A stretch of DNA of 38,526 nt from a virus. The position numbers and the translations under genes are program-made. Location: the IMG/VR virus record IMGVR_UViG_3300027896_000104, positions 1 to 38,526 of that record; one strand, given 5' to 3'. Positions 1-38,526 of this stretch are shown piece after piece (the stretch's first letter is position 1; every line of letters starts with the position of its first letter). The notes under the pieces are model-generated. The model worked only from the letters and a program-made list of their open reading frames with translations. It ran no database searches and was not told the origin of the DNA.

Positions 1-126
1 TCGAAGTGCGGCTGGTGGAGGGTCGCGCCCGGCGACGCGGTCTGAAGCGTCACGTGCGTCCACCCCGCGCCGGCGGCAATGACCTGCGAACCTCCGAGGC
101 CGTCGTTGACCGTGACTGCCTTCGCG
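1..126. repeat. Left copy of 126-bp terminal direct repeat (circular join)
   Basis: Bases 1-126 are identical to 38393-38518. A gene crossing the left end continues in frame after the right copy, so this is the overlap of a circularly assembled genome (about 38,392 bp) and not a duplicated locus. A physical terminal repeat of the virion DNA is possible but less likely, because the right copy is followed by 8 unrelated bases. Confidence 0.9.
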
Positions 127-755
127 CCAGGGTTCTTCACCCAGAGATCGGTGATGCAGAGCAGGCCGACCGCCGGCGTGCCTCCGGTGGTCCACAAGAG
201 CTTGCTCACCACCGCGCCACCGCTCGTCTGGATTCTCCACGCCGTTGTGCCGCCGAGCGGGTCCGTCTGCCCGGACGTGCGCGTCACCGTGGATCCGCTC
301 ACTACCGCCCAGGTGCCCGTCTGCGACAGGTCCTCGCTGTACGGGCCGCGGTTCTCGACGCCCACCTCGAAGTCGATGCCCTGCACCTTCGCCGCGCCCG
401 CCACCGTCACCACGGGCGGGTACTGCACCTTGCTGACGAGATAGCCGGGGATCGGGAAGATGAGTTGCGAGCCGGTGCCAGTGCCGGCAGGTACGTTTGC
501 CCACGACCAGAACGGGTCGGGCGTGTAGAAGTAGAACGAGATGAGCGGTCCTTTCTGCGCGCGGAAGAACGCACCCAGGAGAGCCGCGCGCACCGGATCG
601 CACAGCCAGCCCTCGGACACCATCCACCGCGGCGCGGTGCGCACGGTGCGCCGCTGGCCAGGGCCGGTCTCCGTGGGAGAGGTGAGGACGTCCCACTCCT
701 CGTTGGGAGCCGCTCCGTAGTCAGGCGCCACACTCGGATTGAGGAGATCGGTCAC
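1..755 (-). CDS. Minor tail protein, N-terminal part (gene split by contig ends)
   Basis: The gene starts at GTG (753-755), which overlaps the TGA of the gene before it (GTGA). An in-frame TAA lies two codons upstream, so this is the earliest possible start. The frame is open to base 1 and, across the circular join, from 38392 to a stop at 38074, giving a 357-residue protein. The N-terminal quarter has a stretch around ALLGAFFRAQKGPLISFYFY that resembles DUF2460-type minor tail proteins. The rest reads as beta-rich modules with repeated Trp and Gly-Thr segments, as in tail-tip or receptor-contact proteins. Its position between an L-like protein and a J-like tip protein supports a tail-tip role. 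I cannot assign a precise orthologue. Confidence 0.8.
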   Translation of the reverse strand, partial: MTDLLNPSVAPDYGAAPNEEWDVLTSPTETGPGQRRTVRTAPRWMVSEGWLCDPVRAALLGAFFRAQKGPLISFYFYTPDPFWSWANVPAGTGTGSQLIFPIPGYLVSKVQYPPVVTVAGAAKVQGIDFEVGVENRGPYSEDLSQTGTWAVVSGSTVTRTSGQTDPLGGTTAWRIQTSGGAVVSKLLWTTGGTPAVGLLCITDLWVKNPGAKAVTVNDGLGGSQVIAAGAGWTHVTLQTASPGATLHQPHF

Positions 756-919
756 GGCTTACCTGGCCAAGGTCTCGGTGGTTTGGTTGGGGCCGGTCTT
801 GATTGAACAATGGAACGTCGGATCTCAAGCCGTGGCAGCCGCGGGGATGGCGTCGGAACTGACGCGACAGAACCCCACGAAAAACTGGCGATGAGTAAGA
901 GCCACGCGAACGAGTTCAT
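752..919 (-). CDS. Small secreted or membrane-anchored protein, 55 aa
   Basis: ATG (917-919) is preceded by a very strong Shine-Dalgarno stretch, GGAGGGGGG, five bases upstream. The stop overlaps the GTG of the next tail gene (GTGA), so the frame fits the coupled operon. The product has a hydrophobic N-terminus (residues 4-16, FAWLLLIASFSWG) with a plausible signal-peptidase site after SVAS, followed by a Pro/Arg-rich tail ending WPGKP. It has no family that I recognise. Secreted microproteins in tail operons can act in entry exclusion or lysis, but that is inference. The good ribosome site and exact overlap make a real gene likely. Confidence 0.6.
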   Translation of the reverse strand: MNSFAWLLLIASFSWGSVASVPTPSPRLPRLEIRRSIVQSRPAPTKPPRPWPGKP

Positions 920-920
920 G

Positions 921-1712
921 TCAACCCCCCTCCGTTAGGTGTATAGGTGGCTGATTCGGAGCGGGTCTGGGAGTTCCCACCGGCCCCGGTCTGCTACTGC
1001 CCGGCGCTAGTCGTGGAGTCCCTGTCGGTGCCGGCCTCCCTTGCGGTACCGGCGTCGCGTCTCCCCCCACCGACCCATACCTGGTCGCGCCTGGCATAAA
1101 CTGACTCACAAAAAAGCTCAGCCGCGTACCCTTCGTCGGCATCGCGAGGAAGCCGCCGTAGTGCGCCGTGTTCGCGAGCGTGACGCACCACGCGCGCGTG
1201 TGGTCGCAGACGGTCGTGGCGCCCGCGTACTGGCAGCGCACGCCCTTGAACATCTCGGAGCACAGCCGCGTGCAGACGACGCCGATGCCCGACGAGTTAG
1301 CGATCGCGGGCAGTCTGCCGGTGAGGGTGGCCGAGCCGTCGTCGAAGGTCAGATCCACGACGATGCCGGGGAACTCGGTGATCGCGGTGAGTTGGTTGCC
1401 GGACGCATCGAACACGACCCGATAGAGGTTGATGGCCTTGCCGAGCAGGCCGCCGAAGGCGGTGCCGTCGTTGTCGGCGGTCGTGATCTTGCCGTCGGCG
1501 TTGTCGAGGTTGACCTTCAGGGTCGGGTCGTCGCTCAAGTCGATCGAGCTGACCGTGAGGCCGCCCCATGCGAAGGCGTTGCCGCCCACGGTGACGCCAG
1601 CGCGCGCGGTCGTGAGGCGGATCGGCGTGGCGCACAGAACCTCAACCGCCCAGCACAAGCGCACCGCGTCGGCCTGCAGGGCCGCGAGCACGCCGAGCGG
1701 GAGCGACCTCAT
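921..1712 (-). CDS. Minor tail protein, lambda gpL-like (DUF2163-like), 263 aa
   Basis: ATG overlaps the tape-measure stop (ATGA). The first 130 residues are a beta-rich domain (VTVGGNAFAWGGLTVSSIDL, later FDASGNQLTAITEFPG) of the kind found in DUF2163 tail proteins. Residues about 147-180 carry a four-cysteine signature, CTRLCSEMFKGVRC then VCDHT and WC, followed by HYGGF. This matches the metal-binding C-terminal motif of lambda L-type proteins that seed the tail tip. The last 40 residues are Pro/Gly/Arg-rich and probably disordered. It sits directly after the tape measure, where L-type proteins are normally encoded. Confidence 0.75.
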   Translation of the reverse strand: MRSLPLGVLAALQADAVRLCWAVEVLCATPIRLTTARAGVTVGGNAFAWGGLTVSSIDLSDDPTLKVNLDNADGKITTADNDGTAFGGLLGKAINLYRVVFDASGNQLTAITEFPGIVVDLTFDDGSATLTGRLPAIANSSGIGVVCTRLCSEMFKGVRCQYAGATTVCDHTRAWCVTLANTAHYGGFLAMPTKGTRLSFFVSQFMPGATRYGSVGGDATPVPQGRPAPTGTPRLAPGSSRPGPVGTPRPAPNQPPIHLTEGG

Positions 1713-4700
1713 GCCTGCCTCCCAAGCGACCCGGCGTCGGCGAAGCCCGGTCCACTGGTCCAGTAGGTCGGCTGCTCGCCGGCCGCCGTCGCAGCCGCCG
1801 CCGCGAGCCGGTAGAACGCTGATGTCACCGCGTCTGCTGCAACCGCGGTTGCGTCCAGGGACGTGGCCGCATTGCCCGCCGATGTCGCCTGCGCGTTCGT
1901 CCCTCCTGTCGCCGATTCAAGCGCCGTCGTCATGAGGTCGATCTGATCCTTCAGCAGCGCGTTCTTGTCGGAGACTTCCTTCTCCCACGCGGCGATCATG
2001 TCTTGGGCGGCCTTCTCGGCCGCAACGATATCGGCCTCGGCCTGCTGCCGGAAGGCGTAGTCGGGCGAGGCGCTGTCGCTGCTCAGGTTGACGTTCCAGA
2101 GCGACTGCCCGTACTTGAGGATCTCCGACATGATGGCCTGCACCTGCTCGGCGCTGGTGGCGCCGGCCAGGCTCGTGTTCAGGTCGGCCAACTGCTGCTT
2201 GTACCAGTCGGCGAGCTGCTGCGGACCCGCTTCCTTGGCCTTCTGCTCCTCGAAGCCCGTGAGTACGCCGGCGGTCGAGCTGGAGATCCCCTTCGAGATC
2301 GACTCGAGCTGCGCGAAATACTGCAAGCCGGCGGCGTACTGGCTGTTGGCGAGCGAGAGGAGGCTCTGCGCGTTGGCCACCTGCTCGGACGAGAACATCT
2401 GGTCGAGACTGGCGGTGAGCTCCTTCGCCTTCGACATCGTGTCGTCGAAGCCGGTGAGGAAGGCGCCGCGCAGCGTCTCGTTGACTTTCGCGCGCAGCTC
2501 GTCGGTCGTGGAGCCGAGGAGCTTGTCGACCGTCCCCATGTCCATGATCGCCTGGATCCACGCCGTGAACGACGCGAGCGCCGCGTCGAACTTGCCGGTG
2601 TCGAAGGATGCGAGCTCCTCAGCCTGGCGGCCGCCGCTGACGCCGATGCCCGTCATGCCGGTCTGCAGATAGGGCGTAAAGGCCTTGAACACCGTTCGCG
2701 GCGCCGCGGACGTGAGGATCTCCGACATGATCTGGCTGGCATCGGCGGTCTGGTCGTTCCACTTCGCCGACCACGATGGCGAGGCAAACGGCTGCTTCAT
2801 CGTGACCAACAGGCCACGCATCGAGATGGTGGTGGACTCGATCACGTCGGTCAGTTGGCGAACAAAGTCCTTCGTGCCCATGACGTCGGGGCCGCCGGGG
2901 TTGAATCCGGCGCCGACCAGGCCACCAGGGCCCCATTGGTAGTATGTGGAAGCCGCCTCGGCGGACCGCCCACTCCCGGCGATGACGCTGTATCCGTAGG
3001 ACTTCGAGCCGCCCGAGCTGAAGTAGCTGATCGCAGCCATGATGACCGCGGCAGCGGCGGCCACGATCGGATTCCCCCTGCTCATCTCCCAGCCTGAGAC
3101 GAAACCTGTGACCGCGCCGCCAGCGGTGGCCGCGGTGCGGTCGTTGTTCTGCGCTCCGTAGTACATGAGTCCGGCGCCCAAGAGTTGGCCGCCAGCCTCC
3201 AACTTCTGCGTGGTGGTCATGCTGCCCCAGCCACCCTGCAGAATGCCCTTGAAGTTCTTGTCGCCCGAGAGCGGCCCCTGCCCGCCGAAGAGCGCCTCCT
3301 CGAGCGTGTCCGACATGATCTTGCCGGCAGCCTTCGAGGCGTCCTTCCACATGTTCTCCCACGCCTTGTTGGCATCGCCCTCGAACAGAGACGTCGTGAC
3401 GTTGGCGAGGGATTTTTCGAGGCTCTTGACGGTGTCGCCCCAGTAGTCCTGCAGCCATTTCGCTTCGTACTGCGCCTTGGCCCGGTCGAGCGTGACCGAG
3501 ATGATGAGCGGGTCCACTTTCAGCGGCACGAGCACGACGTCGCGCCAGCTCGAGTACGCCTGGCCGGCGAAGAGCGCGGCCATCTTCGCGACGTCCGTCT
3601 GGTGAGCGAGGTCCTTGATCGCCTGCGCGTCGGCGTGGATCGCCGCCTGGTGCATGCCGTGCACGAAGGTTGAGTCGGAGACCGCGACCGTCTCGCCCTT
3701 CTGGAGGCGTATCCAGTCCTCGAGGCCGTAGGTTGCCTTGCTGATCCAGTCGGCGTCGGCGGCGATGGCATCCGCGTGGTCTTTCGCGGCTTTCGTGGCT
3801 GCCTCGCCGGCGGCGCTCTCGTTTTTGGTCGCCGCTGTCGCGCCCTCCTGTGCCGCTGTCTGCCCATCGAGCGCGACCTTGACCGCAGCCAGCTCGCGCT
3901 CGTGCTCTGCGAGCTTCTGAGTCAGGGCAAGGTAGGCCGACGACTCGTCGTCGAGGCCTTTCATTTTGTCCTTGTCCTGCTGGATCGTCGTCTGCATCAG
4001 CTTGACAAGCGTGGTGAGCTCGCCGGTTGTCAGCTTCGAGAGTGCGCTGTCGAAGTTCCGCTCTTCGGCTGTGATCCCGGAGAAGTTGTTCGCGATGCCC
4101 TTCAGGCCATCGGCCAAGAGCTTGGTCGCGCCCTGGAGCAGCCCTGTTTGCAGCACCACGTTGCCGAGGCTCTTCTTCGCTTCGTCCCACTGTGCTGCGT
4201 AGATCTTGATGCCGCCGCCGGCGAGAGCAACCTGCTCGGCCACGCCCTTGGTCTTGGCTTCGACGATATCAAGGATCGCGGCGCGCGCCGCGTCGATCCC
4301 ATTCGCTTCGTAAGCGTTGTTGATGTACGCCTGCTGCGCCTCGGTGAGTTTGATGTGAGCGGCCCGCAGACCAAGCGCCGCCTTTTCGGGAATGGTCATC
4401 GCGCGGCCGAGAGCGGCTGCTGCCGACGTCAGGTCCATGCCCCAGACGGCCGCGAGGTCGTTGGCTACCTTCAACGTCCGCTCGAACGCTTCGCCGCGGA
4501 CCACATTGAACGTCGCGAGCATGGCCGCGGCCGACTGCGTCGTCGCGATCGAGGTGCCCGTGAGGTTCAGGAGTCCTTGGGCGAAGTCGGTGATCGCGCC
4601 GGCCGTGAGGCCGGCCGAGAAGCCCGTCGCTCGTACGACGCCTTCGAGGCGCGCGTTCGCTTCCGCGGCCGTGATCGCTGCGGCTGTCGCGTCCTTCAGA

Positions 4701-4909
4701 AAGCCGACGGCCGCCTGGATCGAGACGTAGCCGGCGAACGCAGCCGCAACCTTCGAGGCGGCGCTCTCGAGCTCGTTGAACTTCGGGGCCGCTGTGCCGG
4801 CGGCATCGCCCGCTTTTCCCGTCTCGCCCTTGATGGCCTGCAAACCCGTGACTGCGCCCGACGCGTCGAGCTCGGCCTTGAAGAGGATGTCAGCGGTGCC
4901 GCTTGCCAT
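1709..4909 (-). CDS. Tail tape measure protein, 1066 aa
   Basis: This is the longest gene and follows the frameshifted chaperone pair directly, the invariant place for the tape measure in siphophages. The protein is Ala/Gly-rich and largely helical. The N-terminal 60 residues have the typical AELDASGAVTGLQ start. A long middle section predicted as coiled coil covers roughly residues 300-400. A hydrophobic stretch near residues 610-640 (NPIVAAAAAVIMAAISYF) is of the membrane-inserting type common in this family. At the usual 0.15 nm per residue the tail would be about 150-160 nm long. The start ATG lies 18 nt inside the end of the -1 frame chaperone. No lysozyme or peptidase motif is evident. 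Confidence 0.93.
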   Translation of the reverse strand: MASGTADILFKAELDASGAVTGLQAIKGETGKAGDAAGTAAPKFNELESAASKVAAAFAGYVSIQAAVGFLKDATAAAITAAEANARLEGVVRATGFSAGLTAGAITDFAQGLLNLTGTSIATTQSAAAMLATFNVVRGEAFERTLKVANDLAAVWGMDLTSAAAALGRAMTIPEKAALGLRAAHIKLTEAQQAYINNAYEANGIDAARAAILDIVEAKTKGVAEQVALAGGGIKIYAAQWDEAKKSLGNVVLQTGLLQGATKLLADGLKGIANNFSGITAEERNFDSALSKLTTGELTTLVKLMQTTIQQDKDKMKGLDDESSAYLALTQKLAEHERELAAVKVALDGQTAAQEGATAATKNESAAGEAATKAAKDHADAIAADADWISKATYGLEDWIRLQKGETVAVSDSTFVHGMHQAAIHADAQAIKDLAHQTDVAKMAALFAGQAYSSWRDVVLVPLKVDPLIISVTLDRAKAQYEAKWLQDYWGDTVKSLEKSLANVTTSLFEGDANKAWENMWKDASKAAGKIMSDTLEEALFGGQGPLSGDKNFKGILQGGWGSMTTTQKLEAGGQLLGAGLMYYGAQNNDRTAATAGGAVTGFVSGWEMSRGNPIVAAAAAVIMAAISYFSSGGSKSYGYSVIAGSGRSAEAASTYYQWGPGGLVGAGFNPGGPDVMGTKDFVRQLTDVIESTTISMRGLLVTMKQPFASPSWSAKWNDQTADASQIMSEILTSAAPRTVFKAFTPYLQTGMTGIGVSGGRQAEELASFDTGKFDAALASFTAWIQAIMDMGTVDKLLGSTTDELRAKVNETLRGAFLTGFDDTMSKAKELTASLDQMFSSEQVANAQSLLSLANSQYAAGLQYFAQLESISKGISSSTAGVLTGFEEQKAKEAGPQQLADWYKQQLADLNTSLAGATSAEQVQAIMSEILKYGQSLWNVNLSSDSASPDYAFRQQAEADIVAAEKAAQDMIAAWEKEVSDKNALLKDQIDLMTTALESATGGTNAQATSAGNAATSLDATAVAADAVTSAFYRLAAAAATAAGEQPTYWTSGPGFADAGSLGRQA

Positions 4910-5201
4910 CTTTACCCTTCGCCTTGTTCTTGTCTTGGCGCCGCGACTGCTCGATCAGGAAGTACGCCTCGATGATGGCGAGGCCGGTCCAGGTGTCCCG
5001 CGTCGCGAGCTCCGGGAACGATGCGAGGATCGCCGCACAGCCCTCGTAGCGCAGGCCGACGATGCCGCCGAAGCTGGCGTTGACCTGCGTGCGGCACAGA
5101 TCCCAGGCGCGCCAGCATCGGGTCTCCCACGCTCCTAACCCATGGCGCCAGCCGCTTCGCTCGCCATAGGCGAATCTGCGGGCGGCTGAATCGGCGAGTC
5201 T
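4890..5201 (-). CDS. Tail assembly chaperone, frameshift-only C-terminal domain (gpT-like)
   Basis: There is no credible start codon here. The frame is -1 relative to the gene at 5135-5668 and opens exactly at the A7 slippery run (5201-5207). Reading through it gives a 103-residue extension, so slippage would make a 259-residue fusion (156 + 103). The extension contains RCWRAWDLCRTQVN and later IIEAYFLIEQSRRQDKNK, and ends 18 nt inside the tape-measure gene. This copies the lambda G/GT arrangement, in which the extension binds the tape measure during assembly. Codon use and the absence of stops favour this frame over the other minus frame. Confidence 0.8.
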   Translation of the reverse strand, partial: RLADSAARRFAYGERSGWRHGLGAWETRCWRAWDLCRTQVNASFGGIVGLRYEGCAAILASFPELATRDTWTGLAIIEAYFLIEQSRRQDKNKAKGKDGKRHR

Positions 5202-5668
5202 TTTTTTACCGCGTCCTGCTGCGCGCCGAGACGGAGCGCCTCGCCGATCACGAGGTAGAACGTGGGCAGCGTGTGGCAGATCCCGTCACGCACCTTGTCG
5301 CTCCACGTGATCGGCCGCGTCACGCCGGTTTGTGGATCCACACCGAGCAGGCTGCGTCCGCCCTTGATGATGCGGGTCCCGATCGCGAGGCGCACGTCAA
5401 GGTCGAGCCCGCTCTTTCCGGTCGACCTCCCGGAGCAGAGCGGGCACGTGATCTTGGTCGGAGATTCGCCGGCGGCGGCAATCTCGGACACCTGTCCGAT
5501 CCCATCGCAGCGCCGGCAGATGTTGAACGTCTCTTGGACCTCCGCCAGGTCGCCGTGCGAATACGGCTTGAGCAGGAGCTCAGCGACGGGCTCCTGCCCG
5601 TCGTTGAGCGCTGGAATGGGGACCCAAACCGGGTCCTCGAAGCCACTCTCGATCGTTGTGGGTAGCAC
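5135..5668 (-). CDS. Tail assembly chaperone (gpG-like) with zinc-ribbon insertion, 177 aa
   Basis: The gene lies between the tube protein and the tape measure, the standard place for this chaperone. It begins MLPTTIESGF and has the usual mix of a short beta-rich N-terminus and a helical C-terminal half. Unusually, residues 51-78 hold two CxxC pairs (CRRC and CPLC) with following Gly residues, like a DnaJ-type zinc ribbon. The last two lysines before slippage are residues 155-156, and without slippage 21 further residues are added. The unslipped product should be the more abundant one, as in lambda gpG. Confidence 0.82.
   Translation of the reverse strand: MLPTTIESGFEDPVWVPIPALNDGQEPVAELLLKPYSHGDLAEVQETFNICRRCDGIGQVSEIAAAGESPTKITCPLCSGRSTGKSGLDLDVRLAIGTRIIKGGRSLLGVDPQTGVTRPITWSDKVRDGICHTLPTFYLVIGEALRLGAQQDAVKKDSPIQPPADSPMASEAAGAMG
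5201..5207 (-). promoter_or_regulatory. Programmed -1 ribosomal frameshift slippery site
   Basis: The minus strand reads GTA AAA AAA GAC, so A-AAA-AAA is placed exactly in the X-XXY-YYZ register for tandem -1 slippage. It is one of only a few long homopolymer runs in this GC-rich genome. The -1 frame is open from here to 4890, past the zero-frame stop at 5135. Confidence 0.8.
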
Positions 5669-5703
5669 GGTTTCTCCTTTCCGTCACCCGGTTTGCGCGC
5701 GGC

Positions 5704-6711
5704 CTACTGCATCAAGCCGACGTAGGTTGCGAGCGGGTTGTTGAGTACGACCTTGACGCACGAGGCGTCGCCGCCGTCCTGGTAGTAGGCGGTGCCGTCG
5801 ATGCTGATCTCGCGCTCGTTGCCGCTGCCAACGGCGGGCACGTTCGAGAGGTAGCACTGCACCTCGGGGAACAGGAACGAGAGCTTGTGGTTGGCATTGG
5901 TCGGGTGCTTGAAAATGAACTCGATGTTGTGCTCCGCCTCGCCTGTCGCCAGCACCTTGATGGTCGCGGCATCGTCGAAGAGGCCGGTGAGTGAGACCGA
6001 GGCCTTGTCGATCCCTCCGATCACGATCACCGAGGCGTAGCGGTTGCCGTCAGGCACGTAGCGGACGGACACCTTCCGCGAGATCGAGAACTTGGCGTTC
6101 GCGACCATCGTGGTCTGCACGGTGTCAACCTTGAGGATGACGTCGGCCATGTTGAAGAGGACGTCGGTGTAGGTCGTCGGGCTGGCCTGTTCGCGTGTAC
6201 CAGCCTCCCAGGTGCCTTTCGCGGTGCCAGCGGTCGTGAAGGTGAGCATCGCCTCGGTGTCGTCGGTGTTGACTTCGCAGTCGAGCCCGAGGATGCAGTT
6301 CCCGTCGAGCACGTCACCCTTTCCGGCTTCCGTGTCCCAGATCTCGCAGCCGAAGTACGGGCCGGCCGCGTGCCACGCTCCGGCGACGAGCTTGAATGTG
6401 TGTGTGTACGGGTCGGCGCCGCCGGCCACGGCGTACGAGGGGAACATCTTGTAGAGCAGGAGCCCGATCATGTTGCGCTCGATCGGGATCGACATCTTGT
6501 GCCCGTCGTTGTGGTACCGCCCGCGCGGCGGCTGCGACAGGTTCGGGTCGCCTCGAAGCACGCGCGACGTCGCGAGCGCCTGCGTGCGGCCGAGGTCGTG
6601 CCCGATGATCGGGATCCTCTGCCCCTTGCTGACCGGAGTCGGGCGGGTGTTGAAGGTGGCCTCGCCCCACATCGCGATCTGGTTCTGTGCGTTGGTCCGA
6701 ATGATTGCCAT
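5704..6711 (-). CDS. Major tail tube protein, 335 aa
   Basis: The protein starts MAIIRTNAQNQIAMWGEATF and is rich in beta strands with alternating Thr/Val (KVSVRYVPDGNRYASVIVIGG, DKASVSLTGLFDD), as expected of siphovirus tube subunits. It stands upstream of the chaperones and downstream of the head-tail connectors. Its length is somewhat above the usual 150-300 residues, which suggests an extra surface domain. No sheath gene follows it, so the tail is non-contractile. Confidence 0.8.
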   Translation of the reverse strand: MAIIRTNAQNQIAMWGEATFNTRPTPVSKGQRIPIIGHDLGRTQALATSRVLRGDPNLSQPPRGRYHNDGHKMSIPIERNMIGLLLYKMFPSYAVAGGADPYTHTFKLVAGAWHAAGPYFGCEIWDTEAGKGDVLDGNCILGLDCEVNTDDTEAMLTFTTAGTAKGTWEAGTREQASPTTYTDVLFNMADVILKVDTVQTTMVANAKFSISRKVSVRYVPDGNRYASVIVIGGIDKASVSLTGLFDDAATIKVLATGEAEHNIEFIFKHPTNANHKLSFLFPEVQCYLSNVPAVGSGNEREISIDGTAYYQDGGDASCVKVVLNNPLATYVGLMQ

Positions 6712-6714
6712 CGC

Positions 6715-6936
6715 CTATCCCCTGCCCTTCCCGGCCGCCGTGTAGGCGTCCGCGTGAGTCGGTTGACTGGACGGCTCGATGACAAGGCCCGACACCTTCA
6801 GGGCCTCCACCTCCTCGTCCGTCAGTTCCACCTCTGTCGGTGTGGTCGTGAACCTTGTCCTGAAGCCTTCGAACGTGCGGAACGTCTCCCGGAACGGGTC
6901 ATCGTCCGCAAGCCTGGCCAGGTACTTCTTCGCCAT
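6715..6936 (-). CDS. Small head-tail region protein, 73 aa, unknown
   Basis: A short acidic protein starting MAKKYLARLADDDPF, with a compact helical part (VELTDEEVEALKVSGLVIEP) and a polar tail ending AAGKGRG. It lies between the tail terminator and the tube gene with only a few bases on each side, so it belongs to the operon. Mu-type phages encode a small protein (gp38) here, but I see no convincing similarity. Confidence 0.65.
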   Translation of the reverse strand: MAKKYLARLADDDPFRETFRTFEGFRTRFTTTPTEVELTDEEVEALKVSGLVIEPSSQPTHADAYTAAGKGRG

Positions 6937-6946
6937 TGCGCCCTCC

Positions 6947-7378
6947 CTATCCCTGCTGCCAGAACGTCCAGCCCTGCACGTACAGCAGCGCTCCCACCGG
7001 CATGTCGACCAGCAGGTCGTCTGCCGCCAGGAGCTGCACTTTCTGAGATCCGAGCGTGAACATCAGCCCCTCCAGTGCGGTGTCGCAGGTCTCGAGGAGC
7101 GAGAAAGCGTCCGTGCCAGTCGGCACTCCCACTGCCAGGCCGGGCGCGCAGACGTAGACCTCGAAGCTATACGCCGACACGTTCTGGCGCGTGGCGCCGA
7201 TCGCCTTCATTCGCGGCTCGTGATGCTTGCCGGCATAGGCGACGCCCACCGTGGGCGGCTGGCGCAGCGTGACCTTGAAGTCCTCGAGGCTGTTGACGGG
7301 GACAAGCGCGACGCCAGCCGGAAGCGCCGACGTGAGGGCGGCAAGGATCGCTGTGCGAGCTGTGTCAATCTGACTCAC
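6947..7378 (-). CDS. Tail terminator / Mu gp37-like protein, 143 aa
   Basis: ATG overlaps the stop of the preceding gene (ATGA). The pattern of an N-terminal helix (IDTARTAILAALTSAL), a strand carrying VPVNSLEDFKVTLRQPPTVGVAY, and later SYSFEVYVCAPG matches the small tail-terminator / gp37-type (DUF1834-like) proteins that cap the tail and contact the connector. The position after the gpG-like protein and before the tube gene agrees. Family membership is judged by position and fold pattern. Confidence 0.65.
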   Translation of the reverse strand: MSQIDTARTAILAALTSALPAGVALVPVNSLEDFKVTLRQPPTVGVAYAGKHHEPRMKAIGATRQNVSAYSFEVYVCAPGLAVGVPTGTDAFSLLETCDTALEGLMFTLGSQKVQLLAADDLLVDMPVGALLYVQGWTFWQQG

Positions 7379-7893
7379 GCGGCGTCCTCTGCCATCGTCT
7401 TGAGCGCGAAGGCGCGGATCGCTTCCACCCGCTCAGGCGAGAGGCCGATGTACGGGCGCGCCGGAAGGTGTGTGGCGTGGTGGCGCCCAGCGTCGCCGCC
7501 GAACTGGTGGATGGCCGCGTAGACGAGCGGCGTGACACCGCCCCAGGCAATGAGTCTGCCAAGGGCGCCGAGCTCGTATCCGCTGCGAACGCTCGCGCGC
7601 AGTCTTCCGGTGTCGACCAGCGTGGTGCCGCGCTGCGGGGACCGCTTCCTATTGCCAGCGAGGAACTTCCGGTAGGCCGCGACGTAGACCCCCAACGCGC
7701 GCTGGCTCGGCTTCCACGCGTCTCCGGTTGTAGGATCCGCCTGACGACGGAAGGACTGCGAGCTGTCGGCGAGGATCTGCGCGGCGCCAAACTCGCCGAT
7801 CTTCACCAACGAGTCGGCGGTCCACCGCTGTCGGATCACCTCGAGCCGGTTCAGCATGCGGCGGACGTCGGCGTTGAACGTGAAGCCGGCCAT
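7375..7893 (-). CDS. Virion morphogenesis / tail completion protein, Mu gpG-like, 172 aa
   Basis: I chose the ATG at 7891-7893 because it overlaps the previous stop (ATGA); an upstream ATG would add only 8 residues. The protein has an N-terminal helix (MLNRLEVIRQRW), a central DTGRLRASV motif and a C-terminal RPYIGLSPERVEAI motif. All three are hallmarks of the phage virion morphogenesis / neck protein family (Mu gpG, P2 gpS type). It acts in head-tail joining. Confidence 0.8.
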   Translation of the reverse strand: MAGFTFNADVRRMLNRLEVIRQRWTADSLVKIGEFGAAQILADSSQSFRRQADPTTGDAWKPSQRALGVYVAAYRKFLAGNRKRSPQRGTTLVDTGRLRASVRSGYELGALGRLIAWGGVTPLVYAAIHQFGGDAGRHHATHLPARPYIGLSPERVEAIRAFALKTMAEDAA

Positions 7894-8324
7894 CAGAACA
7901 ACTCCGCGTCGGCCCAATCGAGGTCGGCATCCGATGAGATCGCGATGCCGCCCGGCCCGGTGGGCGAGCTCATGCGCAACGCTTCGGGCGGCTGAAACGT
8001 ACCCTGTGCGATGAACTTGAGCTCGGCCTCCGCAGCCGCTGAGACTTCCGTGATCGTTGGCGGCGCCACGATGGCCGGCCGCCTGCCGTAGAGCGTGGCG
8101 AGCGCCAGACGCGCCGCAAGCGACCGCAGCGCAGCGCCTGGGGCAGCGACCGGAGTGGTGTAGCCGGCCGCTTTGAGCGCCGAATCAATGCGCGCCGTGA
8201 CGTCACCCAGGATCGACGCGAGGATCGCCGGATCTGCGACGCCGTTCTTGTCGTCGTCGCAGAGCGCGATCAGCGTCGGGCCGTCGATGTACGCCGCGAG
8301 GTCCGCTGTGACTGCGTAGGCCAC
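7893..8324 (-). CDS. Head-tail connector, Mu gp36-like (DUF1320), 143 aa
   Basis: The protein starts MAYAVTADLAAYIDGPTLIALCDD and has the helical hairpin pattern of DUF1320 / Mu gp36 adaptor proteins, including DVTARIDSALKAAGY and RLALATLYGRRP. It is coupled by ATGA to the next gene, and its own start shares base 8324 with the end of the upstream gene. It probably forms the adaptor ring under the portal. Confidence 0.8.
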   Translation of the reverse strand: MAYAVTADLAAYIDGPTLIALCDDDKNGVADPAILASILGDVTARIDSALKAAGYTTPVAAPGAALRSLAARLALATLYGRRPAIVAPPTITEVSAAAEAELKFIAQGTFQPPEALRMSSPTGPGGIAISSDADLDWADAELF

Positions 8325-8716
8325 TACTGCCCCTTGGCCGTGTCAGCCTTGACCTGGGCTGCGTCCGCCTTCCCCTGCGCCACGTCGGCCTTGCCCTGCG
8401 CGACGTCTGCGACGTCTTGGGCCGTATCGGCCTTCGTCTCGGCCTCGTGGATCTTGTCGATCAGCACAGCCCTCGTGTCACCGTCTTCCGGAACGAGGCC
8501 GTACTGGCCGGCGAGCACCTGCAACTCCGCGAGCTTGAGGCGATCGATCTGCGGCCTGGGCACGTCGACATCGTCGGGAACGAGCTCGAAGCCGCGCACT
8601 GCGATGAGGTGATCGGCCTCGTCGGCCTCCACCTCGAAGACAGTTCCGGGCTCGATCGTTTTCCCGTCAGGGCCGACGCCGTACCCGATCGGTCCCTTGA
8701 CTTTCACCTTTGCCAT
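8324..8716 (-). CDS. Head-region protein with SAP-like helix pair and heptad-repeat tail, 130 aa
   Basis: The ATG follows a strong AGGAG ribosome site. Residues 1-55 form a small beta domain (KVKGPIGYGVGPDGKTIEPG). Residues 58-90 (RLKLAELQVLAGQYGLVPEDG then RAVLIDKI) look like a SAP-type two-helix motif. From about residue 95 the sequence repeats a 7-residue unit of the type A-Q-G-K-A-D-V four to five times, predicting an amphipathic helix. Small proteins with this mix often follow capsid genes as head-completion or decoration factors, but I cannot name it. Confidence 0.65.
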   Translation of the reverse strand: MAKVKVKGPIGYGVGPDGKTIEPGTVFEVEADEADHLIAVRGFELVPDDVDVPRPQIDRLKLAELQVLAGQYGLVPEDGDTRAVLIDKIHEAETKADTAQDVADVAQGKADVAQGKADAAQVKADTAKGQ

Positions 8717-8734
8717 GGCTCCTCCAGCGAATCA

Positions 8735-8761
8735 GGCCAGGGGGGCCGAAGCCCCCCGGCC
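8735..8761 (-). terminator. UUCG-loop hairpin after the major capsid gene
   Basis: The minus strand folds as GGCC, then GGGGGGC, a UUCG loop, GCCCCCC, one bulged U, and GGCC. The stem is 11 base pairs, all G-C. It sits 24 bases after the capsid stop and 18 bases before the next ATG. No U tract follows, so it is more likely an mRNA 3'-end stabiliser or partial attenuator than a full terminator. Confidence 0.6.
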
Positions 8762-8784
8762 AATGGTTCACGCGTGGCTCACGC

Positions 8785-9783
8785 TTAGATCACACCCAAG
8801 GTGTCGAGCCAGAGGTAGCCGGCGAAGTTCATGGCCACCCAGGGCTTGTACATCTCGGTGTAGTAGGTCGACGTGAGCTTCCCGCCCTCCGTCACTTCCG
8901 TGGAGACGAAGCCGAACAGATCCGTCTCTCCCAGGGTGCCGAATTTCTCTTGCGCGAGCAGGCCGTACGTCGGGGCCTCGACGCTGGTGACGTCCTCGTT
9001 GAAGACCACGAGGCCGGCCGCATCGGACCAGATGTCCCCGCCGATGGTCGTACCGTCGGAGCTGTACACCCCCGAACCGATCTCGACCTTCTCGACGCCG
9101 ATTGCCGCTGCAAACGCTTCGGGGGTCACCCACACCGGAGCGATCGCCGAAGGTGGCGCCAACTTCATCGCCGCCATGACGTTCGTGTTGTTCTGGAGCA
9201 TGTCCCACACGTACGCTCCGCACCAGAACTTCGTCGGGCGCTGGCCGCACGCGGCGCGGACCTTGGCGGCCTTGATCTTGATGAGCGTGATCGGGTCCTG
9301 GTCCGACACCTTGCTGGTGATGGAGTCCCACTTGTTCGTGGTGCCACCCACGGTCTCGGAGTACCCGGAGGCGTAGTTGGACGTGTTCATCAGGTACTGC
9401 GCGATGTTGTACTCGCGCTGGGTTGCGACGAACCGCTTTGCCGTCCGTGCCGCACGAGCCGCAACGTCCCATCCCATGGTGTCGCCTGCGCGTGCCTCGC
9501 GCCAGTCGATCGGGACGTTGACGGTGTGCTCGTCCATCGTCACGTCGGTGTAGGTGATGGAGAAGTCCACGCGCTTTGCCTGAGCGCGCAGCGCGCGCAG
9601 ATCGTCCATGACCCGCAAAGAGCTGGGGCTGTAGATCGGCAGACGCGCCCCACCTTCACCGCACGGGACCGGGGAGAGGAGTTTGTGGCCGATGAGGCCG
9701 CCGGGGGAGTAGCCCAGCACCTTCGCGCTGAGCACCGGCGACATCGACATCCGGAGTTCGCCAAGCCTTGAGAGAATTGCCAT
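8785..9783 (-). CDS. Major capsid protein, 332 aa
   Basis: The gene follows the scaffold and decoration genes and has a purine-rich ribosome site (GAGGAG). The size fits an HK97-fold capsid subunit without a delta domain. Features include an N-terminal SRLGELRMSMSP segment, PVPCGEGGARLPIYSPSSLRV, a long spine-like helical part (WDVAARAARTAKRFVATQREY), and a beta-rich C-terminal half ending FAGYLWLDTLGVI. The strong mRNA hairpin right after it suits the most abundant structural protein. The precise capsid subfamily is not clear to me. Confidence 0.85.
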   Translation of the reverse strand: MAILSRLGELRMSMSPVLSAKVLGYSPGGLIGHKLLSPVPCGEGGARLPIYSPSSLRVMDDLRALRAQAKRVDFSITYTDVTMDEHTVNVPIDWREARAGDTMGWDVAARAARTAKRFVATQREYNIAQYLMNTSNYASGYSETVGGTTNKWDSITSKVSDQDPITLIKIKAAKVRAACGQRPTKFWCGAYVWDMLQNNTNVMAAMKLAPPSAIAPVWVTPEAFAAAIGVEKVEIGSGVYSSDGTTIGGDIWSDAAGLVVFNEDVTSVEAPTYGLLAQEKFGTLGETDLFGFVSTEVTEGGKLTSTYYTEMYKPWVAMNFAGYLWLDTLGVI

Positions 9784-9801
9784 GTCTGTCTCCTCTTCCC
9801 G

Positions 9802-10164
9802 TTACAGAAGCAGACAGGAGACGATGTCGCCTGTCGCGACTGCGGCCTGACAACAGATCGCCATGACCGAGTGAGTGGCGTCGAGCACCGTGGCCGTGAC
9901 GGCCTTGCCGTTGGCGTCGGACGTGACAATCGCGCCGATGGTGATCGCTGTGGACGCCTCGATCGGAACGATGTTGCCGGGGCCGTAGACGGTGATGGGG
10001 TCGCCTATCGCGGCGTCAAAGTACGAGACACCGGCGGCAAACCCGGCGGCACCGCAGTGCGCGCCGGCGTACGTGACGAAGCGGTACTTGGTCACGGCTG
10101 CCGACGCCTTGAGCGTCTTCGCCTCGGTGACGATCTGGATCATGTTGGGTAGAATCTGTGCCAT
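9802..10164 (-). CDS. Capsid decoration / cement protein (DUF2190-like), 120 aa
   Basis: ATG overlaps the stop of the protease-scaffold gene (ATGA). The small protein is almost all beta strands with Ala/Val/Thr and Gly turns: KASAAVTKYRFVTYAG, then VPIEASTAITIGAIVTSDANGKAV. This is the pattern of DUF2190 head-stabilising proteins, which are typically encoded beside the major capsid gene as here. Confidence 0.7.
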   Translation of the reverse strand: MAQILPNMIQIVTEAKTLKASAAVTKYRFVTYAGAHCGAAGFAAGVSYFDAAIGDPITVYGPGNIVPIEASTAITIGAIVTSDANGKAVTATVLDATHSVMAICCQAAVATGDIVSCLLL

Positions 10165-10700
10165 CAGTTCCTCCCGCCCTTCTCAAGCCGCGCGAGGGCG
10201 GTCTCGAGTGGGATTTTCTCGGCGCGCGAAAGCGCGACGGCCTGGTTGACCAACTCGGTCTCCTCAGGATCCGCGCCCGCAAGCGAGAACGTGGAGGCGG
10301 CTTCCCGCGACGCCTGTTCCGCGGAGGTGTCCGGATTGAGCTTGCCCGTCGGCGCCGGCTTGCCGAAGGTCACCGAGTCGGTGTCCTTGAGCCATGCGCC
10401 GAAGAGTTCCTCGTCGCGCTCGGCGAGCTTGCGCGCGAAGGCCCGGACGGCCTTCTGCTCGTCGGTGAACGTCGCGCTCTCTGCCGGGATGCGGCCGAGT
10501 GCCTCCGCGTGCGCCATGGCGGCGTCGACTTTCGCCGTCTTGAGAGCGGCCTCAGCCGTCTCGGCGCGCTTGTTTGCCTCGGTGAGCTGTGCGGCCATCG
10601 TGTCCGCCTTGGCTGCGCACTCGCGCAGCGTAGGCAGCTCCGAGAGCGCTGACTTCAGCTCATCGACCGAGGCGTACCCGACTTCTTTGAGTACGTCCAT
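10164..10700 (-). CDS. Nested scaffold protein from internal start, 178 aa
   Basis: Inside the protease gene, in the same frame, an ATG at 10698-10700 is preceded by AAGGAG with a 6-base spacer, as good a ribosome site as any in the operon. Initiation here would produce only the helical scaffold domain (MDVLKEVGYASVDELKSAL to the shared stop). Mu gpI/gpZ and lambda C/Nu3 use the same nested arrangement. The scaffold should be needed in far higher copy than the protease. Confidence 0.65.
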   Translation of the reverse strand: MDVLKEVGYASVDELKSALSELPTLRECAAKADTMAAQLTEANKRAETAEAALKTAKVDAAMAHAEALGRIPAESATFTDEQKAVRAFARKLAERDEELFGAWLKDTDSVTFGKPAPTGKLNPDTSAEQASREAASTFSLAGADPEETELVNQAVALSRAEKIPLETALARLEKGGRN

Positions 10701-11639
10701 GTTGTGCTCCTTCCCTTCCGCGCCGTCATCGGCGCCCTCGTCATCCTCACCGTCATCGGCAAGGCGTTGTTCGCTTGCTGCCACGGCCGCGAGGCCGTGA
10801 ATTGCCGGCGTGTTTGTCAGTCCGCCGCCAAGGATCTGCGGCATGTACCCGCCGTCCTTGCTGCGCTTGATGACCGCCGACAGGTAGCGGTACTCGTGAT
10901 CCTCGATCCGCTTACGCCCGGATGCGGTCCAGTCCACCGTGAGCCACACCCCGGGATCAAGTCCGGACGCGGCTGCATCGGCTGGGCGCACCACCTTTAC
11001 CGCGGTGATCCAGCCCGCCGCCGGCGCGTCTTGGAAACCCATGAGAGAGCTGTGGTTGTAGTCCACCGGAAGATCGGTGGTGCGCTTCGCGTAGCCCTGC
11101 TCAATTCCAGCGGCGAACGCATCGTCGACGACAACCGGCTTGCGTCCGTCCACGGGCGCGTTCTCGCCCCACTTGAAAAGCTGCACCGGCTTCGGCTGAG
11201 CGAAGTCCGCCGCCGGGAACTGCAACAGGTCCACCGAGCGGAATGCGAACAGCTTCTCGAACTGTGCGAGTGCGGCGAGTCCTGGCGTGACCGCTGACGC
11301 GGCGGTGTGTTCGTCGATGAGGTCGAGCAGACTGCCGGCGGCGTCGGCGATCGAGGTCGCGCTCTGCTGCGCGGCGCGGCTCTTGATCGCGATGACCGCC
11401 CGGCGGTAGACCTTGCCGTCCTTGCCGAACGGGTACTTGTACCGGCCCTTGGTCTCGGCGTCCACCGAGTCGTCCGTCCCCAGGAACCAACTCGCGTAGC
11501 CCTTCCAGTCGGATGAGCCGCCGAGCAGCTTGTTCTCGTCCTCAGCCGACATCGACCAGGAGCTCGTGCGGTCGACCTTCCCCGCCTTGATAAGGCTCTT
11601 CGCGTGCGATTCGGCAGCGGTGTTGAGCTTCACGCTCAT
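10164..11639 (-). CDS. Prohead protease fused to scaffold, Mu gpI-like, 491 aa
   Basis: ATG at 11637-11639 overlaps the stop of the minor head gene (ATGA) and has GGGAG six bases upstream. Residues 1-100 are a small domain (SSWSMSAEDENKLLGGSSDW, ending in a helix). Residues about 180-300 carry the protease part, with LPVDYNHSSLMGF, AAGWITAVKVV and ITNTP-like turns typical of Mu gpI-type maturation proteases. Residues 310-491 are a charged coiled coil rich in Ala, Glu and Lys, the scaffold. An acidic linker (DDGEDDEGADDGAEG) separates the two. The protease presumably cleaves the scaffold during head maturation. Confidence 0.82.
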   Translation of the reverse strand: MSVKLNTAAESHAKSLIKAGKVDRTSSWSMSAEDENKLLGGSSDWKGYASWFLGTDDSVDAETKGRYKYPFGKDGKVYRRAVIAIKSRAAQQSATSIADAAGSLLDLIDEHTAASAVTPGLAALAQFEKLFAFRSVDLLQFPAADFAQPKPVQLFKWGENAPVDGRKPVVVDDAFAAGIEQGYAKRTTDLPVDYNHSSLMGFQDAPAAGWITAVKVVRPADAAASGLDPGVWLTVDWTASGRKRIEDHEYRYLSAVIKRSKDGGYMPQILGGGLTNTPAIHGLAAVAASEQRLADDGEDDEGADDGAEGKEHNMDVLKEVGYASVDELKSALSELPTLRECAAKADTMAAQLTEANKRAETAEAALKTAKVDAAMAHAEALGRIPAESATFTDEQKAVRAFARKLAERDEELFGAWLKDTDSVTFGKPAPTGKLNPDTSAEQASREAASTFSLAGADPEETELVNQAVALSRAEKIPLETALARLEKGGRN

Positions 11640-13189
11640 GGATTGCTCCCTGGAGCCATCGGGGGATTGCTCCCCCACCCGGCCGCGTGCAGACGCTCCA
11701 CGAGAGACTGCTGCACGATCGTGTTGAGACCCCTGACGGACGGCGGTGCGTCGAAGCCTTCTGCGACGTGACCGAGCGGCGGCGGGCCTTCGTGCATCGT
11801 GGCGCCAAGGCCCTTGAGATCGCTCTCGTCGGCCGGGATCACATCGCAACGGCAATTGCTACAGAGGATGCCGGATGCTACAATATAACCAGAAGTAGCT
11901 TGGAGGTCATAGACATGACCGCTCCAATCGAACTCGGAAACCTTGACGACTTGATCGAGCACTACAACGCCGGGGTATCGCTCAAGCAGCTCTCGGTAGA
12001 GACCGGGGTCTCCCGCGCCTCGATCGCGCGTCAATTCCGAAAGCGCGGTATCGAGATCCGGGGTCGCTCCGAAGCGGAGCGAGTGAAGTGGAGTGCTGTT
12101 CGCGGCGACGATGCCATTGTGCGACGACAACTCGCTGCCGCTTGGGCAGCACGGCGGGGTGCCAAGGATCCCCTCGAGCGCAAGCTCCGTCGGGCCACAA
12201 CTCTCATGCGAACACTCGGCCACGCTCACCGGTTCGAAGCAGAGATCGCGGATCGCCTGCGAACCTGCGGTCTCGATGTCGTGCAGCAGTTGGCCATCGG
12301 CCACCGCAACGTCGATCTCGCCCTGGAATCCCGCCGCGTCGTGGTGGAAGTGCTCGGGCACTACCTCGCAACGGGCCAACATGCCGCTTTCACCCAACGC
12401 GTTGAAGACCTGGTCGATCTCGGTTGGTCCGTGCTGATCGTCCTCTGTGGGCCGCGATGGGGGCACAGGATCTGGTTCGACCTGGCTGCGATAGGCGAGG
12501 AGATCATCGCCTTCGCTCAATTTGCAGGCGGGAACAAGACCAGCCGGCGTGGCTATCGGGTGATTCGGGGTGACGGAAAGTACATTACCCTGCCGGGTCT
12601 CGATCCGCATCATGCGGCCCTGGTATGAGGCCCGATATCCAAGTTCGAACGAGCCCTGCACCTGCGTATCAGGCGGGAAGCAATTGAAATGCAGCGGGGG
12701 CCACAGGTCACCAGGAAACTCGTCCCGGGGCCACGTCAGACCATCGAGCGCGAGGCACTCCTCGCAGATCACGTCGTCATCGACCGCGTCGAACACCAGG
12801 TAGTCGACGAACTCGGAGTCGGTGAGCAAGTCGTAGCGCTCGGCCTCGCTGACGCTGTGAAGCGTCGTGCGGAAGATCGTGTCCTCGTGCCAGGCGCCAA
12901 GCGGAGAGCGCCAGCCGATGTCGTCGAGCATGGCCTTCCAGTCGCGGATCGTGCCGCCGCTCTGGATGATCTCGAGCAGCGACTCGCGCAGGCTCTCGAG
13001 CAGCGTCATGTCCGTCACCGTGGCGACGGACCACGCGAGATCCCACACGCCGGCGCCGAGCTCCGCGGCAATCGCCTCGATCTCCGCGGCGGGGAGGAGC
13101 AGCTTCTCGGCGAGGATCCGCTTCATTTCGTCGGGCGATGCCGGCTGGAAGGTCGGAGAAAACGGCGGCGTCCGTGGATTCTTAGGCAC
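11636..13189 (-). CDS. Minor head protein, Mu gpF / SPP1 gp7-like, interrupted by an intein (517 aa precursor)
   Basis: I chose the GTG at 13187-13189, which overlaps the end of the portal gene and has AAGGAG upstream. Earlier codons would run far into the portal. Residues 1-169 and 446-517 are the mature minor head protein (241 aa after splicing). They include the conserved IFRTTLHSVSEAERY helix, VCEEC-type VICEECLALDG, and PPLHFN directly followed after splicing by CRCDVIP, the hallmark PPxHxNCRC motif of the MuF family. Residues 170-445 are an intein inserted between that Asn and Cys. The protein enters the prohead with the portal. Splicing is required to restore the conserved motif, so head assembly probably depends on it. 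Confidence 0.9.
   Translation of the reverse strand: MPKNPRTPPFSPTFQPASPDEMKRILAEKLLLPAAEIEAIAAELGAGVWDLAWSVATVTDMTLLESLRESLLEIIQSGGTIRDWKAMLDDIGWRSPLGAWHEDTIFRTTLHSVSEAERYDLLTDSEFVDYLVFDAVDDDVICEECLALDGLTWPRDEFPGDLWPPLHFNCFPPDTQVQGSFELGYRASYQGRMMRIETRQGNVLSVTPNHPIATPAGLVPACKLSEGDDLLAYRSQVEPDPVPPSRPTEDDQHGPTEIDQVFNALGESGMLARCEVVPEHFHHDAAGFQGEIDVAVADGQLLHDIETAGSQAIRDLCFEPVSVAECSHESCGPTELALEGILGTPPCCPSGSELSSHNGIVAANSTPLHSLRFGATPDLDTALSELTRDRGAGDPGLYRELLERYPGVVVLDQVVKVSEFDWSGHVYDLQATSGYIVASGILCSNCRCDVIPADESDLKGLGATMHEGPPPLGHVAEGFDAPPSVRGLNTIVQQSLVERLHAAGWGSNPPMAPGSNP
11856..11906 (+). promoter_or_regulatory. Sigma70-type promoter and ribosome site of the antisense endonuclease
   Basis: TTGCTA (11856-11861) and TACAAT (11879-11884) are separated by exactly 17 bases, matching consensus at 4/6 and 5/6. 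GGAGG follows at 11902-11906, eight bases before the ATG. The -35 box begins on the intein's last codon and overlaps the AATTGC splice-junction sequence. The -10 box is antisense to Ile-Val of block F. Confidence 0.7.
11915..12628 (+). CDS. Vsr-like homing endonuclease encoded antisense inside the intein, 237 aa
   Basis: The start is ATG 11915-11917, eight bases after GGAGG, with a sigma70-type promoter just upstream. Residues 11-49 form a helix-turn-helix (YNAGVSLKQLSVETGVSRAS, then IARQFRKRGIEIR). Residues 105-180 have a Vsr/PD-(D/E)XK-like core: FEAEIADRL with E108/E110, then GLDVVQQLAIGHRNVDLAL with D134, then RRVVVEVLGHY with E145, then VEDLVDLGWSVLIVLC. HTH plus a Vsr-like nuclease is the layout of the EDxHD homing endonucleases found with introns and split inteins. 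It would cut intein-free minor head genes at the HFN/CRC codons. It is wholly antisense to intein residues 19-256. Unlike shadow frames elsewhere, it has a coherent fold, normal composition and its own signals. Confidence 0.85.
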   Translation: MTAPIELGNLDDLIEHYNAGVSLKQLSVETGVSRASIARQFRKRGIEIRGRSEAERVKWSAVRGDDAIVRRQLAAAWAARRGAKDPLERKLRRATTLMRTLGHAHRFEAEIADRLRTCGLDVVQQLAIGHRNVDLALESRRVVVEVLGHYLATGQHAAFTQRVEDLVDLGWSVLIVLCGPRWGHRIWFDLAAIGEEIIAFAQFAGGNKTSRRGYRVIRGDGKYITLPGLDPHHAALV

Positions 13190-14891
13190 CGCCGCCGCTC
13201 TCCTTGCGCCTGCGAAGGCGTGCGAGCTGAGCCGCGGCGAGCAGCCGGCCATTGAGCCGCGCCGCGAGGATCGCCTGCTGGAAGACGTCTGCAACCGGCT
13301 TCACGTGGGCTGCGGTGAGCGCACGTTGGAACACCTGGTCGATCTCGGCCTGGGTCATGTCGTCTCGGAGTTGTGCGCGGATCGACTCGATTAGGCCCTT
13401 GTCGAGCGCTGCGTGGAGCGGCTTCGAGGACGCCTGGGCGATCGCGTCGAGCGCCTTGTGCATCTCGCCGGCGCCGGACCGGAACGGTTCGGCGTCGGGC
13501 TCGCCTGAGAACACGGCCTTGACCGCCTTGAGTAGGCGCTGCGCGAGGGTTTGCTTCTCGGGTGGCGCCGGCTTGCCGGGTGCAGGTCGCACCCCGCCGG
13601 GCTCTTCCGGAGGAACGGTAGGGACGCCACCAGCCTTAGGCGTCGCGAGCGCCTTGGCGAGCTGCGCGTGCGTGTCCGCGGCATTCTTGGCATCGGCTGC
13701 GAGCTGCGCCTCGGACGGTGCGGTGAGGCCGAGCTCCTCGCGGGCGGCGTCTTTGTCGAATGGGATCCCCGCCTGCGTGGCTATGAGCATGACCTCGGCT
13801 CGGACCGCTTGCGGGTCGTCGCGCTCCCACGAGAACTCCAGGTCAACGAGCCTCTTGCCGTTGGCTCGGTGCGCTTCGACCTTCGAGAGGAGATCCCGCC
13901 TGAGGGTGCCTGCGATGATGCGGGCGTCAGCCTCGATCAGGGAATCGAGCACGCGCTCGCGCACTTCGTCGCTGGAGCGCGATCCGCTCCTGGCCTGGTA
14001 GACCGTGGAACTTTGGCCGAGCACGGAGTTGTAGATTGACTGGTTGCACCGATCCCACAGCTTGTCGAATGCGTTGCTGGCGTCGCCTCGCGCGTCGGCC
14101 AGGAGCGTGACTTCCATGCTCTTCGGGATCGCCGCGATAGCAGAGCCCTTGAGCTGCGTAAGGGCGGTGATGACGGCTTGCTGCGGGGAAACGCCGGCGT
14201 CGCTCGCCGGTGTGGCGTCGTCGTAGTGGCCGATGACAAGCGGATCACCAAAGCGCTCGAGGTACGCGCGCCAGTCGCGGGCAAGGTAGCTCTTCGTGAG
14301 CCACGGGCCGACGCAGCGCCGAAGGTGAGCGGCTCCCGCCGGGTCGTGCTGTGAGGCTTTCAGGATGATGAACTTGTCCGCGAATCGATGGTCGTCGACC
14401 GGCACTTGCATCCCGTCGACGTAGATCCGGACCTCGCCGTTGAGGATCTCCGTCGCTGCGAACGGCCAGTCGTGCAACGCGATCACGCGCCAGTCCCGCG
14501 CCCACTCGATCTCGATGACGGCGTACCCGAACTGGCGGAACAGCGCCGCGTGCTCGAGCACCTCCTGCGAAAGCAGCGTCTCTGGCAGGGCATCGAGCAC
14601 CGGCTTCGCCTGGCGGTCCGTCACGTCCTCGGCTGGTCCGAATCGCCATCGCGCCCCAGCGAGAGCGAGGCAGCGTTGGTCGATCGCGTTGCCGAGGTCG
14701 GCGTCTCTCGCGATTATCGTCTCGAACAAACGCGTCTGAGCGGTTGCCGAGAACGACGCGGCGCGGACGCGCGCCGACGCGACCTCCGGCGTGATGCCGA
14801 TGTCGTACGCTTTGAGCTTGTTCCAGGCAGCAATACGGGAGACGAGCAGGACGTCGCTGGCCGAACTCACGCCGAACACCCAATGTGCCAA
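13182..14891 (-). CDS. Portal protein, Mu gp29-like (DUF935), 569 aa
   Basis: The order terminase, portal, minor head protein is as in Mu. Conserved DUF935 segments are present: LFETIIARDADLGNAIDQRC, GYAVIEIEWARDWRVIALHDW, YLERFGDPLVIGHY, and QSIYNSVLGQSSTVYQA. The last 140 residues are a charged extension (TQAEIDQVFQRALTAAHVKPV, then LARLRRRKESGGGA). The start is uncertain: no ATG occurs in frame near the N-terminus. The TTG at 14889-14891 is the furthest upstream likely codon, and GTG codons a few residues later are alternatives. None has a good ribosome site. The TTG lies inside a palindrome (14885-14899). Confidence 0.87.
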   Translation of the reverse strand: MAHWVFGVSSASDVLLVSRIAAWNKLKAYDIGITPEVASARVRAASFSATAQTRLFETIIARDADLGNAIDQRCLALAGARWRFGPAEDVTDRQAKPVLDALPETLLSQEVLEHAALFRQFGYAVIEIEWARDWRVIALHDWPFAATEILNGEVRIYVDGMQVPVDDHRFADKFIILKASQHDPAGAAHLRRCVGPWLTKSYLARDWRAYLERFGDPLVIGHYDDATPASDAGVSPQQAVITALTQLKGSAIAAIPKSMEVTLLADARGDASNAFDKLWDRCNQSIYNSVLGQSSTVYQARSGSRSSDEVRERVLDSLIEADARIIAGTLRRDLLSKVEAHRANGKRLVDLEFSWERDDPQAVRAEVMLIATQAGIPFDKDAAREELGLTAPSEAQLAADAKNAADTHAQLAKALATPKAGGVPTVPPEEPGGVRPAPGKPAPPEKQTLAQRLLKAVKAVFSGEPDAEPFRSGAGEMHKALDAIAQASSKPLHAALDKGLIESIRAQLRDDMTQAEIDQVFQRALTAAHVKPVADVFQQAILAARLNGRLLAAAQLARLRRRKESGGGA

Positions 14892-14899
14892 AATGGCAC
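14885..14899. promoter_or_regulatory. Operator-like palindrome GTGCC-N5-GGCAC
   Basis: A perfect 5-bp inverted repeat around AAAAT overlaps the portal start codon. The same arms with a closely similar spacer (GTTTT, against ATTTT on the other strand here) recur at 18971-18985 inside the replication gene. It may be a protein-binding site. No regulator can be assigned. Confidence 0.4.
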
Positions 14900-14955
14900 C
14901 AACATCATGGTGACAGCGACTAAGTCCTCGGAGGGGTGATTGTCAAGGTTTTGCT

Positions 14956-14985
14956 ACAACCGGTTGTGAAAAATACAACCGGTTG
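14956..14985. promoter_or_regulatory. Paired palindromes (CAACCGGTTG x2) between terminase and portal genes
   Basis: ACAACCGGTTGT (14956-14967) is a perfect 12-bp palindrome, and ACAACCGGTTG (14975-14985) repeats it with centres 19 bp apart. They lie in the 128-bp stretch between the terminase and portal genes (14892-15019), one of the few non-coding gaps in the operon, which otherwise holds only a TTGACA box at 14940-14945 (minus strand) with no good -10. Candidate roles are a repressor operator or a packaging-related protein site. Confidence 0.5.
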
Positions 14986-15019
14986 GGAAATTGCGACGGT
15001 TCTCAGAGAAAAACGCGAC

Positions 15020-16603
15020 TCAGAGGTCCGTCGACTCTCGACCCCAGGAGCGCGCCCCCGAGACCGCGATCGAGACCGTCGGCGGGAGCGTCGGCAGGTA
15101 CGCGAGCACGATAGCATCGCCACAATCGGGCGATCGGCCGATGCGTTTGCGGATCTCGTCCTTGTCCTCGATCGCGACGCCGGTGGCCGTGATTTCCCAC
15201 CGCGCCGCCGTGAGGTCGGAGAGGAGCTCCTGGTCGGGTGCAATCGCCAGGCTGATACCCGTCTCAGGATCGAGCGCTTCGCGCATCGCCCAGTAGGCGT
15301 ACGCCCGCACGTTGCGCATGAGCAGCTTGCGGCTGCGATCGGTGTGCGGCTGGCCATCGCTGCGGAGCGACCGTTGCGAGAAATTCACGGCGACGACAGG
15401 GATCCGAGCGTCGACCAGGTAGTCGAACGGCGATGAGCCGATGCTGATCACGTCGATGTTGACGTGCGCGCCCTGACCCAGAGCAGCGATCGCGAGAGCG
15501 GCTACCTTCGGCCCGTTCGGAGTCGTCTCGCCGGCGTGCTTGAGCAGCCCCGAGAACCACGTGCCGTGACGTCGCGAGAGAACGGTCTTGTCCTTCCCGC
15601 CGCGCGCCACGTCCACGCCCAAACACGTCATCGGGCCTGGATCGTCGCCTCGGTCTCGCCGTTCCAGCCAGCGCTCAAACGCAAGCCGCACCCAGGCCGT
15701 CGGGATCACCTGCCACGGGTTGTCGACGCCGCCTGCCTGGAAGTCGCCCTCGAGCATCTGCGATCGCAGCGGCTCCGGCAGCGCCTCGAGCACGCGCCGA
15801 TAGCCGGAGGCGATCAGGAACGGGTTGTCCTCGACGCGCGCCGGAATGAACGACCTGCTCATCGGCGTGCAGAGCTTCCCGTCGATCTCGACTGGCCCCG
15901 GCCCCGCGACCTCGACGTCGCCGTCCTTGCCGGTGACGAACCACCGCAACTCCCCGGGCTTTGCTGGATTCGGGTGCTCCGGATCGAGCCATGGGGCGAA
16001 GAACTTGACAACCCACTGGCCCTCAGCATTCGTCGGCGGGTTGCCGGCCATCACCACTCGGCAACGCTGCCCAGGTACGACCGTGCGCAGCCAGCCGAGC
16101 AGGAAGCGGACCTGCAGCTCGCTGAACTGCGGCGCTTCATCGAACGCGACGAAGTCATGCGGCCGGCCCTGGTACTTGAACACGTCGTGCTCCCGCTCGA
16201 CGCCGCCGAATTCGAGGCGCCGGCCATCCGCCAGTCGCCAGAGGTGCTCGGTCCCGTTGTAGGTCCCGGCCACGCCGATCACCTCGCGGGCGCGCTCTTC
16301 GAGGTGGCGGTGTTGCACGTACTCGCGCCGGTAGATGATCGAGTTCCGGTGCGCGGTCAGGGCGAGTCCGAGTGCGAGCTCAGTCTTTCCGCCCCCTGCA
16401 CTCCCACCATAAAACAGCACGTCCGCGGGCGACGAGAACGCCTCCGTCTGCGGCCCCGGCAGTGGCTCCCAGCGCACGACCGGAGGCGTGTCAGGTGGCG
16501 CCATGTCCGACGTCGCCTCGAGCATGGCGCTGCGCAGTGTCGCGTCCGGGCCCGCGTCATGGGCGCCGACGAGCTCAGGCCACTCGGATGGCAAGCCAGG
16601 CAT
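15020..16603 (-). CDS. Terminase large subunit, 527 aa
   Basis: This is the DNA-packaging motor with an ATPase and a nuclease domain. The Walker A motif is GGSAGGGKT at residues 66-74. Walker B is DFVAFDEA at 150-157, with D155-E156. Motif III-like VVMAGNPP follows at 183-190. The RNase H-fold nuclease starts at LGVDVARGGKD with D331, and a late acidic pair lies in PDCGDAIVLAYL. The start overlaps the small subunit by 29 nt and has AGGGG upstream. The family is typical of Mu-like and related siphophages. Confidence 0.95.
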   Translation of the reverse strand: MPGLPSEWPELVGAHDAGPDATLRSAMLEATSDMAPPDTPPVVRWEPLPGPQTEAFSSPADVLFYGGSAGGGKTELALGLALTAHRNSIIYRREYVQHRHLEERAREVIGVAGTYNGTEHLWRLADGRRLEFGGVEREHDVFKYQGRPHDFVAFDEAPQFSELQVRFLLGWLRTVVPGQRCRVVMAGNPPTNAEGQWVVKFFAPWLDPEHPNPAKPGELRWFVTGKDGDVEVAGPGPVEIDGKLCTPMSRSFIPARVEDNPFLIASGYRRVLEALPEPLRSQMLEGDFQAGGVDNPWQVIPTAWVRLAFERWLERRDRGDDPGPMTCLGVDVARGGKDKTVLSRRHGTWFSGLLKHAGETTPNGPKVAALAIAALGQGAHVNIDVISIGSSPFDYLVDARIPVVAVNFSQRSLRSDGQPHTDRSRKLLMRNVRAYAYWAMREALDPETGISLAIAPDQELLSDLTAARWEITATGVAIEDKDEIRKRIGRSPDCGDAIVLAYLPTLPPTVSIAVSGARSWGRESTDL

Positions 16604-17225
16604 CGCGTATCCCCTGCAGCCTCGCCTCTGGCGTCAGGCTCTGATCCATGACGTAGCGCTCGACCACGCGGGCCATCTCGGTGAGCACGCGCGCGAGGTC
16701 CGGCCTGCTGATTGCGTTCGCTGCCCGGATCCGCTCGACCCGCTCCACGATCTTCGTGGCCTCGGCCAGGAGCTTTGCGGCGTCGCTGATGTCGAGTATC
16801 TGTCTCGGCCGATCGGAGTTGCCGCCACGGATCGAGTCTTCGTACCACGCCAGGAGCGCCGTGCTCCAAGTCGTGTAGCGGTCTACGAAATCCTGGAAGA
16901 GAGCGCGCATTGCGGCGAGCTCTGGCAGGATGTTGAGCGGATCCGGGTCAGCCTCGAACTGGGCGATGAGCTGGTGCAGGCTCTCATGCTTGACCGTGCT
17001 GTAGCGTCCGCTACGGGAGGGCGTGCAGCCGCCGTGGCGCCGACAGCGGCCGATCCCCGGGTGGTCGGTCCCGTGGCCGGCCCGGAGTTGGCAGAGGTGG
17101 TGGTCCTTGGCGTGCGTCCGGGCGTTGCAGCGCTCCCCGGGCGGCACTCTCAACGATCCGTCTGCCCTGCGCATCCTGCGCGACTTTGGGAAGGGTTCCG
17201 CCGTGGCCTTCGCGTCGTCGCTCAC
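16575..17225 (-). CDS. Probable terminase small subunit with N-terminal zinc-binding motif, 216 aa
   Basis: The gene lies directly upstream of the large terminase and is ATGA-coupled to the gene before it. Residues 33-66 have a Cys/His-rich motif (C-N-A-R-T-H then HLCQLRAGHGTDHPGIGRCRR, ending HGG) often found at the start of terminase-small or DNA-binding phage proteins. The remainder is helical (residues 115-216), with long amphipathic helices (AAKLLAEATKIVERVERIRAA). It probably recognises the packaging start site. The function is assigned mainly by position. Confidence 0.7.
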   Translation of the reverse strand: MSDDAKATAEPFPKSRRMRRADGSLRVPPGERCNARTHAKDHHLCQLRAGHGTDHPGIGRCRRHGGCTPSRSGRYSTVKHESLHQLIAQFEADPDPLNILPELAAMRALFQDFVDRYTTWSTALLAWYEDSIRGGNSDRPRQILDISDAAKLLAEATKIVERVERIRAANAISRPDLARVLTEMARVVERYVMDQSLTPEARLQGIRDAWLAIRVA

Positions 17226-17548
17226 GAGGGCACAACCACCAGGTTCGGCTTTGCGGGCTCGCGCTTTTCGACCTTGTACGTGAGCGCATGCGTGGCGGGG
17301 TCTTCCTTGCGCTTCATCGAGAAGACGGCGCGCATTTCCTCCTGCGTGATCGTCGCCTCCCCGCCGAGCTGGAACACGAGCGCTGCGAATCCGAGGGTCG
17401 CGTTCGCGATCTGCTTTCGGAGTCGCTCGATGAGTTGGTCTGCCGCGAGGATGCCAGCGCGCAGTTCGTCGATCTCAGCCTGCGCCGTGCGCAGCAGCGT
17501 CTCGGTGGTCAGGATGCCTGCTCCCGGTGGTGGTGGTGCTAGTTCCAT
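17222..17548 (-). CDS. Unknown protein with coiled coil, 108 aa
   Basis: The ATG at 17546-17548 is chosen because GGAGG lies five bases upstream; an upstream ATG lacks such a site. The N-terminus is Pro-rich (MELAPPPPGAG), followed by a helix with heptad spacing (TAQAEIDELRAGILAADQLI to RLRKQIANATLG). A polar part ends in VEKREPAKPNLVVVPS. No family recognised. Confidence 0.65.
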   Translation of the reverse strand: MELAPPPPGAGILTTETLLRTAQAEIDELRAGILAADQLIERLRKQIANATLGFAALVFQLGGEATITQEEMRAVFSMKRKEDPATHALTYKVEKREPAKPNLVVVPS

Positions 17549-17556
17549 GATGCCTC

Positions 17557-17766
17557 CTATCCCAGGCGCACGGGAACGCCGTCCCTGCGCCACTTGATCA
17601 GCAACGCGCGAGCGAGGATCAGGCTCTTCGGCTTCGTGAGTCGGAGCTCGAGCGTCAGCGCCTCACGTTTGCAGCCGCACGTCACGACGCGAATCGTGCG
17701 GCCACCGTCAGGGTCGGATGCCACGTCCGTCACAAGCGTCCGGTACCTGCACTTCGGGCAGATCAC
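17557..17766 (-). CDS. Small zinc-ribbon protein, 69 aa
   Basis: I chose the GTG at 17764-17766, which forms a GTGA overlap with the previous stop and has GGAGG seven bases upstream. An ATG 11 codons earlier would add only Arg/Gly residues. Cysteines appear as CPKC (residues 3-6) and CGC near residue 30, flanking a beta hairpin. That is a zinc-ribbon layout. The C-terminus is basic (KPKSLILARALLIKWRRDG). Confidence 0.6.
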   Translation of the reverse strand: MICPKCRYRTLVTDVASDPDGGRTIRVVTCGCKREALTLELRLTKPKSLILARALLIKWRRDGVPVRLG

Positions 17767-17930
17767 GCGCCGCCCTCCGCGTCGGCGTCGTCGGGCCATC
17801 GGCGGGGCTCGCGGAGTTGCGGCCCGTGCGGTCGCGCAAACACGCGCGGGAGTAGGGCGATGACGCCGGAGATGGCGAGCAGGATCAGGACCACGCCGGA
17901 GATCCAGAGCGAAGTCGTGTCAGAGCCCAC
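17763..17930 (-). CDS. Single-pass membrane microprotein, 55 aa
   Basis: The GTG at 17928-17930 has GGAGG five bases upstream and overlaps the end of the previous small gene. An ATG 15 bases earlier is the alternative. The product has one transmembrane helix (LWISGVVLILLAISGVIALL) and a basic Pro/Arg-rich cytoplasmic tail. No family recognised. Confidence 0.6.
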   Translation of the reverse strand: MGSDTTSLWISGVVLILLAISGVIALLPRVFARPHGPQLREPRRWPDDADAEGGA

Positions 17931-18024
17931 GCATACCTCCCGCACGACCCGACAACCTCTCGCACACCTCGCTTAGCAGCGTCAGGAAAATCGTCACCAG
18001 AGCGAACGCTACCGGGGCGGTCAT
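17920..18024 (-). CDS. Single-pass membrane microprotein, 34 aa
   Basis: The ATG at 18022-18024 overlaps the nuclease stop (ATGA). The hydrophobic N-terminal part (MTAPVAFALVTIFLTLLSEV) is one membrane helix, followed by ERLSGRAGG. Length, coupling and hydrophobicity suggest a real but unassigned microprotein. Two adjacent tiny membrane proteins recall exclusion or holin-like pairs, but that is speculation. Confidence 0.5.
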   Translation of the reverse strand: MTAPVAFALVTIFLTLLSEVCERLSGRAGGMRGL

Positions 18025-18335
18025 GGCGCTTCCCGCTTCGCGAGCGTGAGCAGAATCGCCGGCCAGTCGGCCGGCCGCAGCACGTACGCCTCGACGCCTG
18101 GGCATGCCAGCAATGCCGACATCCACTGCGCCTGCTCCTGCGTCACCTTGCCCTTCTCGGTCTTGAGCTCCGCGAACAGCACCCGCGGCGGCTTGACCAG
18201 GCAGAGATCCGGGAAGCCTGGGTGGCTCCGACGCGAGTCCCCGGTGTGGTAGAAACGCCACCCAAGCCGCTGCGCCGCGTCGATGAGCTGCGCCTGGAAA
18301 TCAGCCTCCGACTTGAACAGCGGCAGCGCGCTCAT
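18021..18335 (-). CDS. VRR-NUC domain nuclease, 104 aa
   Basis: ATGA-coupled on both sides. The whole protein is a single VRR-NUC fold: FQAQLIDAAQRLGWRFYHTG, then GFPDLCLV with D43, then LFAELKTEKG with E56 and K58, then TQEQ. These are the catalytic D, E-x-K and Q residues of this PD-(D/E)XK group. Stand-alone VRR-NUC proteins are common in phages, usually near replication genes, and are thought to resolve branched DNA. Confidence 0.9.
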   Translation of the reverse strand: MSALPLFKSEADFQAQLIDAAQRLGWRFYHTGDSRRSHPGFPDLCLVKPPRVLFAELKTEKGKVTQEQAQWMSALLACPGVEAYVLRPADWPAILLTLAKREAP

Positions 18336-18715
18336 ACCGCCGCCTCGAACATCTCCGTCTGAACCGGCTCACGCGGAACCGGCGCATCCTCGAGGCGGTC
18401 GGCTTCGGCGAAGATGCTGCGCGCCGTCTTGCGCATCCGCTCGGCCGCCTGGTGACGCTCGCCCGCGGTGCTGGCGAGCTTGAACCCGGCGCCGTTGCTC
18501 ACGACGGCGAAGCCCTGCTGGCGCAACAGGTGCAGGGCATCCCGAACACGACGCGAGGACGTGCCCGGCTTCCATATCACGAACCGGTCTTCGGCCTCGT
18601 CAGCGACGATTTGCACGAGCCGGTCGCGCTTCACCCGCTTGTCGCCGGCGAGGCGGAGCGTGCCAAGGATCAGCTCGGCAACCCACGCCACGTCGGACTC
18701 GTCACGCTTTCGCAA
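18332..18715 (-). CDS. Winged-helix-like protein beside the replication gene, 127 aa
   Basis: The start is TTG 18713-18715, with GGAGG five bases upstream and a short overlap with the end of the replication gene. No ATG exists in the real part of the frame. Residues about 35-80 read as a winged helix (VKRDRLVQIVADEAEDRFV, then SSRRVRDALHLLRQQGF and AVVSNGAGFKL). The C-terminus ends QTEMFEAAV. It may assist replication initiation or regulate it. No family recognised with certainty. Confidence 0.65.
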   Translation of the reverse strand: MRKRDESDVAWVAELILGTLRLAGDKRVKRDRLVQIVADEAEDRFVIWKPGTSSRRVRDALHLLRQQGFAVVSNGAGFKLASTAGERHQAAERMRKTARSIFAEADRLEDAPVPREPVQTEMFEAAV

Positions 18716-19580
18716 GATCGCCTCCAAACTCCTGACGCACGGTCGGCCTGCGCACCGAGTCGGCGTGGATCCAGGCCATGAACCGAGGCCAGGGCGCCGG
18801 CGTCTTGAGCGCCATGTGAACCTCGACGTAGTCTTGCCAGCGCGGGTGCGGCTTGAGGTGGTTGCCGAACTGTGCCTCGTCTTCCGGATCCCATGGGCAG
18901 GCGTTCGCGTCTGGATTCGAGACGGCCTCTGGGTGAGGGGTGGGTGGCAGGTCCTCGTCGCCAGTCGGTTGTGCCGTTTTGGCACTTGTCGTGAGCTCTG
19001 GCTCTTCGGGAGGGAACTCGGGTTCTGAACTTGTCGCCGCCGCCGTAGTACCTACGGCTACGGTCTCTGGTTCTGGTACGGTTTCAGGTTCAGGTACGGT
19101 ACTAGGTACGGTATAGGGAGATCCTGAAGTCGAAGATGGCCCTTCGATACCCTTTCGATACCCTCTCGATGCCCATTCCTGGGGAGAGGGTATGCCAAGG
19201 CTATCCACGAGTTCGTGGGCGATCCGCAGGTGTCCAAGTGCTGCCAGGTGTCGGTGGACGGAGATGAGCTGCTTCGCGTTCTTACCAGGCCGGAAGGTCG
19301 GCTCGTACCTCATCGCGTTCCGGATGAGCATGTATCCGTCTTCGATCTGCACCCAGTTCGCGCGACGGAGTTCCTTGAGGTGGGGGGCCATCGCCGTCTC
19401 GTCGGTCCGCATGCGCGAGTAGGTCAGGGCCGGGTACCACCGGAAGAGCCCCGTGGGACCGCATTCATGCGACAAGCGGAGGAAAAACCACAGGCGCTGC
19501 GCTTCCGGTGGCAGCCCCTGGAAGTCGGGGTCGTCGAGCAGGCGGCAGTAGACGGAGCGGTAGTCGTCGGAGCTTTGCAC
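18702..19580 (-). CDS. Phage replication initiator-like protein, 292 aa
   Basis: The N-terminal 120 residues form a winged-helix domain typical of phage replisome organisers. YCRLLDDPDFQGLPPEAQRL is followed by a helix and wing, LKELRRANWVQIEDGYMLIRNAM, and then LISVHRHLAALGHLRIAHEL. A long low-complexity linker (residues 150-230, Pro/Glu/Thr) leads to a C-terminal region (WDPEDEAQFGNHLKPHPRWQ, ending AWIHADSVRRP). The linker-coding DNA carries iteron-like repeats, as expected if the origin lies within the initiator gene as in lambda O. No helicase gene is present in the window, so host DnaB is probably recruited. Confidence 0.7.
   Translation of the reverse strand: MQSSDDYRSVYCRLLDDPDFQGLPPEAQRLWFFLRLSHECGPTGLFRWYPALTYSRMRTDETAMAPHLKELRRANWVQIEDGYMLIRNAMRYEPTFRPGKNAKQLISVHRHLAALGHLRIAHELVDSLGIPSPQEWASRGYRKGIEGPSSTSGSPYTVPSTVPEPETVPEPETVAVGTTAAATSSEPEFPPEEPELTTSAKTAQPTGDEDLPPTPHPEAVSNPDANACPWDPEDEAQFGNHLKPHPRWQDYVEVHMALKTPAPWPRFMAWIHADSVRRPTVRQEFGGDLAKA
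19075..19174. repeat. Iteron-like repeats, putative replication origin
   Basis: Three copies of GGTACGGT lie at 19075-19082, 19093-19100 and 19105-19112. Downstream, an 11-bp tandem unit recurs at 19143-19152, 19154-19163 (both TTCGATACCC) and 19165-19174 (CTCGATGCCC). The 11-bp period is not a multiple of three, so this repeat is conserved as DNA and not as protein. The cluster lies in the linker of the initiator gene. Confidence 0.55.
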
Positions 19581-19583
19581 GCC

Positions 19584-19778
19584 TCACCCCCCACTCTTGG
19601 AGCTGGGCCGCCCCGTGGGGGCGGCAGTGCCAGTTGGAGGGCGCCCCGGAGCCCCCTCGCACCGCGGACACGGCTTGACCAGCAGGAGGTAGGACCCGTT
19701 GACCTGCATCGCCATGCCGACCGGGAGGTCGGCGCCACATCGCTCGCAGCGGACCTTGGCCGCGATCGCGGGGGTCAT
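19584..19778 (-). CDS. Small zinc-ribbon protein, 64 aa
   Basis: The ATG overlaps the stop of the HNH gene (ATGA). Two cysteine pairs (CERC near residue 11 and CPRC near residue 37) bracket a beta hairpin (LPVGMAMQVNGSYLLLVKP), a treble-clef or zinc-ribbon form. The C-terminus is Pro/Gly/Thr-rich. Function unknown. Confidence 0.65.
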   Translation of the reverse strand: MTPAIAAKVRCERCGADLPVGMAMQVNGSYLLLVKPCPRCEGAPGRPPTGTAAPTGRPSSKSGG

Positions 19779-20344
19779 GAGGACTTCCCCTGGTTCGGAA
19801 ACTCGCGGCGCTCGCGCCCGTCGTGCAGGTGATCCCACACCTCTCGGTGGATGATCCGCAGCACGTGCGACTTCGCGATCCCGTACTCCTTGCCGAGTTT
19901 CCGTGCTGTCGTCCCTCCCGCCGCGTAACGCTGGCGAATGGCAGACACGGTCTCGCCTGTCAACTTGGCGAAGCCGTTGGATTCCCCTCGGCTAACGCCC
20001 CAAGATGGCGGCTTCAGGCCCCTTGTGATCGCGTCGCGGACGTTGTCACTGCGCGAGCCGAGCGAGAGGTGGGCAGGGTTCGCGCAGCGCTTGTTGTCGC
20101 AGCCGTGGCACACGAACGCCACGCCTGGGTTGATGCCATTCGCCAAGAAAAAAGCCAGCCGGTGAGGTAGAACGGGGCTCACCGACCCGGGGCGGCAGAT
20201 CCAAAACCGCCCGTATCCAGTCCGGTAGAACGGTCCCTTCCACTCCCAGCACGCTTCCGGGCCGCCAGAGCGATCGACGCGAGACCAGAAACGGGCGATC
20301 TCCTTATGCGTGACCGACAGAGAGGCGAGGTCAACGAGTTTCAT
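19775..20344 (-). CDS. HNH endonuclease with C-terminal HTH, 189 aa
   Basis: The gene begins with FWSRVDRSGGPEACWEWKG, the usual opening of HNH_3-type phage endonucleases. The core has HR at 61-62, VCHGCDNKRCANPAHL at residues 78-93 with H80, N89 and H92, and GSRSDNVRDA. The C-terminus (TGETVSAIRQRYAAGGTTAR, then KLGKEYGIAKSHVLRIIHRE) is an HTH for target recognition. It is coupled by ATGA to SbcC and to the next gene, so it has merged into the operon. It may be a freestanding homing nuclease or a domesticated nicking enzyme. Confidence 0.88.
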   Translation of the reverse strand: MKLVDLASLSVTHKEIARFWSRVDRSGGPEACWEWKGPFYRTGYGRFWICRPGSVSPVLPHRLAFFLANGINPGVAFVCHGCDNKRCANPAHLSLGSRSDNVRDAITRGLKPPSWGVSRGESNGFAKLTGETVSAIRQRYAAGGTTARKLGKEYGIAKSHVLRIIHREVWDHLHDGRERREFPNQGKSS

Positions 20345-22647
20345 TGCCTCACCTCAATTCGCCCATTCTCAAGCCACAAAACGGAGTCGGCTTGGCTCCA
20401 AAGTTCAGGTTGCTGGCAGATAAACAGGATTTGATGAGCACCCGCGAGCTCGCGGGCTCGCCTGAGCATGGCGATGTACTTGTGAGCGTTCTCAGGATCC
20501 AATGCGCCCGCAGTTTCGTCGCGAAAAAGTGTTTGATAGCGCCGGCCTGAGCTCTTCCCCACGAAGATGGCCAACGCGAGCGAGACGGCTTCGGAGATCA
20601 CAACCTTCTCGCCACCGGAGAGCGAATCGACCGAGCCCTCCCGCCCACGCTCGTGATCGACGACCTTGAGATCGAAGATTTCCTTGGCGCCCTTGCCGTC
20701 CGCCTTCGGAGCCTGAGTCACGAACGCGACCTCAAAGCGGTCGGTGAACGATGAGTGCAGGAGGTCGTTGGTCAACCGGGAAAGTTCAGGTCCAGCCGCA
20801 TCGATCATCAATGCCTGAATCCCATCGCGGCCGAGTGCGCGCTCGAGCGTCACCCAGTCGCCGAGGTCGGCTTCCAGCGCGGCGGCCTGCTGCCCAGTCT
20901 GCGCTGCTCGCTCCTCGAGCTCGGCTCGGTGCTGTGCCTCGACCTCTGCGCGCGCGATCGCCGCCTCGATGGATCGAAGGTGCAGTCGGTCCGTTTCGAT
21001 GTCTCTGTCGATCCGGTACACCTCGTCAGCGCACGCGGTCATCTCGGACTTGAGCGCTCCCGTGTTGGCGTGCGCCATGCCCTCGAGGCCGGCCATCACC
21101 GCCGCGCGCTTGGCTTCGATACCGGCCATGTGCTCGCGGTAGTCCTGCTCGCGCTTGGCCAGCGTCAGCAGTGCATCCTCGAGCTGCTGGCCTATCTCGG
21201 CGGCGCGTACCTGTGCCGCCTGCGCGCCCGCTACGCGTGCTGCGAGCGGCTCCAGGCGTTCGACTTCGGCCTGTGCCGCAGCAAGGAGCTCCCGATCGGC
21301 CTTGACCGTCGCTTCGGCCTGGTCAACGTCGTGCTGGAACTGCGGAAGGGCAGCCTCGAGCGCTTCGATGTCGGCAACCTCGGCTTCGAGCCCGGTGATC
21401 GCATCCTTGGCAGTGCGTGCGTCAGCGAGGAGAGGACAGGTGCCCGACAGGTCGTGCGCGAAACCGGTCTGCGGACCCGGCGATCCGGCGGCGATCACGG
21501 CGTCGATCGCCTCCGCCCGGACCCACGCTCCCGCGACCGCACACGGCACTTCACCGAGTAGACCGGCCTGGCGTTGCGCAACCGCCATGCGCGTGCGGAC
21601 GGTGGCACCCTTGCCCGTGGCGCGGGTCTGCTCCAAGAGCGCCTCACGGGCCTCCCTGACTGCGTGTTCGCGATTGGTCACCGATGATTGAGCGGTGGCG
21701 CGCCCGACGCGCGCCGCGGGTAGCGCGTCTGCCGCGGCCTGGTACTCCGGCAGTCGCACGGCCAACTCCTGCGCCGCCGCAATCGCTGCCGCTGCTCGCT
21801 CGCGACCGCGCTCCTGCTCGGCCGGGATCGTCTTCAGCTTGTCCAGCAGAGAGGTGGTGTCACGATCGAGCGCTGCGATCTCTTGCTGCTTCGCTGTGCG
21901 CTGCTTCTCGGCTTCCATGGCCAGCGCGTGGCGCGTCTGCAGGTCGGCGTGACGCGCCCGCGCCGATTCGAGGTCAGCCTGTGCGGTCGCGATCGCCGCC
22001 TCGAGGCGTGTCTGTTCGGCCGCGAGGTCTTCGGTTGGTCCGGATCCGGTGAGGCGCTGCAGCTCGCTCTCAGCTTCCGCGAGTTGGCCGCGCAGTCTCT
22101 CGAGCGCCAGCTCGCCGGCCTTCGCCTTCGCGCGCGCGGACTCGGCAAGCCGTTGCAGGCCGCCAGTGTCGAGGATCTCGCTGAGGAGGTCCTTGCGCTC
22201 GGCCTTGGAGAGGTCCAGAAACGAGCCGCGCTTCGTCTGGCAAGAGAGCGCCGCTGACAGCATGAGGCGAGCGCTGCCGAAGCGGCGCTCGATCTCAGCG
22301 TAGAACTCGCGCACCTTGCCGTTCGTGATCGGCTCGCCGGAGCCGTTGTAGAGGTACGCCTCCGTGCGCTGGTGGTCGGCGTCCACCGCGACCAGGGCGC
22401 GGTACGGCTGGCCGTTGTCGAACTCGAGCTCGAGCTGCGCGTCCTTGCCGTGAGTGACGCCGTACAGCGAACCTTGGCGCGTCGGGAACTCACCGTAGAG
22501 CGCGGCGAAGGGCGCCTCGAGGATGGTTGTCTTGCCGGCGCCGTTCGCGCCGGCGATCGCGACCAAGCCCTCGCCGAGAGCGGCGAAGTCCACCTCGGTC
22601 TGGTCGAAGCGGGTGATCCCTTTGAGCGCGAGCCTACGGAGTCGCAT
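20341..22647 (-). CDS. sbcC: SbcC/Rad50-like ATPase, 768 aa
   Basis: I chose the ATG at 22645-22647 (MRLRRLALKGITRF); the longer frame reads into the upstream gene. Walker A is GANGAGKTT (residues 33-41). The C-terminal half carries the ABC signature LSGGEKVVISEAVSLALA and a Walker B/D-loop region, LFRDETAGALD. Between them lies about 450 residues of coiled coil (AEAELQRL-type heptads with many Ala, Glu and Arg). A classical CxxC zinc hook is not evident; single cysteines in VPCAVAGAW and GTCPLLADA occupy the middle. It acts with the SbcD-like nuclease in processing DNA ends and hairpins during phage recombination. Confidence 0.92.
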   Translation of the reverse strand: MRLRRLALKGITRFDQTEVDFAALGEGLVAIAGANGAGKTTILEAPFAALYGEFPTRQGSLYGVTHGKDAQLELEFDNGQPYRALVAVDADHQRTEAYLYNGSGEPITNGKVREFYAEIERRFGSARLMLSAALSCQTKRGSFLDLSKAERKDLLSEILDTGGLQRLAESARAKAKAGELALERLRGQLAEAESELQRLTGSGPTEDLAAEQTRLEAAIATAQADLESARARHADLQTRHALAMEAEKQRTAKQQEIAALDRDTTSLLDKLKTIPAEQERGRERAAAAIAAAQELAVRLPEYQAAADALPAARVGRATAQSSVTNREHAVREAREALLEQTRATGKGATVRTRMAVAQRQAGLLGEVPCAVAGAWVRAEAIDAVIAAGSPGPQTGFAHDLSGTCPLLADARTAKDAITGLEAEVADIEALEAALPQFQHDVDQAEATVKADRELLAAAQAEVERLEPLAARVAGAQAAQVRAAEIGQQLEDALLTLAKREQDYREHMAGIEAKRAAVMAGLEGMAHANTGALKSEMTACADEVYRIDRDIETDRLHLRSIEAAIARAEVEAQHRAELEERAAQTGQQAAALEADLGDWVTLERALGRDGIQALMIDAAGPELSRLTNDLLHSSFTDRFEVAFVTQAPKADGKGAKEIFDLKVVDHERGREGSVDSLSGGEKVVISEAVSLALAIFVGKSSGRRYQTLFRDETAGALDPENAHKYIAMLRRARELAGAHQILFICQQPELWSQADSVLWLENGRIEVRQ

Positions 22648-23377
22648 CGGCCGCCTCGCCGCCTGCTTCCGCGATCCCCAGGGGATCGGGATGCACGAAA
22701 CGCTCGCAGCGACACGCGCTGACGCCGCAGTGGCCCTCGGGTCCGAGGTCATGCAGCGACTCGTAGTGCTCGCACGTCAGGCAGGCGACGTCCTCATCCT
22801 CTCCGGCGCCCTCCACCGCGGGCGCCGGGTCTTCGGATGTTCCTACTGGCGCTAGTGGCGGCTCCTCGGTGGCGTCGCTGCCCGTCTCCGCGCCCTGGGC
22901 GTCCTCGTCCTCTGCCAGCGTGATGTTCGGCTTGCGCCTGCGGCGTGGTTTCTCAGGCTCCGCGCTCGCAGGTGTCGTCTCAGGAGCGGCCGTCGGCTTG
23001 GGCTCCTCGAAGAGATTCCCCTGCGCCCGGCGCGCAGCTTCCGCCTTCTCCTCGCGGTTCATCTCGCGCTGCTCGACGACTTCGCCGGTGTCCTCACGGA
23101 CCACCAACACCCGGCTCTCGACGAACACGTGCTCGACGCGGCACTCGACGGCGCGGAACTCGTACCCCTGTCGCAGCGTCATGGCGTCGCCGCGGAGTTC
23201 GGCCGTGAGGGTCTTGATCCGGTTGCTGTACTGCTGCGCGCAGCGGCTCTTCTCGCCCTCGAGCTGCTCGAGATCCGCGACAGCGCGTGCGACGGACTGC
23301 GCCTTTTCCTGGCGCTCGATCATGGTTAGGTCGCAACGGAGCGACCGGCTCTCCTTCCGGACGTAGTTGCTCGTCAT
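22634..23377 (-). CDS. Unknown protein between SbcC and SbcD, 247 aa
   Basis: ATGA-coupled to SbcD and overlapping the SbcC start by 14 nt. Residues 15-65 are helical (IERQEKAQSVARAVADLEQL), then comes a small beta domain (FRAVECRVEHVFVESRVLVV), a long acidic and Pro/Ala-rich linker (130-205), and a C-terminal Cys/His cluster (CLTCEHYESLHDLGPEGHCG, then CRCERF) that looks zinc-binding. Its placement between the two Mre11-Rad50 subunits suggests a partner role. No family recognised. Confidence 0.65.
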   Translation of the reverse strand: MTSNYVRKESRSLRCDLTMIERQEKAQSVARAVADLEQLEGEKSRCAQQYSNRIKTLTAELRGDAMTLRQGYEFRAVECRVEHVFVESRVLVVREDTGEVVEQREMNREEKAEAARRAQGNLFEEPKPTAAPETTPASAEPEKPRRRRKPNITLAEDEDAQGAETGSDATEEPPLAPVGTSEDPAPAVEGAGEDEDVACLTCEHYESLHDLGPEGHCGVSACRCERFVHPDPLGIAEAGGEAADATP

Positions 23378-24537
23378 TTCGCCACCTCACTTTCAAGGGT
23401 TGACAGCTTTTCGATGTGGGACTGCGTGATCTCCGTGCCGGTCGCGTTGCCCCAGGCCCGGAGTTTGTCCTCGACGGAGTGCGCCGCCGCCACTTCTGGC
23501 GCGCGCACGCGCTCGGCACTCGTCACAACGGGGACGATCTTGAGCGTGTGCGCCGCGGCGAAGCGGCGCTCAATGTCAGCGTGATCGAAGAGGTGCTGTT
23601 GCTCCTCGGAGCAGGTGTAGCGGTAGCGGACGTTTGCGTCGGCGAAGGAATCCGTCGAGAATGTGCCATCGCTGCAGGTCTCCTCGATGGCCCCGTGATG
23701 ATCGGCCACGGTTTCGATCGTTACCCATCGACGGCACGGCGTCTCAAGCCACTCCCAGCTCGCCGTGCCGTCGTCCTCCACCGTCAGAATCCCGATGCGT
23801 TTCTGCTCGTCCTCCTCGCCGAAGTTGCAGCAGGTGAGCGAGCCGATGTACTCCACGCCCGGCGCGAGCTGCTGCGGCTTGTGAACGTGACCCAACACCA
23901 CAGCCGCGGCGCCAAGGTCCTGAAGATCACCCAGGACAGCCTCAATGGCCTTGCCGATCAGAGGCTGCGCGCTCGAAGACTGCGCACCAAGCACCTGGAG
24001 ATGACCGAGGATCACGAGCGGCCGCTTCGGGAACAAGCGCGCCGCGACCATGCCGCGTAGCATCGCGGCGAGCGCTGCGCTGCCAGCCTGGTCACCTGCC
24101 TCGCCCGTGTATCCGTTCGCAGCGAGGTAGGCGCGATCGGGCCAAGGGACGCACAGCACGTCGACACCGGCGGCGGGACCACGTTCAACCTGGCCGATCG
24201 CGTGAACCGTTTCGAGACACGGGATCTCAAACGCATCCACGAGGGCGTAACCGCAAAACACCGAGAGCTCCCGCGGTTGGTCGTGGTTGCCCTTGATTAT
24301 GAGGACCGGACGATCGTCACCATGTGGCGTGATCGACAGGTTGTCGAGGACCGCCCCAAGTTCCGCGCGCTCGGTGGGGTTGCTCTTGCCCTCGAAGGCG
24401 TCGCCCGCGATCAGCACCGCGTCGACCTCGCGATGGTCGGCGAGTTGGCAAGCGAATCCGAGGCAGTTGACGATATCGTCGAAGTGCTCGCCGTCGCGGA
24501 GATGGCAGTCACCGATGAGGAGGAAGCGGGTGGTCAT
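23374..24537 (-). CDS. sbcD: SbcD/Mre11-like nuclease, 387 aa
   Basis: This is a calcineurin-like metallophosphoesterase with all metal-binding motifs: GDCHL (D10, H12), AGDAFEG (D46), KGNHD (N84, H85, D86), VILGHLQV, and VVLGHVHKP. DVDAVLIAGD-type spacing matches SbcD/Mre11. The C-terminal 130 residues form the capping region (FGEEDEQKRIGILTVEDDG onward). Length agrees with bacterial and phage SbcD. It pairs with the SbcC-like ATPase two genes downstream. Confidence 0.92.
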   Translation of the reverse strand: MTTRFLLIGDCHLRDGEHFDDIVNCLGFACQLADHREVDAVLIAGDAFEGKSNPTERAELGAVLDNLSITPHGDDRPVLIIKGNHDQPRELSVFCGYALVDAFEIPCLETVHAIGQVERGPAAGVDVLCVPWPDRAYLAANGYTGEAGDQAGSAALAAMLRGMVAARLFPKRPLVILGHLQVLGAQSSSAQPLIGKAIEAVLGDLQDLGAAAVVLGHVHKPQQLAPGVEYIGSLTCCNFGEEDEQKRIGILTVEDDGTASWEWLETPCRRWVTIETVADHHGAIEETCSDGTFSTDSFADANVRYRYTCSEEQQHLFDHADIERRFAAAHTLKIVPVVTSAERVRAPEVAAAHSVEDKLRAWGNATGTEITQSHIEKLSTLESEVAK

Positions 24538-25337
24538 GGCGCCACTCCACTCTCGCCTGCCTGCCTCTTGGTCTCGACGAGCTCACCGAAAGCCACAATC
24601 CCGCCGGCGAGCTCGCCGCACGTGACGCGCCGCTCGTGATCCTTCGGCAATCGCCAGGAGCAAAGTCCGGCGAAGATCCTCAGACCGACGCGCAGCGCAG
24701 CGCAGCAAGTGATCGAGAGGCCGGCTTCGATGCCCGAGCCGGCTTCGATGCCCTCGCCGGCTTTGATGCCCCAGCCGGCTTTGATGCCCTCGCCGGCTTT
24801 GATGCCCCAGCCGGCTTTGATGCCCCAGCCGGCTTCGATGCCCTCGCCGGCTTCGATGCCCTCGCCGGCTTTGATGCCCTCGCCGGCTTTGATGCCCCAG
24901 CCGGCTTCGATGCCCTCGCCGGCTTCGATGCCCTCGCCGGCTTTGATGCCCCAGCCGGCTTTGATGCCCTCGCCGGCTTTGATGCCCCAGCCGGCTTTGA
25001 TGCCCCAGCCGGCTTCGATGCCCTCGCCGGCTTTGATGCCCTCGCCGGCTTTGATGCCCCAGCCGGCTTTGATGCCCCAGCCGGCTTTGATGCCCCGGCC
25101 GGCTTTGATGCCCCAGCCGGCTTTGATGCCCCAGCCGGCTTTGATGCCCCGGCCGGCTTCGATGCCCGAGCCGGCTAGGGCCATGATTGACCCGCTAGCG
25201 CGCAGCGAGGCGCTAAACCTCACGCACCCGAGGCCAGCAGCGATCTCGATGCGGCCGTCGAAGTCGTCAACGGCTTCGGCACCGATGTATAAGCCGTCCT
25301 TCGACACCATTTTGGCTGTAATGAGCAGCTTCTTCAT
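24534..25337 (-). CDS. Hexapeptide-repeat (solenoid-like) protein, 267 aa
   Basis: The protein has a non-repetitive N-terminus of about 55 residues (MKKLLITAKMVSKDGLYIGA onward). Next come 25 tandem hexapeptides of the form G-(W/E/R/S)-G-I-(K/E)-A (150 residues), and then a C-terminal part with LSITCCAALRVGLRIFAG and a polar tail. The strict period with Ile and Ala facing one side suggests a left-handed beta-helix with about 8 coils. The cap units at both ends are GSGIEA. It is ATGA-coupled between a putative annealing protein and SbcD. I know no function. A DNA-mimic or scaffold role would be only a guess. Confidence 0.85.
   Translation of the reverse strand: MKKLLITAKMVSKDGLYIGAEAVDDFDGRIEIAAGLGCVRFSASLRASGSIMALAGSGIEAGRGIKAGWGIKAGWGIKAGRGIKAGWGIKAGWGIKAGEGIKAGEGIEAGWGIKAGWGIKAGEGIKAGWGIKAGEGIEAGEGIEAGWGIKAGEGIKAGEGIEAGEGIEAGWGIKAGWGIKAGEGIKAGWGIKAGEGIEAGSGIEAGLSITCCAALRVGLRIFAGLCSWRLPKDHERRVTCGELAGGIVAFGELVETKRQAGESGVAP
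24721..25170. repeat. 25 x 18-bp tandem repeat
   Basis: 450 bp consist of 25 copies of an 18-bp unit (plus strand CCGGCTTTGATGCCCCAG with limited variants: TTT/TTC, and CCAG/CTCG/CGAG/CCGG). The two end units are identical to each other (CCGGCTTCGATGCCCGAG) and differ from all the others. The unit length is a multiple of three, so both strands stay open, but only the minus strand has a gene with start and stop fitting the operon. Copy number is expected to vary between isolates. Confidence 0.97.
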
Positions 25338-26482
25338 CGCCCGCCTCCGATCTCCGCCTTCATCGCCACCACCAGGCCGATGAGTTCTGGGATCGGCGCG
25401 GCGATCGGATCGAAGCCGGCACCAAGCTTCTGGAAGATGGCGCCAGCGCGGTCGGTGCCAAGGCGCTTCTGCGCGTGCTCACACCAGGCCATCACGGCGA
25501 CGAGATGCTTGTAGCGGGGCTCGTCGTTGCTGGGGACCCGCGAGAGGATCTGCTCCGTGACCGGCAGTCCGCACGGAGGCGCAGCCGGCTCCTCGGGCGG
25601 GAGTTCGGGCTCGGGTTCGATCGGCAACTCCTGCTGCCCGGCGATCGCCGGATCGACCGGCTCCTCTTCCATGTCCGACACGTCGATCGCTTCCGGCTCG
25701 TCTTGCAGCGGTGTCTGGAGTCCAGCGGATAGCCGCTGCGGCCCGTAGAGTGCTTCCTGGCTTCCGAGGAGCGAGGCGGCCACCATCCGCTTGATCTCGG
25801 GGTCCGAGGTGTCAAGGTCCGGCACTAGGGCCAGCACCACGAAGGGCTTGGCCGCGTCGGCTGGAAGCATCGACACCGGCAGCCCGATCGCCGCGCGGAT
25901 GCAGCGCAGTTTCGCCTTACTCTCGGCCATCGAGTGGATGTGCTGGCGCTGCTGGTAAATCTGCGGCCACGGGTCGCGCTGCTTCTTCGCCGCGATGCGC
26001 ACGAACTCGCGCGCGTCACTGCCGAGATTCGACTCAGGCCAGCCGGGCTCGCCGCGGAGATCGACTTCCTTCTCCGCGTAGACCGTGTGCTGGCGTCCGT
26101 CGAAGTCCTTGATCGTGCAGGTGGCGCGATACTTCGCTCGGTGAGGTTCGTTCCAGGCGTCGACCTGGCCCGACCGTTCGGGGATCCAGGAGATTCCGGC
26201 CGCGGCCGCGATCTTGTCGAGCGCGGTCTTGCCGAGCCCAACCTTGTCGCCGCCGGGGATCGGGTAGGTCTCGGTGGCGGGATTGATCGTCACCACGCGG
26301 ACCGAGACGCGGTGCATGGCGGGTACTCGGTCGAGCACCGTGATCGGCGTCGCGAAGTTGTACTTGGCTCGATCGTAGCCGGTGAGGGCTGCGGCGAGCG
26401 GGTCGTGGGCGGCCGGAACGGCAAGGGCACTGCCAGCGCCGGGGCGCGTGATTGCCACACTCTTGGGGGTAGCTGTGCTCAT
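25334..26482 (-). CDS. Putative DNA single-strand annealing / recombination protein, 382 aa
   Basis: The ATG at 26480-26482 follows AGGAGG with a 5-base spacer. The N-terminal 220 residues hold a conserved-looking domain: NFATPITVLDRVPAMHRVSV, then GKTALDKIAAAAGI, then WPQIYQQRQHIHSMAESKAK and LRCIRAAIGLPVSM. The AESKAKLRCIRAAIG segment recalls phage annealing-type proteins. Residues 270-325 are an acidic Glu/Pro linker (PIEPEPELPPEEPAAPPCG), and a C-terminal helical domain follows. Its position upstream of SbcCD supports a recombination role. The family assignment is tentative. Confidence 0.6.
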   Translation of the reverse strand: MSTATPKSVAITRPGAGSALAVPAAHDPLAAALTGYDRAKYNFATPITVLDRVPAMHRVSVRVVTINPATETYPIPGGDKVGLGKTALDKIAAAAGISWIPERSGQVDAWNEPHRAKYRATCTIKDFDGRQHTVYAEKEVDLRGEPGWPESNLGSDAREFVRIAAKKQRDPWPQIYQQRQHIHSMAESKAKLRCIRAAIGLPVSMLPADAAKPFVVLALVPDLDTSDPEIKRMVAASLLGSQEALYGPQRLSAGLQTPLQDEPEAIDVSDMEEEPVDPAIAGQQELPIEPEPELPPEEPAAPPCGLPVTEQILSRVPSNDEPRYKHLVAVMAWCEHAQKRLGTDRAGAIFQKLGAGFDPIAAPIPELIGLVVAMKAEIGGGR

Positions 26483-26492
26483 GGGATCCTCC

Positions 26493-26822
26493 TCAGTTAC
26501 TTGGTGCCACGTCGTCAGGTGCATTTGCGGGCGAGGACTGGCCCTCTGGTGGGGGTGTCTTGCTCGCCGAATGGGGGGCTGCTGGCGTTTCTGGGACTTC
26601 TGCCCCGTCACCCGTATGGCGGCCGCGTCGAAGTCGGGAAACCGCTGCCTGCGTGGCATAGGGCATCCAGGGGTAGAGCGGGCACTCCGGTATGAGGCAA
26701 TCCAGCCTGCCGTCCGCGTAGTCGCCGGAGCAGTCCGCACACTTGGCATGGATGGCTTGTCTCTGGGTGAGGCGCTTCCCTTCCAGGTGCTTGCGGAGGT
26801 TTGTCGAGCCTGCGGACCTCAT
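26493..26822 (-). CDS. Small cysteine-cluster protein, 109 aa
   Basis: The start is the ATG at 26820-26822, eight bases after the previous stop. Residues 10-50 carry LTQRQAIHAKCADCSGDYAD followed by CLIPECPLYPWMPY, a four-cysteine zinc site found in a widespread small phage protein family of unknown function. The C-terminal 50 residues are Pro/Ala/Ser-rich and likely disordered. Confidence 0.75.
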   Translation of the reverse strand: MRSAGSTNLRKHLEGKRLTQRQAIHAKCADCSGDYADGRLDCLIPECPLYPWMPYATQAAVSRLRRGRHTGDGAEVPETPAAPHSASKTPPPEGQSSPANAPDDVAPSN

Positions 26823-26830
26823 GGCCTGCC

Positions 26831-27040
26831 TCAGTTCTGGAGCGCCGCGACGTTTGCCGCGTGCCAGCGCTCGGCCGCGTTGCACAACAGATGGCGCCAG
26901 CCGTCCGCGCACTTGATCGGCACGCCGAGCGTCGGGTGCCGACCGATCCCGCACACCGCGCAGGCGCCGATCTCCACCACTTCGGGGCGCGCCGCCTTGA
27001 CAGCGCGGACCAGGGAGCCGATCATTTCCTTGAAAGTCAC
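26831..27040 (-). CDS. Small zinc-binding protein, 69 aa
   Basis: The GTG at 27038-27040 has AAAGGAG five bases upstream and overlaps the preceding stop (GTGA), so I prefer it to the longer frame. Cys/His residues CAVC, then KCADGWRHLLC near residues 48-58, suggest a single zinc site. Function unknown. Confidence 0.65.
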   Translation of the reverse strand: MTFKEMIGSLVRAVKAARPEVVEIGACAVCGIGRHPTLGVPIKCADGWRHLLCNAAERWHAANVAALQN

Positions 27041-27351
27041 AGCATCTCCTTTCGGGCCGGTGCTAGCCGGCCCTCTTCGTTTCCGCTCATGCACGCGTCG
27101 AGTTCCGCGCGCAACCAGCGGCGTGGTTGGGTCAGTCTTGTGAGGCGGCCGAGCTGGCACCAGCGATACAGCGTCCTTGCCGAGAACTTCGGCACGTGGT
27201 ACGCAGCCTTGATGTAGAGCACCGCCTCAACCGTTCGGAGGCGGTCCGGCCAGGGCGTTGGTGCCGTCGCATCCAGGCGCGCCGAGAGCTGGCGCAGCTC
27301 CGCGTGCATGTCCCGGAGCTCGATGAGGATCGCGGACTCGGTGCTCATCAC
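27037..27351 (-). CDS. MerR/excisionase-type HTH protein, 104 aa
   Basis: ATGA-coupled to the gene before it. Residues 1-30 are a leading helix (ELRDMHAELRQLSARLDA). Residues 38-90 are a winged HTH of the HTH_17/AlpA type (LRTVEAVLYIKAAYHVPKFS, then ARTLYRWCQLGRLTRL). It could be the excisionase or a transcription regulator of the early operon; the integrase on the other strand needs such a partner. Confidence 0.65.
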   Translation of the reverse strand: MMSTESAILIELRDMHAELRQLSARLDATAPTPWPDRLRTVEAVLYIKAAYHVPKFSARTLYRWCQLGRLTRLTQPRRWLRAELDACMSGNEEGRLAPARKEML

Positions 27352-27896
27352 CGTCTCCGGACCAGGGCAGCGCGCGCCTCGCGCGCGTGTCCCTCGAGTG
27401 TGGTGAGGTCGCGCTCGAGCTGCGAAACCTCTGCGAGCGTCAGTCGGCCTGCCTCTAGGTCGCGCATGAGATCGCCGGTGAAGGCGGCGCCGTCGGCTGC
27501 CATCTCGGCCCCCACCTCACCGAGGCTCTGCGTTGCTTTGACCTGCTTGTCCGGGAGCAATCGGTATAACGCGGCCTCTACCGCATCCGGGCGCAGGCCC
27601 GCGATCGCGAACAGATCCTCGATCGGCATCCCGTGCTCGCCGAGCAGCTCGTCACGCAGGTAGCGCGCCGTGCGACCGACAGACGGTGCCAGCGAGGCGA
27701 GCTCGCCGCGCAACTCCTCGTGCAGCAGCGCCAGTGCGTCAGCGGCCGCGTCGAGCGCCTGCGGATTCACGAGGTCGAGGCGCTGGCGCTTGAACGCGAG
27801 GCGATCACGAACCGGCGCCGCTAGCTCATCAAGCGGCACTTGCTCCTCGCGGGGCGGGGGTGCGACCTTGAGACGCGGGAGACGGCATGCTGTCAT
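27348..27896 (-). CDS. Unknown helical early protein, 182 aa
   Basis: The ATG at 27894-27896 overlaps the stop of a 32-residue membrane gene (ATGA), which favours it over the longer frame. The protein is almost all helical and charged (DRLAFKRQRLDLVNPQALDA, later EAGRLTLAEVSQLERDLTTL). It contains a possible HTH-like segment, IEDLFAIAGLRPDAVEAALY. It is a candidate regulator of the early operon with no known family. Confidence 0.6.
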   Translation of the reverse strand: MTACRLPRLKVAPPPREEQVPLDELAAPVRDRLAFKRQRLDLVNPQALDAAADALALLHEELRGELASLAPSVGRTARYLRDELLGEHGMPIEDLFAIAGLRPDAVEAALYRLLPDKQVKATQSLGEVGAEMAADGAAFTGDLMRDLEAGRLTLAEVSQLERDLTTLEGHAREARAALVRRR

Positions 27897-27991
27897 CCGG
27901 ACCACCTTTGCGAGGGCGGACTGCCGGCTTTGTGGAGGAGCCACGCGATGAGGAGCGCGGCCAGGATGCCGAATGCGAGCAGGGGGGGCAT
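27893..27991 (-). CDS. Single-pass membrane microprotein, 32 aa
   Basis: The ATG at 27989-27991 lies three bases after the stop of the Cro-like gene, and the TGA overlaps the next ATG (ATGA). The product is nearly one transmembrane helix (LLAFGILAALLIAWLLHKAG) plus a short polar tail. It is easily missed because of its length. Coupling on both sides supports it. Confidence 0.55.
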   Translation of the reverse strand: MPPLLAFGILAALLIAWLLHKAGSPPSQRWSG

Positions 27992-27994
27992 GGG

Positions 27995-28228
27995 TCAGCT
28001 CTCGTTTACGGCGGCGGGGAGGGCGGGGCGCCCGTCGAACGCCTCTTCGTAGGTCACGGGGCGGTTCAGACGATGCGACAGGAAGGCGAGCAGGGCGTCG
28101 ATCTTCTCCCGGGTGAGGTTCGCGTCGGGCTGATTGACCCACCGGCTAACCTGGGCCTTGTCGGCGTTCAATGCCGTAACTATCTCAGCCTGCTTGATTT
28201 CGTTCTCATCGAGGAAGGCTCGCAGCAT
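27995..28228 (-). CDS. Cro-like HTH regulator, 77 aa
   Basis: First gene of the leftward operon, divergent from the XRE repressor and preceded by a strong promoter and AGGAGA ribosome site. Residues 8-50 form a lambda-type HTH (NEIKQAEIVTALNADKAQVS, then RWVNQPDANLTREKIDALLA). The position opposite the repressor gene makes it the likely lytic-switch protein. It may instead be a CII- or CI-class activator. Confidence 0.78.
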   Translation of the reverse strand: MLRAFLDENEIKQAEIVTALNADKAQVSRWVNQPDANLTREKIDALLAFLSHRLNRPVTYEEAFDGRPALPAAVNES

Positions 28229-28251
28229 TGTGGTTGTCTCCTACATCAACC

Positions 28252-28280
28252 AATATAGGGCGCGTTGTGCTACTTGTCAA
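28252..28280 (-). promoter_or_regulatory. Main leftward early promoter
   Basis: On the minus strand TTGACA (28275-28280, 6/6) and TATATT (28252-28257, 5/6) are separated by exactly 17 bases. AGGAGA and ATG of the Cro-like gene follow. The 86-bp divergent region also holds TGTCAACC at 28276-28283 and again at 28316-28323, possible operator half-sites. Confidence 0.85.
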
Positions 28281-28314
28281 CCCCCCTCCAGGAAGCCGCC
28301 TAGACTTGACGCCT

Positions 28315-28671
28315 ATGTCAACCGATCCGGGGAAAGTGTTTCCCCGTAAGCTCGCCTACTACATCCACGAGGGAGAGCGTTCTGCGTTTTGTCGGGAGCG
28401 CGGCATTGACAAGGGGCGCCTTTCGAGACTGATCAATGGCGAGGAGAACGTGACACTCGAGACGGTGTGGTGGTTCGCTCAGGCGATCGGCTGCGATCCC
28501 GCCGACCTGATCTCAGAGCGCGAGGGCAATCACCCTGCGGCTGTCTCTGAGGCTTCCCCCGAGTACCCGGCCGCCGCCCCAACCGAGTTGCAGCAAGTGA
28601 CAGCCGAACTCAGGCGCCTTAGATTGGAACTGCACCGGATCACGAAGCTCCTGGGAGGGGGAAAGTCGTGA
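28315..28671 (+). CDS. XRE-family repressor (CI-like), 118 aa
   Basis: First gene of the rightward lysogeny block. Residues 10-65 form an XRE-type HTH (FPRKLAYYIHEGERSAFCRE, then GIDKGRLSRLINGEENVTLE, then FAQAIGCDPADL). A C-terminal helix (LQQVTAELRRLRLELHRIT) probably mediates dimers. There is no peptidase domain, so it is not a LexA-type self-cleaving repressor. The ATG has no Shine-Dalgarno; a weak TAGACT lies 8 bases before it, compatible with a leaderless mRNA as for lambda cI. Confidence 0.82.
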   Translation: MSTDPGKVFPRKLAYYIHEGERSAFCRERGIDKGRLSRLINGEENVTLETVWWFAQAIGCDPADLISEREGNHPAAVSEASPEYPAAAPTELQQVTAELRRLRLELHRITKLLGGGKS

Positions 28672-29084
28672 GGAATGGCTGCCTGGTCGTTGCCATTTTC
28701 GGGCTCGTGGCCTGTGCCCTTCTTGTCTACGTTGCGGTCATCGAACGCCCCGGAGAGGTGAAACAAGACCAGTTCAGGCCCACGGCAGCGCCTACGCCGG
28801 ACCCGCGACAAGACACTGCCTGGCTCAAGACGCGCGGAGGCAGACTCTTCACGAGGTTGCACAAGAAGTACCCTCGGTGGGAGCAAGGGGTCTGGGATGC
28901 GGTCGCGGCGCATCGGGTGCTCGTCGGCATGGACGCTACGCAATGCGAGCTTTCATGGGGCATGCCGCATGCCATAAACCAGACCACAACCGCGTTCGGG
29001 ATCCACTACCAGTGGTGCTATGGGGAGTTTTGTAAGCCTGCACTCTATTTCGACCACGGGCTGGTGACGGTCATCCAGGAGTGA
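28668..29084 (+). CDS. Membrane-anchored BamE/SmpA-like protein in the lysogeny operon, 138 aa
   Basis: GTG overlaps the repressor stop (GTGA) and has GGGAGGGG upstream. An N-terminal membrane anchor (LVVAIFGLVACALLVYVAVI) precedes a Pro-rich linker and a soluble domain. The end of the domain, VLVGMDATQCELSWGMPHAI, then HYQWCYGEFCKPALYFDHG, matches the SmpA/BamE-type fold (GMxxxxVxxxWGxPxxI, then YxxYxYFxxG). Expression with the repressor in lysogens suggests a lysogenic-conversion or exclusion factor at the host envelope. Confidence 0.65.
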   Translation: MRNGCLVVAIFGLVACALLVYVAVIERPGEVKQDQFRPTAAPTPDPRQDTAWLKTRGGRLFTRLHKKYPRWEQGVWDAVAAHRVLVGMDATQCELSWGMPHAINQTTTAFGIHYQWCYGEFCKPALYFDHGLVTVIQE

Positions 29085-29085
29085 A

Positions 29086-29337
29086 ATGCCGGCCTTCTTC
29101 GCCGTCACCCTCGTTGACGTCTGCGGCGAGGGCCCATTCCAGGAACTCGTGTTCCTCGAGGGCGGTGGCCCGGAGATGCCGGTGAGCCTGCAACTGAACC
29201 TCGAGAAGCCAGCCGAGATCGGCACGCGGTTCGCCTACGGCGGCCTCACCTGGGAGTTGACCCGCGAGCTGCGCGCCAAGCCGGGCGCCGTAGAGGGCGG
29301 CGACAGCCTCTGGCAGGCGCGGCCAGTGCAGCAGTGA
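29086..29337 (+). CDS. Small unknown protein in the lysogeny block, 83 aa
   Basis: Begins one base after the BamE-like stop with AGGAG upstream. The protein is beta-rich (FFAVTLVDVCGEGPFQELVF, then YGGLTWELTRELR). No family recognised. Tight spacing puts it in the same transcript as the repressor. Confidence 0.55.
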   Translation: MPAFFAVTLVDVCGEGPFQELVFLEGGGPEMPVSLQLNLEKPAEIGTRFAYGGLTWELTRELRAKPGAVEGGDSLWQARPVQQ

Positions 29338-29378
29338 CGGCACTTGTTTGACCCCGGGAACCGCCCCATGATCCCCGC

Positions 29379-30545
29379 ATGGCAAGGCGCAGATCAGCCC
29401 CAACCTACCTCGTCAAACGCCGCGGCAAGTGGCACGGGCGCTTTCGCCACGTCGACAGCATCGGTCAGGTGCACTGGCCCTGCCATATCTCGCCGGCGCC
29501 TCTCGACTACCGCCGCTCGCTGCTGTGGGCGCAGACGTGGCGAGCCGAGTGGATCCACGCGCACGAGCTCGAGCTGCGCTGCGAAGACGAGGAGCGCCGG
29601 CGCCCACCGACGCTTGGCGAACTGCTCGACGCCTATGCGGCCGACTGCCAGGAGCGCGGTACGCGGTGGGATCGCGAGTGTAGCCGCGCGAAGTGGATCC
29701 AGGCAACGCTCGGCCGCGAGACACCCTACTCGGATCTCACCCCGGCTCGGATCGCATCGTGGCGGACTGCGCTGCGCAGCGGGCGCCACCTGTCACCGCG
29801 CAGCCTCAACGCCTACGCGACGCTGCTCCAGGCGGCGCTCAATCTCGCTGTGAGGTCCGGCGCTATCCCGGTGAACCCGATCCGCCACCTGGGAAAGTTG
29901 CCGGAACTGCGGGGCATGCCGGAGGCGCTCTCGCTGCGACAGGTGCATGGCCTGATCGGGGCGATCGAGGAGTACGAGGCTGCCGGCGCCACCGTGCCAC
30001 TTCGCGGAATCGTGCTGACCTGCTACTACACCCTGGCGCGCACCGGGAACGTCCTGGCGCTTCGGTGGGAAGATGTTGACCTCGAGCGGGGCGAGATCAC
30101 CTTCCCGCGGACCAAGACGGGCCGGCGCATCGTGGTGCCGATCCGCGCGCAGCTCGCTGCCTACCTGGCGACGCTCGTCCCTGCCAGCGGCTACCTGTGG
30201 CCCAGCCCGCGCACCGGGAAGCCGTACACTGACGTGGCGCGTCCTTGGCGCAGCCTGATCCGACTCGCCAACGCGAGACTCGGGCCAAGCGAGCAGATCC
30301 CGCCGGCGCAGCGCCTCTACTCCCTGCGCCACTCCGGGATCTCACACCTACTGCTCGCCGGCGTCCCGCCGCAAGTCGTGGCGCAACTCGCCGGCAACAG
30401 CGTCGCGGTGATCGACCGCCACTATGCGCACCTGCACGACGACGCGCTTCACCGCGCGCTCGCGATGGCTGACGCGAGCCCGATCCTCGAACCGCACGTG
30501 CCTGGTATATTTGTACCTGGAGGCGAGCATGAAAGCACAAACTGA
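29379..30545 (+). CDS. int: Tyrosine integrase, 388 aa
   Basis: Residues 1-75 hold an arm-binding domain, 76-175 the core-binding SAM-like domain (TLGELLDAYAADCQERGTRW, SLNAYATLLQAALNLAVRSG), and 180-365 the catalytic domain. The catalytic residues are R221 (LARTGNV), K246 (TKTGRR), R317-H318 (YSLRHSG) and nucleophile Y349 (DRHYAHL). Two usual His positions are changed: Y314 in the box II HxxR position and N340 in place of the LGHxS His. It acts at the tRNA-Asp attP 480 bp downstream. Reported active integrases tolerate such changes, so the enzyme is probably functional. Confidence 0.92.
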   Translation: MARRRSAPTYLVKRRGKWHGRFRHVDSIGQVHWPCHISPAPLDYRRSLLWAQTWRAEWIHAHELELRCEDEERRRPPTLGELLDAYAADCQERGTRWDRECSRAKWIQATLGRETPYSDLTPARIASWRTALRSGRHLSPRSLNAYATLLQAALNLAVRSGAIPVNPIRHLGKLPELRGMPEALSLRQVHGLIGAIEEYEAAGATVPLRGIVLTCYYTLARTGNVLALRWEDVDLERGEITFPRTKTGRRIVVPIRAQLAAYLATLVPASGYLWPSPRTGKPYTDVARPWRSLIRLANARLGPSEQIPPAQRLYSLRHSGISHLLLAGVPPQVVAQLAGNSVAVIDRHYAHLHDDALHRALAMADASPILEPHVPGIFVPGGEHESTN

Positions 30546-30873
30546 AATTGGCCCGCGCGAGACCATTGAAGAGCATTCGCTCAGGGATCTTGGTCTTCCG
30601 ATCCGGGACATTTTCACTTGTCCATTAGAGAACTGCTTCGACCCTCGGTTGGTCGTGCGTCCTACACGGTGCGGCTGCTGCGGATCTTCCAAACTTCTCG
30701 TCACCGGTAGGTTCCGAACCAGACAAGTAAGACCAGGGGTGCTGACTGGCGACCTCACATACGACGTGCACTGCGGCGAGGACCGATGCCACGCACATGC
30801 CTACCTCGATACCACAGGCACCTCCTCAGCGGAAGAGACGGTTGCGAGGGAGCGAGTAGGGTGGTCCGGCTAG
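30529..30873 (+). CDS. Small multi-cysteine protein next to integrase, 114 aa
   Basis: The ATG at 30529-30531 is inside the end of the integrase gene, with GGAGG five bases upstream. Cysteines occur as CPLENC (about residue 31), CGCC (about 48) and CGEDRC (about 83), consistent with one or two zinc sites. It lies directly before attP. Function unknown; a recombination-directionality role is only a possibility. Confidence 0.6.
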   Translation: MKAQTEIGPRETIEEHSLRDLGLPIRDIFTCPLENCFDPRLVVRPTRCGCCGSSKLLVTGRFRTRQVRPGVLTGDLTYDVHCGEDRCHAHAYLDTTGTSSAEETVARERVGWSG

Positions 30874-30883
30874 GCTCGCGCAT

Positions 30884-30903
30884 GGGGTCAAATTCAGGGT
30901 CAA
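30884..30903. repeat. Arm-type integrase site pair, left
   Basis: GGGTCAA at 30885-30891 and 30897-30903 are direct repeats spaced 12 bp start to start, about 120 bp left of the attP core. The same pair with the same spacing occurs right of the core at 31117-31135. Confidence 0.5.
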
Positions 30904-31020
30904 CGGACGGTCGCGCGCGGGCACAAATAGTGCGACGGCCTGAGATCACGCCGACAAACTAACCGGCGCCCGCTGTACAACTTACTTGCAGAGCACCGAC
31001 TTACGCATGCCCCCGGTTTT

Positions 31021-31068
31021 GGCCTGTCACGCCGGAGGTCGCGAGTTCGAGTCTCGTCGGCCCCGCCA
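31021..31068 (+). other. attP core, 3' half of a tRNA-Asp(GTC) gene
   Basis: The sequence runs from the anticodon stem (GGC, loop CTGTCAC with anticodon GTC, GCC) through the variable region, a T-arm (GCGAG, TTCGAGT, CTCGT), and acceptor CGGCCCCG plus CCA. The 5' half (D-arm and acceptor 5' strand) is absent; the upstream bases do not fold as a tRNA. A tRNA 3' fragment beside an integrase is the usual attP form, since integration restores the host gene. The host target is therefore a tRNA-Asp gene. Confidence 0.88.
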
Positions 31069-31116
31069 ATAGAATCAAGCACTTAGGCCAGACGCGGCGA
31101 GAGTGCTGCGACGCAA

Positions 31117-31135
31117 GGGTCAACAAAAGGGTCAA
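31117..31135. repeat. Arm-type integrase site pair, right
   Basis: GGGTCAA at 31117-31123 and 31129-31135, again 12 bp start to start and in the same direction as the left pair, about 50 bp right of the attP core. An inverted TTTGACCCC also lies at 29347-29355 just before the integrase start. Confidence 0.5.
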
Positions 31136-31149
31136 ACCAGGCGAACATC

Positions 31150-31213
31150 CGGCGCGCTCGGCCCGCGCGCCGCTCCTGCCGGGGGGAGGAAACTGGCCGG
31201 TGGCGGCGGCCAG
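31150..31213. terminator. Two hairpins at the end of the leftward operon
   Basis: CGGCGCGC (31150-31157) pairs perfectly with 31165-31172 around a 7-base loop. CTGGCC (31193-31198) pairs with 31208-31213, and on the minus strand is followed by TTTCC. They lie just past the stop of the last leftward gene, so they may end that transcript. U tracts are poor. The rest of the non-coding stretch 30874-31236 holds only attP and its arm repeats. Confidence 0.4.
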
Positions 31214-31236
31214 GAATGCCGACCCGGGTGTGACCG

Positions 31237-31533
31237 TCAGGACGGGTTGTCGGTGTACCGGTAGTCGACCCAGTCGCAGGCGAGACCGGCGAGTAGCGCA
31301 ACGCCGAGGCTACCGACGCCGACGAGGCCCTGCAACAGGATCACCCACGGCCCCGTTATGGTGATGTGAATGGCGGCGAGCGTCGCCGTGATCGCCCCGG
31401 AGCCGAGCATGACGATCGACTTCATGCGCGCCTTGTTCTTGCTCCACCAGATCGGCCACGTCCAGCCGGACGAGCTGGCGGGCGGCGAGGGCACGGGCGT
31501 CGGGTTGACCGGAGTCGGGGCCGGAGAACTCAT
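31237..31533 (-). CDS. Holin-like membrane protein, 98 aa
   Basis: Last gene of the long operon, ATGA-coupled. A Pro-rich N-terminus (residues 1-22) precedes basic KNKARMKS and two transmembrane helices (IVMLGSGAITATLAAIHIT and WVILLQGLVGVGSLGVALLA), with a short acidic tail. Size, two helices and proximity to the peptidase and lipoprotein genes fit a class II holin. No specific family recognised. Confidence 0.6.
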   Translation of the reverse strand: MSSPAPTPVNPTPVPSPPASSSGWTWPIWWSKNKARMKSIVMLGSGAITATLAAIHITITGPWVILLQGLVGVGSLGVALLAGLACDWVDYRYTDNPS

Positions 31534-31766
31534 GGCGCCACCGGCGCCGGGGCGACGATCGGCTCCGCGTACTTGGCGAAGATCGCCTCAGCGGCCGCGC
31601 GCCGAGCGGCGGTTTGGTCGGCCGTCTCGCCAACCGCCTGTGAGAGCGCGACGTTGGTGCTCGCGATCAGGGGCCCCAGGTGAGGCTCCCACTCCGGGTG
31701 CTTGGTGACGGCACCGATTGCAACGTCGAGCACCTGTGCCAGGATGGCGATGAGAAGCGGGCTCAT
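31530..31766 (-). CDS. Small lysis-region protein, 78 aa
   Basis: ATGA-coupled on both sides. A hydrophobic N-terminus (MSPLLIAILAQVLDVAIGAV) could be one membrane helix, followed by a helical Ala-rich stretch (QTAARRAAAEAIFAKYAEPI) and a short Pro/Ala end. Possibly a spanin subunit or holin partner of the neighbouring genes. Confidence 0.55.
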   Translation of the reverse strand: MSPLLIAILAQVLDVAIGAVTKHPEWEPHLGPLIASTNVALSQAVGETADQTAARRAAAEAIFAKYAEPIVAPAPVAP

Positions 31767-32176
31767 GATGTACCTCCTGCCTTCGTCACGGCCGCGGCCT
31801 TGATGTCGGGACCGCCGGCCGACGTGACAAGCGCGGTGAGTTGACCGACAAGGTCCTGGAACTTCGTCAACGCGACGACGTAGTCCCCCGTCTTCCCCGC
31901 CTTGTACAGGTCGAGCGCAGTGTCGAGCGCGCGGTACGCCGGCGGGAAGTCAACGCGGAGCTTGTTGACCAGCACCAGGCCGGCCGGCGACAAGTTCGCC
32001 GCATTGGCCGTGCACCATGCCATTGCGCTGTCGTACACCGCCTGGCCGACGGCGAGCGTCTGCTGCGTGTGCACGACGACCGGGTCTTCCCCCTGGCCGA
32101 CTGTCGCGCAGGCGCTCAGGCAGAGCACCATCGCGATGGCCAGGAGCATTGCTGTTGCGGTTGCTACTCGTCTCAT
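31763..32176 (-). CDS. Lipoprotein, 137 aa
   Basis: A classic lipoprotein signal: MRR, a hydrophobic run (ATAMLLAIAMVLCL) and the lipobox LSAC, giving a mature N-terminal Cys near residue 23. The rest is helical with no clear catalytic motif (VYDSAMAWCTANAANLSPAG, YRALDTALDLYKAG). It may be an outer-membrane spanin or an exclusion lipoprotein. The lipobox implies a host with an Lgt/Lsp pathway. Confidence 0.75.
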   Translation of the reverse strand: MRRVATATAMLLAIAMVLCLSACATVGQGEDPVVVHTQQTLAVGQAVYDSAMAWCTANAANLSPAGLVLVNKLRVDFPPAYRALDTALDLYKAGKTGDYVVALTKFQDLVGQLTALVTSAGGPDIKAAAVTKAGGTS

Positions 32177-32289
32177 AGTCCCTCCTTGCGGTTCTTGCAG
32201 CCGTTCACTGCGGATTCATGGGCGCTGGCCAGGCTGTCCTTCGCCTTAGTGTTCGCTGGCAGTGGGCTCTTCGGTGGGAAGCGGTGCAC
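32173..32289 (-). CDS. Possible 38-aa peptide
   Basis: A GTG-initiated frame (MHRFPPKSPLPANTKAKDSL onward) whose TGA overlaps the lipoprotein ATG. It contains AAGGAG, which is also the ribosome site of the lipoprotein gene. The only argument is the overlap; composition is uninformative. Nothing else is evident in 32177-32369. Confidence 0.25.
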   Translation of the reverse strand: MHRFPPKSPLPANTKAKDSLASAHESAVNGCKNRKEGL

Positions 32290-32369
32290 GTTCGGGACGG
32301 CAGATAGTGGCCGATCCTACTCCCCGCATCCGTCCTACTCCCCCAGCAGCGCCCTCGTTGTCCATCGCG

Positions 32370-33722
32370 TCAAGGTCCATGCGGAGTCGGAGCCGGGGTG
32401 TACGGCACCGGCTTCGTCTTCAGGTTCGGCGGCACCGTGGCGCCATTGACGAGTACGATCGCTTCGTGCCAGTTGCCATCGGTAGGACCACCGCCATCGC
32501 CCTCGGTGCAGGTCAGTCTCCACGGCTGCGCCGCTGCGCCACCGCTACTGTGGTCCCAGCCGCAACCGAACAACGTGCGTCCTTCCGGAGCATCGAACTT
32601 GATCCCCGTACGCGCCCAGGTGAGACCCTCGTCCCTCGACCTGTACACCCACACTGTCTTGTTCTGCTGAGACGGCCACCATCCGCTCGTCGCGATCAGC
32701 GAGCCGTCCTTGTCGATCGCGATGCCGGAAAACATCGGCAGCGAAGGATCGTCGCAGAGCTTGCTCCCTGACACCCACGAGGCCGCCGACGCCGACGGCC
32801 CTACACGGTTCCAGAGCAGCCGTGCGATCCCGAACTGGCCCTCCGTCCCCATGTACTGGACGTAGAGCCATCTCTCGCCGCCAAGGTCAAGGATGCCCTG
32901 CGGCCACATGTCCGTGTTGACTTCGCCCGCAGTCACCACCACGTCTTGCGGGAAGAACCAGCTCGGCGTGTTCAGAGCCGGGACGCCGAAGCTCCACACC
33001 TGCGAATCCTTCCAGCCATCCTTCAAGACTTCCACTGCCGGCCGGCTCGTCCACTGTCCCGTCACGACCCAATGGTCTCGATCGCTGTTCGCGGCTTGGA
33101 TGCAGCCGGTCTCCCACAACTGCTCCGAGTTCAGGTACGTGCACCACCAGTACCTGACCTGCGGAATCGGGAGGTTGAAGCCGATGCTGATAGCGCACTC
33201 GCCCCCCGTCTGGTCTCCGATCGGCGGGCAGCAGTTGCCGACGTTGCACCACATCACTCCGGCAACCATCGTGCACGCCTGGATGTAGGTCTCGACTGTG
33301 CCGCCTAACGACCCCGGTGGCGCTGGCAGGTCCGCCGGGCTCAGGAAGTCGATGATGGTGTAACTCGGTTGCGGCTCGGTCGGTATGGGCGTCGGAGTAG
33401 GCACCGGAGTAGGCGTCGGACACGCCAGTACAATGACGCTAGGAGGCGCACAGGTCGTTCCTCCAAAGACCGGGCCGAAGGCGTGGCAGTTGGAACCGTC
33501 GAAGTCCGTACAGAGCCCGGCGCCGGTCGGCGGTGACGTCGGAATCGGAGTAGCCGTGGGCGTGACGCCGTCGCAGGATGCGACCACCACGTTCGGCGCG
33601 TTGCAGGGGCCCGCGATGGTGCCCGGCGTCCAGGCGTAACACTGAGTCGGCGTCTTGCAGAACTGCGCCGAGGCGGGAAGCGCCAGCAGCGCGAGTAGGA
33701 TCGCCATTCTCCTAGCGGCCAT
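32370..33722 (-). CDS. Secreted Cys-repeat / Asp-box protein, 450 aa
   Basis: The ATG follows GGAGGAG. A signal peptide (residues 1-19, cleavage after ASA) is followed by two repeats of a C-x11-C-x9-C unit (CYAWTPGTIAGPC onward and CHAFGPVFGGTTC onward), each ended by a Pro/Thr linker. The main domain (about 125-430) has an Asp-box, SRDEGLTW, and WSFGVPALNTPS-like strands, resembling BNR/sialidase-type beta-propellers. The product would be exported and could bind or cleave surface glycans. Catalytic sialidase residues were not verified. Signal peptides are rare on phage structural genes, so it may act outside the virion. Confidence 0.7.
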   Translation of the reverse strand: MAARRMAILLALLALPASAQFCKTPTQCYAWTPGTIAGPCNAPNVVVASCDGVTPTATPIPTSPPTGAGLCTDFDGSNCHAFGPVFGGTTCAPPSVIVLACPTPTPVPTPTPIPTEPQPSYTIIDFLSPADLPAPPGSLGGTVETYIQACTMVAGVMWCNVGNCCPPIGDQTGGECAISIGFNLPIPQVRYWWCTYLNSEQLWETGCIQAANSDRDHWVVTGQWTSRPAVEVLKDGWKDSQVWSFGVPALNTPSWFFPQDVVVTAGEVNTDMWPQGILDLGGERWLYVQYMGTEGQFGIARLLWNRVGPSASAASWVSGSKLCDDPSLPMFSGIAIDKDGSLIATSGWWPSQQNKTVWVYRSRDEGLTWARTGIKFDAPEGRTLFGCGWDHSSGGAAAQPWRLTCTEGDGGGPTDGNWHEAIVLVNGATVPPNLKTKPVPYTPAPTPHGP

Positions 33723-33942
33723 GGTTGCTCCTCCAGATCCTTGCCGAGTCGCCCACGCGCTCGCCGTAGGCGCTGAACACGTGAAGACCCTGGGCGAGCG
33801 CCGCCAGGCCGAGCGACGCCTCAGCGGTGCACTGCTCCCCCGGCGCCAACAGCCGCCCCATGAACCGGACGCCGCGCTTGTACGTGCCTGGGCAGATCAC
33901 CGTGATGCGTTGCTCAGGGCGCCCGGCCGGGATCGCGTTCAC
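33712..33942 (-). CDS. Small protein, 76 aa
   Basis: GTG (33940-33942) overlaps the previous stop (GTGA). The sequence contains short beta strands (RITVICPGTYKRGVRFMGRL) and a helix (AEASLGLAALAQGLHVF). It ends 11 nt inside the secreted-protein gene. No family recognised. Confidence 0.55.
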   Translation of the reverse strand: MNAIPAGRPEQRITVICPGTYKRGVRFMGRLLAPGEQCTAEASLGLAALAQGLHVFSAYGERVGDSARIWRSNHGR

Positions 33943-34340
33943 GTCGCCCGCCCCGCCCTGTCGGCATCGAAGGCGCACTGCCCGAACTCGGCCACGGCGT
34001 TGTAGATCGTCCTGGCGGTGAACTCCGGCACGCCAAGCGCCAGCATGGCCTCCCAGAGGACGAGATCGCACTCGAACCGCGACCGCGTCGTGCACCGGTA
34101 GAGGTAGTCGTGGAGGACCGCTGCTAGCCAGTAGACCCCGAATGGCGGCAGGATTGACCACGCCTCGCGCGGGATGCTTGCGCCGTCCGTCTTCGCCCCG
34201 ACCGGCACGGTGATGGTCTCGCCGCCGATCTCCTTCGGCCTGGTGAAGTAGAGCTCCTCGCAGAGCGTGAAGTTGCGGCCGTCTGCCGTGCGGACCAAGA
34301 GGGCGCCGGCACTCGCAGACTGCGTGGAGAACCCGCTCAT
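33939..34340 (-). CDS. DUF1353 family protein, 133 aa
   Basis: The ATG at 34338-34340 overlaps the stop of the peptidase gene (ATGA). It has the DUF1353 hallmark VPVGAKTDGASIPREAWSIL, then YWLAAVLHDYLYRC, a Thr-Asp-x-Ala-Ser motif with a following His-Asp. DUF1353 genes are common in lysis regions of tailed phages, next to endolysins. The biochemical role is unknown. Confidence 0.85.
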   Translation of the reverse strand: MSGFSTQSASAGALLVRTADGRNFTLCEELYFTRPKEIGGETITVPVGAKTDGASIPREAWSILPPFGVYWLAAVLHDYLYRCTTRSRFECDLVLWEAMLALGVPEFTARTIYNAVAEFGQCAFDADRAGRAT

Positions 34341-34804
34341 TCCTTCACCTCGTAGCCCCAGACAGCCGGGCGCGGGGCGGTGGAGCGTTCGTCCGTCTCG
34401 ACGTGCACGAAGTTGCGGCCGATGCCCAGGCCGCGGAGCGTGTTGCGGACCTCCTGGCAGACGGCCGCGAAGTCCAGCCCGGGGATGTTGTGGGTCTTCT
34501 CGATCGCCGCAACGACGGCCGCGACGATCAGCTCGTACCGCGCCAGGCCGCCGATGCTCTCCACGTCCGCGGCTCCGCCGTGCGTGTGGGCAGAGTTCGG
34601 CACGCCACCGGCGATCTTGTTCTGAGTCTCGCAGCGGCACCCGCCGTCGTGACCGATCACGAGGCCGCGGCCGAGTAGCGTGCGCATCGCCTCGAGGTGC
34701 TCCAGCAAGCCGGGCTGCACGTCGCCGGGGCGCGTGCCGAAACCGCACCCGCAGCCGCACGCGAACTCGGACGCGTCGAAGTGTGGAGAGAGGTCGCCCA
34801 TCAC
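34337..34804 (-). CDS. Endolysin, M15 peptidase (D-Ala-D-Ala carboxypeptidase-like), 155 aa
   Basis: The M15 zinc site is visible: S71-x-H73-x-x-G-x-A78-x-D80 in SAHTHGGAADV and the third ligand H134 in FVHVETD. The N-terminal CGCGCG stretch (residues 16-21) may be an extra metal site. There is no signal peptide, so release needs the holin-like protein encoded further along. Cleaves peptidoglycan cross-links or peptide stems. ATGA-coupled on both sides. Confidence 0.9.
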   Translation of the reverse strand: MMGDLSPHFDASEFACGCGCGFGTRPGDVQPGLLEHLEAMRTLLGRGLVIGHDGGCRCETQNKIAGGVPNSAHTHGGAADVESIGGLARYELIVAAVVAAIEKTHNIPGLDFAAVCQEVRNTLRGLGIGRNFVHVETDERSTAPRPAVWGYEVKE

Positions 34805-35199
34805 CTCTTCCCGTCCAAGCGCAGTAGGAGTTCATGCTCGACGCGGATCGCCTCGGTGATCTGCACCGAAAGGACCGCCATGTTCGTTTGAAGCATCGCG
34901 ACGCTAGTCTGGACGTTCTCGACCGTTGTTCTGTCGCCCTCGCGTATCTTCCGGTCCATGTCGACAGCGAGTTGAGCGATAGCTGATTCCTGAGCGGAGA
35001 GCTGGCGGATCTCCGGAGCCATTTCCGCGCGCACGATCTTCGGCACGATCGCTTTGGCTGAGAACTGCACCCCGCCCCACGCCGCGGCGAAACAGGAGGT
35101 GAGCAAACCCACGACCGAGAGGATCAGTTGACCGCGCTTGAGCACGAGGAAGACCCCTCGGGAGTCGTCTCTGTTGCCGATCTTGATATTCATCGTCAC
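34801..35199 (-). CDS. Membrane protein with coiled coil (spanin-like), 132 aa
   Basis: ATGA-coupled to the tail tip gene. One membrane helix (GQLILSVVGLLTSCFAAAWG, residues 23-42) precedes a long periplasmic helix with heptads (EIRQLSAQESAIAQLAVDMD, then VENVQTSVAMLQTNMAVLSV). One helix plus a coiled coil next to an endolysin is the layout of inner-membrane spanins. Assigned on topology only. Confidence 0.6.
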   Translation of the reverse strand: MTMNIKIGNRDDSRGVFLVLKRGQLILSVVGLLTSCFAAAWGGVQFSAKAIVPKIVRAEMAPEIRQLSAQESAIAQLAVDMDRKIREGDRTTVENVQTSVAMLQTNMAVLSVQITEAIRVEHELLLRLDGKR

Positions 35200-38069
35200 C
35201 TCGTCGTGCTCGTGGCGTACTTGACGTCATCAATGGCGATGGCGCCGCGCCCATCGAGACCAGCGAACGACCAGTTCTCAGTTGGCGACGTGGCACCCCC
35301 CGTCAATGTCCATTGCGCGGTACTCCCACCAGCCACCGAGACCTTGCACGTCACGCCGCCCGCACCGTTACCCCATATCTCGAGGGTGACGAAGGCGTCC
35401 GCCGCGCCGAACCCGAGCGACACCCAACCGCCTCCGGAAAATTTGTAGAGGAGGTCCGCAGCCCGATCGAACTTCAGAAGGTTGTTGCTGGTGCAACCGA
35501 TCGTAAAGCCGTAGTTACCCGACTTGCACCGCACAATCCAACGGTAGTAGTTCAGGCCGCCGGAGGCGATCAATGGCGGAGTTGACACAGCCGACTGTGT
35601 CCCAATGCGTGCCGCGTTATATGGGTACACGTACTGACCGGCGAAGGTGAAGATTCCGGAGTGGTTGGCCTCAGAGGTGTACGCCTGGCCCGAGATGTAA
35701 CCGCCGCCTCCCCAACCCTGCTCGCCGATGTATCCGTCAGTCAGCAGCCCATTGCGGAAGTCGTCTTCGATTATCTGGTACTGCTCGGCGCTCACCGCGG
35801 AGGGGATCGTGAAGGCCACCGCCGTGTAGGTCTCGTCTCGGCTGAAGTCGGAGTAGACGTACGGGTAGAGTTCGAGCGTGTAGCCGGCATCCGACGTCGA
35901 GATCGAGCGCACGCGGAACCACGACGAGGCGGCGACTCCGGGCGTCGGAAAGAGGCTCACCACGTCGCCGGGTGCGAGGCAGGCGCCGTGCAGCATCACG
36001 TCAATGTTGCCGGTGAGCGTCTTCTGCGCCACCATCGCCCACTGCTTCACCAGGCGGTAGAGCTGGTCGCTATTGGCGACGGGGAGCGTGCCCATTGTCA
36101 GCGCGCGCCGGGCCTGCGAGCCGCCCTGGATGCCCGGCAGTTCGTAGGAGATCGGCGTCTCGGCCCAGGAGGTGACGTCGAGGTAGTTGGCGGTGACGAC
36201 GTTCGGTGCGTCGAGGTGCGAGCGCGACCACCGGAGCGAACTCTTTCCGGGCGAGCCGATGGCGGGGATCTGGCCGGCGGCGCGATCCTTCCAGCGCACG
36301 ATCTCTGCGTCGCAGTAGTGGACCTGGAACCAGAAGTCGTACGTGGGCTGCTGGAGCCAACTGCCGCTGTAGTACCAGGAGCTTCCGTAGGCGTATTGGT
36401 CGGTCAGGTTCACGTACCACGAGATGTTTGCGGTCGCGTTGATGACAAGGTAGTAGGTCGCACCGGGCGTGAGCCCCGCGAACTCATCGAACAGCGTTTC
36501 CTGGTTGGTCCCGACCTGCACGGTCTTGGTGGAGGTGGCAAGATCGGACCCGGCCAATGTCGAGCGCAGGCGCACCGTGACCGCGGTCGGTGCGGTAACA
36601 CAGTGCAATAGGAGCGCAACCCTGATTCGTGGTCCCGGAGCGAGAAAGGACTGAGCCCGGTTGAAGTTCCAATCGCCCTCGGTGTCCGGCGTGGCGCGGT
36701 TGCCGATCACGTGCTGGTCGTCGAAGGTGATGTGCCACTGGCCGTCGGCGGCGTACATCCGCGCCCCGCACGTGTGCGCCAGGAAGTCCTTGATGACGCT
36801 CACTGGCGGCGTGCGCTGCTGCAAGATGAAGTTGGCCTGCCAGCGCGGCAGGGCGTTGACGAGTTCGTCGCAACGGGCCGCGGCGTCATACCAGTCCGGC
36901 ACGGAGATGAACGCATCCGGCACGCTCGCCCCGTACTCGACGTTGGTGAGCATGTCGTAGGCGATCACGACGGGGTTCTGCGTGTAGGCGACCGTGCGCG
37001 AGGTGCCGCCGAGCGTCCAGCGGGTAGCGGTGGCGTTCGCTTCGATCTGCCAGCACTGGGTCAGGATGGTGAACGGCGCAACGTAGCTCGCGCAGCGCAC
37101 GCCCATGTCGATCGACGTCGCACCAGCGGTCGCCGCCACGCTGACGGATGCCAACTGCCACCCGCCCGTCGCTGTGACTGGAGTTGAAGCGGTCTGCGCA
37201 GACCCATTGATGTAGGCCGCGACCTCCAGCAACGATCCCGCAGGCGCTTTGAAGGTCGCCTGACAGGAGTAAGTGACCCCTGACGTCGCGGCGGGACACG
37301 TCCCGGCCGCGAGCTCCGCGCCGCCGTTGACGGCCGTCACCGCTGCGGACAGGCACGCGCGGCCGTGGAACGAGTCCGTCGTGATCCGAGTCAGCGCCGT
37401 AGCCACCGTGAGCTGCACGCCCGAATCAACTCCGGTCGTGTCTGCCTGGAAGTCGCTTTGGTTTGCCGTCAGCAGGTTCGTCGTCGCCGGTCCTAGCGAC
37501 GCGAGCAGGCCCTTGCACTCCACCATGATGTCGGGCTGCCCGCCGGACATCGGCGCCACGGCGGTGTTCACCTCGACGCAGATGAGCGCCTTGCCGGGGT
37601 GGTTGGAGATCCAGTCGGCCGCCGCGCATTCCGTGATCTTGGCCTGCGCGTTCGTGCCCGTGCGCGTCTCCACGACGGTCACGCCGCTCACGGTCGCGGT
37701 GGGGTAGATCTCCTGGTTCTCGTAGTAGATGTGGGTGTAGCTGTCGATCGGCCCTTCGCTCACAAGGAAGACGAAGCGGAACACCGGCGGCGCGGACTCG
37801 ACCATCACCACCCACGGCCGCAGCCGGGTGAAGCCGTAGACCACGTAGCAGGTCTTGTCCTCGGCGGTGTCGGTGACGTCCACCGCGCTTTGCCGGGTGA
37901 TGTATGAGCCGGGGTCTTGGTAGGACGGCGTTGTGTCCGGGGTCTTCTGCACTTCCGGCGGAGGGGGAACCACGGCTGTCAGGACTCTGCGCGGGGTATG
38001 GCCGATCGGCGTCTCGGGGGCGGCTTCTCCCGGGTCGTAGTGAATCCCCCCGCCGATGTCGACCCACAT
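35196..38069 (-). CDS. Tail tip / central fibre protein, lambda J-like, 957 aa
   Basis: The N-terminal 200 residues carry the tip-attachment signature (PTATVSGVTVVETRTGTNAQ, VCVEVNTAV, MSGGQPDIMVECKG). Residues about 205-350 form a carbohydrate-binding-module-like jelly roll (LLTANQSDFQADTTGVDSG, TYSCQATFKAPAGS, CASYVAPFT). Then comes a J-core (DWYDAAARCDELVNALPRWQ, FHTCGARMYAADGQWHITFD) with a second jelly-roll insertion around residues 480-570. The last 170 residues are a lectin-like beta-sandwich (NYYRWIVRCKSGNYGFTIGC). It determines host receptor binding. Confidence 0.82.
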   Translation of the reverse strand: MWVDIGGGIHYDPGEAAPETPIGHTPRRVLTAVVPPPPEVQKTPDTTPSYQDPGSYITRQSAVDVTDTAEDKTCYVVYGFTRLRPWVVMVESAPPVFRFVFLVSEGPIDSYTHIYYENQEIYPTATVSGVTVVETRTGTNAQAKITECAAADWISNHPGKALICVEVNTAVAPMSGGQPDIMVECKGLLASLGPATTNLLTANQSDFQADTTGVDSGVQLTVATALTRITTDSFHGRACLSAAVTAVNGGAELAAGTCPAATSGVTYSCQATFKAPAGSLLEVAAYINGSAQTASTPVTATGGWQLASVSVAATAGATSIDMGVRCASYVAPFTILTQCWQIEANATATRWTLGGTSRTVAYTQNPVVIAYDMLTNVEYGASVPDAFISVPDWYDAAARCDELVNALPRWQANFILQQRTPPVSVIKDFLAHTCGARMYAADGQWHITFDDQHVIGNRATPDTEGDWNFNRAQSFLAPGPRIRVALLLHCVTAPTAVTVRLRSTLAGSDLATSTKTVQVGTNQETLFDEFAGLTPGATYYLVINATANISWYVNLTDQYAYGSSWYYSGSWLQQPTYDFWFQVHYCDAEIVRWKDRAAGQIPAIGSPGKSSLRWSRSHLDAPNVVTANYLDVTSWAETPISYELPGIQGGSQARRALTMGTLPVANSDQLYRLVKQWAMVAQKTLTGNIDVMLHGACLAPGDVVSLFPTPGVAASSWFRVRSISTSDAGYTLELYPYVYSDFSRDETYTAVAFTIPSAVSAEQYQIIEDDFRNGLLTDGYIGEQGWGGGGYISGQAYTSEANHSGIFTFAGQYVYPYNAARIGTQSAVSTPPLIASGGLNYYRWIVRCKSGNYGFTIGCTSNNLLKFDRAADLLYKFSGGGWVSLGFGAADAFVTLEIWGNGAGGVTCKVSVAGGSTAQWTLTGGATSPTENWSFAGLDGRGAIAIDDVKYATSTTR

Positions 38070-38073
38070 CTGC

Positions 38074-38518
38074 CTAGACCTCTTCGCCGGAGAGCTTCAC
38101 GGCGCAGGTGGACTGCATGTAGTCGATGAGGTTCCATGACGGCGTCGCGAGCAGCGAGCCGAGCAGGAGACGTTTCCCGGTGAAGGAGATCAGGATCGCG
38201 GCGGCCGCGCCCGGTGCGTGGCCGGAGTAGAAGACGAGGTTCTCCTTGCCGAGCGTCGTGTCGGCGGGGATCGCGGCGGCGACGGTCGGGATGTAGCCCC
38301 AGTTGCTCATCGGGTAGTAGGCGAACGCGTTGCTCCAGGCGATCCACGGGTGCCACACCTGGAAGTCGAGCGAGTCGCCGGATGTCGGCGCGTCGAAGTG
38401 CGGCTGGTGGAGGGTCGCGCCCGGCGACGCGGTCTGAAGCGTCACGTGCGTCCACCCCGCGCCGGCGGCAATGACCTGCGAACCTCCGAGGCCGTCGTTG
38501 ACCGTGACTGCCTTCGCG
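38074..38518 (-). CDS. Minor tail protein, C-terminal part (gene split by contig ends)
   Basis: Continuation of the gene that begins at base 755 on the left side; positions 38393-38518 duplicate 1-126. The segment contains HPWIAWSNAFAYYPMSNWGY, a beta-rich surface domain, and ends CAVKLSGEEV four bases before the tip-protein ATG. No start codon is needed here, because the GTG at 38443-38445 is internal. Confidence 0.85.
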
Positions 38519-38526
38519 GGGTGGAC
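38393..38526. repeat. Right copy of the terminal repeat plus fold-back tail
   Basis: 38393-38518 copies 1-126 exactly. The last 12 bases (38515-38526, CGCGGGGTGGAC) are the reverse complement of 38450-38461, so the final 8 bases do not continue the repeat. This looks like a fold-back or chimeric assembly end and not biology. Confidence 0.85.

Follow-up and report, generated by a model that had tools for sequence, protein, structure and literature searches.

The window analyzed here is the whole 38,526-nucleotide stretch of IMG/VR record IMGVR_UViG_3300027896_000104, a contig of an uncultivated virus. On its minus strand lies a MuF-type minor head gene with a GTG start at 13189 that overlaps the end of the portal gene and a stop at 11636; profiles and PHROG matches identify a Mu-like portal gene before it and a Mu-like protease gene after it. 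This gene is interrupted by an intein, and the DNA of the intein encompasses, on the plus strand, a putative homing-endonuclease gene (HEG). The features of the locus are the following:

11636..13189, minus strand: MuF-type minor head gene, precursor of 517 aa (Phage_Mu_F and SPP1 gp7 profiles, PHROG head proteins)
12683..13189, minus strand: N-extein, ending in ...PPLHFN
11855..12682, minus strand: intein, 276 aa, C1...SN/C+1 (Intein_splicing profile, model compared with solved inteins)
12557..12571, minus strand: intein block B, TPNHP (T38, H41), both residues invariant in 63 inteins
12338..12355, minus strand: EHFHHD in the intein frame, the form that the conserved [DN]FHGD motif takes in the window; the same DNA encodes HEG V142-L147, among them the predicted catalytic E145
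11855..11917, minus strand: intein C-terminal blocks F and G (HVYDLQ...ILCSN), with H256, V257 and N276 conserved
11636..11854, minus strand: C-extein, beginning with CRC
11856..11884, plus strand: sigma-70-like promoter candidate TTGCTA-17-TACAAT, in which TG precedes the second hexamer; it lies upstream of the HEG and opposite the last intein codons
11902..11907, plus strand: Shine-Dalgarno sequence GGAGGT of the HEG, 7 nt upstream of the ATG and opposite intein D-L-Q of block F
11915..12628, plus strand: antisense HEG, 237 aa, with its ATG opposite intein His256
11942..12043, plus strand: helix-turn-helix (HTH) region for DNA binding, HEG residues 10-43 (up to 29 of 63 members match HTH families)
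12215..12514, plus strand: Vsr/DUF559-fold nuclease core with E108, N132, D134 and E145

Elsewhere in the window, phage SbcC-like and SbcD-like genes (20341-24537, minus strand), a 1066-aa ORF without a PHROG match (1709-4909, minus strand) and an integrase profile match (phrog_1; 29379-30545, plus strand) were observed; the integrase match makes it probable that the element is a temperate phage or a prophage.

The initial annotation had the minor head gene split at HFN/CRC by a continuous 276-aa intein, and this assignment holds to the nucleotide. The Intein_splicing profile of Pfam matches the window intein and the inteins of 63 out of 63 relatives; C1, T38, H41 and N276 are invariant in the 63 aligned inteins, and Cys +1 is present in the window. 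Ser takes the place of the canonical His as the penultimate residue, a feature common to most relatives. The exteins give a weak Phage_Mu_F match in Pfam. The best matches of the predicted intein structure are solved inteins (E about 1e-3), with both Hint halves modeled at pLDDT >90, residues ~81-130 at 81-94, and residues ~150-215 mostly below 50, that is, disordered. No in-frame homing-nuclease profile was detected in any of the 63 intein frames; the nuclease profile sits on the opposite strand. The two separate ORFs of a split-intein fractured gene were not found at this locus either, as one continuous frame spans both exteins.

The complete plus-strand gene of 237 aa that had been proposed inside the intein DNA is likewise present exactly at 11915-12628. 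The two frames share the codon register, position 1 of each plus codon being paired with position 3 of a minus codon, and residue i of the HEG facing residue 257-i of the intein.

To assess how common this arrangement is, we compared several searches. With the plus-strand protein alone, tblastn retrieved 97 phage records, and with the intein 112; the matching phages infect Pseudomonas, Cronobacter, Gordonia, Mycobacterium, Vibrio, Salmonella, Escherichia, Pantoea and Idiomarinaceae. The scan of viral contigs yielded at least 564 relatives, of which the best 80 were kept, and the search of bacterial genomes added 57 loci; in genome loci the intein end was assigned by pattern. Individual loci, from phages and bacteria alike, carry identifiers beginning with L below. 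Stops in the plus frame of homologous inteins had been named at the outset as the observation that would speak against the antisense gene, but the ORF is intact in 140 of 145 distinct related inteins (L117 was left out of this classification), including loci at 35-40% G+C. The remaining five comprise L071, L073 and L097, which have internal stops, and the mini-inteins L125 and L156, which retain a truncated remnant. A scan for the EDFHGDG motif, which draws on the intein alone, recovered 72 inteins, in 71 of which the HEG profile matches the antisense strand at E<1e-38; the sole exception is L198, a 161-aa mini-intein. Thus, the search for relatives with an antisense Vsr-like ORF revealed a widespread class instead of a single case, and the two-way arrangement is shared by far more than a hundred distinct inteins of phages and prophages. 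The antisense gene is unannotated in every annotated record we inspected.

Several variants were observed among the relatives. Loci L181, L188, L190, L191, L192, L207 and L231 carry the same element in head-type proteins in a different context (SRCIILAG...HPR/CDC...). The archaeal inteins L159 and L161, assigned by pattern, apparently possess conventional in-frame nuclease regions, and their antisense runs span only 41-56 codons, making them a useful negative control.

Profile searches place the HEG protein with Vsr/DUF559/EDxHD nucleases, in agreement with the fold search; the anticipated alternative had been that no such match would be found. The AlphaFold model has a mean pLDDT of 92.8, with predicted HTH helices at residues 10-18, 23-30 and 34-43, and Foldseek ranks I-Bth0305I first among solved structures; Vsr and 3hrl, which is DUF559-like, also rank high. 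The putative active site is highly conserved: E108 in 139/142 proteins, N132 in 139/144, D134 in 143/144 and E145 in all 144. The Vsr-like fold and the catalytic E and D of the EDxHD/Vsr-like group (E108 and D134, plus E145) are accordingly present, but the His that follows the core strand in EDxHD/Vsr enzymes is not conserved, [WFY]H being found in only 34 of 144 HEG proteins. The proposal of an HTH followed by a Vsr-like nuclease core is therefore borne out by profiles and fold, whereas the accompanying assignment to the EDxHD family fails as a strict match, because the signature is E-N-D-E, with W-H in only those 34 proteins; we reject strict EDxHD membership.

The signals that might drive expression of the HEG are embedded in the codons of the splice junction. 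The block F His is encoded by CAT, the complement of the antisense ATG, in 94 of 116 cases compared to 359 of 977 for other His (p=4e-20). Family-wide, TATAAT occurs upstream of the HEG 25 times versus 5.1 expected from synonymous codons and is the most enriched among all 20 permutations of its letters, although the -10 excess partly reflects the general A+T richness of the junction. Similarly, the ribosome-binding-site motifs GGAGG (29 versus 12.4) and GAGGT (46 versus 20.5) exceed the synonymous expectation. It is these promoter and ribosome-binding-site statistics that support a separate timing of nuclease expression.

Given that, in this exact register, antisense stops arise only opposite TTA, CTA and TCA, codons that are rare at high G+C, the plus-strand ORF could conceivably be a shadow of conserved intein codons in G+C-rich DNA and no real gene. 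In the window, the plus frame stays without stops in 22% of synonymous intein recodings, so that the open frame in the window alone proves little, and the recoded antisense frame still reaches 122 bits of 261, about half of the HEG profile score. Nevertheless, we consider such an artefact extremely improbable, and we reject it on the basis of the recoding controls, the codon-position test and the low-G+C members. The plus-strand protein scores 261 bits against a leave-one-out profile of its relatives, compared to a maximum of 158 bits in 500 recodings. Over the 145 relatives, which are not phylogenetically independent, the summed log10 probability of the open frames is about -374; Leu/Ser codons giving antisense stops number 6 of 6356 in the overlap versus 991 of 8973 in the exteins; and at 35-40% G+C, where each locus would be expected to stay open with a probability of about 1e-5 to 1e-19, all frames are open. 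In 19 non-overlapping pairs, substitutions at sense positions 1/2/3 are distributed 23/19/59% in the exteins and 48/21/31% in the middle of the overlap, and over intein codons 152-236 changes at sense position 1 are in 2- to 4-fold excess in close pairs. Sense position 1 is position 3 of the HEG, i.e., the wobble position of the antisense gene. The practically invariant active site, the nuclease fold (pLDDT 93) and the excess of start codon, ribosome-binding site and -10 box also argue against a shadow. By these measures of selection, the antisense frame is a real gene.

The converse possibility is that the middle of the element serves the nuclease alone, with the intein frame staying open there as a passive linker that translation reads through. 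This holds for part of the region: intein residues ~150-215 are those predicted to be disordered (pLDDT <50), codons 152-200 show an identity of 0.69-0.73 in the intein frame versus 0.86-0.92 in the HEG frame in close pairs, and the intein frame at ~150-215 scores 66 bits, no better than HEG-recoded controls (maximum 67). For the middle as a whole, however, we regard a passive linker as unlikely, because codons 84-150 are constrained in both frames and this part of the intein model is mostly confident. HEG E145 lies opposite intein F112 of DFHGD, and its codon is GAA, which preserves the intein Phe, in 117 of 144 cases compared to 925 of 2012 for other Glu (p=4e-17). Moreover, the DFHGD motif survives in mini-inteins without an intact nuclease. 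Thus, a pure linker is rejected for residues 84-150 and retained for 150-236. The intein subdomain opposite the nuclease core is itself under selection, and hence the DNA is truly dual-coding; the strictly dual-coding stretch is roughly 65 codons, and intein residues ~150-236 can be accounted for as a shadow of the nuclease.

Empty junctions in phages of E. coli, Salmonella and Gordonia show that, compared with homologues lacking the intein, the insertion is precise and in frame. Clean empty sites are found in sister phages, namely KMB35 versus KMB36, AG11 versus LP31, Jabberwocky versus Vivi2/Fosterous, and Zitch versus ViaConlectus; low-complexity masking probably shortened one empty-site query. 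In the pairs L071/L084, L006/L016, L008/L058 and L093/L095, third-position differences amount to 27-51% in the exteins versus 3-9% in the non-overlapped intein ends, whereas L022/L023 show the reverse pattern, with exteins more alike than inteins. In Gordonia phages with near-identical MuF flanks, two very different inteins, of 275 and 316 aa, occupy the same site. Together, the empty sites and the inteins that are more alike than their exteins indicate mobility and horizontal spread. L071, L073, L097, L125, L156 and L198 retain an intact intein frame despite a broken, truncated or missing nuclease. Decay of the nuclease while the intein is kept because the head gene needs it fits the homing cycle of other elements.

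Further observations concern the insertion sites and the reduced forms. Each of the two differing Gordonia inteins (L009/L012 versus L010/L022/L023) has its own antisense nuclease. MuF proteins contain at least two insertion points, PPAHPN/CRC and an upstream site, TSTT/CRARDG in KMB36 (L019 versus L006/L016; L014), and the insertion context in Sejanus is ...KVWV/CTIDG. In L006/L282 and L016/L284, flank identity is 0.53-0.60 within about 15 bp downstream of the insertion and higher further out, a dip that is as expected if co-conversion or target-site drift had occurred. The mini-inteins L125 (210 aa), L156 (194 aa) and L198:5807 (161 aa), all in MuF-type genes, keep the DFHGD region, with the antisense nuclease truncated or lost.

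MTES_1575/DUF559 folds also occur in enzymes outside homing, and the antisense nuclease could accordingly be real but non-homing, serving, for example, to cleave the DNA of competing phages or of the host. We view this as improbable given that the gene sits inside an intein whose presence is polymorphic at one exact site, that the inteins are more alike than the exteins, and that the nearest structure is a homing endonuclease.

The reading we favor, with a probability of roughly 90%, is that the phage minor head protein carries a mobile intein and that the homing endonuclease of this intein is expressed on its own, from a gene antisense to it. The continuous intein with an antisense Vsr-like homing-endonuclease gene inside it, as envisaged in the initial annotation, is supported by the profiles, the fold, the open frames and the empty sites. 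Under the proposed mechanism, the minus strand would be transcribed late with the head genes, yielding the 517-aa precursor, which would splice into a 241-aa head protein and the free 276-aa intein. From the plus strand, a promoter, ribosome-binding site and start codon of its own, located within the codons of the last intein blocks, would yield the 237-aa HTH and Vsr-fold nuclease separately. In mixed infections, the most likely target of the nuclease would be the conserved insertion site in MuF genes that lack the intein; repair of the cut would then copy the whole element across, both genes together. The two frames, selection on both, the nuclease fold, active-site conservation, empty sites, horizontal spread and the loss of the nuclease in mini-inteins are documented at the level of sequence.

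Fractured genes, as reportedly described by Dassa and colleagues in 2009, involve a free-standing nuclease gene that splits both the intein and the host gene. Like these split inteins with a free-standing Vsr-like endonuclease, the window element combines an intein with a Vsr-fold nuclease gene that encodes its own protein, but here the intein and the host gene form one continuous frame, with the nuclease antisense inside it. With I-Bth0305I and the EDxHD enzymes it shares the nuclease core fold (3r3p, TM 0.75 to target) and a separate DNA-binding region, and the E, N and VE positions of I-Bth0305I align; it differs in the E-N-D-E signature, in the rarity of W-H after the last Glu (34/144) and in residing in an intein, not an intron. 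In known mobile inteins, the nuclease (LAGLIDADG or HNH) is translated as a fusion with the intein (PMC3943268). Shared with these are the pairing of a self-splicing element with a homing nuclease, the insertion into an essential protein at a conserved motif, and the existence of empty alleles; in the window element, however, the nuclease has a gene of its own, which overlaps the splicing domains on the opposite strand. Antisense homing-endonuclease genes are present in nuclear rDNA group I introns, according to one report (PMC9548176); there too, the homing gene is antisense to its self-splicing carrier, but the carrier is a eukaryotic RNA intron and the nuclease is of the His-Cys type. In the window the carrier is itself protein-coding, so that the DNA codes for two proteins. 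The parts, namely inteins, Vsr-fold homing nucleases and antisense nuclease genes in group I introns, are known; in the open-access literature we found no description of an antisense nuclease within an intein, and an earlier report elsewhere is possible.

We consider it likely that these loci represent a widespread, undescribed class of mobile element, in which one DNA, read on opposite strands in the same register, encodes an intein and the nuclease that spreads it, with the active site opposite a selected intein subdomain and the promoter, ribosome-binding site and start within the splice-junction codons. Such elements would break the rule that the endonuclease of an intein is a domain of the intein, and they reveal a gene family absent from the annotation of every record inspected. 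They also provide an unusually clear case of long antisense dual coding (>230 codons), replicated across phages of Proteobacteria, Actinobacteria and others, so that constraint on both strands is directly measurable, with the small splicing-only forms as natural controls, and place the conserved intein motif DFHGD opposite the nuclease active site. A nuclease expressed separately could follow a timing of its own.
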